DNA of 59,017 bases, taken from an uncultured Acidimicrobiales bacterium. Its GTDB lineage: Bacteria; Actinomycetota; Acidimicrobiia; Acidimicrobiales; SZUA-35. Where the stretch lies: positions 1 through 59,017 of the forward strand of contig CALHFG010000040.1 of the NCBI GenBank assembly GCA_938029215.1. Direction: 5' to 3'. Positions 1-59,017 of this stretch are shown here, piece by piece (position 1 is the stretch's first letter; each line of letters starts with the position of its first letter). The notes under the pieces are model-generated. The model did not search any database, was not told the origin of the DNA, and saw only the letters and a list, made by a program, of their open reading frames with translations. A program made the translations under genes and the position numbers.

Positions 1-150
1 GATCTTCTTGGTCATCGACAGCACGGCCTCGGCGGCGATGCGGGCGCTGGAGGGGTCGTACACACCGCAGGGGCCGTCGCAGTGAGCGGCGGCAGCCTGG
101 GCCGGAACGAACCGGTCGAGGATGGCAGTGAGACGGTGGCTGAGAGTCAT
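1..150 (-). CDS. sodN: Nickel superoxide dismutase, N-terminal part (cut by window edge)
   Basis: Disproportionates superoxide with a nickel centre. The 50 visible codons start with ATG at 150. They carry a pro-peptide of about 22 residues ending in an Ala run, followed by HCDGPCGVYDP. This is the nickel hook: His at the mature N terminus plus Cys2 and Cys6, from known family chemistry. The mature enzyme needs a dedicated peptidase (SodX) to expose the His. No such gene lies between sodN and the divergent paaI, so it would have to be beyond the left edge or elsewhere. The C-terminal helical part is outside the window. The motif is nearly diagnostic. Confidence 0.93.
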   Translation of the reverse strand, partial: MTLSHRLTAILDRFVPAQAAAAHCDGPCGVYDPSSARIAAEAVLSMTKKI

Positions 151-271
151 GGAAACGCTCCAGGGATCGTTGGTTGTCTGCTGGTTCCCAGGACCCTAGT
201 GCGACCAATCCGGCGCGCCTTCATCATCGGCTTCTTCATTGGCAAGAGTTCTCCGAACTAGGGTGCGGCCG
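151..271. promoter_or_regulatory. Divergent promoter region between sodN and paaI
   Basis: This is a 121-base gap between the two divergent starts (150 on minus, 272 on plus). On the plus strand TAGGGT at 259-264 sits 7 bases before the chosen paaI ATG, which fits a leaderless transcript, but no good -35 is seen. No clear regulator site was recognised. The promoter call is weak. Confidence 0.3.
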
Positions 272-694
272 ATGGAAGAGATGGGTGGGCAGATCGCTCC
301 CGCAGTGGTCGAGATGTTCGCGTCGGACCGGGCAAGCCAGGCGCTTGGCATGCGCATTGTCGAGGCGGTGTCAGGCCGAGCCGTCGTGACGATGGCGGTC
401 CGAGAAGAGATGGTGAACGGACTCGAGGTCTGCCACGGCGGCGTGATCTTCACGTTGGCTGACTCAGCCATGGCCTTCGCCAGCAACGCTCACTCCCGAT
501 CGTTGGCCACGAACGCAGAGATGGACTTCGTGAGCGGGGCAAAGCTCGGCGACGTCCTCACCGCCGTCGGCACGGTCACGGTCAGACGGGGCAAGGCCGC
601 GATTCATGACGTGGTCGTGACCAATCAGAACGCCGAAACGATCGCCGTCTTTCGGGGTCGCACGCTTTCCGTTGCTCCACCAACGGCGCTATGA
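272..694 (+). CDS. paaI: Hydroxyphenylacetyl-CoA thioesterase PaaI (hotdog fold)
   Basis: Hydrolyses stalled hydroxylated phenylacetyl-CoA intermediates, returning CoA when the paa pathway backs up. The 140-residue length with the ATG at 272 matches the family. ATGs at 239 and 281 are alternatives; none has a convincing ribosome site. The hotdog signature is visible as the CHGGVIFTLADSAMAFA stretch (H-G-G, then the catalytic Asp of the central helix), followed by the AEMDFVSGAKLGD strand. The stop overlaps the start of the MarR gene by 4 bases (ATGA), so it is co-translated with the regulator. The context of paaK and paaA-D-B-C downstream makes the PaaI assignment firmer than a generic thioesterase. 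Confidence 0.85.
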   Translation: MEEMGGQIAPAVVEMFASDRASQALGMRIVEAVSGRAVVTMAVREEMVNGLEVCHGGVIFTLADSAMAFASNAHSRSLATNAEMDFVSGAKLGDVLTAVGTVTVRRGKAAIHDVVVTNQNAETIAVFRGRTLSVAPPTAL

Positions 695-1182
695 CCGACG
701 AGTTCGAAGCAGAGGCCACGAGGAAGGTCTCGTCGCTCAGTCCTGACATCGATTTGGACACCTTTGCCGCGGCGTTCAACATCTTCCGGGCATCCACCCG
801 GATCATCCAACACTTCGAGGCCACCGTGCATCGCCCGATCGGTCTTTCGATCGCTGGGTTCCGAGTGCTCTTCACGGTGTGGGTGATGGGAGACATGGAG
901 CCGCGAGAGATCGCCCATCTCTCCGGTGTGACCCGAGCCGCTGTCTCCGGTGTGCTGAACACGCTGGAGCGTGATGGCCTCGTGGAACGGGCCAGGGAAC
1001 AAACGGATCGTCGCCTCGTCACCGTCAAGCTGACGAAGGAGGGTCGGGCCCGGCTGGAGGAGGCGTATCAAGAGCAGAACCGGCGGGAACATGACGTCTT
1101 CGCACCGGTGGCCCCGGCGGAGCTCCGCGCGTTCACGAAGACACTTCGCACGCTTCTCACCGCCCGGCTCGACGAGGACTGA
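691..1182 (+). CDS. MarR-family transcriptional regulator, probable paa regulator
   Basis: A 163-residue protein with a MarR-type winged helix. The recognition helix region is around IAHLSGVTRAAVSGVLNTLE, followed by the wing with DRRLVTVKLTKEG. Long helices at both ends would form the dimer. It overlaps paaI by 4 bases and is followed by a 61-base gap containing an 18-base near-perfect palindrome over the paaK promoter. The natural inference is that it represses paaK and the downstream catabolic genes and is relieved by an aromatic acid or CoA thioester. The ligand is not readable from sequence. Function as MarR is strong; the target is inferred. Confidence 0.85.
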   Translation: MTDEFEAEATRKVSSLSPDIDLDTFAAAFNIFRASTRIIQHFEATVHRPIGLSIAGFRVLFTVWVMGDMEPREIAHLSGVTRAAVSGVLNTLERDGLVERAREQTDRRLVTVKLTKEGRARLEEAYQEQNRREHDVFAPVAPAELRAFTKTLRTLLTARLDED

Positions 1183-1197
1183 CACCGCGAGCAAAAG

Positions 1198-1237
1198 TCG
1201 TTAAGGCCTTGACGATCTCGGATTCGAGTCGTAGCTT
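1198..1237 (+). promoter_or_regulatory. paaK promoter with overlapping operator palindrome; probably leaderless
   Basis: TCGTTAAGGCCTTGACGA at 1198-1215 is an 18-base palindrome with one mismatched pair. It contains a -35-like TTGACG (1209-1214). Seventeen bases later is TAGCTT (1232-1237), a TAnnnT -10. The paaK ATG is at 1244, only 6 bases beyond, so transcription would start at or next to the A of the start codon. A repressor on the palindrome would block the -35. Positions are read directly; promoter activity is inferred. Confidence 0.6.
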
Positions 1238-1243
1238 CACCCC

Positions 1244-2554
1244 ATGGCGTCAGTGATTCCCGGCTTTCACGATGAACGCATCGAGACGATGCCCAGGTCC
1301 GAGCTCGAAGCCCTGCAGCTCGAACGGCTCCAGCGCACCATCAGCAGCTTGCGAGCGAACGTGCCGGTGATGGCCGAGCGACTCGAAGGACTTCCGGACC
1401 CCGTGTCGCTGGACGATCTGACGTCCTTCCCCTTCCTGCGAAAGCCCGACCTGCGAGACAACTACCCGTTCGGTCTGTTCGCTGTCGAGCGCGATCAACT
1501 CGCTCGCGTCCATGCCAGCTCCGGCACGACGGGGAAACCCACGGTCGTCGGCTACACCAAGGACGATCTGACGATCTGGGCGGAGTGCGTCGCCCGGTGC
1601 CTGCGAGGGGCCGGCGTCGAGCCTGGCTGGATGCTGCACAATGCCTATGGATACGGCCTGTTCACTGGCGGGCTCGGTCTGCACGATGGTGCAGAAGCAG
1701 CGGGCATCAACGTCGTGCCCGTCTCGGGTGGCAACACCGAACGCCAGCTCATGCTCCTCGAAGACTTCGCTCCCGAAGCGATCTGTTGCACTCCCTCGTA
1801 CGCACTGACCTTGGCTGAGCTCCTTGGCGAGCGGGGACCTACTTCCAGCCTGAAGGTGGGCATTCTCGGTGCCGAGCCTTGGACGAACGAGATGCGCACG
1901 AGCATTGAAGCCGGGCTCGGCGTCGTGGCCGTCAACATCTACGGACTTTCTGAAGTCATCGGACCCGGCGTGTCATGCGAGACCGCCGACCGTGACGGGC
2001 TCGTCATCATGGAGGACCACTTTCTTCCTGAGATCGTCCATCCCGAGACCGGCGCTCCTCTCCCCGACGGCGAGATCGGCGTCCTCGTCCTCACGAGTCT
2101 GACCAAGCAGGCCTTCCCCGTCCTTCGTTACTGGACCGGCGACCTCTGCTCTATCACCCGAGAACCAGCGCCGTGCGGTCGGACCCACGCTCGCATGTCC
2201 AGCATTGTTGGCCGGTCCGACGACATGCTCGTCATCCGTGGGGTCAACGTGTACCCGAGCAACATCGAGCACACACTGCTTCAGGTCGAGGGCGTGAGTC
2301 CGCACTTCCAGCTCGTGGTCGAACGAGAGGGCACGCTCGACACCTTGGCGGTTCGGGTCGAATCGGAGCACCCGGCCAACTCTTCGGCCGCCACAGCGCT
2401 CGGCCAGGACATCACTGCTCGCTTGCACTCCGCACTGGGCATCAGCGTGACCGTCAGCGTCGAAGCAGCTGGGTCCGTTCCGCGCTCCGAGGGCGGAAAG
2501 CTCAGCCGAACGCTCGATCGACGAAACACCAACCAGAACCGAGGTACGTCATGA
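1244..2554 (+). CDS. paaK: Phenylacetate-CoA ligase
   Basis: Activates phenylacetate with ATP and CoA, the entry step of the aerobic paa pathway; cytoplasmic. The 436 residues match the family. Adenylation signatures: ASSGTTGKPTVVGYT at about residues 91-105 (phosphate loop), YGLSEVIGPGVSCE (substrate/AMP region), TGDL, and GRSDDMLVIRGVNVYPS near the C-terminal hinge, typical of the PaaK branch. The ATG at 1244 has no Shine-Dalgarno sequence but lies just after a TAnnnT box, fitting leaderless expression. The stop overlaps the paaA start (ATGA at 2551-2554). Confidence 0.95.
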   Translation: MASVIPGFHDERIETMPRSELEALQLERLQRTISSLRANVPVMAERLEGLPDPVSLDDLTSFPFLRKPDLRDNYPFGLFAVERDQLARVHASSGTTGKPTVVGYTKDDLTIWAECVARCLRGAGVEPGWMLHNAYGYGLFTGGLGLHDGAEAAGINVVPVSGGNTERQLMLLEDFAPEAICCTPSYALTLAELLGERGPTSSLKVGILGAEPWTNEMRTSIEAGLGVVAVNIYGLSEVIGPGVSCETADRDGLVIMEDHFLPEIVHPETGAPLPDGEIGVLVLTSLTKQAFPVLRYWTGDLCSITREPAPCGRTHARMSSIVGRSDDMLVIRGVNVYPSNIEHTLLQVEGVSPHFQLVVEREGTLDTLAVRVESEHPANSSAATALGQDITARLHSALGISVTVSVEAAGSVPRSEGGKLSRTLDRRNTNQNRGTS

Positions 2555-3501
2555 CCATCGCGCAGCGGAGCTGGAACGATCTCGACGACTTCCAAACGTT
2601 CATCGACGACGGCGGCATCGTCGAGCCAACCGATGACATTCCCGAGGCGTACCGGGACGAGGTCTTCCGCTTCATCGAGTTCCACGCCAACTCCGAGCTC
2701 ATGGGTGGCCTCACCGAGCGCGATTGGATTCCGAAGGCCCCAGGTCTACGACTCAAGCAAATCTTTCTGGCCAAGACCCAGGACGAGATCGGCCACGCCC
2801 ACCTGCTCTACATGGTGGCGGCCGACATGGGTGTGAAGAGCCGCAGCGAGATGTTGGAGCAGCTGTTCGACGGCCGCAGCCGGTTCCACAATGTCTTCCA
2901 CTACCAGGCAGTCACCTGGGCCGATCAGATCGCCATTGCCTACCTCGTGGATGCCGCCGCGTTCGCTAGCCAGCGCGCCGTCTTCGCCGAGTGCAGCTAC
3001 GGGCCGTATAAGCGGGTGCTGAAGCGCATCATCGCCGAAGAAGGTTTCCACATGCGCCACGGCGAGGAGATGTTGCTCCGCCTGGCCGAGGGCACGCCGG
3101 TACAACGCGAGATGTTCCAGGCCGCACTCGACCGGTGGTGGTGGCCCGCCGTGCAGTTGTTCGGACCGGACTCGGCACCCGACGATCCGCTGCTCGCCTG
3201 GAAGATCAAGTCGCAGCGCAACGAGGTGCTGCGGGATGCGTACGTGCAGAAGTACGTACCTCTCCTTCAGGGCTATGGCTTCGCCATTCCCGACGAGCAC
3301 CTCACACAGGACCCCGATACCGGCAAGTGGCAGACCAGCGAGATCGATTGGGAACCGCTGAAGGCAACCATGCGAAACGGCGGGCCGGACTCGCGTCGGC
3401 GCATCGCAACCGCAGCCACGAACTGGTCCGACACAGCCTGGGTCCGCGACGCGTTGGACGTCGCAGCGCACGCCCGAACCGCGAACGAGACAGCAGCATG
3501 A
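2551..3501 (+). CDS. paaA: 1,2-phenylacetyl-CoA epoxidase catalytic subunit A
   Basis: Diiron monooxygenase subunit that epoxidises the ring of phenylacetyl-CoA. The 316 residues match PaaA. Diiron ligands are visible: Glu49 in NSELMGGL, Glu79 and His82 in DEIGH, and Glu/His in EEGFHMRH at about residues 163-170. It starts at the ATG overlapping the paaK stop and overlaps paaD by 4 bases. It works with the structural subunit PaaC and with PaaB. The usual reductase gene paaE is not in this cluster. Confidence 0.95.
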   Translation: MTIAQRSWNDLDDFQTFIDDGGIVEPTDDIPEAYRDEVFRFIEFHANSELMGGLTERDWIPKAPGLRLKQIFLAKTQDEIGHAHLLYMVAADMGVKSRSEMLEQLFDGRSRFHNVFHYQAVTWADQIAIAYLVDAAAFASQRAVFAECSYGPYKRVLKRIIAEEGFHMRHGEEMLLRLAEGTPVQREMFQAALDRWWWPAVQLFGPDSAPDDPLLAWKIKSQRNEVLRDAYVQKYVPLLQGYGFAIPDEHLTQDPDTGKWQTSEIDWEPLKATMRNGGPDSRRRIATAATNWSDTAWVRDALDVAAHARTANETAA

Positions 3502-3989
3502 CCGATCTCGCAGCAGGGCCAACGGTCGAAACGCGCGAGCTGACGAGCGCCGTCCGTACGGCCTTGGGCACGGTGACCGACCCGGAGTATCCGGACATCT
3601 CCATCGTGGACCTCGGATTGGTCGAGCAGGTGAACGTCACACCAGACGGGCACGCAACCGTCGGCCTGATCCCCACCTTCTCCAGTTGTCCGGCGCTGGC
3701 AATGATTGCGACCGACGTGAGCAGCGCCGTCGAAGTCGTGCCTGGCATCACCGACACGTCGGTCATCTGGCTGTCCACGCCGGTGTGGAGCGTGGACCGC
3801 ACGAGCCTCACCGCTCGCCGTCAACTCGAGAGCAGCTACACCGTCGTCCTTCGACGTAAGGACGGAACGCTTCGGTGCCCAGTGTGCGGAAGCGATCAGG
3901 TTGGAGACCAGAGCATGGCGGGACCGACCCGCTGCCGCTCCGTCGCGTGGTGCGAGACCTGCCGAAACGTCGTGGAGGTCATGCGATGA
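3498..3989 (+). CDS. paaD: PaaD, DUF59/zinc-ribbon assembly protein of the epoxidase
   Basis: A 163-residue protein. The N-terminal MIP18/DUF59 domain shows DPEYPDISIVDLGLVEQV and the PTFSSCPALAMI segment with its conserved Cys. The C-terminal zinc ribbon shows CPVCGS and later C-x6-CETC. PaaD is thought to help maturation of the phenylacetyl-CoA epoxidase metal centre. The ATG at 3498 overlaps the paaA stop, and its stop overlaps paaB. Here paaD sits between paaA and paaB, whereas in the classical order it follows paaC. Confidence 0.93.
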   Translation: MTDLAAGPTVETRELTSAVRTALGTVTDPEYPDISIVDLGLVEQVNVTPDGHATVGLIPTFSSCPALAMIATDVSSAVEVVPGITDTSVIWLSTPVWSVDRTSLTARRQLESSYTVVLRRKDGTLRCPVCGSDQVGDQSMAGPTRCRSVAWCETCRNVVEVMR

Positions 3990-4276
3990 GCGAGATGCGA
4001 ACCTACGAGGTGTTCTGCAAGAAGGCGGGCAAGGACGAGTTTCGCCACGTCGGCGCCATGCAGGCTCACGACCCCGAACTTGCACTGATGTACGCCAGGG
4101 AGAGCTACTCCCGCCGGGGCGAAGGGGCAGAGATGTGGCTCGTTGACCGAGGCGATCTCATCGTCGCCTCACCCCAAGCGCTGGCGCAGAACGCTGACAA
4201 GCCGCATCGCCACAACGACGGGTCAGCCGTGGCTGCTCGCCGGAAGGCACAACGTGAGAGCGGAGGAACGACATGA
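3986..4276 (+). CDS. paaB: 1,2-phenylacetyl-CoA epoxidase subunit B
   Basis: A small 96-residue subunit with the typical start (TYEVFCKKAG) and the ARESYSRRGEGAEMWLVDR segment characteristic of PaaB, which bridges PaaA/PaaC dimers. The ATG at 3986 lies inside the end of paaD (4-base overlap) and the stop overlaps paaC. The basic C-terminal tail (after about residue 70) is a little longer than the core and low in complexity. The family call is firm. Confidence 0.92.
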   Translation: MSEMRTYEVFCKKAGKDEFRHVGAMQAHDPELALMYARESYSRRGEGAEMWLVDRGDLIVASPQALAQNADKPHRHNDGSAVAARRKAQRESGGTT

Positions 4277-4998
4277 ACGAGCCCTCGATGGATCCCCCCC
4301 TTGCTGCCGTTGTACTCGCACTGGCCGACGACGAACACATGGTCGGGGCACGCCACACCGCGTGGATCGGCCTTGGCCCGTTTCTGGAAGAAGACCTTGC
4401 GTTCTGCTCCATCGCCCAGGACGAACTCGGGCATGCCATCGCTCTCTACGAGATGCTCCCGGCCGCGCAAGCGTCGGGCATCGATGCGTTCGGCCTTCTT
4501 CGAGAACCGTCTGCGTATCGGTCGAGCTGGCTGGCGGAATGGGAGTGCACCGACTGGGCGGACTCACTCGTCCGCCAGTGGCTCTACGACCGAGCCGAGA
4601 CGCTGCGGTGGGAATGGTTGCGAGAGATGTCCTCTCCTCCGCTCGCCGATCTGGCCGCACGCGCTCTGAGTGAGGAGAGCTTCCACCTCGCCCACGCCGA
4701 ACATCTTCTCTGTCGAGTGATGCCATCCACAGAGGAGGCGAAGCGGCGCCTTGTCGCCTCAACATCTCGCTTCCTGGGCATGTCCGACAACTTCTGGGTC
4801 GATCTCGATCTCGGACTGCGGCAGCAATGGGAGCAACTCGTGGCGGGGGATCTCGCTCGCTGGGGGGTCGAGGGGACGGCTCTGCTCAATACACCCCAAG
4901 TTGCACCCGCGGATCGCTCAGTTCGCAGCCCCGGATTCGATGCCTTTCACGCAGAGCTCACCGAGGTCGTGGCCCTCGATCCGTCCGCCATCTGGTGA
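4273..4998 (+). CDS. paaC: 1,2-phenylacetyl-CoA epoxidase structural subunit C
   Basis: A 241-residue ferritin-like subunit paired with PaaA. It keeps two carboxylate-His segments, QDELGHAIALYE at about residues 54-65 and EESFHLAHAEH at about 134-144. PaaC subunits are known to resemble PaaA while having lost catalysis. It is the last gene of the translationally overlapping series paaK-A-D-B-C. No paaE, paaG, paaJ or paaZ follows; the next 351 bases are non-coding and then an unrelated transporter begins. Confidence 0.93.
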   Translation: MNEPSMDPPLAAVVLALADDEHMVGARHTAWIGLGPFLEEDLAFCSIAQDELGHAIALYEMLPAAQASGIDAFGLLREPSAYRSSWLAEWECTDWADSLVRQWLYDRAETLRWEWLREMSSPPLADLAARALSEESFHLAHAEHLLCRVMPSTEEAKRRLVASTSRFLGMSDNFWVDLDLGLRQQWEQLVAGDLARWGVEGTALLNTPQVAPADRSVRSPGFDAFHAELTEVVALDPSAIW

Positions 4999-5349
4999 CG
5001 CTGCGACTCGATCTCGGATAACAAATCGGCAACTTTTTCGCTCGACACTTTGACACGCACCGTGTCAGCTTTTCGGTCGTTTCTTGTCGATTTCTTGAGG
5101 AACTCGCCCAAACGGCCACAGAGAGTGGCGCAAACAGCCCCCGGCGTGCCGATTTTGGTCTCGAGTCCCCCGATGGCCCGGCGTCTTCCGTTAACGAACG
5201 GTGACGTCAGGCTGACGCATCAGCCGACATGCCTGTTGGTCCGATAGTGTCCCCGGTCACATTGCTGTACTCGATTTGAGCGCAGCTTTCCAAACGGGCT
5301 CGAACCGAGCTCACATCAACACATATGGTCGAACCGTGGAGGTACACGA
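4999..5349. other. 351-base intergenic region with two inverted repeats
   Basis: No convincing gene is present; a 65-codon plus-strand reading frame at 5050-5247 has no family features. It contains TGACACGCACCGTGTCA (5051-5067, 7-base perfect arms) and a small hairpin GGCTGACGCATCAGCC (5210-5225, 6-base stem and 4-base loop). It must hold the end of the paa transcript and the promoter of the amino-acid transporter. A ribosome site (GGAGG) precedes the ATG at 5350. Confidence 0.6.
5051..5067. promoter_or_regulatory. Perfect 7-base-arm palindrome, candidate operator
   Basis: TGACACG-CAC-CGTGTCA is a perfect inverted repeat with a 3-base centre. It is not followed by a T run on either strand, so it looks more like a dimeric regulator site than a terminator. 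It lies 53 bases after paaC and 283 bases before aapJ. Confidence 0.4.
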
Positions 5350-6528
5350 ATGACCGCAACCCTGAAGCGCCTGCTGGCTTTGCTCGCAGTTCTCTCGCTC
5401 TTCGCCGCTGCTTGCAGCTCCGGCGATGATGCAACCGACAACGCCGACACCGATTCCACGGAGGCTTCCGACGACGGAGACTCCGGAGATTCCGGTGACG
5501 ATGGAGATTCCGGTGATTCCGGCGACTCCGATGATTCTGGCGACACCGTTGATCTCGCCCAGGGTGGCAGTGTTCTCGAGACCGTCAAGGCTCGCGGCAC
5601 CCTCAACTGCGGCGTCTCCGGCGCCGCTGTGGCGTTCTCCTTCACCCAGGCCGACGGTTCCGTGACCGGCATCGATGCCGACTACTGCCGTGCTGTTGCT
5701 GCCGCCGTTCTCGGCGACGCCAACGCCGTCAACTTCGTGGCACTCACCGCCGCTGAGCGTTTCACCGCTGTCGCCGCTGGCGACGTGGATCTGCTCATGC
5801 GCAACTCCACCTGGACCCAGAGCCGTGACACCGACGTAGGGATGGACTTCGGTCCGACCACCTACTACGACGGCCAGCAGCTCATGGGCCGCGCCTCCGA
5901 CGGCTTCTCCGGCTCCTCCGCAGTCTCGGAAATCGACGGCGCCGTCGTTTGCACCAACGCTGGCACCACCACCGAGACCAACATTGCTGAACTCGCTGGC
6001 ACGCTCGGCATCAACATCACGCTGAACACCTTCGAGGACTTCAACATCGTCACGGAGAACTTCATCGCTGGTTCCTGCGACATCATCACCACTGACGGTT
6101 CTGCACTCGTCGGCCGCAAGGCCGAGCAGCAGCCCGAGGGTGAAGAGTGGGTCATCTTCCCGGCAACGCCGATCTCCAAGGAGCCCCTCGGTCCGGTCTA
6201 CGGCCAGAACGACTCCATCTGGGCCGACGTGGTCAACTGGACCGTGTACGCCACGATCATCGCCGACGAGTACGGCGTTGGTAAGGCTGACGTTGACGCC
6301 GCCCTCGCAGGCGACGCACCCGAGATGGTCCGCCTCCTCGGCGGCGAAGGTGAACTCCAGACCGCAATGGGCCTCCCGGCCGACGCGTTCTACCAGGTCA
6401 TCAGCCAGATGGGTAACTACTCCGAGATGTTCGAAGCGAACCTCGGCCCCGTCGGTCTCGTGCGTGAAGGTTCCGCCAACGCTGGTTGGCAGGACGGCGG
6501 GCTCATCTACGCCCCGCCCGCACGCTGA
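5350..6528 (+). CDS. aapJ: General L-amino-acid ABC transporter, solute-binding lipoprotein
   Basis: A 392-residue extracellular binding protein. A lipoprotein signal ends at Cys22 (LFAAAC). An acidic low-complexity linker rich in Asp, Ser and Gly (residues about 24-68) follows, then a type 2 periplasmic-binding fold. Segments such as VKARGTLNCGV, DADYCRAVAAAVLGD and LMRNSTWTQSRDTDVGMDF match the AapJ/BztA group. It would present amino acids to the AapQ/AapM permease. The ATG at 5350 has GGAGG 8 bases upstream. Two hairpins separate it from the permease genes, as is common when the binding protein is made in excess. Substrate range is inferred from family. Confidence 0.9.
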   Translation: MTATLKRLLALLAVLSLFAAACSSGDDATDNADTDSTEASDDGDSGDSGDDGDSGDSGDSDDSGDTVDLAQGGSVLETVKARGTLNCGVSGAAVAFSFTQADGSVTGIDADYCRAVAAAVLGDANAVNFVALTAAERFTAVAAGDVDLLMRNSTWTQSRDTDVGMDFGPTTYYDGQQLMGRASDGFSGSSAVSEIDGAVVCTNAGTTTETNIAELAGTLGINITLNTFEDFNIVTENFIAGSCDIITTDGSALVGRKAEQQPEGEEWVIFPATPISKEPLGPVYGQNDSIWADVVNWTVYATIIADEYGVGKADVDAALAGDAPEMVRLLGGEGELQTAMGLPADAFYQVISQMGNYSEMFEANLGPVGLVREGSANAGWQDGGLIYAPPAR

Positions 6529-6542
6529 TCCACCACCGTTGA

Positions 6543-6571
6543 CGTGAAGCCCGGTTCGTCCGGGCGTCACG
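6543..6571 (+). terminator. Hairpin after aapJ (attenuator or partial terminator)
   Basis: A 12-base stem with one internal mismatch: 6543-6554 pairs with 6560-6571 around a TTCGT loop. It starts 15 bases after the aapJ stop. There is no T run, so it may act as partial terminator or 3'-end stabiliser for the aapJ message. Confidence 0.55.
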
Positions 6572-6582
6572 ACTGAACGACT

Positions 6583-6616
6583 CGAAGGGGTGGGCCATCC
6601 GTGGTCCACCCCTTCG
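6583..6616 (+). terminator. Second strong hairpin between aapJ and aapQ
   Basis: Arms of 15 bases (6583-6597 and 6602-6616) pair with one G-T wobble around a 4-base loop. It lies directly after the first hairpin, 147 bases before the aapQ start. Tandem stems here probably set the aapJ to aapQMP ratio. Confidence 0.6.
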
Positions 6617-6762
6617 ACGTTCTGCGCACGCTGCGTTACCACTGGGCCATCGGGCGCAGAGGCTCACCGCATCGTTCGCAGAGCGCCGCTTGTCGCCGAC
6701 TGCTACGTTCCGAACGCCGTTGCAGTCCATCAAGAAATCGCAACAATCAGGGGAGAACAAGC

Positions 6763-8301
6763 GTGGCAACCGCGCAGGTACCGCAGAGCAGCTCCGCTCA
6801 CGCGGCGCAACAACGACCACCACTGTGGAGAGACGCAGGCGTCCTCAAATGGTTCGCTCAGATCGTGGCCCTCGTGCTTGTCGTGGGCACGCTCTGGTTT
6901 CTGTCGACCGAGGCAGTGGACAACCTCGAAGCCGGTGGCATCTCGCCCGGCACTGAGTGGTTGAACGGCCCCGCCAACATCCAACTGTCCGAAGGCATCG
7001 ACACGGTTCCCAACAGCGCCGGTCGAGCCCTCTGGTCCGGCATGGTGACCAACCTGCGCCTGGCCGTCATCGGCATCATCTTGTCGACGATCCTCGGGCT
7101 CGCGGTTGGCCTCGCCCGGCTCAGTAACAACTGGCTGGCGAACAAGGCGGCGTCGATCTTCATCGAGACGCTGCGCAACATCCCCGTCCTCGTGCAGATC
7201 CTCCTGTGGCTCACGATCCTCACCTCCATCGGTGCGCTGACGCCGGACCGAGGGCCCATCAGCGGCTGGCTCATCATCTCCCAGAAGGGTGTGTCCGGAC
7301 CTCGCATCTTCCTCGCCGATGGCTTCTATCAGTGGGCCGTCCTCATGGGCCTCGCCGGCGTGGTCACCTACTTCGTCCGCAAGAGCCTCAACGCCAAGCG
7401 AGACCGCGAAGGCGGCACGTCCCAAGCGGGCAAGGCGACCGTGGCCATCATGGGCGTGAGCGCTGTGGTCTTCTGGTTCATCAATCCAATCGTCGGTTTC
7501 CTCGGCACCCCGCTGCAGGCCATCTCTGATGGGTGGGGAGGCATTCCGCAGCCGGTGATGCAGGCCATTCTCAGTGCTCTCGCCGCCGGGGCTGCGGTCA
7601 ACTGGATCCGCCGGTTCCTCAACAGCCGCCGTACACCCGCCGGTCTGGCCAAGCTCACCGACGACGACTACTTCCGCATGATCTTCGCCGGCATCGCAGC
7701 GCTCCTCGCCGTGATCGTGCTTTGGCGCTGGTGGCCGGGCCTGTCGAGCTGGATCATCAACTCGGGCAGTGACTTCTGGCAGGTCGCGGCCGACAAGTTC
7801 GGTGACGGTCGAGGGGCACGTCCGCTCGACGGCATGAAGCCCACCGTCTCTGAAGGCCGCTTCGCCAACTACGGCCCGACCGGGTGGACGCTCACCGTGT
7901 TCGCCGCAGCGCTGCTCTTCGGCCTCGTCTTCTACACCGCAAGCTTCATCGCCGAGATCATCCGAGGCGGCATCCTTGCTGTGGCCAAGGGCCAGACCGA
8001 AGCAGCGGCCGCCCTCGGCCTCTCCCGCTCACAGGCGCTGCGCAAGGTCATCCTTCCGCAGGCCTTCCGCATCGTGATGCCGCCGCTCGGCAACCAGTAT
8101 CTCAACATCACGAAGAACACGTCTCTGGCCATCGCCGTGGGTCTGTCCGATGTGGTGCAGGTCGGTCAGTCGTTGGCAAACAAGAACAATCAGTTCCTCA
8201 CGGTCTTCGCGATCTGGATGCTGTTCTACCTGGCCTGCTCACTCACCATTTCGTTGATCGTGAACACGATCAACGCCCGACTCGCAATCGTGGAGAGGTA
8301 G
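6763..8301 (+). CDS. aapQ: Amino-acid ABC transporter permease AapQ-type (extended)
   Basis: A 512-residue inner-membrane permease. The GTG at 6763 is preferred over an upstream ATG at 6601 because GGGGAG lies just before it and the upstream extension is basic and unlike the family. The N-terminal BPD half (NLRLAVIGIILSTILG, ETLRNIPVLVQILLW) and the C-terminal half (FYTASFIAEIIRGGI, then EAAAALGLSRSQALRKVILPQ, the EAA coupling loop) are typical of polar amino-acid permeases. Between them is a large block with extra hydrophobic segments. AapQ proteins already carry such an insert, but 512 residues is longer than the roughly 400 usual. The next gene begins 4 bases after the stop. Confidence 0.88.
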   Translation: MATAQVPQSSSAHAAQQRPPLWRDAGVLKWFAQIVALVLVVGTLWFLSTEAVDNLEAGGISPGTEWLNGPANIQLSEGIDTVPNSAGRALWSGMVTNLRLAVIGIILSTILGLAVGLARLSNNWLANKAASIFIETLRNIPVLVQILLWLTILTSIGALTPDRGPISGWLIISQKGVSGPRIFLADGFYQWAVLMGLAGVVTYFVRKSLNAKRDREGGTSQAGKATVAIMGVSAVVFWFINPIVGFLGTPLQAISDGWGGIPQPVMQAILSALAAGAAVNWIRRFLNSRRTPAGLAKLTDDDYFRMIFAGIAALLAVIVLWRWWPGLSSWIINSGSDFWQVAADKFGDGRGARPLDGMKPTVSEGRFANYGPTGWTLTVFAAALLFGLVFYTASFIAEIIRGGILAVAKGQTEAAAALGLSRSQALRKVILPQAFRIVMPPLGNQYLNITKNTSLAIAVGLSDVVQVGQSLANKNNQFLTVFAIWMLFYLACSLTISLIVNTINARLAIVER

Positions 8302-8305
8302 TTCG

Positions 8306-10141
8306 ATGGCTGCGATTCAAGACGATCTCTCCATGAATCTCGAGGCGGGCGGCGTCGCTCCCGACGTCCGACCCGACACGCCGGTGAAAGATCCGGTGCA
8401 GTGGATGAAGGAGAATTTGTTCTCCTCCGTCGGCAACGCTTTGCTCACCGGGGTTTTCGTCGCCGTGCTCGGCGGCCTGCTGTGGTGGTTCGTTGGCCTC
8501 GTCTTCAAAGACAGCAACGACTGGGATGCCGTTGCCACCAACATCCGCCTGCTCTTCAGCTTCAACTATCCAGCTGAGCAGTACATCCGAGTTTGGTTCA
8601 GTCTTGGGATGCTGTTGGGGGCCGTTTCGCTCACAGCAGCCTTCTTCGACATCAACCCGTCGATGTCGGTGCGCAAGCTCGGCATCAATGCCAGTGGGCT
8701 CGGCGCCACGTCGTTGATCGTCGGTGTCTTGCCAGCAACACCGTCCGGTGCCCGGATCGTCTTCCTCATCATCGGCGCCCTGTTCTTGGCCGCCGGCGTC
8801 GGCACGCTGCAGGCCGTCGATGAGCCCCACAAGAAGTTCGTCAGCTTCCCCACCATGCTGCTGACCTTCGGGCTTTCCGTGGTTGCGTTCGCTTGGCTGG
8901 TTCCCATCGGCCGCAACGAATTCGCCAACGGCGCCGTGATCGACGAGGGCGGCTTCGCCAACCCGTCCACGAAGATTCCGTGGACGATCATGATGGCGAT
9001 CCTCGTCGGCGTGTACTTCCTGGCCCGGGCCGTCAAGCCGATGCTGCCGGTCAAGCCGGTGCAGACGTTCCTGATCACGTTCTGGGTCGCGGGGCCCGCG
9101 TTCCTGATCTTCCTGGTGCTGCGTGACCCCACGTTCGACTACGACCGGGTTCTCAAGGTCGACATTCCGTGGGCGATCGGCTTCGCCGTTGTTGGTGGCG
9201 CCATTCTGTACTGGCTCACCAAGCCGATGCTCGGCGAGATCGGGCGGCTGGTGGCGGTTGCGCTGCTCGGCGTTGCGGTTCTGAACTGGGTGGCTGCGTT
9301 CTTCGGCTGGTGGTCGATGCTGCAGAAGACCCGTGTGTCATTCTTGGTGTTGGCCCTGTTCGCTCTGGCCGCGCCCACCTTCGCTGGAGAGAAGTCGGCC
9401 CGTGTCCGCTATGTCGGGGCGTGGGTTGCCGTGGTCGCACTTGGGCACTGGTTGATCACGGGCATCAACACCACATCCACGCTGGATATCGCTGCTCCCC
9501 CGTTCCTCGGCGGGTTCACGATCAGCCTCGTCATCTTCTACTACGTGATGCTCGTGTCGTTCCCGCTCGGGGCGATCATGGCGTTGGCTCGCACATCGAC
9601 GCTGCCCATTTTCCGAGTCATGGCCACCGTCTACATCGAGTTCATTCGCGGCATCCCGCTCATCACCGTGCTGTTCTTTTTCTCCAGCATGGTGAGCCTC
9701 TTCCTGCCCAACGGCATGGATCTGTCGGAACTGGCGGCGATCTTCATCGGCTACACCCTGTTCTCTGCGGCGTACGTGGCAGAGAACATCCGAGGCGGCT
9801 TGCAGTCGGTCCGGCGGGGGCAGTTCGAGGCCAGCGATGCGCTGGGACTCACCACTTCTCAGCGCACGATCTTCGTCGTGCTTCCGCAGGCGCTTCGAGT
9901 CTCGATTCCGAACCTCGTGGGTCAGGCCATCGCCACCTTCAAAGAGACCTCGCTGATCTTCATCGTCGGCGCCTTCGACTTCTTGCGAGTGGCCAACGTC
10001 AGCATTGCAAGCCAGCCCGACTATCTCGGTCAGAATCTTGTTGGCCTGCTCTTCGTCTCTGCCGTCTACTGGGTCTTCGCCTACAGCATGTCTCGAGCCT
10101 CACGTAGTCTCGAGACCAAGCTCGGCGTCGGTTCACGCTGA
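8306..10141 (+). CDS. aapM: Amino-acid ABC transporter permease AapM-type (strongly extended)
   Basis: A 611-residue membrane protein partnering AapQ. Only the C-terminal third is the recognisable permease: [20 protein letters not shown], then [17 protein letters not shown], then [15 protein letters not shown] and the [21 protein letters not shown] coupling loop. The first about 390 residues contain roughly ten further hydrophobic segments separated by short charged loops. AapM homologues are normally about 380 residues, so this one carries a very large extra membrane domain of unknown use. The ATG at 8306 follows the aapQ stop by 4 bases. Confidence 0.85.
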
Positions 10142-10214
10142 TGTTGCCGGCAATGACCTCACGCTCTTCACTACTCAACCTGATCTCAATCACCGCACTG
10201 CTGGAGTCCCACTC

Positions 10215-11000
10215 ATGACTGCATCCTTCACCGATCCCAACGCTGCACTCTCCCCCGAGTTGGCCGCCCGCGACGACATGATCAACTGCCGCGGCGTCAA
10301 GAAGTGGTTCGGCGACTTCCAGGCCCTCAAAGGTGTTGACCTCACCGTGAAGGAGAAGGAGGTGATGGTGGTCCTGGGCCCGTCCGGTTCGGGCAAGTCG
10401 ACACTGATCCGCTGTATCAACCGCCTCGAGGTGCATCAGGAGGGCAACATCATCGTCGACGGGATCGAGCTCACCAACGACCTCCGCAACATCGACAAGA
10501 TCCGGTCAGAAGTGGGCATGGTGTTCCAGCAGTTCAACCTGTTCCCCCACCTCACCGTGCTCGACAACATCACGCTTGCCCCGATATGGGTGCGAAAGAA
10601 GCCCAAGGCTGAAGCCGAAGCAACGGCGCTCGAACTCCTCACCCGGGTGGGTATCCCTGAGCAGGCCAACAAGTTCCCCGGCCAGCTTTCCGGCGGTCAG
10701 CAGCAGCGCGTTGCTATCGCCCGCTCACTGGCGATGGAACCCAAGATCATGCTGTTCGACGAGCCAACCTCGGCGTTGGACCCGGAGATGATCTCCGAGG
10801 TACTCGACGTTATGAAGACGTTGGCCGAGTCCGGCATGACCATGGTGGTTGTGACGCACGAAATGGGCTTCGCCCGTGAGGTAGCCGACCGTCTGGTGTT
10901 CATGGAAGAGGGCAACGTGGTGGAGATCAACGAGCCTGAAGGCTTCTTCACCAACCCCAAGAGCGACCGCACCAAACTCTTCCTCTCCCAAATCCTCTAA
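10215..11000 (+). CDS. aapP: Amino-acid ABC transporter ATP-binding protein AapP/GlnQ-type
   Basis: A 261-residue ATPase that drives the AapQM permease. Walker A is GPSGSGKST; the Q loop is [16 protein letters not shown]; the signature is LSGGQQQR; Walker B is [12 protein letters not shown]; the switch His is in [13 protein letters not shown]. The start at ATG 10215 gives a normal length and leaves a 73-base gap after aapM; the open frame extends upstream to 10005 but that part overlaps aapM and has no family similarity. It is the last gene of the transporter, followed at once by the left repeat of the AbiEi cassette. Confidence 0.93.
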
Positions 11001-11005
11001 CCCTC

Positions 11006-11084
11006 CCCCAAATTTCGTCCATCACCTACGCTGGTTGTGGGTCGTGCACGGAATTTGGGCCGTTTTGGGGTCTCCCACGAAGTT
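11006..11084 (+). repeat. Left inverted-repeat flank of the AbiEi/DUF559 gene
   Basis: It contains two boxes that recur in mirror orientation after the gene: CCCCAAATTTCGT (11006-11018) and GTTTTGGGGTCTCCCAC (from 11062). The second match extends to 23 bases with 2 mismatches (11062-11084 against 12223-12245). The left flank also folds on itself: 11007-11018 pairs with 11048-11059 in a 12-base stem with one wobble. It could be the aapP terminator, a mobile-element end, or both. Confidence 0.65.
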
Positions 11085-11182
11085 TCATCGGCGAGTTGTC
11101 TGATCGCCTCCGCTACGTAGCATGACAAGGCCCTTCGGGGCTTCGCGGTACACCGCCAATCGTTCGACAAGAACGGACCTCT

Positions 11183-11199
11183 CTTGCCTCATTGGCAAG
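11183..11199 (+). promoter_or_regulatory. Hairpin overlapping the ribosome site of the AbiEi-like gene
   Basis: CTTGCC-TCATT-GGCAAG forms a perfect 6-base stem. Its 3' arm runs into AAGGAG (11197-11202), the Shine-Dalgarno for the ATG at 11208. Folding would partly hide the ribosome site, suggesting translational control. A UUCG-looped stem (11127-11143) lies further upstream in the leader. Confidence 0.5.
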
Positions 11200-11207
11200 G
11201 AGTACAG

Positions 11208-12224
11208 ATGAGTGTTTCGAACAGTGCGACGCCGAGTGAAGCGATCTTTGATGTCCTTCGCCGCCAGGCGGGCGTCATCACCACCTCTCAAGCCAAGGGA
11301 CTAGGGCTCACACAACGGCAGATTGAATACCGGTCTTCCAAAGGCGAATGGATCAACATCCAACGTGGCCTCTATCGCCATGCTCTCTTTGAAGAATCGG
11401 AGCGTATGAAGATCTGGGCCCTCATTCTGGCGGGCAACGGACACGTGAGCCACTGGCACGCGGCGCGACTCCACGGACTCGACCCGACCTTCGGAAAAAC
11501 CAAGCCCGAAGTCACGGTACGTCAAGGAACCCACGTGGGGTTCGAAGGTATTCGGGTTCACGAGTCACGCCAACTGGCCACACGGAGCCTCACCACAATC
11601 GATGGGCTTCCCGTGTCCGGCGTGGAGCGGACGATCATGGACGTAGCCGCCGTCGAGCCCGCTCAGTGGGTCATTCTGGCTTTGATCGACTCGGCCAAGC
11701 AGAAAGGCCTGACGAGCAACCAGGCGCTTGAGCGCTGTCTCGCAGTCCACGCCCGCCGAGGCCGCGACGGTACTGTGAGGTTTCGAGGGGCACTAAGTCA
11801 CCCGAGCATCCACCAGACGCCTGCAATCGGACACCAAAGCCGAAAGGCAGCAAGAGTCCTTCAGTCGGCGGGGCTTCCGTACCCATTCTTTGAAGAACAG
11901 GTTCTCGATGCGGATGGCACGTTGATCGCCCAAGTCGACCTGTCCTACGTGGTTCCGCTGCTCGGATTCCTTGATGGTTTCACCTATCACGGCGCTCGCC
12001 GGGCACAAACCAACCGCGACCGAGCCCAGCGGCAAACGCTTCGCAACCAGGGCTTTGTGGTCATGGAGTTCACGGCCGATCAGAATCGCACCCGGTCGGG
12101 CTACATGATGGAAGCTGGCCGCAAGGCCTACGCCGAGGCCGAACGTCGCCTGATGCTCGAGCCGGAACGCTATCGATTCTGGACCGAGCGAACGCTGGTC
12201 ACTGACCTCCGGCACGCCTCCTAA
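11208..12224 (+). CDS. AbiEi-type winged-helix plus DUF559-like protein
   Basis: 338 residues. Residues 1-60 form a winged helix of the AbiEi antitoxin-domain kind (TSQAKGLGLTQRQIEYR, then RGLYRHAL). Residues about 65-200 match the central part of actinobacterial AbiEi-like proteins. The C-terminal 110 residues resemble the DUF559/Vsr nuclease fold: AQVDLSYV (Asp244), DGFTYHG (Asp256) and NQGFVVMEFT. In typical members the strand before DG reads E-x-D-G; here it is F-L-D-G, so an acidic residue may be missing and the nuclease may be weak or dead. No AbiEii toxin gene is next to it. It stands alone between mirror-image repeats. ATG 11208 has AAGGAG 5 bases upstream. Confidence 0.7.
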   Translation: MSVSNSATPSEAIFDVLRRQAGVITTSQAKGLGLTQRQIEYRSSKGEWINIQRGLYRHALFEESERMKIWALILAGNGHVSHWHAARLHGLDPTFGKTKPEVTVRQGTHVGFEGIRVHESRQLATRSLTTIDGLPVSGVERTIMDVAAVEPAQWVILALIDSAKQKGLTSNQALERCLAVHARRGRDGTVRFRGALSHPSIHQTPAIGHQSRKAARVLQSAGLPYPFFEEQVLDADGTLIAQVDLSYVVPLLGFLDGFTYHGARRAQTNRDRAQRQTLRNQGFVVMEFTADQNRTRSGYMMEAGRKAYAEAERRLMLEPERYRFWTERTLVTDLRHAS

Positions 12225-12301
12225 CTACGTGTGAGACCCCAAAACCCTTCATCTCACCGCCAAGACCTACAAAAACTGTGGGCCCCGCACGAAATTTGGG
12301 G
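12223..12301 (+). repeat. Right inverted-repeat flank of the AbiEi/DUF559 gene
   Basis: Mirror copy of the left flank. GAGACCCCAAAAC (12233-12245) and ACGAAATTTGGGG (12289-12301) are exact reverse complements of the left inner and outer boxes. The order is preserved as a mirror image, and the inner box reaches the stop codon of the gene (12222-12224). CCCCAAA (12237-12243) can also pair with TTTGGGG (12295-12301), so it could serve as a two-way terminator between this gene and the convergent livG. Confidence 0.65.
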
Positions 12302-12315
12302 TGGGGTGGGGTGGC

Positions 12316-13127
12316 TTAGGAGGAGAAGCCGGCGGCGGCGCCGGCGTCTTGGGAGAAGTCTTCGCCGAGGTAGGCGGCGATGACGTCGGGGTTGGACTGA
12401 ACCTCATCGGGCAGACCAGTACCGATCGGCTTGCCGAAGTCGACCACCAGAATGCGATCGGCAATGTCCATAACCAGACCCATATCGTGCTCGACCAGAA
12501 TCATCGAAATACCCAGCTCAGAACGAATATCCAAGATGAACCGAGCCATATCCTCGGTCTCTTCAAGGTTCATGCCAGCCACCGGCTCATCCAGAAGCAG
12601 AAGATCAGGATCCATTGCAAGCGCTCGACCCAGCTCGACTCGCTTCTGAATGCCGTAGGGCAGCAATGACACCGGCATCTTGCGATACGGCTGGATCTCC
12701 AGAAAGTCCACGATGTCTTCGACCCGCGCCCGGTTTTCCATCTCCTCTTTCTTGGCGGCGCCAAACCACTTCATCCCGGCGAACCAGGACTCCTTCATCT
12801 GGATGTGGCGACCGGTGAGGATGTTGTCGATCACGGTCATGTTGCCGAACAGTGCAATGTTCTGGAACGTTCGAGCGATACCGAGCCGCGCTACCGCATC
12901 GGGCCGCTGCCCCATGATGGAGTCGCCCCGCCAGCGGATATCGCCTTCCTGGGGCCGGTACACCTGCGAGATCGAATTGAAGATTGAAGTCTTGCCGGCA
13001 CCGTTGGGGCCGATGATCGCAAAGAGTTCCTCGGGGTTGACGTGGAAGCCAACGCCATCGATCGCGGTAACGCCGCCAAAGCGAAGCGTGATGTCTTCGA
13101 CCTCAAGCAATGGTTGGTTCTGAATGC

Positions 13128-13131
<4 letters not shown>
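12316..13131 (-). CDS. livG: Liv-type ABC transporter ATP-binding protein LivG
   Basis: A 271-residue ATPase of the branched-chain amino acid (HAAT) group. Walker A is GPNGAGKTS; the Q loop is ARTFQNIALFGNMTVIDN; the degenerate signature is LLPYGIQKRVELGRAL, where LSxGxQ is replaced by LPYGIQ; Walker B is LLLLDEPVAGMN; the switch is LVEHDMGLV. ATG 13131 overlaps the livF stop (ATGA); an upstream GTG at 13140 is less likely. It is the last gene of the fadD-liv operon and ends next to the right repeat of the AbiEi cassette. Confidence 0.9.
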
Positions 13132-13931
<800 letters not shown>

Positions 13932-14060
13932 CAGCTCGTCCCCTTCTTGTTGCCAGCGCATCCGCTCATGTCGAGCGGCTACCTGATCACTATCACCTGA
14001 TCAAACAACACGCCGGGGCCGGAACCCTGCTGTGCCAACCAATGAAGGTCTCCCACACAG

Positions 14061-14076
14061 CGGGGGTCCGTCCCCA
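14061..14076 (-). terminator. Small GC hairpin after livK
   Basis: GGGG-TCCGT-CCCC-type stem about 10-25 bases after the livK stop, without a T run. It fits a partial terminator or RNA-stabilising stem between livK and livF (155-base gap 13932-14086). Confidence 0.4.
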
Positions 14077-14086
14077 GCGAATTACA

Positions 14087-15550
14087 TCAGGACTCTGCTG
14101 ATACGAAGCAGGGCTCGGTGAACTCGTACGCTGCGGCCGGAGCCGAAGTGAACGGAGCGAAGCCTTCAACGGCGGTGAGGCCGGATCCTGCGGTGCTCTT
14201 GTCATCGAGGGCTGCGTAGTCAGCCAGGCTTACCTGGTTGAAGGCGGCCAGGTCTACGTCGTAGAGGTAGGTCTCACGGATGATGTACTCGTTGGGGTTG
14301 CCGGTCCAGTTCTGATCCGGGGCGAGGCCCTGGAAGTCGACCTGAACTTCGGTTGCAGCCTGCACAACGCCGGCTCGAGTCATGTCGCCATTGGCGGCGG
14401 CCTGCTCAAGAACGGCCCGGGCGAACATGCCTTCGGTCCAACCCCAGACGTAGACGTCTTGGATGAGATCGTCGGGACGAGCCTCGGTCATGGTGGCGAT
14501 CATGTCCTGCATACCTGGCGTGTCGTTCGAGTCGAACAACGAGCTGTAGGTGCTGTGGGTGTAGAACTGATCAAGAGCCGGGCCGAGATCGCCACCCAGA
14601 AGGGCGGGGCTGTAGGACGGGCTGTTACCGCTCCAGAAGGCATCGAAGCCCTGAGCAGCAGCACCACCGAAGATTGCGCCGAGGTCGGCGGGTCCGGAGG
14701 TGATCCACACCATGGTGGCGCCGGAGCCCACGAGCTCGCTGATAACACCGGTCTGGTCCTGGCCCGGGGGAACCTGGGCTTCACCGTCGTAGACAACCTC
14801 GATACCGAGGGCGTCGGCGGCAAGCTTGGCGCCAGCGGCACCGTCCTGTCCGTACTCACCCGGGTAGCTAAGAACGGCCAGCTTGGCTTCCTTGCCTTCG
14901 GCTTCGACCTTCTGCTGCAGGTACGCAACACCGTTCATGCCTTCGATGCAGTAGTTGGCGTAGAGCTCGAAGTGAGCGCCACCGAAGTCGGGGTCGGCCC
15001 AACCGGAGTACCAGCTCAAGGGCACAACAACGAGATCGTCGCTGATGGCATCCTGGGCAATGGCGGAGTTGTGAGGTGAACCGGTGACCTGACTAATCAT
15101 GACCACGCCGTCCTCGCTCTCCTGCGAGAAGTCTTCGTAGATCTCGATGGTCTTGGTCACGTCGTAGGCGTTGTCGATGACAACGGGCTCGACCATGCGT
15201 CCGGCGATGCCGCCTTCAGCATTGACCTTCTCCCAGAACACCAGCTGAGCCTCGGTAAGAGGTGTGGTGAGACCGGCGAAACGACCGGAAAGGTCAGGTG
15301 CGAGTCCGACGCGGATGGTGTCTTCGGTGACACCGTAGTCGGTGGCAATTTCCTCGGGCATTGCGCCGTCGTCGCCATCGTCGCCGCCGTCATCGCCATC
15401 GTCGCCACCGTCGTCGTCCGAGGACGCTGCGGTGGTTTCGGTGGCGCCGTCGTCGCCGCCGTCGTCTCCTGCTTCATCGCTGCCGCCGCACGCTGCAGCC
15501 ACAAGGCTGAACGCGAAGAGCAACGCTAGTAAACGCTTCCATGTGCTCAT
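14087..15550 (-). CDS. livK: Liv-type ABC transporter substrate-binding lipoprotein
   Basis: A 487-residue lipoprotein. The signal ends at Cys21 (LVAAAC). A very acidic Asp/Gly linker (about residues 22-62) follows, then a type 1 periplasmic-binding fold: TIRVGLAPDLSGRFAGL, VFWEKVNAEGGIAGR and so on. It captures the ligand for LivHM/GF. Family members bind branched-chain amino acids, amides, urea or aromatic/short-chain acids. Because fadD heads the operon, a carboxylate substrate is plausible but unproven. ATG 15550 is preceded by GGGGAGGG. Confidence 0.88.
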   Translation of the reverse strand: MSTWKRLLALLFAFSLVAAACGGSDEAGDDGGDDGATETTAASSDDDGGDDGDDGGDDGDDGAMPEEIATDYGVTEDTIRVGLAPDLSGRFAGLTTPLTEAQLVFWEKVNAEGGIAGRMVEPVVIDNAYDVTKTIEIYEDFSQESEDGVVMISQVTGSPHNSAIAQDAISDDLVVVPLSWYSGWADPDFGGAHFELYANYCIEGMNGVAYLQQKVEAEGKEAKLAVLSYPGEYGQDGAAGAKLAADALGIEVVYDGEAQVPPGQDQTGVISELVGSGATMVWITSGPADLGAIFGGAAAQGFDAFWSGNSPSYSPALLGGDLGPALDQFYTHSTYSSLFDSNDTPGMQDMIATMTEARPDDLIQDVYVWGWTEGMFARAVLEQAAANGDMTRAGVVQAATEVQVDFQGLAPDQNWTGNPNEYIIRETYLYDVDLAAFNQVSLADYAALDDKSTAGSGLTAVEGFAPFTSAPAAAYEFTEPCFVSAES

Positions 15551-15586
15551 AGTTTTGGGTTTCCCTCCCCTAGTTGGGTTTCACTT

Positions 15587-15603
15587 CGCAGTAGGGAACT
15601 GCG
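15587..15603 (-). promoter_or_regulatory. Hairpin in the livM-livK gap
   Basis: CGCAGT-AGGGA-ACTGCG forms a perfect 6-base stem 37 bases upstream of the livK start on the minus strand, in the 119-base gap after livM. It may stabilise a processed livK message or tune its level relative to the permeases. Confidence 0.35.
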
Positions 15604-15669
15604 AGCGATTTGTTCGCCGGACCGGCATAAGCGCAGGCCCAGCAGTCGAATCCTTTTTACTTCAGATGG

Positions 15670-16992
15670 CTAGTAACTGAACGGCCATCCCTTCCAATAG
15701 TTACGTATCCTCAACCAAATACCGAACAGGCCGAGCGGCTCGGCGATCAAGAACACGACGATCAAGACGCCGTAGATCACAAAGTTCCATAGCGGAACCG
15801 GCAGCGGCCAGCCGAACGCCTGAGCCGAAGTGGCAATTGGGCCAAAGTCGTTGCGAGACCCGTCGGTCAGGAGGAAGCGAGCAATGGCTCCACCGACACC
15901 TGACCCTTCTGCGGCTTCGCTCTGAGACTCGGTAAGCCGTTCCACGAAATCGGGAAGCAGTTCAACGAAGAAGGTCCCCATGAGAGTTCCAGCGATCGTT
16001 CCCGCGCCACCGATGAGCAGAATGGCGATGAAGTCGACTGCGAGGAGCAAGCTCCACTCGGGCGGACCGACTCGAGAGAGGTTCACTGCGAACAGCGCAC
16101 CGCCCACACCGGCATAGGCCGATGAGATGGCAAAGCCGAGCCGCTTGTACTCCCGCTCGGGGACACCCATGACCTCGGCCGCAACGTCACGGTCGCGGAT
16201 TGCCTGCAGCGCACGACCCGTGCGGCTCCGCATCAGGTTCTTCGCTAGAACGGTGGCGAACAGTACGACACCGAGAAGGAAGAAGAACGACTTCTGACTG
16301 TCGCTCAGTTCAAGGAAGCCAAACCAGGTGCCGTCCTCGCTGAAGTTGATCAGCGGGTTGTCCTCGTTGCCGTCATTGCGACGCCACAGGCGGAACTCCA
16401 ACGGAGGCCAGCGACGGCCAGACTCGGCATCGCCAGCGAACTCGGGCAGCATCACGCCGATGTGCTGACCGATGAACACCAGGCCAACCGTGACGATCGC
16501 GAGATACAGGCCGCGCACACGCACCGCCACCGGCGAGACAAGTATGCCGACTGCAGCGGCGGCGAGCCCTGCTGCCGGTAACCAAATCCAGATCGGCAGT
16601 GCGAGCCCACAGCGGGTGGTGCGTTCCAGAAGCCCGAGCTGAGCATGGAATGGAACACATGCCAGACCACCGGAGCCATCGCCGCCCAGGAGCACCGCGG
16701 CATAGGCCCCGACTCCCATAAAGAAGCTGTGACCCAGGCTGACCTGGCCGGTAACACCCACGAGAATGTTGATCCCGAGCGCGGCCACGCAGAAGATCAA
16801 CATGTTGTTGAACGGTGACAGCCACGTGTTGCCAAGCAGGAATTTCGGGATAGCCGAAACTATGGGGACGTCGAGCGCCATGGCCGAAAGAAGCAACAGG
16901 GCGATCCCCACAGCTCCTTTCTGGAAGGCTGTTGGCAGAATGGCAGCATCCTCGGCATAGGAGGTGCGTAGAAGTGGTCGATTAAACGCCAT
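15670..16992 (-). CDS. livM: Liv-type ABC transporter permease LivM
   Basis: A 440-residue inner-membrane permease with about ten hydrophobic segments. The conserved GVTGQVSLGHSFFMGVGAYAA segment and the cytoplasmic loop LQAIRDRDVAAEVMGV identify LivM. A hydrophilic insert of about 60 residues in the middle (RRWPPLEFRLWRRNDGNEDN region) is larger than in enterobacterial LivM. It starts 3 bases after the livH stop. Confidence 0.9.
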   Translation of the reverse strand: MAFNRPLLRTSYAEDAAILPTAFQKGAVGIALLLLSAMALDVPIVSAIPKFLLGNTWLSPFNNMLIFCVAALGINILVGVTGQVSLGHSFFMGVGAYAAVLLGGDGSGGLACVPFHAQLGLLERTTRCGLALPIWIWLPAAGLAAAAVGILVSPVAVRVRGLYLAIVTVGLVFIGQHIGVMLPEFAGDAESGRRWPPLEFRLWRRNDGNEDNPLINFSEDGTWFGFLELSDSQKSFFFLLGVVLFATVLAKNLMRSRTGRALQAIRDRDVAAEVMGVPEREYKRLGFAISSAYAGVGGALFAVNLSRVGPPEWSLLLAVDFIAILLIGGAGTIAGTLMGTFFVELLPDFVERLTESQSEAAEGSGVGGAIARFLLTDGSRNDFGPIATSAQAFGWPLPVPLWNFVIYGVLIVVFLIAEPLGLFGIWLRIRNYWKGWPFSY

Positions 16993-16995
16993 GGG

Positions 16996-17991
16996 TCAGA
17001 CCCTCCGAATCTCGGGAGTGCCGAACAGGCCGTAGGGTCGAACGAGAAGCACACCAAGCATGATCACGTACGGCACGATGGCCTGATAGCCAACACCCAA
17101 GAAGCTTGTGTAACCGGAGAGGTACTGGCCGGCCAACACTTCTGCGCTCCCGATGACGAGTCCACCGATCAGCGCACCGGTGACAGAATCAAGTCCGCCG
17201 AGGATGATCACGGGCAGGGCTCGGAACGCCAGCACCGGATGCAGGTCTGAGGAAACTGCGCCCTGCGGGCCGAAGGGAGCCATCGAATAGACAACCGCGC
17301 CGAGACATGCGAGAGCACCACCGATTGCCCAAGCGATCTGGAAGACGCGACCAACGTTGATTCCTTGAGCCATCGCCGCTTCCTGGTCGAAGGCCACAGC
17401 TCGCATGGCCACACCCAGCCGAGAACGATAGAAGAAGAACACCACACCGAAGCTGAAGGCAGCCGCGAGCACGGCGACCAAGTAACTGTGGTTGACGTTC
17501 GCGCCGAGGATCTCCCAGAAGTTTGTGCCCCACGGGAATTCCAACGAGCGAGCGTTGGGCGTGTTCACTGCGTCACGGTTGAACGCGGAAATCGCTACCT
17601 CGATGCCGAGGGTGATGATGGCGAGCGAGAACAACGGCTGCCCGACCATGGGGCGGATTGCGACTCGTTCCAGCACCATCGCGAGCCCGGCCGTTATGGC
17701 CATTGCGATCGCTAACAACAGAATCCAGACCATGACGCCCGGTCGGTCCTCGCCGTTCACAAACGGGTTGCCGAATGGCAGGAACGGGAACCCTGCGTCG
17801 TTGACCATGATCGACATGAACAGCGCACCAGCCATGGCAATACCGCCGTGCGCGAAGTTGAGCACCTGGGTCGCTTTGAAGACGATGACGAATCCAAGCG
17901 CTACCACGGCGTAAATACACCCCAGCGCAATCGCCCGGGTGATCGCCCCGGTAAACGTGGCCAACGCAGTGGCCTGAGCAAAGAACAACAT
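16996..17991 (-). CDS. livH: Liv-type ABC transporter permease LivH
   Basis: A 331-residue permease. The family signature VIVFKATQVLNFAHGGIAMAG is at about residues 34-54, the cytoplasmic coupling loop is LGVAMRAVAFDQEAAMAQGI, and the C terminus ends in PYGLFG. The ATG at 17991 overlaps the fadD stop by one base (ATGA arrangement), so it is translated with the acyl-CoA synthetase. Confidence 0.9.
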   Translation of the reverse strand: MLFFAQATALATFTGAITRAIALGCIYAVVALGFVIVFKATQVLNFAHGGIAMAGALFMSIMVNDAGFPFLPFGNPFVNGEDRPGVMVWILLLAIAMAITAGLAMVLERVAIRPMVGQPLFSLAIITLGIEVAISAFNRDAVNTPNARSLEFPWGTNFWEILGANVNHSYLVAVLAAAFSFGVVFFFYRSRLGVAMRAVAFDQEAAMAQGINVGRVFQIAWAIGGALACLGAVVYSMAPFGPQGAVSSDLHPVLAFRALPVIILGGLDSVTGALIGGLVIGSAEVLAGQYLSGYTSFLGVGYQAIVPYVIMLGVLLVRPYGLFGTPEIRRV

Positions 17992-19874
17992 CAGTACATG
18001 GACTCCACAAGATCGCCGAACAGGTCTTCCATGGCGGACCGCTTGAGTTTCATCGTTGCGGTCATTTCGCCATCTTCATGGTCAAGCTCCTTGGGAAGGA
18101 GACTGAACTTCTTGATTCCCTCGACCCGAGCAAACTTCTCGTTGGTGCGGTCGACCTCTTTTTGGATGAGGGCCAGAACTTCAGGCTTCTCGGTGAGGTC
18201 GCGGTAGGTCGTGTAGGAGAGGTTCTTCTTCAGCGCCCAGTTGCCAACGGTGTCGAGCTCGATGCCGATCAGGGCGGTCAGGTACTTGCGACGATCACCG
18301 ATGATCATGGCCTCGTTGATGAACGGGCTCACCTTGAGAGTGTTCTCGATCTCCGATGGACTGATGTTCTTGCCGCCCGCGGTGATGATGATGTGCTTGA
18401 TGCGGTCGACGATTCGAATGTGGGTGTCATCGACCCACTCGCCGACGTCGCCTGTCATAAGCCAGCCGTCCTCGGTAAAGGTTTCGGCGGTCTTTTCGGG
18501 CTTACCCCAGTATCCCTTGAAGACGCCGGCGTGGTTGCATTGGATCTCACCGGTGGTCGGATCGATTCGCAAGCCGTCTTTGCCCACCTGGGGATAGGGC
18601 TCACCGACGGTCCCGACCTTGACACGGCCCTGGAAGTTGGCCGTAGCGATAGCGGAGTTCTCGGTCATGCCATACAGCTCATAGATATCGAGCCCGATGC
18701 CCATGAAGAACTCGATCACCTCGGGGGCGATAGGAGCCGCACCGGTGCCGGCATACCGAACGCGTCGCATGCCGATTCGTTCCTTCATGGCCCGGAAGAC
18801 CAAGAAGTTGAAGAAGAGGTAGACAGCCTTGGTGCCGGGTGTCCACTTTCCGCCATTGGCGGCCCGGGCCTTGCCGATGCGATCCGCGGCCTTCATGGCC
18901 TGGCTCAGGATGAGCTTCTTGCTTCGGCTGGCGTCGGCCCCGCGGATCACGATTCCTGCGTGCAGTTTCTCCCAGATTCTGGGGACCGCAAAGAAGAGCG
19001 TGGGCTGAATCTCGCGCAGGTTGGCAAACACAGCCTCGGGCGACTCGGCGTAATTGAGCACAACGCCGGCACCAACCAATGACCAGGTGGAGAACACGCG
19101 CTCGGCAACGTGGCACAACGGGAGGTAAGTAAGGGCCTGATCCTTGTGGCTCGGAGGTTTGCCATCGGGGGTTCGACCTTCGGCGTGAATGATCACGTCG
19201 ATCGCGAACTCGGCGTTGGCATTGGTCAGCATGGCGCCCTTGGGCGGCCCGGTGGTTCCACTGGTGTACACCAGAGTCATGACGTCGTCGGCCTCAGCCG
19301 CAGCCATGCGTGCATCCAGCGCTCCAGGATTTGCGGCGCGGTGCTCCTTGCCCATGGCAACGAAGTCGTCCCAGTAGAGCAACCGATCGTCGGTGTATCC
19401 GCCGCGGACGCCGCGGGGCTCGGAGTAAATGATCTTCTCGACCGTCGGGAATGCGTCGCGGGGCTGATCGAGGACTTTGTCGATCTGCTCCTGATCTTCT
19501 GCGTAGTGAATCTTGGCGCCGCAGTCATTGAGGGTGTACTCGACCTCGGCGTGAGGGTTCGTGGGGTAGAGCCCAACGTTGATGCCACGAACCGCGACCG
19601 TGGCGAGGTCCATGATGACCCATTCGGCCCGATCTTCGGAGTGAACGCTGACCCGATCACCTACGTCGACACCGAGCGCCATGAGGCCGTGGGCGACGTC
19701 TGCCACCATGTCCCAGGTCTCTTCCCAGGTGAACTCGTGCCAAATGCCGAAGTCTTTGCCTCGCATTGCCAACTGGTCGGGCGCCTTGACCGCCCATTCC
19801 TTGGCCCGTGACGCCACCGTCGGGTGACCACCACGGCTATCGGCTGTGCTGGTTGCTGTCTCTACGACTGTCAT
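17991..19874 (-). CDS. fadD: Long-chain-type acyl-CoA synthetase (AMP-forming)
   Basis: 627 residues, the length of the FAA1/FadD15 branch. It activates a fatty or other carboxylic acid to its CoA thioester. Motifs: VYTSGTTGPPKGAM (phosphate loop), LYGMTENSA, WLMTGDVG and RIVDRIKHIIITAGGKNISP. It is the first gene of a minus-strand operon whose stop overlaps livH. A FAA1-type ligase joined to a Liv-type transporter recurs in actinobacteria and proteobacteria (general knowledge). The simplest reading is import followed by CoA activation of the same acid. Two inverted repeats lie just upstream. Confidence 0.9.
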   Translation of the reverse strand: MTVVETATSTADSRGGHPTVASRAKEWAVKAPDQLAMRGKDFGIWHEFTWEETWDMVADVAHGLMALGVDVGDRVSVHSEDRAEWVIMDLATVAVRGINVGLYPTNPHAEVEYTLNDCGAKIHYAEDQEQIDKVLDQPRDAFPTVEKIIYSEPRGVRGGYTDDRLLYWDDFVAMGKEHRAANPGALDARMAAAEADDVMTLVYTSGTTGPPKGAMLTNANAEFAIDVIIHAEGRTPDGKPPSHKDQALTYLPLCHVAERVFSTWSLVGAGVVLNYAESPEAVFANLREIQPTLFFAVPRIWEKLHAGIVIRGADASRSKKLILSQAMKAADRIGKARAANGGKWTPGTKAVYLFFNFLVFRAMKERIGMRRVRYAGTGAAPIAPEVIEFFMGIGLDIYELYGMTENSAIATANFQGRVKVGTVGEPYPQVGKDGLRIDPTTGEIQCNHAGVFKGYWGKPEKTAETFTEDGWLMTGDVGEWVDDTHIRIVDRIKHIIITAGGKNISPSEIENTLKVSPFINEAMIIGDRRKYLTALIGIELDTVGNWALKKNLSYTTYRDLTEKPEVLALIQKEVDRTNEKFARVEGIKKFSLLPKELDHEDGEMTATMKLKRSAMEDLFGDLVESMY

Positions 19875-19916
19875 TGGACTCCCCTCATACGCTGTGCTCC
19901 CTCTACATCGTTAAGC

Positions 19917-19964
19917 GGTCAACGATCTGACCAACAGTCTGCCAGATGTGTCACGCGACACATC
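19917..19964 (-). promoter_or_regulatory. Operator-like palindromes upstream of fadD
   Basis: GATGTGTCACGCGACACATC (19945-19964) is a perfect palindrome with 8-base arms and a 4-base centre. GGTCA-N6-TGACC (19917-19932) lies between it and the fadD ATG at 19874. The spacing suits a promoter under a TetR-type lipid or acyl-CoA regulator. No regulator gene is adjacent. Confidence 0.5.
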
Positions 19965-20093
19965 GGACACCGCAAGATATTCACCGAATGCGTTTCCTGC
20001 AAAACGAGAGCCGGATGTCATCAATCGGTAATGGTGGGGTTAGACCCCCTAACTATGCGGCACTCGCACGAGTTGGCCCACCAACAGCAACTG

Positions 20094-21014
20094 CTAGTAG
20101 CCAGCGATTGGATCGATTTGGCCCTCTGGCTCAGACCCCGACACCCAACTTGCAACGTTGCGTTCGATGAATGCCGCCAATAGTGGGATTCCCATCTCGG
20201 GAGTGTTGCCGACATGCGGGGTAATCACTGCGTTGGAAATACCCCACAGTGGATGGTTCGACGGGAGCGGTTCGGGTTCGGTTACGTCGAGGGCAGCGCC
20301 GCCGATCACCCCCGACCGAAGGGCTTCGGTGAGTGCCTGATGATCGACCACTCCCCCTCGGGCAACGTTTACAAGCCAGCAATGAGGGGGCATCGCGTCG
20401 AACAGCTGCGCATTTGCGATGTGCCGTGTCTCCTCGGTTAGCGGCAGGGCCAGAATCACCGCATCAGCGTCGCGCACCGCGTCAAGTGCCTCGCTCTGTT
20501 CGACCACGCGGGTCGCTCCCGGCACGTTGGAGGCTGTGCGTTTGACGATAGTAATGTCGCACCTCCAACCTTGCAGAAGCGAGATAATCTCTCGAGCTAT
20601 TCCGCCACCACCAAAGATGGTGATTCGACCGTCGACGAGCATGGTTCCAACCTGAGCTGACCAACTGTCGGTTCTGGCGTAGCCGACAGTGTTCCGAAGG
20701 CCAGCCACGGCCAGACCTATGGCGTGTTCGGCAACCGGACGGCTGTAGACATCTCGAGCACATGTCCAGACCAGGTCTGTTCGGCCGCGGACCGCCGGCA
20801 AATACGGCTCGATTCCGGCAAATGGCAACGCAACCCAGCCCAAATGAGGCATCCGCTCCACATATGCGGCCACCTCTGATGCCCTCGCGGGGTCTGCCCA
20901 GACCAAAGCCGAAGCCTCCTCGGCTGACGCAAGCCTGGCCCCGCCAGCGACGACCGCTTCGGAGAGCGACTCGACCCGCCCGGAGTCCGGAGCTACATGA
21001 ACGAGCGATCTCAT
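20094..21014 (-). CDS. D-isomer-specific 2-hydroxyacid dehydrogenase family protein
   Basis: A 306-residue NAD(P)-dependent oxidoreductase. The Rossmann loop is IFGGGGIARE (about residues 133-142). The catalytic triad is visible as Arg219 in NVARGGVVD, Glu in DVTEPEPLP and His267 in ITPHVGN. Residues 86-98 (ARDVYSRPVAEHA) match the conserved helix. It may reduce a 2-keto acid or act on a phosphorylated or glyoxylate-like substrate; the specificity cannot be read. It lies 9 bases downstream of metB and is probably co-transcribed with it. Confidence 0.85.
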   Translation of the reverse strand: MRSLVHVAPDSGRVESLSEAVVAGGARLASAEEASALVWADPARASEVAAYVERMPHLGWVALPFAGIEPYLPAVRGRTDLVWTCARDVYSRPVAEHAIGLAVAGLRNTVGYARTDSWSAQVGTMLVDGRITIFGGGGIAREIISLLQGWRCDITIVKRTASNVPGATRVVEQSEALDAVRDADAVILALPLTEETRHIANAQLFDAMPPHCWLVNVARGGVVDHQALTEALRSGVIGGAALDVTEPEPLPSNHPLWGISNAVITPHVGNTPEMGIPLLAAFIERNVASWVSGSEPEGQIDPIAGY

Positions 21015-21023
21015 GAACTCAAT

Positions 21024-22181
21024 CTACTGACCGAGCATCTGATCCAAATCCGCAAGAATGTCATCGATATCTTCGATACCGACGCTTAGCCGCACGAGAT
21101 CATCGGGCACCTCAAGGGCAGACCCCGCTGCACTGGCGTGGGTCATGACGCCGGGATGTTCGATCAGGCTTTCCACCGCGCCGAGGGATTCTGCGAGAGT
21201 GAACAGTTTTGCGCTCTCGATGATCTTCATGGCCGCGTCTCGGCCACCGGCTGCGCGGAATGAGACCATGCCACCAAAGCCGCTCATCTGTCGTGCCGCT
21301 ATCGCATGGTTGGGATGAGACTCAAGGCCGGGATACAGCACCGAGGACACCGCTTTGTGACGCGAGAGCATCTCAACCACCGCGGCGGCATTGCTGTTGT
21401 GACGGTCCATCCGAACCGCAAGAGTTTTGGCGCCTCGAAGTGTGAGGTAGCAGTCCCAGGGACCCGGGACTGCTCCGACTGCGTTATTGATGAAGCGCAG
21501 GTGTGTCTCGAGCTCGGAGTCGTTGGTCGCAATGAAACCGCCCACAACATCGCTGTGTCCGCCGAGATATTTCGTGGTCGAATGCACGACGGCGTCGGCC
21601 CCGTGGCGCAACGGCTGTTGGAGGTACGGCGTCGCAAAGGTGTTGTCGACCACGAGCATGGCACCCTTGTCGTGCGTCAGCGCCGCAAGCGCTTCGATGT
21701 CAACGATGTTCAGAAGCGGGTTCGTTGGGGTTTCGGCCCAAACAATTTTTGTCGCCGGATTCCAGTTGGCCGCCACGGTATCAAGGTCGTTGAAGTCGTT
21801 GGCCGAATAGGTGATGCCAGCCTTGCCAAAGACCTTAGAAATTAGTCGAAACGTGCCGCCGTACGCGTCGTTGCCCAGCACGACGTGGTCGCCTGGCTCG
21901 AGCTGGCGGAGGATCGCGTCCTCTGCCGCCAGGCCACTGGCGAACTGCACGCCGAATGCAGCACCCTCGAGTGACGCGAACGCGGTCTCCAGAGCTGTTC
22001 GGGTTGGGTTGCCAGTCCTTGCGTACTCGTATCCGCTGTGCTTGCCGACGGCTTCCTGAGCAAAGGTTGACGTCTGAAAAACCGGCACCGTGACGGCGCC
22101 GGTGATCGCCTCGGGGTCCTGGCCCACGTGGATAGCACGAGTGGAAAAGCCGAAGCCTTCGTTGGAGTTCTGGTCGGTCAT
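21024..22181 (-). CDS. metB: Cystathionine gamma-synthase/lyase (PLP)
   Basis: A 385-residue Cys/Met-metabolism PLP enzyme. The start region is STRAIHVGQDPE; tyrosine and arginine contacts are in YEYARTGNPTR; the PLP Asp is in VVDNTFATPYLQQP; the Schiff-base Lys204 is in HSTTKYLGGHSD. Actinobacterial members next to cbs usually act in transsulfuration; whether this one acts as synthase or as gamma-lyase cannot be decided from sequence. It is 39 bases downstream of cbs. Confidence 0.9.
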   Translation of the reverse strand: MTDQNSNEGFGFSTRAIHVGQDPEAITGAVTVPVFQTSTFAQEAVGKHSGYEYARTGNPTRTALETAFASLEGAAFGVQFASGLAAEDAILRQLEPGDHVVLGNDAYGGTFRLISKVFGKAGITYSANDFNDLDTVAANWNPATKIVWAETPTNPLLNIVDIEALAALTHDKGAMLVVDNTFATPYLQQPLRHGADAVVHSTTKYLGGHSDVVGGFIATNDSELETHLRFINNAVGAVPGPWDCYLTLRGAKTLAVRMDRHNSNAAAVVEMLSRHKAVSSVLYPGLESHPNHAIAARQMSGFGGMVSFRAAGGRDAAMKIIESAKLFTLAESLGAVESLIEHPGVMTHASAAGSALEVPDDLVRLSVGIEDIDDILADLDQMLGQ

Positions 22182-22220
22182 GTGAAGGTCCTTAGGGCGT
22201 TAACCCGTGAGTGAAATGGT

Positions 22221-23612
22221 CTAGAGCGAATCGGTGGAGAGGAAGGAAATGAGATCGGCCCGCGAGAGCACCGTGCTGGGTCGACCGCCATCGAGGACCA
22301 ACACCGCGCTCACTTCGTCCAGAAGATGGACGGCGCGTTCGACCGACTCACCGATGCCGATCGTTTTCAAACGTGGCTTCATCACGTCGCCAACCGCACG
22401 GTCGAGCACGCCGGGATCACCGAAGGCGGCTTCCATCGTTCTCAGTTCGTCGATCGTGCCAAACACCTCGGCATTCGCCAGCGGCATCTCGCCCTGAGCC
22501 ACCGGAAGTTGGCTGACACTGTGCTTGTGCATCAGCAGAATGGCGTCACGAACCGAGTCTTCGGGCTGTACGTAGACCAGGTTCGGCCGAGCGCCAGAAT
22601 CGCGTGCTTCAAGCACTTCAGCCACGCCGGGGCTTCCCGAGCCCAAGAATCCGAAACTGCCCATCCATTCGTCGTTGAAGACGGTGCTCAGGTAGCCGCG
22701 GCCCGAGTCGGGGGTGAGGACCACGACGAGGTCATCCGGCCCCAACTCCGCCGCGACATCCAGCGCCGCCGACACTGCCGTCCCGCAAGAGCCACCGATA
22801 AGCAGTCCCTCTTTCTGAGATACCTCACGTGCGGTCAGGAACGACTGCGCATCCGATACCGGAATGACTCGATCAACAAGATCAGGGTTGTAGGTGGTGG
22901 GCCAGAAGTCTTCGCCGACGCCTTCAACCAGGTAGGGCCGACCCGACCCGCCCGAAAAGACCGACTCTTCTGGGTCTGCGGCGATGATCTGAATGTCGGG
23001 GTTCTGCTCTTTGAGGTAGCGGGCAACACCGCTGATGGTGCCGCCTGTGCCAGCGCCCGCAACGAAGTGCGTGATGCGCCCCTCGGTCTGAGCCCAAATC
23101 TCGGGACCGGTAGTCTCGTAGTGCGCCTCGGGATTCGACTGGTTGGCGTACTGGTTGGGACGGTACGCATTTGGCGTTTCCTTCACCAGGCGTTCCGCCG
23201 TGCTGTAGTACGACTGAGGATCGTCAGGAGCGACCGCTACCGGGCAGACCACAACCTCGGCGCCATAGGCCCGAAGCAGGTCGACCTTCTCGACCCCCAC
23301 CTTGTCGGTCACCACGAAGATGCAGTTGTACCCCCGCTGTGCGGCAACGATTGCCAGTCCCACGCCGGTGTTACCACTGGTTGGTTCAATGATGGTTCCA
23401 CCGGGCTTCAAAAGACCCGCCTTCTCGGCTTCCAGAATCATCTTTAAGGCGGGGCGGTCCTTGCTCGACCCGCCCGGGTTGAACACCTCGTACTTCACAA
23501 CGACGGGACACGAGAGATCGGCACCCACTTGCTGCAACTGCACCATTGGCGTGTTGCCAATGAGATCCAGCACCGAGTTGGCTATTCCGGTCAGTTCGAG
23601 GTCTTTGCTCAT
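22221..23612 (-). CDS. cbs: Cystathionine beta-synthase with CBS domain pair
   Basis: 463 residues. The catalytic fold-type II PLP domain (1-320) has Lys51 in FNPGGSSKDRPA and the PTSGNTGVGLA loop. A C-terminal pair of CBS domains (about 335-460) could sense an adenosyl ligand. It condenses serine (or O-acetylserine) with homocysteine. Together with the downstream metB-type gene it gives a reverse transsulfuration pair. No heme-binding N-terminal extension is present, as usual for bacteria. Confidence 0.92.
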   Translation of the reverse strand: MSKDLELTGIANSVLDLIGNTPMVQLQQVGADLSCPVVVKYEVFNPGGSSKDRPALKMILEAEKAGLLKPGGTIIEPTSGNTGVGLAIVAAQRGYNCIFVVTDKVGVEKVDLLRAYGAEVVVCPVAVAPDDPQSYYSTAERLVKETPNAYRPNQYANQSNPEAHYETTGPEIWAQTEGRITHFVAGAGTGGTISGVARYLKEQNPDIQIIAADPEESVFSGGSGRPYLVEGVGEDFWPTTYNPDLVDRVIPVSDAQSFLTAREVSQKEGLLIGGSCGTAVSAALDVAAELGPDDLVVVLTPDSGRGYLSTVFNDEWMGSFGFLGSGSPGVAEVLEARDSGARPNLVYVQPEDSVRDAILLMHKHSVSQLPVAQGEMPLANAEVFGTIDELRTMEAAFGDPGVLDRAVGDVMKPRLKTIGIGESVERAVHLLDEVSAVLVLDGGRPSTVLSRADLISFLSTDSL

Positions 23613-23697
23613 TCGGGCTCCTTGGGGACCGTTGCTCCAACCCCGAGCGTAGTGGGTGTTATTCCCACGGCCGGTGTGTCAATGAACCGCGCCAGAA

Positions 23698-26115
23698 CTA
23701 CTTGGCTTTGACCTCGGTTTTGACCGGTGATTCCTCGGGTATGGGAACACCGCTGCCCATGTCGACCGCCTCCGAGATGCGATAACGGCCGCTCGGGTCT
23801 TGGGCAAGCCACAGCATCCCATCGCGACGTTCTGCGGCTCGCACGCCGAGCAGTCGACCGTCGCTGGCGAGGAGTTGCCGCGACGGGTGATCAACCGTGA
23901 TCGCCACAGTGACCGGATCGCCATCGTTTACAGCCTTCACGCTGATGACCGAAGGCCCCTCACCCCGGATCTTCAATCCATTCTGGCGAAGACGCAGGTT
24001 GTGCTGAGCGAGCTCACCGAACAGTGGGGTGTCTTCGACGAACACCGTTCCAAGGTCGGCGTTTTCGGGTTCGGTCTGAAAACGGAACTCTTCTCGAAGC
24101 AGCGAGGAAACGACGCGGCGCCACTCGGGGTTGACCGGCTCCCCTTCACGGGGACCTCGGCGGCCCATCACCGAACGGCCATTCACCGACTGCACCGCCG
24201 ACCGCAGAGCCTGTTCACCGAGCACGACCGGGCGCAAGAGCCAGATCCCCAGGAAGATCTCGAACAGCGCCGCCACCGCGATGGCAATGCCAAAGGCTGC
24301 GACCATTTTGACGCTGGACGCCAGCAGGCCAAGCCCGACAAGCGCAAGGACGCCAAGGCCGGCGACAGCGTGTCCACCACCAGATCTCATGGCGGTGGAA
24401 ACGAAATTTGCTTCGGGTTCTTCTTCATTGATGATCATTCGAAGTAGGCCAATCTCAAAGAGGGTGATTCCGGTGGAAAGGACAAGGATCAAAACAGCGA
24501 GCTGACTGGACGTTGGGGAGGCGACGACCAAGTGGGCAATTCCGAGCGCCGCGGCGCTTGAGACCAGACGCAAAGCGATCGCCAGAATGCTGAGCCCGAG
24601 ATCGCCGAGCAGATAGAACACAACCGCCCCGGCAAGCACGGCCAGCACACCAACAAGAATCCACACATCGGTGGAGGAACCGTTGGTGGTCGCCTCAGCG
24701 GACACGGGAAGACCTTCGAGCTCGACCGCAGCTGGGCTGTCGATCTCGCGCAGCGCTCGCACGGTTTGCTGTGTAAGGGATGATCGGGCCGACTCGGTGG
24801 GGTTGATGATTGCGGTGCGATCATCGATCGGAACCGCTTCACCTGCGGGAGTGACGAGCTCGCCGTCGACGAACCGGCCGGCGGAGGTGGCCACCCACCG
24901 CACGCCATCGAACCGACTTGCGCTCATAACCCATTGGGCGAAGTCTTCAGACGTACCACCGGACGCGGTGGCCCGGATCGCAGCGGCCGGATCGCCGCCG
25001 AGTTCATTGAGAACGACCGCTACTTGAGCTGACTGCTTTCCCGGGCTGCTTTCGGCGTCTATCAGCGCATTGGACGCGGTGCTCCTGGTAGCGACGAGAC
25101 CCAACGCGAGCAGGATCGCAGCCACCGCGAGCACGACCGCGACCGGCAGATCACGGCCATCGGGAATGCGAATCGGAACCGACCGAAACTCAGTGTTGTC
25201 CGGGACCGATCCGCGGGTGGACAACAGCGGCGCCATCGTCGCCAGCGTTGCCAAGGCACCGCAGACGGCTCCAGTGAATATCGAGACCCCCGCAGAAGCG
25301 AGGCTGGTGAACAACGACACGATCATCACTACGCCGAGGACGCTCATCAGGATCGCAAGGTCAGGCAGTTGGCTTCTCACCGCCGCCAAGATGTTGTCGG
25401 CGGAGTCGTCGGTTGGTGGGTGTTTGAACCACGAAATGAGCCGGAAACAGAGCGTGGCGCCAACCAACAGCCCTACCAAGGCCCCTGGCACCACGGTGGT
25501 AGCGATGGTGCCGTCGAACTCGCCGGCCATGCTCGAGCCAATGAAGCCGCCCATAAGGGCCGCGAGTCCGGTGGAGACGGCTGCGCCCACGCCAACGACG
25601 GAGCCGTACAGCGCGGCCACTAAGAAACCGAGCACGATGAGCACCGGGACGATAGCGGCGAAGAGACCCACCCTGATGGTGCCCTCGACCTCTGAGTCAT
25701 AGACCAACTGACCGCCGACCAGCAGTTCCCCGTCGCCGGTCTCGTCGGCGAGCTCGGCCAATCTTGCTTTCACAAAGTCAAGATCGTCTGCATCCGGAAC
25801 GACCAGATGGATGACCGGCGGGCCACCGGGTAGAACATCAACAAAAGCCGACTCGACGCCAACGATGCCGCGCGCCGCGGGGAGCAGCGTCGATTCAATC
25901 TGGGGGTCAGAGCTCGAGATGCTCCGGAGCAACAGCGACACGTTGGGGAGTTCTTCGCCGCTCCAGCCCGATTCCACCCAGGGCTCTTCCGCCGCCGCAG
26001 GCCCGAGCCCGTTAACCATGAGGGCGAGGCCAGCGGTCAGCGCAAGGACGATGACCGCTACAACCGTGACGCGATGAGGTGGCCGCGGGGACGCTCCCAA
26101 GGTCTGCGAGTTCAT
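23698..26115 (-). CDS. RND/MMPL-like multi-pass membrane protein
   Basis: 805 residues from ATG 26115, chosen because a GGAG lies upstream and the protein then opens with a short basic stretch and a membrane helix. A periplasmic-type loop (about residues 35-155) is followed by a bundle of membrane segments resembling the sterol-sensing half of RND proteins. A second extracytoplasmic loop and a second bundle follow, then a hydrophilic C-terminal domain of about 130 residues of unknown family. This two-half layout resembles MmpL or SecDF relatives, but the usual acidic proton-relay motifs are not obvious. Substrate unknown. The upstream leader is long and can fold. Confidence 0.6.
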   Translation of the reverse strand: MNSQTLGASPRPPHRVTVVAVIVLALTAGLALMVNGLGPAAAEEPWVESGWSGEELPNVSLLLRSISSSDPQIESTLLPAARGIVGVESAFVDVLPGGPPVIHLVVPDADDLDFVKARLAELADETGDGELLVGGQLVYDSEVEGTIRVGLFAAIVPVLIVLGFLVAALYGSVVGVGAAVSTGLAALMGGFIGSSMAGEFDGTIATTVVPGALVGLLVGATLCFRLISWFKHPPTDDSADNILAAVRSQLPDLAILMSVLGVVMIVSLFTSLASAGVSIFTGAVCGALATLATMAPLLSTRGSVPDNTEFRSVPIRIPDGRDLPVAVVLAVAAILLALGLVATRSTASNALIDAESSPGKQSAQVAVVLNELGGDPAAAIRATASGGTSEDFAQWVMSASRFDGVRWVATSAGRFVDGELVTPAGEAVPIDDRTAIINPTESARSSLTQQTVRALREIDSPAAVELEGLPVSAEATTNGSSTDVWILVGVLAVLAGAVVFYLLGDLGLSILAIALRLVSSAAALGIAHLVVASPTSSQLAVLILVLSTGITLFEIGLLRMIINEEEPEANFVSTAMRSGGGHAVAGLGVLALVGLGLLASSVKMVAAFGIAIAVAALFEIFLGIWLLRPVVLGEQALRSAVQSVNGRSVMGRRGPREGEPVNPEWRRVVSSLLREEFRFQTEPENADLGTVFVEDTPLFGELAQHNLRLRQNGLKIRGEGPSVISVKAVNDGDPVTVAITVDHPSRQLLASDGRLLGVRAAERRDGMLWLAQDPSGRYRISEAVDMGSGVPIPEESPVKTEVKAK

Positions 26116-26532
26116 CGTTGCCGTCTCCGACAGCTGAGACCGAGCCCATGTCCGACCGGTACACGGACCCACGGCAAACGCGTGACGCAACCACGAGACA
26201 GAAGATGCGGTGTCGCTGGAGGAAGCGTTCTCATCGGGCGGTCGAAAGCCTTGTTCGTAGAAGTGTTGGGATAGCAAAGTAGGGGCGCCTTTCGACACCA
26301 CTCCGCTCGGCGTAGAAAGGTAGGCGATCCACCGCGTCAAGGGTCGGACCCCTCGCGGATTCGGTTTCGCAGGCTCCCGACGCCCCGGAAATCACCGGAG
26401 CCTCCGCCGGCCCCACCAAGCGTCGCTATGACGTTTGCAAGCAGTCCGCGAACGTGATGGGTAGGATTGCTTTACCCTCTTCGAGGGCCACATCAGCCCC
26501 AACGACGGGGTTACGCCAAGAAAGGGCTACAT
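26116..26532. other. 417-base divergent intergenic region with foldable leader
   Basis: It separates the minus-strand RND-like gene from the plus-strand DUF937 gene. On the minus strand GGCTCC (26372-26377) can pair with GGAGCC (26397-26402), or alternatively CCGG 26385-26388 with CCGG 26395-26398. CCGCG (26332-26336) pairs with CGCGG (26354-26358). Mutually exclusive stems are a feature of regulatory leaders, but no known riboswitch consensus was recognised. Weak open frames here have no family features. Confidence 0.45.
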
Positions 26533-27174
26533 ATGTCGGATCTACTAGAAGGAATCCTGTCCCAGCTCGGGGGCAACGGTTTGTCACAAATCGCCAGTGG
26601 ACTGGGTGTCGATGAAGGCATGGCGTCTTCAGCGGTTGGCCTTGCTCTGCCGGCCATCCTCGGCGGGATGGCCAACAACGCCAAGCAGCCCGAGGGCGCG
26701 CAAAGCCTCGCAACTGCCCTCGACGATCACGATGACAGCATCTTTGGCCAGCTCGGGGACCTCCTCGGCGGCGGAGGAGTCGGCGCTGGCATCCTGGGCC
26801 ACGTCCTAGGCCAGAAGCAGCCTGCGGTTGAACAGAACCTTGCCCAGCAGAGCGGCATGGATCTTGGCATGATTAAGAAGCTGCTGCCGATCCTTGCACC
26901 CCTCGTGATGGGCTACCTCAGCCGTCAGAAGAAGCAGAACAACCTGGGCCCGGCCGACATTGGCTCGATGCTCGGACAACAGCGCCAGCAGGTCGAACAG
27001 AAGTCCCCCGGACTGGGTGGCCTCGCCGCAATTCTCGACGCCGACGGCGACGGGTTCGGCCTCGACGATGTCATCGGTATGGCAACCGGCATGGCCGGAG
27101 GATCCACCGCCGCCGCACCTGCCCAAAGCAAGGGTGGCCTCGGATCGATCTTGGGCAAGCTTTTCGGTCGATAG
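26533..27174 (+). CDS. DUF937 (YidB-like) protein
   Basis: A 213-residue protein rich in Gly, Leu and Gln. The N-terminal MSDLLEGILSQLGG and the GLGVDEGMASSAVGLALPAILGGMANNA segment are typical of DUF937; LLPILAPLVMGYLSRQ forms the second half. The C-terminal part has DADGDGFGLDDVIG, which resembles a Ca-binding EF-hand-like loop, then a Gly/Ala-rich tail. ATG 26533 is preceded by AAGAAAGGG. The function of the family is unknown. Followed after 3 bases by a small membrane protein. Confidence 0.75.
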   Translation: MSDLLEGILSQLGGNGLSQIASGLGVDEGMASSAVGLALPAILGGMANNAKQPEGAQSLATALDDHDDSIFGQLGDLLGGGGVGAGILGHVLGQKQPAVEQNLAQQSGMDLGMIKKLLPILAPLVMGYLSRQKKQNNLGPADIGSMLGQQRQQVEQKSPGLGGLAAILDADGDGFGLDDVIGMATGMAGGSTAAAPAQSKGGLGSILGKLFGR

Positions 27175-27177
27175 TCC

Positions 27178-27585
27178 GTGCTTTCACCCACTCTCGATTC
27201 AGTTCGAGTGTTCCTCCACCTGCTTGCCGCCGGCGTGTGGGTGGGGGGACAAATCGTGGTGGCCGGCGTCGTCCCCGGCCTCCGCAAATCCAGCGGGTCC
27301 GAGGGCACGAAGAGTCTCGCGAATGGTTTTGCTCGGGTTGCCTGGCCCGCCTTCGGCCTCGCCCTTGTTACCGGAATATGGTCACTGCTCGCCCGCGACG
27401 GTCAGTCCTCCACCGCCTACAGCCTCACCTTCGGTGTGAAGTTCCTGCTCTATATCACCGCTGGCGCCGCCGCCATTGCCCACGCTCGAAGCTCGAACCG
27501 TCCCGTCATTGCTGTTACTGGTGCGCTCGGATTGATTTGCAGCCTGATCGTGCTGTTCCTCGGAACACTTCTCACCCACACATAA
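27178..27585 (+). CDS. Small CopD-like membrane protein
   Basis: 135 residues with four predicted membrane helices. The first carries a His (VRVFLHLLAAGVWVGGQIV), the pattern HLxxxxxWxGG seen in CopD/DUF2269-like proteins that can ligate heme or copper. It starts with GTG 3 bases after the DUF937 stop, so it is probably co-translated. The role is unknown; heme or copper binding is a family-based guess. A hairpin follows. Confidence 0.6.
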   Translation: MLSPTLDSVRVFLHLLAAGVWVGGQIVVAGVVPGLRKSSGSEGTKSLANGFARVAWPAFGLALVTGIWSLLARDGQSSTAYSLTFGVKFLLYITAGAAAIAHARSSNRPVIAVTGALGLICSLIVLFLGTLLTHT

Positions 27586-27600
27586 ACGACTCCCTTTGAT

Positions 27601-27630
27601 GTAACGGGCTGCCCGACAGCAGGCTGTTAC
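27601..27630 (+). terminator. Hairpin between the CopD-like gene and otsA
   Basis: GTAAC at 27601-27605 pairs with GTTAC at 27626-27630, and GGCTGC with GCAGGC inside with one mismatch. It lies 15 bases after the stop, no T run. It could be a weak terminator or part of the otsA leader. Confidence 0.45.
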
Positions 27631-27660
27631 CGTCATCACTTCGTCAACAGATAGGTCCTC

Positions 27661-29142
27661 GTGCAGGAACACCCACAGATACAGGAACGAAGAAGCGACC
27701 AAACAGCCGACCTTGTGGTGGTGGCGAATCGCCTGCCGGTCAGACGGGTCCAGGCAGACGAGGACCTAGACGAACAGTGGACCGTTTCACCGGGTGGCCT
27801 CGTCTCGGCCATGGCACCGGTGTTGGCCGACCGTAACCGATTCGCATGGGTGGGCTGGCCAGGAGACGCCGACGGCCCCACCGAGGCGTTCAACCACGAG
27901 GAAATGCGTCTCGTCCCGGTCCATATCTCCGAAGAGGAACACGAACTTCACTACGAAGGCATGTCCAATGGCACCCTGTGGCCGCTCTACCACGACAAGG
28001 TGGAGCCCTCAGAGTTCCACCGACACTGGTTTGATGGTCACCGCCGAGTCAACCAGCGGTTCGCAGATCTCGTATCGGAGAACGCCGCCGAGAACGCCAC
28101 CGTCTGGGTCCACGACTACCAATTGCAGCTAGTTCCCGGCTACCTCCGTGCTCTGCGACCCGACCTCACCATCGGGTTCTTCTTGCACATCCCGTTCCCG
28201 CCTCCCGAGCTCTTTATGCAGATCCCGTGGCGGACCGAACTGACAACGGGCCTACTTGGTGCTGACCTTGTGGGATTCCAAACCCTCGAGGGCGCCAACA
28301 ACTTTGCCCGGCTTGCCCGAACCCTCGATCTGGCCGCCGGCGAAACCAACGAACTGCTCACCCGCAACGGCCGTGACATCCACATCCGAGCGTTCCCCAT
28401 CGGTATCGATGTCGAACGGTACAACGAAGGTGCCAACCGTCCAGAAATCACCGAACGAGCAGCCTTGGTCCGAAAGCGTCTAGGCAACCCAAAAAAGGTG
28501 CTCCTGGGTGTCGACCGGCTCGACTACACCAAAGGGATCGATGTCCGGTTGCGGGCGTTCAAGGAGTTGCTCGCCGAAGAGCGGTTCGGGCCCGGCGAGG
28601 TCATTCTCATTCAGGTAGCTCAACCGTCCCGAGACAACGTGGAGGCCTATGTTGCGCTCAAGGAACGCGTGCAAGGGCTCGTGGGCGAGATCAACGGCGA
28701 CTTCGCCCGGGTCGGGGTACCACCGGTCCACTACATCCATCAGAGCCGAGACTTTGATGAGTTGATGTCGCTCTACCGGAGCGCCGACGTGATGATGGTG
28801 ACCCCGCTTCGTGACGGAATGAACCTGGTGGCGAAGGAATACGTCGCCTCTCGTCATGACGATACGGGCGTTCTCGTGCTGTCGGAGTTTGCCGGTGCTG
28901 CCGACGAGCTGACCGAGGCGTTGATCGTAAATCCCTACGACATCGACGGCGTGAAATCAGCCCTCATGCGGGCCGTGGCAATGCCGGCTGATGAAGCGGC
29001 AGAACGTATGGCAGCGATGCGGGCGAAGGTCGAAGAGAACCATGCCACGCGTTGGGCAGAATCGTTTCTTACCGCATTGCGCGATGTAACTCGACGTACC
29101 CCGTCGGGACCAAGCAAACGGCAGGGTGAAACTACGGGGTGA
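27661..29142 (+). CDS. otsA: Trehalose-6-phosphate synthase (GT20)
   Basis: 493 residues, GTG start. Makes trehalose 6-phosphate from a nucleotide glucose donor and glucose 6-phosphate. Signatures: VVVANRLPV at the N terminus, WVHDYQLQLVPGYLR, FFLHIPFPPPELF, GVDRLDYTKGIDVRL and PLRDGMNLVAKEYVA. No otsB phosphatase is adjacent. The 3' end overlaps the convergent alcohol dehydrogenase by 11 bases. The last about 20 residues are low-complexity and likely disordered. Confidence 0.93.
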   Translation: MQEHPQIQERRSDQTADLVVVANRLPVRRVQADEDLDEQWTVSPGGLVSAMAPVLADRNRFAWVGWPGDADGPTEAFNHEEMRLVPVHISEEEHELHYEGMSNGTLWPLYHDKVEPSEFHRHWFDGHRRVNQRFADLVSENAAENATVWVHDYQLQLVPGYLRALRPDLTIGFFLHIPFPPPELFMQIPWRTELTTGLLGADLVGFQTLEGANNFARLARTLDLAAGETNELLTRNGRDIHIRAFPIGIDVERYNEGANRPEITERAALVRKRLGNPKKVLLGVDRLDYTKGIDVRLRAFKELLAEERFGPGEVILIQVAQPSRDNVEAYVALKERVQGLVGEINGDFARVGVPPVHYIHQSRDFDELMSLYRSADVMMVTPLRDGMNLVAKEYVASRHDDTGVLVLSEFAGAADELTEALIVNPYDIDGVKSALMRAVAMPADEAAERMAAMRAKVEENHATRWAESFLTALRDVTRRTPSGPSKRQGETTG

Positions 29143-30163
29143 TCAACACCTTCGGGGGCCCCACCGTTTTGCGAGCCCCGGTTTCAAAGACCGTCTGCAG
29201 CTGGTCGAGGTCGGCTGAATCTTGTAGAAGCGGACGCACCCGGAGACGGTCCTCTTCCATGAGCGACTGAACCCTGCGAAGGTCATCGACGTTGTACCCC
29301 AGCGATACCCGAAAGTCCGCCTCGCGACTGAGCAGGGCCGTGACCGAAAGATTGTCGATGCGGTCACCCACCCCGACTGCAACGATGACGCCTCCGCTCG
29401 AAACCAACGAGAGTCCTGCGGTGAGTGCCTCGGCAGTATCGACACAGGTAAAGACGATGTCGGCGCCCACACCATTGGTGGTATCGGCGAGCCAGTGGTG
29501 CAGGCTGTCTTCTACCGAGGTGAACGCGGCATCGGCGCCGAGATCACATGCCAGTTCGTTTCGTGCCGCTGAGGTATCGACCGAAACTACGTGGGCGGCT
29601 CCCGCCAACCGGGCAAGCTCGCTGGTGAGAAGACCGACGGTCCCACTGCCAACGACCACCACGACGTCACCAAATCGAAGTCCGCTACGAGCAATGGCGT
29701 GGGCCGCGACAGCAGCGGGTTCGATAAGCGCTGCATCTCGGGATGAGATGGCGTCGAACACCGGCACGACTCGACGGGCATCGGCGACGGTGTGAGTTGC
29801 AAATCCCCCGTGGGTGGCGCTGAGTGGATCGAGGCCAACGATTTGTTCAAGCACCGTCCGACAGTTCTGCGTGCGCCCCACACAGCACGGCGCGCAGATA
29901 CCGCAGGAGGAAGACACCCCGGCTACCACCCGTTGCCCCTCGAAGCGGTCGACGACCCCGGCACCGACGGCCACCACCTTGCCGGTCCATTCGTGCCCAA
30001 ACCACGCGGGGGTTGCCACCGCACCCATCTCCCATGCTCGACGGTCCGAACCCCCGACGCCACACGATGCGATCTCAACCACGACCTGCCCCGCTTCCGG
30101 AGTGGGGTCTGGAGCGGAAACAATCTCGACGAGTCGAGGTTCGGTGAGCTGAGCGAAGCGCAT
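29132..30163 (-). CDS. Zinc-dependent medium-chain alcohol dehydrogenase
   Basis: 343 residues from ATG 30163, 5 bases after the aroA stop. Catalytic zinc: Cys34 in ASCGVGGSDR and His57/Glu58 in GHEWTG. Structural zinc: the CGICAPCCVGRTQNC cluster. Rossmann loop: VVVVGSGTVGLLTSE. It oxidises an alcohol or polyol with NAD(P); the substrate is unknown. Co-directional with aroA, so probably the tail gene of that transcript. It overlaps the end of otsA on the other strand. Confidence 0.88.
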   Translation of the reverse strand: MRFAQLTEPRLVEIVSAPDPTPEAGQVVVEIASCGVGGSDRRAWEMGAVATPAWFGHEWTGKVVAVGAGVVDRFEGQRVVAGVSSSCGICAPCCVGRTQNCRTVLEQIVGLDPLSATHGGFATHTVADARRVVPVFDAISSRDAALIEPAAVAAHAIARSGLRFGDVVVVVGSGTVGLLTSELARLAGAAHVVSVDTSAARNELACDLGADAAFTSVEDSLHHWLADTTNGVGADIVFTCVDTAEALTAGLSLVSSGGVIVAVGVGDRIDNLSVTALLSREADFRVSLGYNVDDLRRVQSLMEEDRLRVRPLLQDSADLDQLQTVFETGARKTVGPPKVLITP

Positions 30164-30168
30164 GACGA

Positions 30169-31440
30169 TCAGTGAATCGGTTCTGGGCGGAGGGTGTCCA
30201 GTACGTCGAAGAAATCGGGGAAGGTTTTGCCCACACACTCAGGATCGCGAATTTGGATGCCAGGGTGCACGAGGCCCAGCAATGCGAAGCTCATCGCCAT
30301 TCGATGATCTTCATATGTTGTCACCGCTCCTGGCCGCGGCCGACCGGGATAGATGATCATGCCGTCGGCAGTCTCCGCGGCACGCACCCCTCGGCGGGAG
30401 AGCTCGGTGACAACGGCTCCGATTCTGTCGGTCTCCTTCTTGCGAATGAAGCCGATGCCGGTGATCTCGGTAGGTGAGTCGGCGAACGTTGCAACGACGG
30501 CGAGCGTCTGGGCGGTGTCGGAGATGTTGCGCATATCCACCTCGACTCCTCGCAGGGAACCTGTGCCTCGAACCTCGGTCGAGGTAGCGGTCATGGTGAC
30601 GGCCGCACCCATCTGTTCAAGAACCTTGACAAATTCCAGATCGCCCTGGGTCGTGTCTGTTCCCAGCCCATTGATCTTCACCCGCCCTCCGGTGATGGCG
30701 GCGGCAGCAAAGAAGTACGAGGCCGCCGAAGCATCGGGTTCGATGCAGATGGTGGTGGGTTTGTAGTCGGCAGGAGCGACTCGAAACTCCCGGTACTCGG
30801 GGTGGGCGTCAACCTCGACGCCAAAGGCCGCCATGGTCTGAATCGTCAGGTCGACATAGGGTTTGGAGACCAGCTCGCTGGCAATGCGCATATAGATGCC
30901 CTCGGCGGTGCGAGGTGCAGCCATCAGCAAGCCCGAAAGATATTGGCTCGAGGTCGATCCCTGAACGACGACGGCCCCACCGGTCAACCCTCCGCCTTGC
31001 ACGGTGAGCGGCAGCGATTCGCCATCGATGTCGGCGCCGAGTGCCCGAAGCTTGTGCACGAGCTCGGCGATCGGACGATTCCTGAGCTGGTTTGCGCCGT
31101 CCATCCGATACGGGCCGGGGCCGAGACAGAGTGCAGGCAACAGGAACCGGCTTGTGGTACCCGACATCCGCACGTCGAGGTCGGCTGGGCCGGCCGGAAT
31201 TTCGCCGGTGGCGTTGGTCACGGTGATGGTTCGACCTGCCGGGTCGGCCCATACCGAAAGACCCAAACTAAGCAGCGATCCCACCATTGCAATGGTGTCG
31301 TCGGCGAAGAGTGCTCCCTCGAGACCCGACGTACCCGACGCGAGCGCGGCACAAATAAGCGCTCGGTTGGTGTGGCTCTTTGACCCCGGCACCATCACGG
31401 TGGTGTCTGGCGGGCGCAGCAGCGGAGCGATCGTTCGCAA
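30169..31440 (-). CDS. aroA: 3-phosphoshikimate 1-carboxyvinyltransferase (EPSP synthase)
   Basis: 423 residues. Joins shikimate 3-phosphate and PEP in aromatic amino acid synthesis. Motifs: VPGSKSHTNRALICAAL (N-terminal PEP/phosphate site), VRMSGTTSRFLLPAL, LRNRPIAELV, GSTSSQYLSGLL, and YEDHRMAMSFALL near the C terminus. The start is TTG at 31440 with AAGGA upstream; no better in-frame start is near, so translation may be modest. Confidence 0.93.
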   Translation of the reverse strand: MRTIAPLLRPPDTTVMVPGSKSHTNRALICAALASGTSGLEGALFADDTIAMVGSLLSLGLSVWADPAGRTITVTNATGEIPAGPADLDVRMSGTTSRFLLPALCLGPGPYRMDGANQLRNRPIAELVHKLRALGADIDGESLPLTVQGGGLTGGAVVVQGSTSSQYLSGLLMAAPRTAEGIYMRIASELVSKPYVDLTIQTMAAFGVEVDAHPEYREFRVAPADYKPTTICIEPDASAASYFFAAAAITGGRVKINGLGTDTTQGDLEFVKVLEQMGAAVTMTATSTEVRGTGSLRGVEVDMRNISDTAQTLAVVATFADSPTEITGIGFIRKKETDRIGAVVTELSRRGVRAAETADGMIIYPGRPRPGAVTTYEDHRMAMSFALLGLVHPGIQIRDPECVGKTFPDFFDVLDTLRPEPIH

Positions 31441-31493
31441 CGTAGTAGTAGTCCTTGTAAGTCTGTCTGGGGCGTCAGTCTACAAGCGACGAG

Positions 31494-31799
31494 CTACCGC
31501 TCAGTGAGGCGCAGATGATCCCCGAGCGCAAGACGGGCCGTCCTCAATGCCCTCTTCGCTTCGGTCAAGATTTCTTCCTTGTGGGCAAGCTCAGCGGTGA
31601 GCTGTGCGACCTTGGCCTCGGCCGCCTCGGCACGGGCCAAGGCGTCGACGAGTTCAATATCGATCTCGGCAGCAGGATGCTCGTTGTCCGCGGCGGGAGC
31701 GCTGCGATCCAACCACGATGAACCGCCCACGTTTGCTGCGGTCTTGCGGGCCCTACCGATGAGACGCCCGAGCTTGTCGCCCGCCGCCTCTGTTGCCAT
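31494..31799 (-). CDS. Small coiled-coil protein coupled to the ABC ATPase
   Basis: 101 residues, unknown family. Residues about 50-95 form a heptad-rich, Ala/Glu/Leu coiled coil; the N terminus is basic, with KLGRLIGRARKT. It starts inside the stop of the ABC ATPase (ATGA at 31799) and so is translated with it. It could be a partner or localisation factor for that ATPase, which has no permease genes beside it. Not recognised beyond this. Confidence 0.6.
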   Translation of the reverse strand: MATEAAGDKLGRLIGRARKTAANVGGSSWLDRSAPAADNEHPAAEIDIELVDALARAEAAEAKVAQLTAELAHKEEILTEAKRALRTARLALGDHLRLTER

Positions 31800-32992
31800 C
31801 AGCCGCGAATTGCGTCGCCGGTCGCAGGATCAAAGAAGTGCATGCGGGATGCATCGATCGCGATCGTGAGCGGCGAGCCCATGCGAGCTCGGGAGCGAGG
31901 GCTGAAGCGACCGACGTAGATGGTGCGGCCCTGGTCGTCCTTGGTTTGTTCGATGGCATCTTCACCTTCGAACTCGGCATCCATGATCGAGAAGGGCTCT
32001 GCATCGAGGGGGAAATGCACGATGATCTCTGACCCGAGTGCTTCGATGAGTGTCGTCTCGGTGTTGAGCTTGAACTCGTCCGGGACCGCCTCGGTGGCCA
32101 GCTCTGCGTCAGACAGATCCTCGGGCCGAATTCCGATCACGATTTCTTTACCCGCATAGCCGGCGAGCGAAGGATGCGCCGCGACAAGAGCCTTGTCGAC
32201 GCCGACCGACTGGGAGCCGAACTTGACGGTAAGATCGTCGCCCGACCCAGACAGCGTCGCCTTCATGAGGTTCATCGATGGTGAACCAATAAAGCCGGCG
32301 ACGAAAACGTTTCCTGGCTTGTCGTACAGGTTTTGGGGCGTGTCGACCTGCTGCAGGAACCCACGCTTGAGAACCGCCACGCGGTCACCCATGGTCATAG
32401 CCTCAACCTGATCGTGGGTGACGTAGATGGTGGTGACGCCGAGATCACGCTGCAGGCCGGCAATCTCTGCCCGCATCTGGACACGCAGCTTGGCATCGAG
32501 GTTGGAGAGAGGCTCGTCCATAAGGAACGCCTTTGGCTGACGAACAATGGCTCGTCCCATGGCGACCCGCTGTCGCTGGCCACCGGATAGCTGGCCGGGC
32601 TTGCGGTCGAGGTTCTCGGTGAGGTCGAGGATGGCGGCCGCCTTGCGAACCCGCTCCTCGATTTCCTGCTTGGGCACCTTGGCCAGTTTCAGAGCAAAGC
32701 CGATGTTGTCGGCGACCGACATATGGGGATAGAGGGCGTAGTTCTGGAAGACCATGGCGATGTCACGGTCTTTGGGGTGCACGTCGTTGACCACCCGGTC
32801 ACCGATGTAAAGCTCGCCTCCACTGATGTCTTCAAGGCCAGCGACCATGCGCAACGCAGTGGACTTGCCACAGCCGGACGGACCGACCAGCACCAGGAAC
32901 TCGCCATCGGCAATATCGATGTTGAGGTCAGTGATTGCGTGATACCCGTTGGGATACACCTTGTTGACGTCTTTCAGAACGACCTGAGCCAT
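31799..32992 (-). CDS. ugpC: ABC transporter ATP-binding protein, UgpC/MsmK/SugC type
   Basis: 397 residues: the nucleotide-binding domain plus the C-terminal OB-like regulatory domain of sugar importers. Walker A is GPSGCGKST, the signature [14 protein letters not shown], Walker [14 protein letters not shown], the switch [15 protein letters not shown]. It is followed only by a small coiled-coil gene, with no permease or binding protein. Such orphan ATPases commonly energise several carbohydrate importers (MsiK-like, established in Streptomyces). ATG 32992 follows GGGGAAAGAGAG. Confidence 0.88.
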
Positions 32993-33118
32993 GGTTCTCT
33001 CTTTCCCCTTTTGATTGAACGCTACGCAAAGACTAGCACCGGAGCCAATAACCACCCCAAGCCGACCCAACCATCACCGTATGGGGTGTTTCACCTCTGA
33101 GAGCGTTCGCACCATACG

Positions 33119-35131
33119 ATGTACCCTGACGGGTTGAGAGGCGACGTGGGACGGGAGATCGCAGGCGTGGAGCGCGACAGCAATACATCGGGTGGAAAAG
33201 AGATCGAGCTCAGCGACTTTGAGGCGATCGCGCCATGGTTCGGCTTCCCGCGCTCGAACGCATCCGCCGCTCCAGTAGATGGGACCCCCCGTGATCGGGG
33301 GCCAGTAACGGTACAGACCGTGCCCGAAGGCCGGTGGTCCAATGACCATGTTGAACGCCTTCTGAACAGCACTCCGACCGACGAACGCGACACCAGCGGT
33401 CTCGTGCCCGTCATTTCGATTACCGAAGACCCTGAAGGAAATCGGCAGGTGACGTCGCTCCGCACCGACGCACCGCGGTTCCAGGAACGGCTCGATTTCC
33501 GCACGCCGCCCCCATGGAATGAGGGTGCCGGTGTGGCCTTGGCCGCCTCCAATGCGGTCCAAAAGGCACACTCGCTCGGGTTGCGCCATGGTGCCCTTCA
33601 GCCCAACGACATCATCGTTGCCGGCTCCGAGCTCGCAGTAGCGGGGATGGGTCTCAGCCTCAGCGGCACACCCGAAGAGGGTCTTGCCATGGCTCCCGAG
33701 GTTGCCCGCAGCGGCGTTCCCACCGTGCCCGGCGACGTCTATAGCCTGGGTCTACTACTACAAGCCGGAACCGCCGACGATCCCAATACGCCGGAAGAGA
33801 TCAAGCAGGTCATCGCCGACGCGACCACCGAGGACGTAGGCGACCGCATTCCAAGCGCATTGGCGTTCTCGGAGCGGCTCTCCGAAGCCGGCGGTGCCTC
33901 AATGCGGGCCTACACCCCGATGAGTTTTGCCAACTCTCCCCTCGTGAACGGCGGTGGCATGGCCGCCGCGGTCGAAGCGCCCGTCGCCGCAGCTGCAACC
34001 CAGGCGGCTCCCGCTACAGCTGCGACCGCTACTGCTGCGGAGTCTGCAAACTCGACAGGAAAGATCCTGCCGTGGATCGTTGGTGCTGGACTTGCCGGCG
34101 TTGTTGGTTTCGGGCTTTGGGCCGCGGCAACCGGGAGCAATTCGGCCACCACTGCTCCCACCACTGCTCCCACCACAGTTTCGACTACCACAGCCTCAAC
34201 TACCACAGAAGCCCCGTCGACCACTGCGACGCCCACCACAGAGACGCCAACCACAGAGACGCCAACCACCAGCGACGGTTCCACGGCGACAACAGTCCCG
34301 GCCACCACGTCAACCACGACAGCTACAACAACTACGACACTGCCCCGACCCCCGGCCGTCGATGCAACACCTATTGAAGATGCCGGACTGGAGCTTCTCC
34401 ATGGGTTGGAACAGCCTCCGGTCGATGCCTACCTCGACGGCGAGCTACTCGTTGCGGGCTTCGAGCCCGGCGAGATCGCCGGCCCGCTCGCTCTGGATGG
34501 CGGCGACTACGACCTTCAACTGTTCGCTGCTACCGACAATCCTCCGGCTACCGCCCTCGACCGCGACGATGATCCGATCGCAACTGAGACGGTGAATCTG
34601 TCCGGTTCCCCCGAGACCGTCGTCGTCGGATCCGACGGCGCCGATGGCGTGCAATTGTCCACCTTCGTTGACGATCTCTCCGAAGTTGGCGCGGGTGAGG
34701 GCCGAATCTCACTTCGAAACCCAACCGACTCAACCATTCTGGTGAGCCTCGATCCCCAACCCTTTATGGAAGGCCAGGCGATCGAACGCCAAGCGGTGTC
34801 CCCCGGAGCGGTGTTCGCTCGAGATCTCCCGGCCGGGGACTATCGGGTCTTCGTTACTCAAGAGAACGGTGAGGAACTCTTGAGCACCGTCGTTTCCAAT
34901 ACCGAGGGCGAGGTCACCGCGGGCACGTTCCTCGCCGACGGCTCGACCCGACTGGTGTTTCAGCGCACGGGCGGACTCGGAACGCCACCGGCCGGCATCC
35001 CAACGGGAACCAGCGGACTCTTGCCTGGTTCCAACGACCCAGTGCAAGGTCTGCTCATCGCAGCGGCTGGCTCGCTGGGACTGTTCGCCCTCATCGGCCG
35101 GGAACGCTTCCGTCGCTCAGAGGTTCGCTGA
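33119..35131 (+). CDS. Transmembrane pseudokinase with extracellular DUF4397-like region and C-terminal anchor
   Basis: 670 residues. The cytoplasmic part keeps the shape of a Ser/Thr kinase C-lobe: HGALQPND (157-164) stands where HRDIKPEN should be, APEVA at 192-196, and GDVYSLG at 205-211. The catalytic Asp, the DFG motif and an evident Gly loop and Lys are missing, so it is a pseudokinase. A membrane helix (about 317-337) and a Thr-rich linker (about 343-408) follow. Then comes a DUF4397-like segment (VDAYLDGELLVAGFEPG) and more beta-rich sequence. The C terminus reads LLPGSNDP, a hydrophobic helix, then RERFRR, which resembles a sortase sorting signal. A sortase gene follows. GTG 33167, with GGGAG upstream, is an alternative start. 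Confidence 0.7.
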   Translation: MYPDGLRGDVGREIAGVERDSNTSGGKEIELSDFEAIAPWFGFPRSNASAAPVDGTPRDRGPVTVQTVPEGRWSNDHVERLLNSTPTDERDTSGLVPVISITEDPEGNRQVTSLRTDAPRFQERLDFRTPPPWNEGAGVALAASNAVQKAHSLGLRHGALQPNDIIVAGSELAVAGMGLSLSGTPEEGLAMAPEVARSGVPTVPGDVYSLGLLLQAGTADDPNTPEEIKQVIADATTEDVGDRIPSALAFSERLSEAGGASMRAYTPMSFANSPLVNGGGMAAAVEAPVAAAATQAAPATAATATAAESANSTGKILPWIVGAGLAGVVGFGLWAAATGSNSATTAPTTAPTTVSTTTASTTTEAPSTTATPTTETPTTETPTTSDGSTATTVPATTSTTTATTTTTLPRPPAVDATPIEDAGLELLHGLEQPPVDAYLDGELLVAGFEPGEIAGPLALDGGDYDLQLFAATDNPPATALDRDDDPIATETVNLSGSPETVVVGSDGADGVQLSTFVDDLSEVGAGEGRISLRNPTDSTILVSLDPQPFMEGQAIERQAVSPGAVFARDLPAGDYRVFVTQENGEELLSTVVSNTEGEVTAGTFLADGSTRLVFQRTGGLGTPPAGIPTGTSGLLPGSNDPVQGLLIAAAGSLGLFALIGRERFRRSEVR

Positions 35132-35132
35132 G

Positions 35133-35819
35133 TTGCCAGAGCAACTGACGTTTCGCCACTTCGGGGCGGCGTATGCGATGGCGATTGCATTGCTCATCCT
35201 CCTTCCGGCCGCCACCGTCGAAGGTGGTCCGCTTCAGGTAGACGTTCGGTCCGGCGTGACCGCCGAGTCAATGGACCTGGCATTCGAAGACCAAACCGGA
35301 GATCACATAGCTCCACCGACCACGCCGACGACAATTCCAAGCCGTCCGGCCGCCTCACCGGTAGTTGCTCCGGCTCGCGATAGCGCCCCGCTACGGGTCT
35401 CGATCCCTCGGATCGGGATCGACGGCCCAATCATCCCAGTGGGAATTGCGGCCGATCGGCAACTGGACGTTCCCTTTGCTCAAACGGCTGGCTGGTACGA
35501 GCACTCGTCGTTGCCGACCGAACGGGGTGCGTCGGTGGTGGCAGCCCACGTAGATTTTGACGGTCAGCCAGGATTGTTCTTCAACCTCCGTCTGGCGGCG
35601 GTGGGGGATGTGATTCACCTCGAGAACCCCGATGGCACAACGCTGTCCTATGAGGTCAGCAGCGTTGTTCTGTACGACAAGACCGATCTTCCCAGCGAGG
35701 ATCTCTTCCGGGCATCCGGCGACCATGCACTGCACCTGGTGACCTGCGGCGGAACGTTCGACCGCTTCGAACGCAGCTATCGGGGCAACCAGGTCATAAC
35801 GGCCCTACCGGTGTCCTAG
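35133..35819 (+). CDS. Class E/F-type sortase
   Basis: 228 residues: one N-terminal membrane helix, a Pro/Thr linker, then the sortase barrel (SIPRIGIDGPIIPVGI). Catalytic His139 is in VVAAHVDFDG, Cys205 in HLVTCGGTFDR, and the Arg within residues 211-217. It cleaves a sorting motif and attaches or processes surface proteins. It begins with TTG one base after the pseudokinase stop, so the two are a translational unit and the pseudokinase C terminus is the obvious substrate candidate. It ends 13 bases before the convergent nagZ. Confidence 0.85.
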   Translation: MPEQLTFRHFGAAYAMAIALLILLPAATVEGGPLQVDVRSGVTAESMDLAFEDQTGDHIAPPTTPTTIPSRPAASPVVAPARDSAPLRVSIPRIGIDGPIIPVGIAADRQLDVPFAQTAGWYEHSSLPTERGASVVAAHVDFDGQPGLFFNLRLAAVGDVIHLENPDGTTLSYEVSSVVLYDKTDLPSEDLFRASGDHALHLVTCGGTFDRFERSYRGNQVITALPVS

Positions 35820-35832
35820 GCCAGGACCGCAC

Positions 35833-37092
35833 CTACCCGGGTTCGATCAGGTCCAGGTTCTGCTTCATTCGCAGGATTCGCTCAACGCTGAGATCGATCC
35901 GTTCCTCGGTGAGCCGGCCCGATTCTAAGGCCTCAGTGATCCCAGCGACCGCTGCTCGCAGGTCCGGCGGCACCAGCAGGATGTCAATACCTGCCTCGAT
36001 CACGAGGACAGCAAGCTCCGCTTCGGCAATCCCATCCAGTGCCCTCATGTCCATCGCATCGGTGAACAAGACACCCCCAAACCCCAGTTCGGATCGAATC
36101 AGCTCGTCGGTGAGGCGGGGCGAAATGGTGGCCGGCTGATCAGCCCCCAGACTGGGGACGGCGAGGTGTCCGACCATCATTGCATCGACACCGGCGTCGA
36201 TCGCATCCAAAAACGGTGGAAGATCAACGGTTCGCCATTCCTCTTCGCTGGAAGTGACCGTTGGCAAGAACTTATGGCTGTCCACCTCGGTCGCTCCGTG
36301 CCCCGGCCAGTGCTTAGCGACCGCTCCCACTCCCCCGAGTTGCAAGCCGTCGATCGAGGCGGAAACCATGTCGCCAACGACCTCGGGGTCAGAGCCATAT
36401 GAGCGGTTGCCGATCACTCCAACATCGGACCGCACCACATCGGCTACCGGAGCGAAAACGACGTTGATGCCGATTGCCTTCATCTGCGTGCCGTTCAGCG
36501 CCGATGTTGCGAAGACTGTTTGAGAACTCCCCGACAGCGATCGGGCCGACGCCACATCGGTGACGCCTTCACCTCGAACCCGTCGGACCCGACCCCCTTC
36601 CTGATCTGCCGCGATCATCATTGGCACGAGTCCATTGTCCAGCGCCACAGTCTGCAAGCCCGCGCTGAACTCTTGGATCTGGGCGGGAGACTCCACGTTG
36701 GGCCCGAGGTACATAAGACCACCGAGTCGATACGCCGCCACCATCTCGGCCGGAGTCGAGAAGCCACCGAGCGATTGGTTGTAGCTGCTGTCCAGCGAAC
36801 TCACGGTGTCGATCCCGGTCCCACGTACGACGGGCATCAACATTTGGCCAATCTTGTCCTCCCGTGACATCGAGGCGACCAGCTCCACAACCGGATCGAC
36901 CGTGGTGGTTGTCGACTCCGTCGTCGTGGTCGTAGGCGCGGCCGTGGTCACCGTTGTTTCTGGCGCCGCTGGCGTGGCGGTTGTGGCAGTGGCCGTCGTT
37001 GTGGCGACCGCGGTAGTGGGGGCCACGTCGGGCGAAGTCGTGCTACAGCCGGCCGCGACCAGGAGCACAACAACGAGGACAAGAGAGCGCAC
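35833..37092 (-). CDS. nagZ: Glycoside hydrolase family 3, NagZ-like lipoprotein
   Basis: 419 residues from GTG 37092, chosen because it yields a clean lipoprotein signal (MRSLVLVVVLLVAAGC). A Thr-rich linker (about 18-66) precedes the barrel. The family motif KHWPGHGATEVDSH is at about 260-273, with the His/Asp dyad typical of NagZ-type N-acetyl-beta-glucosaminidases. The nucleophile is Asp345 in LFTDAMDM. The likely role is surface-side trimming of peptidoglycan fragments. The open frame extends to 37443 but that part overlaps ung and is not homologous. Divergent from ung with 33 bases between starts. Confidence 0.88.
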   Translation of the reverse strand: MRSLVLVVVLLVAAGCSTTSPDVAPTTAVATTTATATTATPAAPETTVTTAAPTTTTTESTTTTVDPVVELVASMSREDKIGQMLMPVVRGTGIDTVSSLDSSYNQSLGGFSTPAEMVAAYRLGGLMYLGPNVESPAQIQEFSAGLQTVALDNGLVPMMIAADQEGGRVRRVRGEGVTDVASARSLSGSSQTVFATSALNGTQMKAIGINVVFAPVADVVRSDVGVIGNRSYGSDPEVVGDMVSASIDGLQLGGVGAVAKHWPGHGATEVDSHKFLPTVTSSEEEWRTVDLPPFLDAIDAGVDAMMVGHLAVPSLGADQPATISPRLTDELIRSELGFGGVLFTDAMDMRALDGIAEAELAVLVIEAGIDILLVPPDLRAAVAGITEALESGRLTEERIDLSVERILRMKQNLDLIEPG

Positions 37093-37125
37093 CGACGAAG
37101 GGTACTTCTCCGATAGAACAGGGAC

Positions 37126-37788
37126 GTGGCACCACGCACCGACTGGAGTCAGCTCTTCGCAGAGGAAACTGCCAAGCCGTATTGGTCTGAGCTCCAGGCC
37201 TTCGTGGCACAGGAACGCGCCATAGGCACGGTTCATCCCCCTGAGGACGACGTTCTGGCCCCGCTGTCCATTACGCCGTTGCACTCGGTGAGGGCGGTCA
37301 TCTTGGGTCAGGATCCATATCACGGACCCGGCCAGGCCCACGGCTTGTGTTTTTCGGTGAAGCCACCCACCCCGATTCCCCCCTCCCTCCGCAACATACA
37401 CACCGAGCTCGAGTCCGATCTCGGCCTTCCGAAGCCGAACCACGGATCACTTACACGATGGGCGCAGAATGGCGTTCTCCTCATCAACACGGTCATGACG
37501 GTGCGGGAGGGGGAGGCCAACTCGCATCGCAAACGCGGGTGGGAAAAGTTCTCCGACGCGATCATCGACGCCGTAAACGCCAAGCCCGAACGGGTGGTGT
37601 TCATTTTGTGGGGAGCCGCGGCCCAGAAGAAAATGGACCGGCTAAACCTGGAGACTCATCGAGCGATCGTCTCGGTCCACCCGAGCCCGTTATCGGCATC
37701 GAGGGGATTCTTTGGGTCGCGTCCGTTCAGCTCTACCAACCAGCTGTTAGCGGAGGCCCAGCAGGACACTATCGACTGGCGACTGTAG
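37126..37788 (+). CDS. ung: Uracil-DNA glycosylase, family 1
   Basis: 220 residues, GTG start. Removes uracil from DNA. The catalytic GQDPYHGPGQAHGL motif has Asp63; the second motif VHPSPLSASRGFFGS has His185; NGVLLINTVMTV forms the pyrimidine pocket. Length and both motifs are canonical. It sits between the nagZ-like gene and a small membrane protein, with no DNA-repair operon partner. Confidence 0.95.
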   Translation: MAPRTDWSQLFAEETAKPYWSELQAFVAQERAIGTVHPPEDDVLAPLSITPLHSVRAVILGQDPYHGPGQAHGLCFSVKPPTPIPPSLRNIHTELESDLGLPKPNHGSLTRWAQNGVLLINTVMTVREGEANSHRKRGWEKFSDAIIDAVNAKPERVVFILWGAAAQKKMDRLNLETHRAIVSVHPSPLSASRGFFGSRPFSSTNQLLAEAQQDTIDWRL

Positions 37789-37824
37789 CCAGCCTGGTTT
37801 CTCACCTGGTCTATGCAGTCTGAG

Positions 37825-38133
37825 CTATGCAGCCTGGTCGAGCTCTACTTGACCTCGGCGAGCTGCCTTTGCCTGGGCCAACGCCACATCGGCCCGGCGC
37901 AGGAGAGTCTTGTACTGGCCGAACTCGCGGGCATTCCGAAGCTTCTCAGCCCGAATGCGGGCGGCGGCATCGGTCTTTACCTCGGCAAGCTCCTTCTCCA
38001 GGGCGGTGATCCGACGGAACTGGCTAGAACTGGTTCGTTCCACCCCGTCCAAGCGATCACGCTGTTTGCGAGTCAGCACCAGAGCAAGAGCCCCACCCAG
38101 TGCCAAGCCGATGATTGCGCCCAATAGAAACAC
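37825..38133 (-). CDS. Small membrane-anchored coiled-coil protein
   Basis: 102 residues, unknown family. One N-terminal membrane helix (FLLGAIIGLALGGALALVL) is followed by a charged helix predicted to be a coiled coil (about 38-95). The GTG start at 38133 lies 6 bases after a long hairpin whose 3' arm contains the GGAAGGGA ribosome-site sequence. It is downstream of the tdk/selenoprotein genes on the same strand. Confidence 0.6.
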   Translation of the reverse strand: MFLLGAIIGLALGGALALVLTRKQRDRLDGVERTSSSQFRRITALEKELAEVKTDAAARIRAEKLRNAREFGQYKTLLRRADVALAQAKAARRGQVELDQAA

Positions 38134-38139
38134 GATGAG

Positions 38140-38186
38140 AAGGTCCCTTCCTATGCAGGCCTCGCACCTGCTTCAACAGGGACCTT
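38140..38186 (-). promoter_or_regulatory. Two-tier hairpin masking the ribosome site of the 102-residue protein
   Basis: Outer arms AAGGTCCCT (38140-38148) and AGGGACCTT (38178-38186) are perfect 9-base complements. Inside, GCAGG (38155-38159) pairs with CCTGC (38167-38171). Symmetrical 6-base internal loops separate the two stems. In the minus-strand RNA the GGAAGGGA region lies just before the GTG at 38133, inside the fold. It may be a cis-regulatory element or a terminator of the upstream operon; no T run follows. Confidence 0.5.
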
Positions 38187-38263
38187 AGTACCCGTGAGAG
38201 CGATGGATGCGGACCCCTGAACACGCAACTGAGAAGTTGCTGTGGCGAACGCCCCAGCTGCTG

Positions 38264-38881
38264 TTAGGGCCGGTCACCCACGTCGGGTCCGACTTCTCGA
38301 GTCTTTTTGAGTTCGAAGAATCCGGGCACGCTCATTACTTTGACCATGCCATCCCAAAGATCCAAAGCCGCTTGACCTCGAGGAATCGGTGTCATCACCG
38401 GACCGAAAATGGCTGCCTGACTCTGGTCGGGGTAGGTGAGAGCGATGATCGGCGTTCCCACATCGTTTCCTACGAGCGCGAGTCCGGCGGCAGTTTCGCT
38501 CTCGACTGCGGCATCAAACGCAGGGTCGTCGAATGCTGCGGCATGAGTTGGATCGATGCCGGCCGCAGTGAGAAGTTCGCCTGCGTCGAATTCGAGAGAC
38601 TTGTCGTGATGGATTCGACGAGACATCTCCCAATACAAGTCCTTGAGAGTGGCGTCCCCTTCGGCCGCCCGAACCGACTCGGTCACCCGGAGAAGATTGT
38701 GGGTGAATTGCAGTGCCTCGTGGTCGCTTTCGTTCTTGATCTTCAAAGAGATCGAGCGGTAGTGAATATCTAGATCCCGGTGCGGGGCAACCTCTTCAAC
38801 CAGCCAACGGCTCGTTATCCAACACCAGGGTCAAATAGGGTCAAACCACTTGTCGACTCGAATCGTTTCGCTAGAAGCCAT
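38264..38881 (-). CDS. Candidate selenoprotein: Rv2466c-like DsbA-fold oxidoreductase with U-P-W-C active site
   Basis: Read from ATG 38881 with TGA as selenocysteine this is a 205-residue protein, the length of mycobacterial Rv2466c (mycothiol-dependent reductase, about 207). The N terminus reads VDKWFDPI-U-PWCWITSRWL: the family's CPWC motif with Sec at residue 17 and Cys at 20. The rest is typical: a HYRSISLK strand, GTPIIALTYP, FGPVMTPIPRGQAALDLWDG and PGFFELKKTR. The frame is open before and after the TGA. A hairpin with a G-containing loop begins 14 bases after it. The ATG overlaps the tdk stop by 11 bases, so it is coupled to tdk. Without recoding only a 16-residue peptide, or a headless protein from a TTG at 38746, would be made. 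Confidence 0.85.
38797..38817 (-). promoter_or_regulatory. Bacterial SECIS-like hairpin
   Basis: Counting from the base after TGA on the minus strand, bases 15-17 pair with 31-33 and 19-22 with 26-29. There is one G-G mismatch between the two stems, a T-G wobble closes the base, and the apical loop is GTT at 23-25. Bacterial SECIS loops sit about 16-37 bases after the UGA and carry a G at the start of the loop (established), so position and loop fit. Confidence 0.65.
38831..38833 (-). other. In-frame TGA proposed as selenocysteine codon 17
   Basis: Codon 17 of the Rv2466c-like gene; it replaces the first, nucleophilic Cys of the CxxC motif. Flanking codons encode F-D-P-I before and P-W-C-W after, which align with the family motif without any gap. 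Confidence 0.82.
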
Positions 38882-39533
38882 GTTCGAACTCTAAGGGCAG
38901 ATCGTCGAGACGCAGCTCATCGAAGAGGGCACGTTGCCGAGCGTCGTCTTTTCCTGCCATCCAATGGGCTCGACAACGAAGGTCGTAGGAAACTTCGGCC
39001 AACGTCTCGCCCGTGTCTCCAACGACCTTTAGCTCGCCGTCGTACACCTGACGACCGTTGACCAAGCGGGCGTTGTGGGTGGCACGCTTCCCACAGAAGC
39101 ATCGGGCCTCGACCTGCAGTTCGTTGCGGGCATCGGCCATTTCCATGAGTCGCTTGGAGCCGGGGAAGAGCTCGCCCTGAAAGCTGGTGAGCAGTCCGTA
39201 AGCGAAGACGTCGATTCGAAGTTCGTCGACGACCCGCGCCAGCTGATCGACCTGGGCTGGCTCGTAGAACTGGGTCTCATCACACACCACCGCATCCAGT
39301 CCGGGACCGGTGCGGTGTACCGATGCGATCATCCGGTAGACGTCGACGGTTGCATTGATAATCTCTGCCTCGGCCTGAATTCCCAGACGACTGGAAACGA
39401 CGCCTTCGTTTCGGTCTAGCTGTGTGATCAGCAAGCACTGGAGCCCACGTTCGGTGAGGTTGTAGTGAACCTGCAGCGCCTGTGTGGACTTTCCCGATCC
39501 CATCGTCCCGAAGAAGAATTGCAACTCTGCCAC
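38871..39533 (-). CDS. tdk: Thymidine kinase
   Basis: 220 residues. Phosphorylates thymidine for salvage. Walker A is GTMGSGKST at residues 9-17; the Walker B/catalytic region is VVCDETQFYEP; the lasso/zinc region has CFCGKRATHNAR and a later RCRAHW Cys. This is the bacterial type II (TK1-like) family with normal length. The last 11 bases overlap the start of the candidate selenoprotein, placing both in one transcript. Confidence 0.94.
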   Translation of the reverse strand: MAELQFFFGTMGSGKSTQALQVHYNLTERGLQCLLITQLDRNEGVVSSRLGIQAEAEIINATVDVYRMIASVHRTGPGLDAVVCDETQFYEPAQVDQLARVVDELRIDVFAYGLLTSFQGELFPGSKRLMEMADARNELQVEARCFCGKRATHNARLVNGRQVYDGELKVVGDTGETLAEVSYDLRCRAHWMAGKDDARQRALFDELRLDDLPLEFEHGF

Positions 39534-39660
39534 GTCTGAAACCTAGCCCATTTGTCCCCCGGGCCGAGCCTTCGAGTCGTTCGAGTTGAGATGGGAGTCA
39601 GAGGGCCGTGGAGAGCGGTCCCCATTTCGCCTTTCGAGCGTCCGGGGTAGTACTACTAAC

Positions 39661-41568
39661 ATGAGCGGAGAGCACAAAGGGATGGAACCGACTGAGGGGG
39701 CGGATGGCCACGTGGTTGACCTAGGCATTGATGGCGTCGAAGACGCCATAGAGATTGGTCGGGGAGGTTTCGGCGTCGTTTACAAGGCGACCGAGACCGA
39801 ACTGGGCCGATCCGTTGCGGTCAAAGTGCTTTCCAACGAGGTAGACGAACAGGCTCGCAATCGTTTCGACCGAGAGCGTCGGGCGATGGGAGCCCTGTCG
39901 GGCCACCCACACATCGTGAACGTCTTTCACACCGGTGTCTCGGCTTCCGGATCCCCCTACATCGTGATGGAGTACCTGTCGGGCGGAACAATGACCGATC
40001 AGCTCCGGCGAAACGGCGCGGTGCCGTGGGCGGACACGCTTGTGATCGGCGTTCAGTTGGCAAGCGCGCTGGAAACTGCCCACCGTGCCGGTGTTCTTCA
40101 TAGAGACGTGAAGCCCAGCAACGTTTTGCTCGATGCGCACGACACGGCCAAACTTGGCGACTTTGGTATCGCTCGGCTGCACGGTGGCCCGGAAACCAAG
40201 AGCGCCATGATCACCGCCAGTATCGCCCACGCCCCGCCGGAAGTGATCAGCGGCCAGCGACCCGATGCCCGCAGCGACGTCTACTCCCTCGCTTCCACAA
40301 TGTTTCAACTTCTTACGGGAACCCCGGCGTTCTCTCGAGCGACCGACGAGTCTTTGGTTCCGATGTTCGCAAGGATTGCGAGCGAACCAATTCCGAACCT
40401 TCGAGCGTCGGGCACACCCGACGCGGTGGCCGACGTCATGGAAAAGGCCATGGCAAAGCTGCCCGACCAGCGCTTCGCAACGGCGATCGAATTCGGGCGG
40501 GCCCTCAACCGTTGCCAACAACGGCTGGGCATGACGCCGACACCGCTCATGGTCGAGGGCGAACCATCTCTGCCCCAACCGAATCGAGCCGCAGCGACCA
40601 CCACCATCCAACGGCCAACGGCCGCACCGGCACCCACACCTCCACGCCAACCGGCACCGACGCCGGCTCCAACCAGCGCTCCAACTCCCCAGAGCCCGCC
40701 CTCGTTTCCTGCGCCCGAGCCTCATCCCCGCCAAGTAGGCCCAGCACCAACACCGGTTCATGCGTCGCTGACTCCCCCTCAGCCCGCCACCAACACCAAT
40801 CTGCTGATCGGTGGAGGAATCGCCGCAGCAATCATCCTGCTGGCGGGTGTGCTGGCGTTCAATGGGTTGCGGGACAACTCAACCGACAGCGCAAACTCCA
40901 GCACCACAACAGAACAAAACCAGCTCGCCGATATCGGAGAAGCGACCACGACCACCACGGCGCCGACGACCACAACCACGATTGAGACAACCACCACGGT
41001 GGAGCCGACCACAACGCTTCCTCCCCCACCCCCTCGTCCGTTCTTCGCGGCCAACTTACCGCTCCTTCCCGAAGCAGAGATCTATGACGACTACCGACGC
41101 GTAACACCGCTCAGCAGCGGGTTTGAGTTTCGGGCCCCGCGGTCGTGGGGAAACCAACAGAACCTGGACGAGCAAGTGTTTGTCAGTCCGTTCGTCAACC
41201 TTCCAGAAGGCGATAACCGGGCGATCGGCGGCGTCTTCGTTTCTGCATCGAAGGGCTTTGGCGTCTTCGACGGACCCGGATTCTTGGCCCTCCTCAAAGA
41301 GAGCCTCGAAACACAAGACGAGTGCACGACCGTCGACACCATCGATTATGAACTCCCGCTGTATTCGGGACTGCTGGAAGTCCTGAGCTGTGAAGACCAA
41401 GGCGGTCCGTACGCCGCCATGATCCTGGTGACATCGAACCAAGAGCGAGACGTCTATCTCATCTCGGCGGGTGAAGCCGTTTCCGAGGCCGACCTGTTGG
41501 CGGTCGAGTCGAGCTTCCAGTCCATTCGGATTCTGGACAAGTCACTTCTTCCCGACTTCTCTCAGTAG
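39661..41568 (+). CDS. Transmembrane Ser/Thr protein kinase
   Basis: 635 residues. The kinase domain (about 22-285) is intact: Gly loop GRGGFG 33-38, Lys55 in VAVKV, HRDVKPSN 147-154, DFG 167-169, and a PPE/SDVYSL segment. A Pro/Ala-rich juxtamembrane stretch (about 315-375), one membrane helix (about 379-402) and a Thr-rich linker (about 425-460) follow. The outer domain of about 170 residues has no PASTA repeats; its GFEFRAPRSWG and DVYLISAGEAVSEADL segments resemble lipoprotein-type ligand domains. ATG 39661 follows a GTAGTACTAC palindrome with no Shine-Dalgarno, so it may be leaderless. First gene of a six-gene operon. Confidence 0.88.
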   Translation: MSGEHKGMEPTEGADGHVVDLGIDGVEDAIEIGRGGFGVVYKATETELGRSVAVKVLSNEVDEQARNRFDRERRAMGALSGHPHIVNVFHTGVSASGSPYIVMEYLSGGTMTDQLRRNGAVPWADTLVIGVQLASALETAHRAGVLHRDVKPSNVLLDAHDTAKLGDFGIARLHGGPETKSAMITASIAHAPPEVISGQRPDARSDVYSLASTMFQLLTGTPAFSRATDESLVPMFARIASEPIPNLRASGTPDAVADVMEKAMAKLPDQRFATAIEFGRALNRCQQRLGMTPTPLMVEGEPSLPQPNRAAATTTIQRPTAAPAPTPPRQPAPTPAPTSAPTPQSPPSFPAPEPHPRQVGPAPTPVHASLTPPQPATNTNLLIGGGIAAAIILLAGVLAFNGLRDNSTDSANSSTTTEQNQLADIGEATTTTTAPTTTTTIETTTTVEPTTTLPPPPPRPFFAANLPLLPEAEIYDDYRRVTPLSSGFEFRAPRSWGNQQNLDEQVFVSPFVNLPEGDNRAIGGVFVSASKGFGVFDGPGFLALLKESLETQDECTTVDTIDYELPLYSGLLEVLSCEDQGGPYAAMILVTSNQERDVYLISAGEAVSEADLLAVESSFQSIRILDKSLLPDFSQ

Positions 41569-41574
41569 GAACCC

Positions 41575-43146
41575 ATGGCTGATCAACTTACCGACGGACT
41601 CCTGGCTCAAAGCAAGTGGAGTGATGAAGACGTCGCAAACGCAGGCATAGACGTCACCGAAGCCTGGATAGCCAGCATCGGAGGCGGGCTCGGGTCGTTC
41701 GCTCTTGCTCATGTGCTCCGAGTCTCGGGACTTCCGGTGCAGGGACTTACCGTCGTGGGCGACGGGACCAAGCCGGCTCGCACCTATCGATACCTGGCGC
41801 GCAACAGCCAGATTCCCGATGCCGAACGGCTTCGGTCCGACGCTGGAAGCACGATGGACAGCATCTGGGGATTCCCTAGCTACGCCTGGCGGGAAGCGTT
41901 CGCCACCCCCGGCCTGACGAACAAGCTGGCCCCGCTTTGGCAGGTCTTTTCCGAGCCGCTTCTCAGCGACTACTACACACCAAAAGCTGGCCAAGTTTTC
42001 GAGTCGGTCGACCGCGAGTCCCGTCGAATCGGATGGGATCAGATGGTCAACGTCGATTCGGTGCGACTCGTACGCCGTCGGCACGGCGGCGGCTACTTCA
42101 CACTGACCCGTCCCGATACGAATACCGGAAAACGGCGAGTCTTCCGCAGCCGTTACGTCCATGTAGCGGTGGGCTATCCGGGGGTTCGGTTCCTCGCTGA
42201 CCTGCAGGAGTACCGCGAGAAACACAGTGACTACAGCCGTGTCGTCAACGCCTATGAACCGCACGATCAGGTGTATGAAGAGCTACGTCGCCGACCGTCC
42301 ACGGTGCTTGTGCGTGGCAGCGGCATCGTTGCCTCTCGAATCCTCCAGCGGCTGATCGACGATCGAGACAAGCACGGCGCACAAACGACAATCATTCATC
42401 TCTTTCGCAACTACGTTGCCGGCCCACAGGGAGAGAATCCGCGATTCCGACGCCCGGGCAGCAACGGGGTTGCTTACCAGGGATTCAACTTCCCCAAGGC
42501 TGCGTGGGGCGGCCAGCTGAAAGAGGACTTGGAGAAGCTCGATGGAAACTCACGCGTCGATCTGATCAAGAAGATGGGCGGCACCAACACCCCATATCGG
42601 AAGGACTGGGTGGAACAGCTGGAACGGGGAGCCCGGGAAGGCTTCTACCTCCAGCAGGTCGGCACGGTCCAGCGTGTGGAACCCGGACCCGACCAGAGCA
42701 TCCGCACCGTAGTCAAAGGTCAAGACGGCCAGGAACGCGACCTGAACGCCACTGTGGTAATCGACGCCACCGGACTCGAATCCGACCTGACCGAACACCG
42801 ACTTCTTGCCGATCTGCTTGAGCACGGTGGCGCTCAACGAAACGCATTCGGACGGCTGGAGGTTCTCCCCAGCTTCGAGGTTTCGGGCACTCGATCCGAA
42901 CCAGGCCGAATGTATGCCAGCGGCTCGATCACCCTCGGCGGATACTACGCCGGCGTGGACTCGTTCCTGGGCTTGCAGTACGCCGCACTGGCGATTGCCG
43001 ATGACCTCGCCCAGACCGGCGGTGTCCCCCGGCTCGGCGCCACCCGATCGCTCACCGAATGGTGGCGTTGGATGCGCAACCGGGAACCTGTCACCCTTCC
43101 AATCCCTGCGGCTCAGGCCGTTGCGGCCACGGGAGCTCATCGATGA
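41575..43146 (+). CDS. Flavin-type two-Rossmann oxidoreductase-like protein
   Basis: 523 residues, exact family not recognised. It has two dinucleotide-binding motifs: IGGGLGSFALAHVL at about 35-48, and TVLVRGSGIVAS at about 242-253. ATVVIDATGLESD at about 395-407 recalls the third FAD motif of flavin monooxygenases and glutathione-reductase-like enzymes. A GGYYAGVDSFLGLQYAA stretch near the C terminus may close the flavin site. There is no signal peptide. It starts 6 bases after the kinase and overlaps the next gene by 4 bases. A redox enzyme or a flavin/NAD sensor within a kinase operon is the best description. Confidence 0.6.
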   Translation: MADQLTDGLLAQSKWSDEDVANAGIDVTEAWIASIGGGLGSFALAHVLRVSGLPVQGLTVVGDGTKPARTYRYLARNSQIPDAERLRSDAGSTMDSIWGFPSYAWREAFATPGLTNKLAPLWQVFSEPLLSDYYTPKAGQVFESVDRESRRIGWDQMVNVDSVRLVRRRHGGGYFTLTRPDTNTGKRRVFRSRYVHVAVGYPGVRFLADLQEYREKHSDYSRVVNAYEPHDQVYEELRRRPSTVLVRGSGIVASRILQRLIDDRDKHGAQTTIIHLFRNYVAGPQGENPRFRRPGSNGVAYQGFNFPKAAWGGQLKEDLEKLDGNSRVDLIKKMGGTNTPYRKDWVEQLERGAREGFYLQQVGTVQRVEPGPDQSIRTVVKGQDGQERDLNATVVIDATGLESDLTEHRLLADLLEHGGAQRNAFGRLEVLPSFEVSGTRSEPGRMYASGSITLGGYYAGVDSFLGLQYAALAIADDLAQTGGVPRLGATRSLTEWWRWMRNREPVTLPIPAAQAVAATGAHR

Positions 43147-43562
43147 CCCCGACGCTGATCGGCCGGATCCAGAGTCGATTGATTTTGGTGCTGCTCGTGG
43201 GACTTCCGTGGACGATCTTGATCGGACCGTTTCTACCCGCCGATGGAGCACCACTCACCGAGGTCTACCGCTTGACGTTCACCGCCGTGATTCTCGTTGC
43301 GGTCATCGGCGCCGTCTTGTGGGAGCCGCTCTATCACCTCGCACAGCAATATCGCTGGGAGAAGGATTGGCCAACCGGGCTCGGCCTCATTACTGCGCTC
43401 CCAGAAGGCCTGCTGGTCTATCGATTGCTCGGCGCTGACGTCCCAACTGCGGCGTTTGTGTGGCACTTTCTGACGACCTGGTTGCTGGTGTGGTTCGTTC
43501 TGCATGGACCCGTCCGGGTTCTCCTACCCCGGTGGAGGTTCCGTGGTGGACGGATCGTCTAA
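43143..43562 (+). CDS. Small four-helix membrane protein
   Basis: 139 residues with four predicted membrane segments: about 11-30, 45-65, 80-96 and 105-125. It ends in a basic tail (LLPRWRFRGGRIV). ATG 43143 overlaps the flavoprotein stop (ATGA) and the 3' end overlaps the TauE-like gene. No family recognised. Its place between a flavoprotein and a permease suggests a membrane anchor or partner. Confidence 0.6.
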   Translation: MTPTLIGRIQSRLILVLLVGLPWTILIGPFLPADGAPLTEVYRLTFTAVILVAVIGAVLWEPLYHLAQQYRWEKDWPTGLGLITALPEGLLVYRLLGADVPTAAFVWHFLTTWLLVWFVLHGPVRVLLPRWRFRGGRIV

Positions 43563-44790
43563 CCAGAGCCTTGATCTGTCGTTCATCGATGCCGGTCGCC
43601 AGACCCGAGCAGTCCAGGAACGTCGACGCACCGGTGCGGGGTTCGCGGTATCTGCAGCCGTGACCGCAACGTGGCTTGCTGCCGTGGGCGTCACAGGTTC
43701 GTGGAGCCGAGTGGGCGAGCATGCAGTGGCGGCGATCACGATGGTCTTTGGCAGTTTCGTTGCCGGCTCGACTCCCCAAGGCGGCGGCGCGGTTGCGTTC
43801 CCGGTCTTCACCAAAGGACTGGAGGTGCCGGCGGAGGTAGCCCGGTCCTTCTCACTTTGCATTCAGGCCGTTGGCATGTCCAGTGCGTCGGCTGCCATCA
43901 TCCTCGGCAAGCGGCAGGTGGTCTGGCGGGCGGTAGCGATCGGCGTGCCCGCAGGGGCAGTCGGTCTCGTCGCAACACTCTTTCTTGCTGGCGACCGTTC
44001 GCTCCCGTTCTGGCCGAGCACTCTCCCCGGTCCGTACGTGAAGGTCACCTTTACCCTCGTTGTTGCGGCGATGGCGTGGGTGGTGCTGCTCGGACTGCGG
44101 ACACCGATCCGGCGAGTAGCCGACGCACTGCCAACGTTGCACGGCCGCTTGGTAGTCGCCCTGGTGGTGGCCGGGTTGCTCGGAGGGAGTGCGTCGGCAC
44201 TCGTGGGCTCTGGGGCGGACGTGTTCATGTACCTCTTCGTCGTCGTTCTCTTTGGCGTCCGCGCCGGAGTTGGTGTTCCAACGAGCGTCATCACCATGGC
44301 GGCGATCTCGGTGCTCGGCTTCTTGATTCTGGGAATCTTGGATGGCCAACTCGATATCGGTCGCAGCCAGGTGGACGATGTTTGGTTTGTTAACAGTGTT
44401 GGCAGCAACCAACTCCCACCCAACTCCGAGTCGGGACGATTCGACCTATTCGGAATGTGGCTTGCTGCGATTCCCATCGTTGCCTGGGGAGCCCCACTTG
44501 GCGCATGGGTTGCGAGCAGGTTGTCGGCTCGCACGCTCGTCGTGTTTGCCCTGTCCATTGCGGCCGCCGAGGTGCTGAGCACCGCGATCTTCCTCACTGA
44601 ATTGCGAACCGATCCCGGCCTCGCAGCGTTTGCGATTGCTGGCCTGGTCGTTTCGATCGGTGGAATTTCACTGTTGGCGAGGTCACGCCTGAAACTGTTT
44701 GGCCTACCGCCGGTGTCGGCCTCCAGCCTTCTCACTCGTGCCGGCCTCGAAACCGCCCCTACGTATCGAATCGATGGAGAAGACCGATGA
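43546..44790 (+). CDS. TauE/SafE-like membrane protein
   Basis: 414 residues from GTG 43546 (GGAGG 7 bases upstream); an ATG at 43504 is an alternative. About eight to ten membrane segments. Two repeat halves carry the TSUP-like pattern: FVAGSTPQGGGAVAFPVF in the first, GSASALVGSGADVFMYL in the second. TSUP members move sulfite, sulfoacetate or other organic anions; the substrate here is unknown. The N terminus before the first helix is hydrophilic and Arg-rich, which could be phosphorylated or bound by the operon's kinases or FHA protein (speculative). Overlaps the next kinase by 4 bases. Confidence 0.7.
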   Translation: MDGSSNQSLDLSFIDAGRQTRAVQERRRTGAGFAVSAAVTATWLAAVGVTGSWSRVGEHAVAAITMVFGSFVAGSTPQGGGAVAFPVFTKGLEVPAEVARSFSLCIQAVGMSSASAAIILGKRQVVWRAVAIGVPAGAVGLVATLFLAGDRSLPFWPSTLPGPYVKVTFTLVVAAMAWVVLLGLRTPIRRVADALPTLHGRLVVALVVAGLLGGSASALVGSGADVFMYLFVVVLFGVRAGVGVPTSVITMAAISVLGFLILGILDGQLDIGRSQVDDVWFVNSVGSNQLPPNSESGRFDLFGMWLAAIPIVAWGAPLGAWVASRLSARTLVVFALSIAAAEVLSTAIFLTELRTDPGLAAFAIAGLVVSIGGISLLARSRLKLFGLPPVSASSLLTRAGLETAPTYRIDGEDR

Positions 44791-45632
44791 ACCGACTGAT
44801 CAACGGACCCCAAAAAGGATCACCGAAGGGCATCGCTGACTACGAGTTCATCGAACGTCTCGGCACCGGAAACCACGGAACGTTCTGGACCGCCCGCCGT
44901 CCGCTGAGATTGCAAGCATCCACACCACACGAGCGGGTCGGGGTGAAGGTGCTTGCGCACCATGCCACCGAGCAGGACTTCAAGCGGATGGCGAACGAGC
45001 TTCAGATCTACGCTGCGGTGTCCTCGCCACACCTCGTCCCAATCTTGGACGCCGGTCAACAGGACGGGACGTTGTACTACGCCACCGAATTCTTTGAGAA
45101 CGGCTCGCTGGGCAGCTCGGCAAGGCCACTCGATAGCGCCACGATCGTGCAATGCATCGCCGATGCCGCGCTCGCAGCGCATGCCCTGCACGAGGCTGGT
45201 ATCGCCCATCGCGATATCAAGCCAGACAACATCATGGTGAGCAACGACAATCGAGGTGTTCTAGCCGACTTAGGTTTGGCCCAAATCCTGACACCCGGGC
45301 AAACGATGACTGGCGTGGGTCCCGTCGGAACGATCGAGTACCTGGCACCGGAACTGGTCCGTGGCGAGACCGCTGGTCGACCAACCGATATTTGGGCGCT
45401 GGGAGCCACGATCCATCGATCACTAACCGGTCGGAGCTTGTACCAAGACCTTCCGGCGAACGCCCTTCTCGATGCGCTCCGCTACTTGTTGCGTACCGAG
45501 CCCCAACTCGATTCGTCACTCTCCGGCGAGGTACGGGCCGTCGTCGAAAGATGTCTCGCCCCCGACCCATCCGCCCGCTATCCGACCGCAGAAGCACTCT
45601 CGCACGACCTGTCATCGGCGGCGCTGCGATGA
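44787..45632 (+). CDS. Soluble Ser/Thr protein kinase
   Basis: 281 residues, only a kinase domain. Gly-loop-like GTGNHG 26-31 (last Gly position conserved), Lys54 in VGVKVL, HRDIKPDN 141-148, DLG 161-163 in place of DFG (a tolerated change), YLAPEL 185-190, TDIWALG 200-206. No membrane helix. It starts inside the end of the TauE-like gene and ends inside the FHA gene, so it is tightly coupled to both. Probably active and phosphorylating Thr sites read by the FHA protein. Confidence 0.85.
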   Translation: MNRLINGPQKGSPKGIADYEFIERLGTGNHGTFWTARRPLRLQASTPHERVGVKVLAHHATEQDFKRMANELQIYAAVSSPHLVPILDAGQQDGTLYYATEFFENGSLGSSARPLDSATIVQCIADAALAAHALHEAGIAHRDIKPDNIMVSNDNRGVLADLGLAQILTPGQTMTGVGPVGTIEYLAPELVRGETAGRPTDIWALGATIHRSLTGRSLYQDLPANALLDALRYLLRTEPQLDSSLSGEVRAVVERCLAPDPSARYPTAEALSHDLSSAALR

Positions 45633-46750
45633 ACGATCAGCATCTCCTCGAGCATTACGAGACCATCCCTTTGGAAGGCGACGGGATCGTCGTCCGTCGT
45701 TCTGGTCTGCTGGCCGTGCTGTCGGGGGACCCATCCGACGCCGCCTCCTTTTTGGCCGGCCTTTATGACCGGCCGCGATCAGGCCTCGAGCTGATTGCAC
45801 TGTTGCAGCGACCCGCGGAGGTTGATGTCGCGGCTGTTGTCGACACGCCGATGGGGCTTCAGATGGTGTTGACGGGTTCGATGCATGCGTTGGTAGACGA
45901 AGGCGACCCCGCCGAACCAAGCATCGAGGTCCGAACCCCAGGAGGAGGCATCGTCACCGACCTCGATGCCGGAAGCGGCATCGTGTGGTTGGGCACTCCT
46001 CAGGTGCGAAATGTCCTACGCCATTCGGTGTTCAACCTCGAGACCGGGGTTGTACCCGGTTGCGGAGTTCTCCTACGGCCAATCGCTGACTCTATTGAGA
46101 GCTCTACGGCTGAACCGGCGACGAGTTCCACCGCACCAGCGGTGGAAGAGGCACCGGTTGAAGTGAGCTTTGAATCGATCGAGTTGAAGGTTGCAAACCC
46201 TGCGTCACGCGATGCACTTCCTGTCATCGGCAGTCTCCCCACTGACGACGACACACCGTCGCCGCAGCCTGTCGACGCCGACGCCGCCGCTGAAGACCTC
46301 GTGCGTGGCATCCATTGCAGCCGAGGACACTTCAACAATCCCAGCGCGGCGTACTGCCAGGTATGCGGGATTTCCATGATCCACCTCACCCACCGCTTGG
46401 TGAAGGGAACGAGGCCAACTCTGGGATTTGTCGTCTTCGACGATGGGGCCACGTTTGCGCTCGACCGTCCGTACCGCCTCGGACGGCAACCCAACCTCGG
46501 CGACGGGATCGATGTGATCACGGTGCTCGACAACGAACACAGTCTGTCCCGACACCACGCAGACCTTACGTTCGACGGTTGGGACGTTGTCATCACCGAC
46601 AACGGCTCCACCAATGGAACCTATCTGTGGGATGACGAGCAGCAGCGCTGGAATCGGCTCGATCCGGGTCGATCGACGACGCTGCGGTCCGGTTCACACG
46701 TGGCGCTCGGCAGGCGAACCTTCACCTACGAGTCCGCGACCCGCCCGTAA
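45629..46750 (+). CDS. FHA-domain protein with zinc ribbon
   Basis: 373 residues from ATG 45629, overlapping the kinase stop. The N-terminal about 150 residues are a beta-rich domain of unknown type. A disordered acidic linker (about 155-225) follows. A zinc-binding segment is seen at 230-246 (Cys230, His234, Cys243, Cys246). The FHA domain (about 265-370) has Gly285-Arg286, Ser307-x2-His310 and NGSTNG at 325-330, all the phosphothreonine-binding positions. It would be the phospho-Thr reader of the operon, recruiting kinase substrates. Confidence 0.85.
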   Translation: MNDQHLLEHYETIPLEGDGIVVRRSGLLAVLSGDPSDAASFLAGLYDRPRSGLELIALLQRPAEVDVAAVVDTPMGLQMVLTGSMHALVDEGDPAEPSIEVRTPGGGIVTDLDAGSGIVWLGTPQVRNVLRHSVFNLETGVVPGCGVLLRPIADSIESSTAEPATSSTAPAVEEAPVEVSFESIELKVANPASRDALPVIGSLPTDDDTPSPQPVDADAAAEDLVRGIHCSRGHFNNPSAAYCQVCGISMIHLTHRLVKGTRPTLGFVVFDDGATFALDRPYRLGRQPNLGDGIDVITVLDNEHSLSRHHADLTFDGWDVVITDNGSTNGTYLWDDEQQRWNRLDPGRSTTLRSGSHVALGRRTFTYESATRP

Positions 46751-46756
46751 ACCTCG

Positions 46757-47488
46757 CTATGCCAACGCGCCAGCGACCGCGCCGACGCCAGCGATGCTAT
46801 TGGGTAGCCCCGCATGAGATGCGTTGACCTCCACCGGCGTGGCCTGCGGATCAAAGCTGGTTCGCCAATCGACGATTCCGTCGGTCTTGGAGAAGATGCT
46901 CACGAACCCAATGTCATCTGAAATAGGTTCAAACCGTTCATCGTCGACGCGCTGTTCGGCCTCGACGTCGACAGCACCAAACACGCCAGTACGCCACAGC
47001 CGGTCGAGGGTCTCAGCCGGAACTTTTACCACGGCGTATTTGGGATACTTCACCTGAAGCGGCGATCCAAGCGTGATGATCTGCTCGACCATCTCGGGAT
47101 GGCGGAACGCGAGAATCTTGGCGTATTGGCCACCACGGCTATGGCCGATCACTCGGACCTTTTGACCAGCCTGCTGATATAAGTCGGCCAGGTCCTGTTC
47201 GCACTGATCAATACCTCGGTACGCCGGCCCCGCATTTCGGCCAACGTCTGCTTGTCTCACGTTCCATCCTGCAACGTTCAGCACATGTTCCAGAGCGTCA
47301 ATGGTGCTGGGGCCGGCGAGGAACCCGGCGATCAACAGAATTGGGCGACCTCTCCCCTCTGGCATGCCATACCCCTGCCACCAGGTGCTCTGCTTCAGCA
47401 ACCGCAGCTCGCGCACGCTTCGGGCCTCGCCCCAGACGGGTCGTCCAACCCAACCGGGCAGGCCTCGCAATGGTTTTGGAATCTCCAC
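46757..47488 (-). CDS. Alpha/beta hydrolase (lipase-like)
   Basis: 243 residues. The nucleophile elbow GHSRGGQ is at about 114-120. The oxyanion strand region is PILLIAGFLAG. Asp and His of a triad are probably in FSKTDGIVDW and in NASHAGL near the C terminus. No signal peptide. It resembles cytoplasmic triacylglycerol-lipase-like proteins of actinobacteria. It lies 7 bases downstream of the HAD phosphatase gene, so it is in the same operon. Convergent with the FHA gene (6 bases apart). Confidence 0.8.
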   Translation of the reverse strand: MEIPKPLRGLPGWVGRPVWGEARSVRELRLLKQSTWWQGYGMPEGRGRPILLIAGFLAGPSTIDALEHVLNVAGWNVRQADVGRNAGPAYRGIDQCEQDLADLYQQAGQKVRVIGHSRGGQYAKILAFRHPEMVEQIITLGSPLQVKYPKYAVVKVPAETLDRLWRTGVFGAVDVEAEQRVDDERFEPISDDIGFVSIFSKTDGIVDWRTSFDPQATPVEVNASHAGLPNSIAGVGAVAGALA

Positions 47489-47495
47489 GATGCCC

Positions 47496-48299
47496 CTAGA
47501 TGTGCTCGGCGATCAGCAGCCGAACCTGCGCGGCCAGCGCATCCTCGGAGTTGGTTCCGATAACGAAGTCGGCGGCCTCGAGTGCATCGGTTGTGGCGTT
47601 TCCCATGGCATACCCGCGTCCCGCCCACTGCAGCATTGATACATCGTTGTGGTTGTCACCGAAGCTCGCGACCTCGCTGCGGTCTAGGCCGAGATCGGTC
47701 GCGAGTTCACTGATGGCCATCGCCTTGGTCACGAGGTCTGCGGCAACTTCGATGAACGCCATGCCCGAATATGAAGCAACGCCGTCTTTGCCGATGGCAT
47801 CACTGACGCTGCGATACAGGTGATCGATGGTTTTGGTGTGGTCATAGACCAACACCTTCTGCACTCGAGACTTCACGGCCTTGGTCACGTCGTCCACGAG
47901 ATGGAGGCCATCGACGATGGTTACCAACCGTTCGAAACCACTTTCAAAGATGGCATCGGTCTCGAACTCGACTGCGAAGTTCGCACCGGGCAGTTGGGAT
48001 CGAATCCGCTCAATCATGGAAACCACCCGATCGGGCGTCATCCAGTAACCGCGGACCATTTGGGTGGAGCCCTGATGCCAAGTGATGGCACCATTGGCAA
48101 AGATCCAGTAGTCGTCGTGGTTGAGCGCCTCGATGACGTCGGTTGCCACGACCAAAGGCCGCCCGGTCGTTGGGACCACATGGATCCCCGCTTTGGTCGC
48201 ATCGTGAAGTGCTTCACGGACGACCGGAGACAGAGAACCGTCGGGTCGGAGCATCGTGCCATCGATATCGGTTGCGATCATTCGGATAGGTGGACCCAC
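47496..48299 (-). CDS. HAD-superfamily phosphatase, Cof type
   Basis: 267 residues. Motif I is TDIDGTMLRPDG with both Asps. Motif II lies near VVPTTGRP. Motif III/IV at the C terminus is VASFGDNHNDVSMLQWAG, the Cof (class IIB) signature GDxxND. GTG 48299 is taken as start; ATG 48281 is an alternative. Such enzymes dephosphorylate sugar phosphates, FMN or PLP; specificity unknown. Divergent from the aldolase gene with 84 bases between. Confidence 0.88.
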   Translation of the reverse strand: MGPPIRMIATDIDGTMLRPDGSLSPVVREALHDATKAGIHVVPTTGRPLVVATDVIEALNHDDYWIFANGAITWHQGSTQMVRGYWMTPDRVVSMIERIRSQLPGANFAVEFETDAIFESGFERLVTIVDGLHLVDDVTKAVKSRVQKVLVYDHTKTIDHLYRSVSDAIGKDGVASYSGMAFIEVAADLVTKAMAISELATDLGLDRSEVASFGDNHNDVSMLQWAGRGYAMGNATTDALEAADFVIGTNSEDALAAQVRLLIAEHI

Positions 48300-48383
48300 G
48301 GCGCCCCATCGTAATCTTGCGAATCTGGGCTCGATGCGGACCGATTCGCCGCTACTTCATCATCGGTCCACTACGATCGCTAC

Positions 48384-49037
48384 GTGGCGGTGAGATCGGG
48401 CGAACAACAAACGCTGATCGGTGTGCTTCTCGATGCTCAGCGAACAGGAATCAACAGGGGCACCTCCGGCAACGCAAGCGTGCGAGCCACCGGCGGTTTC
48501 GTGATCACACCGACCTCGATTCCCTATGACCAGATGGATCCCAGCGATCTCGTGAAAATCGACGACGCTGGGATAGCGAGCGGATTGCACCGACCGTCAT
48601 CGGAGTGGTTGGTGCACCAACGCATCTACCAGCACCGGTCCGACGTCAATGCAATCGTGCATCTCCACTCCCCGTCCGCAGCCGCGCTCTCATCGCTCAG
48701 GCTCGATATTCCGCCGTTCCACTACATGGTCGCGGTAGCCGGCGGTTCCGATATCAAGTGCGCCGACTACGCAACATTCGGCACCGACGAGGCAGCCGAC
48801 GCCGCAATCCTGGCGCTGGCCAACCGATATGCGTGCTTGTTGTCGAATCATGGGCTCATTGCATGCGGCGACACGGTGCGGCAGGCCTACAACCTCTCAA
48901 TTGAGGTCGAATCTCTAGCCGAGCAGTACCTCCTGGCTCGCACCGCCGGAATGCCCGTCCTTCTGAACGATCTTGAGATGGACGAAGTCATTGCGAACTT
49001 TCATGGCGTTGGCGACGCCCGACCGAGCAACAACTAG
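48384..49037 (+). CDS. Class II aldolase/adducin family protein
   Basis: 217 residues, GTG start. Fuculose-phosphate-aldolase fold. Phosphate-binding GTSGNASVR is at about 26-34. Zinc ligands are His-x-His in AIVHLHSPSA and a later His in LLSNHGLIA. The catalytic acid is probably Glu in SSEWLVH. It may cleave or epimerise a phosphorylated sugar. Convergent with the HExxH gene, one base apart. Confidence 0.82.
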   Translation: MAVRSGEQQTLIGVLLDAQRTGINRGTSGNASVRATGGFVITPTSIPYDQMDPSDLVKIDDAGIASGLHRPSSEWLVHQRIYQHRSDVNAIVHLHSPSAAALSSLRLDIPPFHYMVAVAGGSDIKCADYATFGTDEAADAAILALANRYACLLSNHGLIACGDTVRQAYNLSIEVESLAEQYLLARTAGMPVLLNDLEMDEVIANFHGVGDARPSNN

Positions 49038-49038
49038 T

Positions 49039-50046
49039 TCAGTCCAGCATTTCAGTCAGCATGAGGTAGGGATCGGCACCTTCGGCGAGTCGATGTCGCC
49101 ACGGCACGTCGAAACGGTCGAGAAGTTCAAGCATTCGGGCGCCAGATCGGTACAGCCGGCCAAAGTCGACCCAATCCTGATCAGACCGCAACGCCTCCGG
49201 CGGCATGTTCAAGCGAGCCGCCCTTCCATTGCACCCGCTGTAGTTGTTCTCGACGTAACGGGCTGAACCTTCCACCTGCTCGGTTCCCCGCTCGAGCATC
49301 TCGATCTCGGGCCAGCGCCCGAATCGCCTGTTTCGTAACTCAACGAAACGACGGGCGAACTGAATAGACGATGCATCGTTGTCGGCGAGAGCCGCCAGTT
49401 CGACGATACGGGACTCCTCCTTGGCCATTCTCGTATTGGCGGGATCGTTGCTCGGCGGAGTCGCGGGGTCATAGCCGATCGGAATCCGCCACTTAGCATC
49501 GAATAGCTGATGGTGATGAAACGCCTCATGAACAATGAAGCGAGCGAACTCCCACGAGTCCGGCTTGTAGTTCCGACCACTGAAGTCGATCACGAGTGAC
49601 TCGGAATCGCTGAGGTCGGCTTGGAAGGAAACCTCACGCCCGACCGCGGGTTCAAAACGTTGCGCGATCGTGTCGTTGACCCACAAAAACTCAAAGTCGT
49701 CGAACCGAAGGTGCTCGCCGCGCGTCCCTGACCGTTCAGCGGCTACGACTCTGCCGAAGGTGCCGCCCCGAATATCGCTCAACCGTCCGTGATCTACGGG
49801 TCCACAACAGATCCCAAAACGCTCGTTCGTAGCCGATGAGCGACCCACGAACATCATGGGAATCGTGACCGGATTAAAGCCAAAACCCCAGATGCGAGCC
49901 TCGTAGGATCGGAACGTTTGACCAATTTCAGCCAACTGATGCAGCAACAAGTGGGTTGAAGCTTCTTCAAATGGCTTGGTGGATCCACGCGTAGCGGTGC
50001 TGGACGGACCAAACTCTTGTCTATGACGTGCGCCGCCAGCCTGCAT
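49039..50046 (-). CDS. Predicted zinc metalloprotein with HEAFH motif
   Basis: 335 residues, family not recognised. A HEAFHHHQ segment (173-180) gives an HExxH zinc site inside a helix (FARFIVHEAFHHHQLFD). About 80 residues later EQVEGSARYVE (256-266) supplies a Glu, as in gluzincins where the third ligand is Glu in a second helix. No signal peptide or membrane helix. Protease activity is a prediction from the motif only. ATG 50046 is the first in-frame start. Lies upstream of, and divergent from, a two-component system. Confidence 0.55.
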   Translation of the reverse strand: MQAGGARHRQEFGPSSTATRGSTKPFEEASTHLLLHQLAEIGQTFRSYEARIWGFGFNPVTIPMMFVGRSSATNERFGICCGPVDHGRLSDIRGGTFGRVVAAERSGTRGEHLRFDDFEFLWVNDTIAQRFEPAVGREVSFQADLSDSESLVIDFSGRNYKPDSWEFARFIVHEAFHHHQLFDAKWRIPIGYDPATPPSNDPANTRMAKEESRIVELAALADNDASSIQFARRFVELRNRRFGRWPEIEMLERGTEQVEGSARYVENNYSGCNGRAARLNMPPEALRSDQDWVDFGRLYRSGARMLELLDRFDVPWRHRLAEGADPYLMLTEMLD

Positions 50047-50159
50047 TGGGAGCAGTTTTCCTCATGTTGCCCGGGGAACTGGTGGATGCTGCGACATTCA
50101 TGTGTAAACGACTCTCAGTTTGCTCCTAGCAATTTGACAAGGTGAAGGCGGCTCCATCC

Positions 50160-50819
50160 ATGCATGCATTGATCATCGACGACGAGAACGACATTGCGCT
50201 CACCGTGGCAGCTGCCTTGCAGAGGATCGACATCGAGTCGACGATCATCCTGGATGGCCAAGAGGGGTTTGATGCTGCTGTCACAAACGCCTATGACCTG
50301 ATCCTTCTCGATCTTCTACTACCCAACCGGAACGGTTTCGACATCTGCCGGTCACTGCGGTCGGCGGGCGTCGCAACGCCGATCCTGTGCCTGTCGGCCA
50401 AGACGGGCGAGTTCGACGAGATCGAAGCCCTCGAGCTTGGCGCCGACGACTACCTCCGCAAGCCGTTCTCAATCGAAGTTCTGCAAGCTCGCATCACGGC
50501 GCTGCTACGTCGACCGCGCACCACTGCTGACGCAGCTGCGTACGCCGGCATCCGTTACGACGCCTCAACCCGCGAGGCGGAGGTCGAGGGCGCGGCAATT
50601 CATCTCACCCCTCGCGAAGGTCAGGTTCTCGCCCAACTGATACAGGCTGGCGACCGACCACTATCGAAAGGTGAGTTGTTGAGCAGAGTGTGGGGCGATG
50701 GGTACGGCGGCAACCCGAACGTGGTCGAGGTGTACATCCGCTACCTCCGCCAGAAGCTCGGCCGCGATCGGGTCGACACCATCCCCCGAACCGGATACCG
50801 ATTGCGCCAAAATCCTTAG
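50160..50819 (+). CDS. OmpR-family response regulator
   Basis: 219 residues from ATG 50160; GTG 50142 would add 6 residues. Receiver domain: acidic pocket IIDDEND, phospho-acceptor Asp51 in LILLDLLLP, Thr/Ser position LCLSA, Lys101 in YLRKPF. C-terminal winged helix: LTPREGQVLAQLIQ, VYIRYLRQKLG and IPRTGYRL. Regulates genes after phosphorylation by the adjoining kinase, whose start is 3 bases downstream. Confidence 0.93.
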   Translation: MHALIIDDENDIALTVAAALQRIDIESTIILDGQEGFDAAVTNAYDLILLDLLLPNRNGFDICRSLRSAGVATPILCLSAKTGEFDEIEALELGADDYLRKPFSIEVLQARITALLRRPRTTADAAAYAGIRYDASTREAEVEGAAIHLTPREGQVLAQLIQAGDRPLSKGELLSRVWGDGYGGNPNVVEVYIRYLRQKLGRDRVDTIPRTGYRLRQNP

Positions 50820-50822
50820 ATC

Positions 50823-51815
50823 ATGCTCGTCGCATCGTTGGTCATCCTTGGGTTGGCCCTGCTCGTCTCGCTCCTCTATGTCTTGCGTCTGCGACGAGGT
50901 GTCCGAGATTTGCGACAAGCGATCAATGCCATAGATGCGTATGCGCCTATGGGCGCCGAACTCCCGGCCGAACCACCAACACCTCTCCTTCCACTCCAGA
51001 TGTCGATCAGAGGCTTGCTGACGCGGTTTGAAGGCGAACGTTCTTTCGAGCGGGAGCAGCTCTCCGCAGCGTGCCACGAGATTCGATCTCCGCTGACGGC
51101 CTTACAGACACTAACTGAGCTGCAAATCTCAAGATATGACGAGGACGACACACCGGTGACGTCATCGGCCGAGCTTGCCCTCGCTCGCCGCAACGTGAAG
51201 CGAATCGAGGATCTCGTCAACGACGTGTTGGCGCTCAGCCTCACCGCCCACGCTGACCATCCGTTCGCGGCGTGGGGGCCGATCGAGATTGTTTCACTGG
51301 TACGTACCGAAGCGACAGCCCATTCGATGGCGGTCCCGGTACACGCGTCCATCACAACCGCCACGGTTTCAGGCGACCCTCGCAGACTCCGGTGGGCGGT
51401 GTCGAACCTCATCGCAAACGCAACCGAACACTGCAGATCACGGGTAGAGGTCTCCATCCGAAACGACGAGATGACCGATGGTCGGCCGGCCATCGCCGTG
51501 CGGGTCACCGACGATGGCGCCGGGTTAGGTTCAGATGACCCACAGCGCCTAATGCTTCGATTCCGACGCGGGTCGAGCGCGGTATCCAAGTCGGCAGCAT
51601 CGGGCCTTGGTCTCACCATCGTCCAGTCGGTCGTAGACGACCACGGCGGCGAGGTGTGGATCGAACCCGAGTGCGAACTGGGCGGTGCAGGTTTTACTCT
51701 GGTACTTCCCGTTGCCACCACCATGGTCGATGTCGGAGATGACGACCTTGCCAACCACGCCCATATCGCACCGGTAGGGGTCGAGATTCCAACTCCTGAA
51801 CCGACCGTCGTCTGA
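50823..51815 (+). CDS. Sensor histidine kinase with a minimal N-terminal membrane anchor
   Basis: 330 residues. One N-terminal membrane helix (3-21), no extracytoplasmic sensor loop, a short Pro-rich linker, then the DHp domain with His85 in SAACHEIRSPLTAL. The ATPase domain has the N box in NLIANATEH, DDGAGLG (G1), and SGLGLTIVQ (G2). A C-terminal tail of about 35 residues (Asp/Pro-rich) is extra. With no sensor loop it probably senses the membrane or a partner protein. Starts 3 bases after the regulator. Confidence 0.92.
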   Translation: MLVASLVILGLALLVSLLYVLRLRRGVRDLRQAINAIDAYAPMGAELPAEPPTPLLPLQMSIRGLLTRFEGERSFEREQLSAACHEIRSPLTALQTLTELQISRYDEDDTPVTSSAELALARRNVKRIEDLVNDVLALSLTAHADHPFAAWGPIEIVSLVRTEATAHSMAVPVHASITTATVSGDPRRLRWAVSNLIANATEHCRSRVEVSIRNDEMTDGRPAIAVRVTDDGAGLGSDDPQRLMLRFRRGSSAVSKSAASGLGLTIVQSVVDDHGGEVWIEPECELGGAGFTLVLPVATTMVDVGDDDLANHAHIAPVGVEIPTPEPTVV

Positions 51816-51864
51816 ACAGACTCAACTGCAGTTGTCCGCCAGGACGCGGCTAGCTTTGGACCCA

Positions 51865-52746
51865 ATGTCTGACACCGCAACCTCAAACAAATTGAACTTC
51901 AATCGCGTCGGCGTCGTTGGCGCCGGACTCATGGGCTCGGGCGTCGCCGAGGTCTGCGCGTTAGCCGGAATCCCAACGACCGTAATCGAGGCCAGTCCTG
52001 AGGCTGCCGAAGCAGGTCTGGCCCGCATTGAGAAAAGCCTGGCGCGGGGTGTCAAGTCGGGCAAGCGGTCAGAGGAGTCGGTTGAGGCCGCTCGCTCCAA
52101 TTTGGCCATCGACAACGACATCGAAGCACTCGCCGACTGTGATCTGGTGGTTGAAGCGATCGTGGAGAACGAAGCCGCCAAGGTCGGCTTGTTCACCACC
52201 TTGAACAAAGTCGTCACCTCTCCCGAGGCGGTTTTGGCGTCCAACACGTCATCTATCCCCATCATGAAGCTGGCGATGGCGACCGACCGGCCCGAGAACG
52301 TCGTCGGCATCCATTTCTTTAACCCGGTGCCCGTCCTGCCACTTGTGGAGCTCGTGACGAGCCTGCACACCAGCAAGGAAACCAAGGCTCGAGCCGAACA
52401 CTTCGCCCAATCTCAGTTAGACAAGCGGGTCATCGTCTCTCAAGACCGTGCCGGGTTTATTGTTAATGCACTCCTCATCCCCTATTTGTTGTCAGCGATC
52501 CGGATGTACGAGTCGGGCTTCGCCTCCAAAGAAGACATCGATGACGGCATGGTCGCCGGGTGTGCCCACCCGATGGGTCCACTCCGCCTCACCGACCTGA
52601 TCGGCCTCGACACTACGATGGCGGTGGCTGACAGTCTCTATACCGAATTCAAAGAACAGCTCTACGCTCCCCCACCCCTGCTCGCTCGCATGTGTGAAGC
52701 TGGCCTGTTGGGCCGTAAGACCGGCCGCGGTTTCTACACCTACTGA
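51865..52746 (+). CDS. 3-hydroxybutyryl-CoA dehydrogenase family
   Basis: 293 residues from ATG 51865 (an upstream in-frame start at 51832 adds 11). The NAD loop is GVVGAGLMGSGVAEVCA. The catalytic Ser/His-Glu are in SNTSSIP, GIHFFNPVPVLPLVE; the C-terminal domain shows the PMGPLRLTDLIGLD signature and ends in GRKTGRGFYTY. Oxidises 3-hydroxyacyl-CoA in beta-oxidation, butyrate metabolism or the late paa pathway. It is not adjacent to the paa cluster, so I leave out a symbol. Confidence 0.9.
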   Translation: MSDTATSNKLNFNRVGVVGAGLMGSGVAEVCALAGIPTTVIEASPEAAEAGLARIEKSLARGVKSGKRSEESVEAARSNLAIDNDIEALADCDLVVEAIVENEAAKVGLFTTLNKVVTSPEAVLASNTSSIPIMKLAMATDRPENVVGIHFFNPVPVLPLVELVTSLHTSKETKARAEHFAQSQLDKRVIVSQDRAGFIVNALLIPYLLSAIRMYESGFASKEDIDDGMVAGCAHPMGPLRLTDLIGLDTTMAVADSLYTEFKEQLYAPPPLLARMCEAGLLGRKTGRGFYTY

Positions 52747-52829
52747 ACGGGTGTGGGCGCGCCGCGCCGGCTATTCGACACGTGTATCCGAACCGCTCGG
52801 TTCAACAACTGCGGTACCGTTACTGAGCT

Positions 52830-53291
52830 ATGTCGAAGATCAAGATGATCGCCACCAGCCGCCAAGCGCGACTGAACTATGAGATCACCGAAACCTTCGA
52901 GGCCGGGATCGTGCTGGCTGGCGCCGAGGTGAAGGCGCTGCGCGAATCCAACGTCAAGCTCAACGATGCCTACGCGCGGTTCGAGAACAACGAGCTGTTT
53001 CTCGTTGGCCTTCATATTGCGCCCTACAGCCGTGCGGGAACGCACGTGATGGTTGATCGGGCTCGACGCCGCAAGCTGCTCATGCACAAGCATGAGCTGA
53101 TCCGCCTGTCGTCCAAGGTCAATCAAGACCAACTGCTGCTCGTTCCAATGGCTATGTATTTCAAGGACAGCCGCGTGAAGCTGGAACTTGGTTTGGGCCG
53201 GGGTCGCAAGACGGTCGACAAGCGTCAGATCATTGCCAAGAAGGACGCTGACCGTGAAGCCCGTCGAGAACTAGCGGAACGCTCCCGCTAG
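52830..53291 (+). CDS. smpB: SsrA-binding protein
   Basis: 153 residues. Binds tmRNA and the decoding centre in trans-translation. Motifs: ARLNYEITETFEAGIVLAGAEVK in two parts (the N-terminal barrel), NELFLVGLHIAPYS, RRKLLMHK, and the basic C-terminal tail GRKTVDKR. Standard length. It lies 42 bases from the 3' end of the tmRNA gene, which is on the opposite strand and convergent. Confidence 0.95.
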   Translation: MSKIKMIATSRQARLNYEITETFEAGIVLAGAEVKALRESNVKLNDAYARFENNELFLVGLHIAPYSRAGTHVMVDRARRRKLLMHKHELIRLSSKVNQDQLLLVPMAMYFKDSRVKLELGLGRGRKTVDKRQIIAKKDADREARRELAERSR

Positions 53292-53333
53292 CGCAGCAAA
53301 AAGACCCGTCACCAAGCGTTTCGCTAACGACGT

Positions 53334-53704
53334 GGAGCTGGGGGGAATCGAACCCCCGTCCGCTAAGCAGGTACTGCACGTGCTACGACCATTCCCGTGG
53401 TTCGGACTTACGGCTGTCCATCTACCGGGTTAGTTCACCGCCTGGTCTTTCCCAGATGTCAGAGGTCTTTCCCTATCCGTCAGTGTTCTCTCACACCGTC
53501 CATCACTACTTCTGTTACCGGGCTGTAGTGATCAGGCCCTGCGTGGCCTCACGGCTCGCAGTTTTCCTCTAAAACAGTCTAAAAATTAGGCTGCAAGAGC
53601 GAAGTCGGTTTTGTTGCCGTCTTCAAAAAGCCCCGTTTCACGAGTCTGAGCAACTCGGGTCGCAAATACAGCTTCTGGTCTCAACGTCGAAACCGATCAG
53701 CCCC
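53334..53704 (-). ncRNA. ssrA: Transfer-messenger RNA (tmRNA)
   Basis: About 371 bases. The 5' end GGGGCTGATCGG and the 3' end with GGGGGTTCGATTCCCCC and CAGCTCCA form the tRNA-like domain: T arm with T-loop TTCGATT, and 7-base acceptor pairing with one G-U. The CCA is not encoded (CGT follows the discriminator A). The tag frame lies at 53586-53624. Rescues stalled ribosomes with SmpB, whose gene is next to it. Confidence 0.95.
53586..53624 (-). other. tmRNA proteolysis-tag reading frame
   Basis: Encodes EDGNKTDFALAA followed by TAA; the first, non-templated residue would be the Ala carried by tmRNA. The ending ALAA is the conserved ClpXP degron. The resume codon is proposed as GAA at 53622-53624. 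Confidence 0.75.
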
Positions 53705-53825
53705 ATTGCTAGTTGGAATTTTCAAGTAGCACCTCCAGTCTACCGCCGCCCGGCGGCGCTGATCGAGCCGGTTTGCCGTGACGCCCGATCCGCTACGGGA
53801 TGGGGCGGGAATCTAGGATCGGCTG

Positions 53826-54542
53826 GTGCTGCTCTCCCGCACCAGCCTGGTGGCCATGTTTGCGTTGGTCATTCTCGGCTGCACCACTTCAGCGACCGAA
53901 ACGGCTATCACCGTGCCTGATCCAACAGTCCAACCAACTGAGCCGCCACCAGAGTCCACCCCAACAACAGAAGCCCAGCCGACGACGGCTCAAGAACGAT
54001 TGGAGCCCGAAACCGCATTCAGCCCCGATTCCGATTGCGTGCTGCTGACCGATTTCACCTCCACTGAGCACAATGCTCGCTGGCAGACGGTGAACGACAA
54101 TGTCATGGGAGGCCAGTCTGTGGGTGGACCACAGTTCATCGACGACGTGTTGGTGTTCTCCGGTGAGATCAACACCGACGGAGGGGGCTTCTCCTCGTTG
54201 CGCATGCCGCTCGATCCCGGCGAGCTAGACGGCGTTGATCGGGTAGTGATTCGTGCTCAGACCGACGGGCGCCCGTACATGGTCACCTTCGACGATGAAC
54301 TCCCCAAGCGGGACCGGCGTGTGACGCATCGTGCTCCGATCGTGTTTCAGGACGACGAGGGCTGGCAGGTAGCCACGGTCATGTTCGCCGACCTCTTTCC
54401 TTTCGTGTTCGGCCAAAGGGTCGATGACCTGCCGTTTCGTCCCGATCTTGCGTCTCGAATGGGTCTGATGATCAGCGACGGCATCGACGGGCGATTCGAG
54501 CTCCAGGTAGACCAGATCCTGCTCTGCAGGCCCGAGATCTAA
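53826..54542 (+). CDS. CIA30-domain lipoprotein
   Basis: 238 residues, GTG start. The lipoprotein signal ends at Cys19 (LVILGC); a Thr/Pro linker (about 20-65) follows. The C-terminal about 170 residues match the CIA30/NDUFAF1-like jelly-roll: ARWQTVNDNVMGGQSVGG, GGFSSLRMPL, FADLFPFVFG. The function in bacteria is unknown; the fold is carbohydrate-binding-like. TAGGAT (53814-53819) lies 6 bases before the start, so it may be leaderless. A hairpin (53783-53806) precedes it. Confidence 0.75.
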   Translation: MLLSRTSLVAMFALVILGCTTSATETAITVPDPTVQPTEPPPESTPTTEAQPTTAQERLEPETAFSPDSDCVLLTDFTSTEHNARWQTVNDNVMGGQSVGGPQFIDDVLVFSGEINTDGGGFSSLRMPLDPGELDGVDRVVIRAQTDGRPYMVTFDDELPKRDRRVTHRAPIVFQDDEGWQVATVMFADLFPFVFGQRVDDLPFRPDLASRMGLMISDGIDGRFELQVDQILLCRPEI

Positions 54543-54617
54543 CCGGGTCGGGAACCCTTTTGGCTCACGAAACGTGAGATACTGGTAGGTACTAGCGATC
54601 CAGGAGGTTGCTCCCAC

Positions 54618-55331
54618 ATGGCATTCAGCCAAACCACCACTCAATACATCCCCGCATCGAACCACGACGAGGAAACTCGATCCTCGTTCATGGTCAAGGT
54701 CTATCAACATGTTGGCCTTGCCTTCGTGGCGTTCATCGCCATCGAAACGGTCTTCTTTGCGTTGGGTATCAACGATCTCATCTACAACTTGGTCAGCGGC
54801 ACCCGTGGCAACATGGTGTGGCTCGGACTGATCTTGGGAGCAAGCTTCCTCGGTAATGCACTGGTACGGCTCACCCACCCGGGCCAGCCTGCCAACACCC
54901 AGTATGCAGCCCTGTTCGGATACGCCGGAATCGAGGCACTGCTCTTTGCTCCAATTCTGACCGTGGCCTACGGGACCGACAACGGAAACCTGGTATGGCA
55001 GGCTGCAATTGTCGCCGCGCTTGGCTTTGCCGGGCTTACAACCGTTGGAATCACCACCAGCAAGGATCTGTCCTTCATGCGCCCTGCGCTGATGTTCATG
55101 GGTGTCATGGCGTTCATCGCCATCGGTGCGGCGCTCCTGTTCAACTTCTCGCTCGGAACGTGGTTTAGCGTGGCGATGGTCCTGTTCATGGGTCTTGTCA
55201 TTCTCTACAAGAGCCAGCAGATCGTTCGGACCTATCCGGTAACCGCCTACGTGGGTGCTGCAGCCTCACTGTTTGGCGCCGTCATGACGATGTTCTTCTA
55301 CATCTTGCGGATCTTCCTCAGCCGCGACTAG
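54618..55331 (+). CDS. Bax inhibitor-1 family membrane protein
   Basis: 237 residues with seven predicted membrane helices. Conserved BI-1 features: an acidic soluble N terminus, KVYQHVGLAFVAFIAIE, the FGYAGIEALLFAPI middle segment, and an Asp at the C terminus. Bacterial members (YbhL/YetJ) are pH-sensitive calcium-leak proteins. A strong ribosome site AGGAGG precedes ATG 54618. Followed by a clear terminator. Confidence 0.88.
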   Translation: MAFSQTTTQYIPASNHDEETRSSFMVKVYQHVGLAFVAFIAIETVFFALGINDLIYNLVSGTRGNMVWLGLILGASFLGNALVRLTHPGQPANTQYAALFGYAGIEALLFAPILTVAYGTDNGNLVWQAAIVAALGFAGLTTVGITTSKDLSFMRPALMFMGVMAFIAIGAALLFNFSLGTWFSVAMVLFMGLVILYKSQQIVRTYPVTAYVGAAASLFGAVMTMFFYILRIFLSRD

Positions 55332-55358
55332 TTCACCACTACAACCTAAGTAATCTCT

Positions 55359-55382
55359 CGTGCCGGGCCAGTGCCCGGCACG
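55359..55382 (+). terminator. Terminator hairpin after the Bax inhibitor-1 gene
   Basis: CGTGCCGGG (55359-55367) pairs perfectly with CCCGGCACG (55374-55382) around a 6-base loop, 27 bases after the stop. High GC, no T run, as is usual in actinobacteria. Confidence 0.7.
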
Positions 55383-55492
55383 AGCAGTTTTCGGCGTTCG
55401 TTTGACCGCGTCGGGATACGTGACGAACGCGACCTCAAGTAGTCGCTTCCACGTGCCGAAGCCAATCGGTAGACGCATGTAGAACCTCCTGC

Positions 55493-58400
55493 ATGCTTAC
55501 TGGATTAGGTCCCAACGTGCCCATACTCGTCGCTCCCCGTCGACCCACCACCGATCAGCTTCTGGGAGCGTTTCTCGCCGCCCTACTCTTCGCCTCTGCG
55601 CTTACCGCAGCAAACGCCACACCGACGCTCGCCGCGGCCGGCGACACGTTGAGCGGAACGGTATTTCGCGACGAAGGATGGGACGGCACCAAGAACGCTG
55701 ACATCGGTGAAGCGGGGATCGAAATCACCGTCACCGACGCCCTCGGCGCAGTTGCGGGCGTGTATACCTCTACCGCTTCCGGTTCCTGGTCGACCAGTGC
55801 GGGAGATCTTGATGCGATGACCGGGCCCTACCAAGTACGGTTCTCGATCCCAGCGATCAAGGAGCCCCTCCAACCCGGGCCGATCGGAACGCACATGCGT
55901 TCGAACATCCAGATCGTGAACGCCGGTGACGCCAACATCGACTTCGGCGTGGTGTACCCCTACCACTACTGCCAAAGCAATCCCGATGTCACCTTCAACT
56001 GCTTTATCGAGGGAGACCAGAGCACCGGCGGAGACGTCCTCGTTCGCACCGAGTATCTGGCGTCGGGAGATGGCACCAAAGTCACAGGACCGGGTACGGA
56101 CGAATTCAAGATTGCCGATGCAACTGCGATCGGAACGACCTGGGGTCTCGCAATTCAGACGTTCAATGACCGTGATGCCTCAAACGACAGGGTGTGGGCG
56201 GCAGCGATGGAGAAACGATTCGCTGGCTATGGACCGGCTGGACCCGACGGGATCTATCTCGTGAACCCAACCACGGGAACGACGGTTCCGGGGTCGACCA
56301 TCACCGCGATTGACGCGGGCACCGATCAGCACGATTTCTCCCTCGTCGGACCCGGCCCCGAGGTCGTTGATGCCGCAAGTTTCGGCCTGGTAGGTAAGCA
56401 GGGCTGGGGCGACATCGACCTGAACGATGAACAGGACCGGCTCTACGCCGTAAACCTCTTCGACCGACGCCTGTACGAATTCGACGTGGACCCGACCAGC
56501 AGTGGGTATCTCGGTTCCACCAACAACTGGAGTCTGCTTGGCCTACCCGGTCAGGTGTGCGGCGGTTCAATCCGGCCCTGGGCGGTTGGCTTTAACGAGG
56601 GCCAGTTGTATGTGGGCACTACTTGTGACGACGCATCGTTCGCCTACGTACACAGCCTCAACCCGGCCGGCTCGGTGTTCGTCAACGAACTCGCCATCGA
56701 CCTCTCCTACCAACGCCAGCCCGTCGGCTTTCACACGGGGCTGGCGGCCAATTGGAATGCGTGGACCGACACATGGCGTGCTGAGCTGACAGGTTGGGGC
56801 GTCGAGCATGCGTACCCCCAGCCCATGCTCACCGACATCGAATTCGATCGGGACGCGCTCATCCTGGGAATTCGTGATCGTTACGGTGATCAGGCCGGCT
56901 CGAATGATGCCAGCCCGAACTACCCGTCCGACCCCACCCTGTATGTGACGGACTCCGCTGGCGACATCTTGCGGGCCTGTGGCAACGGGTCCGGGGGTTA
57001 TGTATTGGAGGGTGGGTCCGGTTGTGCCGTCACCAACGGCAGCTCACCGCTGCATCCCAACGCAGGCCCGGCCGGCAACGAGTGGTACGACGGCGACAAC
57101 TATCTCATCAGCTTTGGCAACGGCATCGGTCACGACGAGATCAGCCTCGGCGGGCTGGCGATTGCGCGACCCCGCGGGGACGTACTGATGACCGCGTACG
57201 ACGCCTTGGACGACACATTCTTTGGTGACGACAACCACGCGTTCTCCAGCGGCCTGGCGCGTCTCGACAACATCTCCGGAGACAAGATCGGACAGTTCCG
57301 GGTTTATGGCGACGGCAGCTCTGCGAGCCCGGGCTTCGGCAAGGCAGCCGGTCTGGGAGATCTCGAGGCCTTCTGTGAAGGCGCTCCGGTGATGATTGGC
57401 AACTATGTGTGGCTGGATGCCAACGCTGACGGTCTCCAGGGCGCCGACGAAGAGGCCCTCGAGGGAGTCGTCGTAACGCTCTACGCAGCCAACGGCACCT
57501 CCGTCCTAGCGACCACCTCCACGTTCTCGGACGGGTCCTACTCGTTCCAGGTAGAACCGCAGACCGACTATGTCCTCGGTTTTGATCCCAGCGGCGCATC
57601 GGCCGCAATTACTTCAATCGAGCCGAGCCTGCTCAAAGCAACATTCGCCAACAACGGCGATGACGGTCTGGATTCCGACGTGGAGCTGCAACCGTCCGGC
57701 CAGTACACGATCAGCCTGACCACTGGGGCTTCCGGCGCGAACGACTACACCTACGATGCCGGCTTTGTAGAGGCAAATCACCGTGTGGGAAATCTCGTGT
57801 GGCTCGACTCCGATGATTCGGGGACCGCAGACAACGCAGAACCGGGCATCGCGGGGCTGGATATTCAGCTCTACATCGAGAACGGTGCCGCTGCAGGCTT
57901 TGATGCCCAAGACCAGTTGTTCGGAACAACCACGACCGACCTCGCTGGCAACTACTGGTTCGACGGTCTGGTGGGGCAGACCTACTACATCGGAATTCCG
58001 AGCGATCAATCCGGCAACACAATCCAAGTGAGCGACGGATCAGCTCTCCAAACCATCGATCTCGTCGCCCTGTCGTCCTCCACCGGGATGAGCGCCGCCG
58101 ATGGTGACCTCGACAACCGCGACGATGGCGATCCAAGTCCCGGGTTTCTGTCGCTGTCTGGTCCGGTTGCGGTGACCAATAACGCCGAACCGACCGGAGA
58201 GGCCGATAGCAACGCCGACCCCGATCGCGATGCCGAGGCGTATGTGGAGGCGCAACCTGACGTCACCGACAAAGACGACAACGACTCCAACCTCACGGTT
58301 GACTTTGGTTTCTATCCCGAACCGCGCATCGGTGGGCTTCTGTGGGTCGACGGCGACGTCGGCCAGGCGGGCTACAACGATGGCATCGCCGGTGGGAGCG

Positions 58401-59017
58401 AGGCCATCGGAACGATCGGCGGCGCCACGGTCGAGCTGTGGAAGGACTCCGACGGATCCACCGGGTTCGACCCTGCTCTCGACACACTCATCGGCACCAC
58501 GACCACCGACGCCAGCGGAAACTACTATTTCACCGGGATCGACCCGGACGACTACTTCGTGGCAATTCCCGTCGGCCAGACCGGCCAGACGATTGGAGCG
58601 ACCGCAGGCAATCTGTCCGACTATGGATCGTCTACGGGTCAGGCTGACGTCGATGCTGGCGTAGACGATCTCGACGACGGCGAACCGCTGACGGCGTATG
58701 CATCGGTCAGTGGACTGTTCACCGTCGCCCTCGGCGACAACCCAACCAACGAAGGTGGAGACTTCGGCGATCCAACCCCCGACATGGCCGAGATCGATGC
58801 AAACGCTGCGACAGGCTTCTTCATCACCGATGACAATTCCGATCTCACGATCGACTTCGGATTCATTGAGATTCCAACGTATGAGATTGGCAACCTCGTC
58901 TGGAACGACACCAACCACAACGGCACCGTCGACAGCACCGAACCAGGCATCCCCGGCGTCCTCGTAGAACTCTGGCAAGACACCACCAACAACGGAACCC
59001 CAGACACCTACATCACC
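55493..59017 (+). CDS. Large secreted protein with SdrD-B-like repeats (runs off the right edge)
   Basis: At least 1175 residues, no stop before the window end. The N-terminal signal region (about 22-48) has a hydrophobic core and an Ala-rich end. A first Cna-B/SdrD-B-like module follows (GDTLSGTVFRDEGWDG), then about 550 residues including repeated strands of a beta-propeller type (WGDIDLNDEQDRLYAVNLFD). Then at least four SdrD-B-like modules begin near IGNYVWLDANADG, VGNLVWLDSDDSG, IGGLLWVDGDVG and IGNLVWNDTNHNG. Their Asp/Asn-rich loops suit Ca binding. This is a cell-surface or S-layer-type protein. ATG 55493 has no Shine-Dalgarno; GTG 55517 is an alternative. The C-terminal anchor is out of view. 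Confidence 0.8.
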   Translation, partial: MLTGLGPNVPILVAPRRPTTDQLLGAFLAALLFASALTAANATPTLAAAGDTLSGTVFRDEGWDGTKNADIGEAGIEITVTDALGAVAGVYTSTASGSWSTSAGDLDAMTGPYQVRFSIPAIKEPLQPGPIGTHMRSNIQIVNAGDANIDFGVVYPYHYCQSNPDVTFNCFIEGDQSTGGDVLVRTEYLASGDGTKVTGPGTDEFKIADATAIGTTWGLAIQTFNDRDASNDRVWAAAMEKRFAGYGPAGPDGIYLVNPTTGTTVPGSTITAIDAGTDQHDFSLVGPGPEVVDAASFGLVGKQGWGDIDLNDEQDRLYAVNLFDRRLYEFDVDPTSSGYLGSTNNWSLLGLPGQVCGGSIRPWAVGFNEGQLYVGTTCDDASFAYVHSLNPAGSVFVNELAIDLSYQRQPVGFHTGLAANWNAWTDTWRAELTGWGVEHAYPQPMLTDIEFDRDALILGIRDRYGDQAGSNDASPNYPSDPTLYVTDSAGDILRACGNGSGGYVLEGGSGCAVTNGSSPLHPNAGPAGNEWYDGDNYLISFGNGIGHDEISLGGLAIARPRGDVLMTAYDALDDTFFGDDNHAFSSGLARLDNISGDKIGQFRVYGDGSSASPGFGKAAGLGDLEAFCEGAPVMIGNYVWLDANADGLQGADEEALEGVVVTLYAANGTSVLATTSTFSDGSYSFQVEPQTDYVLGFDPSGASAAITSIEPSLLKATFANNGDDGLDSDVELQPSGQYTISLTTGASGANDYTYDAGFVEANHRVGNLVWLDSDDSGTADNAEPGIAGLDIQLYIENGAAAGFDAQDQLFGTTTTDLAGNYWFDGLVGQTYYIGIPSDQSGNTIQVSDGSALQTIDLVALSSSTGMSAADGDLDNRDDGDPSPGFLSLSGPVAVTNNAEPTGEADSNADPDRDAEAYVEAQPDVTDKDDNDSNLTVDFGFYPEPRIGGLLWVDGDVGQAGYNDGIAGGSEAIGTIGGATVELWKDSDGSTGFDPALDTLIGTTTTDASGNYYFTGIDPDDYFVAIPVGQTGQTIGATAGNLSDYGSSTGQADVDAGVDDLDDGEPLTAYASVSGLFTVALGDNPTNEGGDFGDPTPDMAEIDANAATGFFITDDNSDLTIDFGFIEIPTYEIGNLVWNDTNHNGTVDSTEPGIPGVLVELWQDTTNNGTPDTYIT

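Follow-up and report, generated by a model that had tools for sequence, protein, structure and literature searches.

A gene of an uncultured Acidimicrobiales bacterium is predicted to encode a thiol-disulfide oxidoreductase of the Rv2466c family in which a TGA codon, at the position of the nucleophilic cysteine, is read as selenocysteine (Sec). We hold this prediction with high confidence. Selenocysteine appears by far the best reading of the TGA from comparative sequence evidence; this assignment, proposed earlier in a sequence-only reading of the same DNA, is supported by the selenocysteine machinery of the host, the recurrence of the TGA among homologues, a covarying downstream hairpin, co-occurrence with selA and selB, and selection on the codons that follow the TGA.

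The TGA-containing gene and its protein family

The gene lies in a stretch of 59,017 nucleotides (hereafter referred to as the window). The features relevant here are as follows.

38264..38881, minus strand: predicted selenoprotein coding sequence, 205 amino acids with Sec17, Rv2466c-like (PF22234; translation and profile match)
38831..38833, minus strand: in-frame TGA at the nucleophilic-Cys position, predicted Sec (the same codon is TGA in 47 close homologues from 40 genomes, this gene included)
38822..38833, minus strand: UPWC redox motif, TGA CCC TGG TGT, with Cys20 as the predicted resolving Cys
38798..38816, minus strand: hairpin predicted to be a bacterial SECIS, its arms of 8 bases each flanking a GTT loop at 38808-38806 (covariation and folding)
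38264..38746, minus strand: headless 160-codon frame from TTG 38746, without the active site, which ordinary annotation might call
38871..39533, minus strand: thymidine kinase gene (PF00265, E 8.7e-27)

The sequence and its translation confirmed the frame as first described: it starts at ATG 38881, runs through 16 codons to the TGA at 38833-38831, continues as PWCWITSRW and ends with the stop at 38264. Exactly one in-frame TGA occurs in it, and translation of this codon as U gives VDKWFDPI-U-PWCWITSRW, in which the TGA takes the place of the first Cys in CPWC, the motif of the Rv2466c family. The headless frame from TTG 38746, pointed out in the same reading, is also present. The 3′ end of the thymidine kinase gene and the start of the selenoprotein gene share 11 bases, in the window as well as in the corresponding loci of two other members of the genus (L018 and L019), and the two genes are therefore probably co-transcribed.

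The predicted protein matched the whole of the PF22234 (Rv2466c-like) profile with 133.5 bits (gathering score, 27; E 1.2e-38), and PF01323 weakly. A phmmer search matched the PDB sequences 4zil, 4nxi, 4wkw and 5xur with E values of 1e-36 to 1e-38; 4zil, 4nxi and 5xur are structures of Rv2466c, and 4wkw, according to the fold search, is that of its M. leprae relative. The printed alignment with 4zil places the TGA opposite the first Cys of DPLCPWCWITSRW, in agreement with the original assignment. In Rv2466c, Cys19 is the nucleophile and Cys22 resolves (PMC8280269, in excerpt). An AlphaFold model of the protein, with Cys placed at residue 17, had a pLDDT of 93.3 and a pTM of 0.90, and residue 17 immediately precedes a helix (residues 18-31). 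The ten best PDB matches of this model in Foldseek were all Rv2466c or the M. leprae relative, with TM scores of 0.76-0.83 by query length. The modelling thus suggests that the predicted protein has the Rv2466c fold. Among the NCBIfam models, no selenoprotein model scored over its curated cut-off; the single match (E 0.015) scored 15.1 bits, the cut-off being 211.

The closest described system is accordingly Rv2466c itself (Mrx2, a mycothiol-dependent nitroreductase of the DsbA-Mrx1 cluster; PF22234), with which the window gene shares the length, the DPx-[C/U]-PWCWITSRW context and, as modelled, the fold. The two differ in that Rv2466c has the nucleophilic Cys19 where the window gene has TGA, predicted to be Sec, and in that the SECIS-type hairpin inside the coding sequence is a feature of the window gene.

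A paralogue in the genome of the window (L081; G000:C14:43500-45500) carries CPFA, with the nucleophilic Cys present and the resolving Cys absent. Elsewhere in the window, a 523-codon frame on the plus strand (41575-43146) resembles an FAD/NAD oxidoreductase by eye and had no Pfam match at E 0.001.

Proposed reaction and the source of electrons

Cys relatives of the protein have been studied biochemically. The attack of their first Cys yields an internal disulfide or a mixed one with mycothiol; the enzymes, which protect against oxidative stress, are restored by mycothiol, mycothione reductase and NADPH (PMC8280269 and PMC11841060, both in excerpt). For the Sec form, we propose the following course of events. 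SelA, SelB and the tRNA-Sec of the same genome would allow the TGA to be read as selenocysteine, SelB with Sec-tRNA binding the hairpin at 38816-38798 and the ribosome inserting Sec rather than terminating. On the pattern of the Cys relatives, the selenol of Sec17 would then attack an S-mycothiolated protein or a disulfide, and the resulting selenenylsulfide would be resolved by Cys20 or by a second thiol; mycothiol, mycothione reductase and NADPH would probably return the enzyme to the reduced form. Selenocysteine has a lower pKa than cysteine and undergoes reversible oxidation more easily, properties that would speed the first, attacking step. The physiological role is likely to be the repair of proteins during oxidative or metal(loid) stress.

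The host of the window likely has mycothiol, as judged from profile matches: its best matches to mshA and mycothione reductase lie far above the next ones, with 368.5 bits against 98.5 bits for mshA, and 510.3 bits against 279 bits for mycothione reductase. Both remain under the curated cut-offs (462.5 and 635.65, respectively). The mshC match had 424.4 bits; the cut-off of 485.1 was reached by none of the 99 genomes surveyed, and the second mshC matches listed for other genomes mostly fell lower, at 366 to 282 bits, the exceptions being two high second copies, in G050 and G096, and one in G091 at 400 to 414 bits. A link of the enzyme with mycothiol is plausible.

We give appreciable, though minority, weight to a different source of electrons: Sec is inserted, and thioredoxin or another thiol, rather than mycothiol, reduces the enzyme, which would then be a general disulfide or metalloid reductase. 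The sub-threshold scores of mshA, mshC and mycothione reductase speak for it, as does the occurrence of TGA-bearing members in three Desulfobacterales, mycothiol being seemingly confined to actinomycetes (PMC11841060, in excerpt). In addition, NCgl2478 of C. glutamicum accepts electrons from thioredoxin as well (PMC8280269, in excerpt). The distance of the host's mshA and mycothione reductase matches from the next ones, together with the strength of its mshC match, speaks against it. Whichever donor serves in the window's host, the members in Desulfobacterales suggest that this kind of enzyme may have partners other than mycothiol.

Evidence for the predicted decoding of the TGA as selenocysteine

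We surveyed 99 genomes, including that of the window, of which 82 had a homologue match. TGA at the same codon was found in 47 close homologues from 40 of the 99 genomes (the window's own included), seven of which hold two such genes. The TGA position was checked for all 47 genes, and every one of them reads DPx-U-P(W/F)CW, three being of the UPFC form; one TGA gene of G014 also has a TAG, located before its first ATG. Among the strongest matches listed, distant relatives with TGA at the same column occur in at least two further genomes (G042 and G089). A 'TGA' in G047 proved to be an ordinary gene end (alignment position 209) and was left out of the count. Close full-length Cys forms are present in six genomes (G007, G008, G010, G017, G018 and G019). 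Of the genus members searched, five in number, two (G001 and G002) have selA, yet no close homologue with either TGA or Cys, which speaks against the Sec reading. Since the TGA recurs in so many assemblies, a sequencing error, which had been named as an outcome that would overturn the assignment, is very unlikely, and we rejected it as the source of the TGA.

In the three genus members (the window, L018 and L019), the frame is conserved on either side of the TGA and contains no other stop. In each, the stretch from the preceding stop to the TGA has a sole start codon (ATG, GTG and ATG, respectively), 15 or 16 codons upstream of the TGA. Downstream of the TGA, the dN/dS values for the three pairs (NG86) were 0.11, 0.13 and 0.14, with dS near saturation (1.56-1.81); third-position mismatches amounted to 103/169, 98/165 and 99/174. 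The codons downstream of the TGA are, on this sequence comparison, under purifying selection. Decay of the gene in relatives, another such outcome, was not seen: in view of the low dN/dS values and the frames free of further stops, a pseudogene was rejected.

These observations bear on the view that the TGA is a true stop, the functional product being the headless one from TTG 38746 or the gene being a pseudogene. Headless products do occur in the databases, where 35 of the best 120 of 1080 relatives begin past the motif, and the window frame from TTG 38746 is open for 160 codons. A true stop would nevertheless leave unexplained the upstream 15 or 16 codons, the start codon and the 11-base overlap kept in the three genus members, the purifying selection beyond the TGA, and the retention of TGA by 47 genes. 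Furthermore, in an alignment with 15 Cys relatives, W12, D14 and P15, all ahead of the TGA codon, are invariant. We therefore consider a true stop very improbable.

A search of the genome for the Sec machinery, which the sequence-only reading had called for, detected all four components over their cut-offs: tRNA-Sec (65.3 bits; cut-off, 47), selA (398.4 bits; cut-off, 267.9), selB (279.6 bits; cut-off, 242), which selA immediately precedes, and selD (272.4 bits; cut-off, 125). Among the 40 genomes with a close TGA homologue, all have a selA match (a fragment at a contig end in G027) and all have selB over the cut-off, G026, G034 and G038 only when neighbouring matches are summed. Close TGA homologues are absent from all 25 genomes that have no selA match (Fisher p 1.9e-7, uncorrected for kinship and hence too small, because the genomes are related). 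tRNA-Sec was detected at 58 bits or more in 34 of the 40 genomes, and incomplete assemblies are a likely reason for the lack of such a match in the other six (G016, G019, G023, G026, G027 and G034). The selD of the host lies inside a 728-codon frame (L080; G000:C80:13000-15800), the SelD part of which has Cys, not Sec; the first half of this frame resembles an NAD(P)/FAD oxidoreductase by eye.

A bacterial SECIS has been described as a stem-loop that closely follows the TGA and has a G in its small apical loop (PMC1088965, in excerpt), and the candidate hairpin matches this wording in its place and in the G of its small loop. The stem-loop with a GTT loop, noticed at the outset, is present at 38816-38798 and starts 14 bases 3′ of the TGA. 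When the T of the TGA is numbered 0, the arms 17-24 and 28-35 pair around the GTT. For comparison we used 163 pattern matches, some contigs being represented twice; dropping 9 and adding 5 by coordinates left 159 rows, 119 of them distinct. The hairpin proved to be conserved in the close forms: 882 of 952 cells pair in the 119 distinct Sec rows, against 171 to 547 when the partners were slid by 1 to 3 bases, a control that somewhat favours the structure because the structure derives from the same sequences.

In the 110 rows with Thr and Val there, both bases of the pair 20-32 are silent third positions. They pair in 108 of these 110 rows (GC, 85; AT, 10; GT, 7; TA, 3; CG, 2; TG, 1), the two others being AC and CC. 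Of all 119 rows, 113 keep this pair (mean of the shuffles, 87.6) and 111 keep the pair 17-35 (mean of the shuffles, 102.6); for either pair, none of 20000 shuffles scored as high. At least 21 changes of state of the pair 20-32 were counted on a phylogeny of 128 Sec rows. A tree-aware test of its covariation using independent pairs, which has low power, was not significant (8 pairs; 3.9 concordant, 0.0 discordant; median p 0.125).

The window copy of the hairpin is weak by itself. It has 7 of the 8 pairs, with a G-G mismatch at 20-32, whereas L018 and L019 have all 8, with C-G there; in single-sequence folding it folded no better than its shuffles (z -0.27). The z values of other examples were -2.41 (L018), -1.77 (L034), -0.60 (L066), +0.59 (L129) and -0.12 (L038, a Cys form). 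It is the comparative evidence, rather than the window hairpin alone, that carries the claim. Of the 8 pairs, 1 to 6 are present in ten Cys forms, among which are distant paralogues. Distant TGA forms keep 2 (L129), 3 (L160), 3 (L186), 3 (L068), 2 (L069) and 6 (L098) of the 8 pairs in the same register, and the best fold of L129 is a different one; the loss of the register speaks against the Sec reading, and these forms are Sec candidates. L072, a Cys form of G010 within a mostly Sec clade, keeps 6 of the 8 pairs, perhaps as a relic of a Sec-to-Cys change.

A readthrough that inserts a residue other than Sec, be it Trp, Cys or a near-cognate one, is scarcely credible: any readthrough would leave the frame open, but the column holds Cys, not Trp, in the 15 aligned relatives, every genome holding a close TGA form has selB as well as a selA match, and these forms have a SECIS-type hairpin at a fixed distance.

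Relation to described selenoproteins, and spread of the predicted Sec forms

Sec-containing thioredoxins and glutaredoxins, to our knowledge, do not have the helical insertion of Rv2466c. They are other families, having the UxxC motif in common with the protein described here (Table 1, PMC13188914). Nearer to it are the 'DsbA-like' UxxC selenoproteins, which belong to the same superfamily, share the UxxC motif and are filed under the general DsbA domain, PF01323, which the proteins described here also match. The comparison covered motif and domain, and the published sequences (NIP15863.1 and AACY01178397) may overlap with the present proteins. An inventory published in 2026, covering 119 families and subfamilies of prokaryotic selenoproteins, gives 'DsbA-like protein form 1' with PF01323, UxxC and its reference 59 (PMC13188914). 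In excerpts, a Sargasso Sea study of 2005 reports 9 DsbA-like UxxC sequences, COG2761 (PMC1088965), the GOS study DsbA 1 to 3, the third with UxxV (PMC2398784), and a 2006 study 4 DsbA-like selenoproteins (PMC1794560); the family is listed again in a 2022 review (PMC9312934, in excerpt). The words Rv2466c and mycothiol are absent from the main texts of PMC13188914, PMC1088965 and PMC2398784, as is PF22234 from that of PMC13188914. A Frankia paper mentions selenoproteins and mycothiol in general terms only, as far as its excerpt goes (PMC4531530).

The supposition that the family had not been described as a selenoprotein therefore stands in part. No Rv2466c-type selenoprotein was found among the matches listed in the literature searched, which included few subscription papers, but the broader DsbA-like UxxC class has been in print since 2005. 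Because some of the published DsbA-like sequences may belong here, we place the gene in a known enzyme family, as a Sec variant that is new, and do not propose another kind of system. The mycothiol-linked reductases NCgl2478 and NCgl2339 of C. glutamicum, likened to it by description and placed in the same DsbA-Mrx1 grouping, are biochemically tested Cys enzymes with CPFC, whereas three of the Sec genes found here are UPFC (PMC8280269, in excerpt, for the C. glutamicum enzymes). If the prediction is true, a selenium-dependent enzyme would be added to the mycothiol system, the described members of which use cysteine (PMC8280269 and PMC11841060, in excerpt).

Exchange between Cys and Sec at codon 17, for which the sequence-only reading had proposed a check, was found. 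Cys motifs occur in 85 of the best 120 of the 1080 database relatives, as CPWC (57) or CPFC (28). On a FastTree phylogeny of 181 of 223 rows, those more than 90% alike having been dropped, the Sec/Cys label changes 11 times, or 7 times when only starred branches are counted, the changes being counted without regard to direction. Natural Cys/Sec pairs exist within genomes (G017 and G019) as well as between relatives, so that the old question of what advantage Sec has over Cys becomes directly testable. The 13 best database matches (P0002 to P0014), including a 91%-identical relative (P0002), are all stored headless, without the active site, which amounts to a systematic annotation error.

A pattern scan of named genomes, which gives a lower bound of the host range, returned at least 119 stretches, at least 110 of them homologous. 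The homologous stretches listed comprise 89 from Acidimicrobiia, 5 recorded as Actinomycetes, 3 from Actinomycetota without class, 10 without a named phylum and 3 from Desulfobacterales. Of the remaining 9 of the 119 listed, 8 resemble chance matches, and L100, truncated by an end, seems to be a homologue. The distant TGA forms L129, L098, L068 and L069 all match PF22234; the L098-type forms, L068 and L069 cluster in the FastTree phylogeny, with a warning of long branches. We incline, by a modest degree, towards a wider proposal: a large uncatalogued family of Sec-dependent mycothiol reductases ('Sec-Mrx2') would extend across Acidimicrobiia. Within this family, Sec and Cys would have replaced one another many times. 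It would include a Desulfobacterales branch as well as another deep Sec branch, would connect selenium with the low-molecular-weight thiol chemistry of actinobacteria and would lie in the databases as headless fragments.

Three UPFC genes (L054, L055 and L057) fall within a Cys clade of the tree that is rich in CPFC, a placement that suggests a separate Cys/Sec switch. A distant Acidimicrobiia Sec branch has FYFDPL-U-PWCWQTARW (L098, L103, L106, L109, L110, L131, L139, L146, L153, L154 and L198); in L098, its tested example, which matches PF22234 as noted above, the hairpin pairs that are lost are the lower ones. The TGA-bearing Rv2466c homologues of Desulfobacterales, outside the actinobacteria, are L129, L160 and L186, and the frame of L186 stays open for 432 codons past the TGA.
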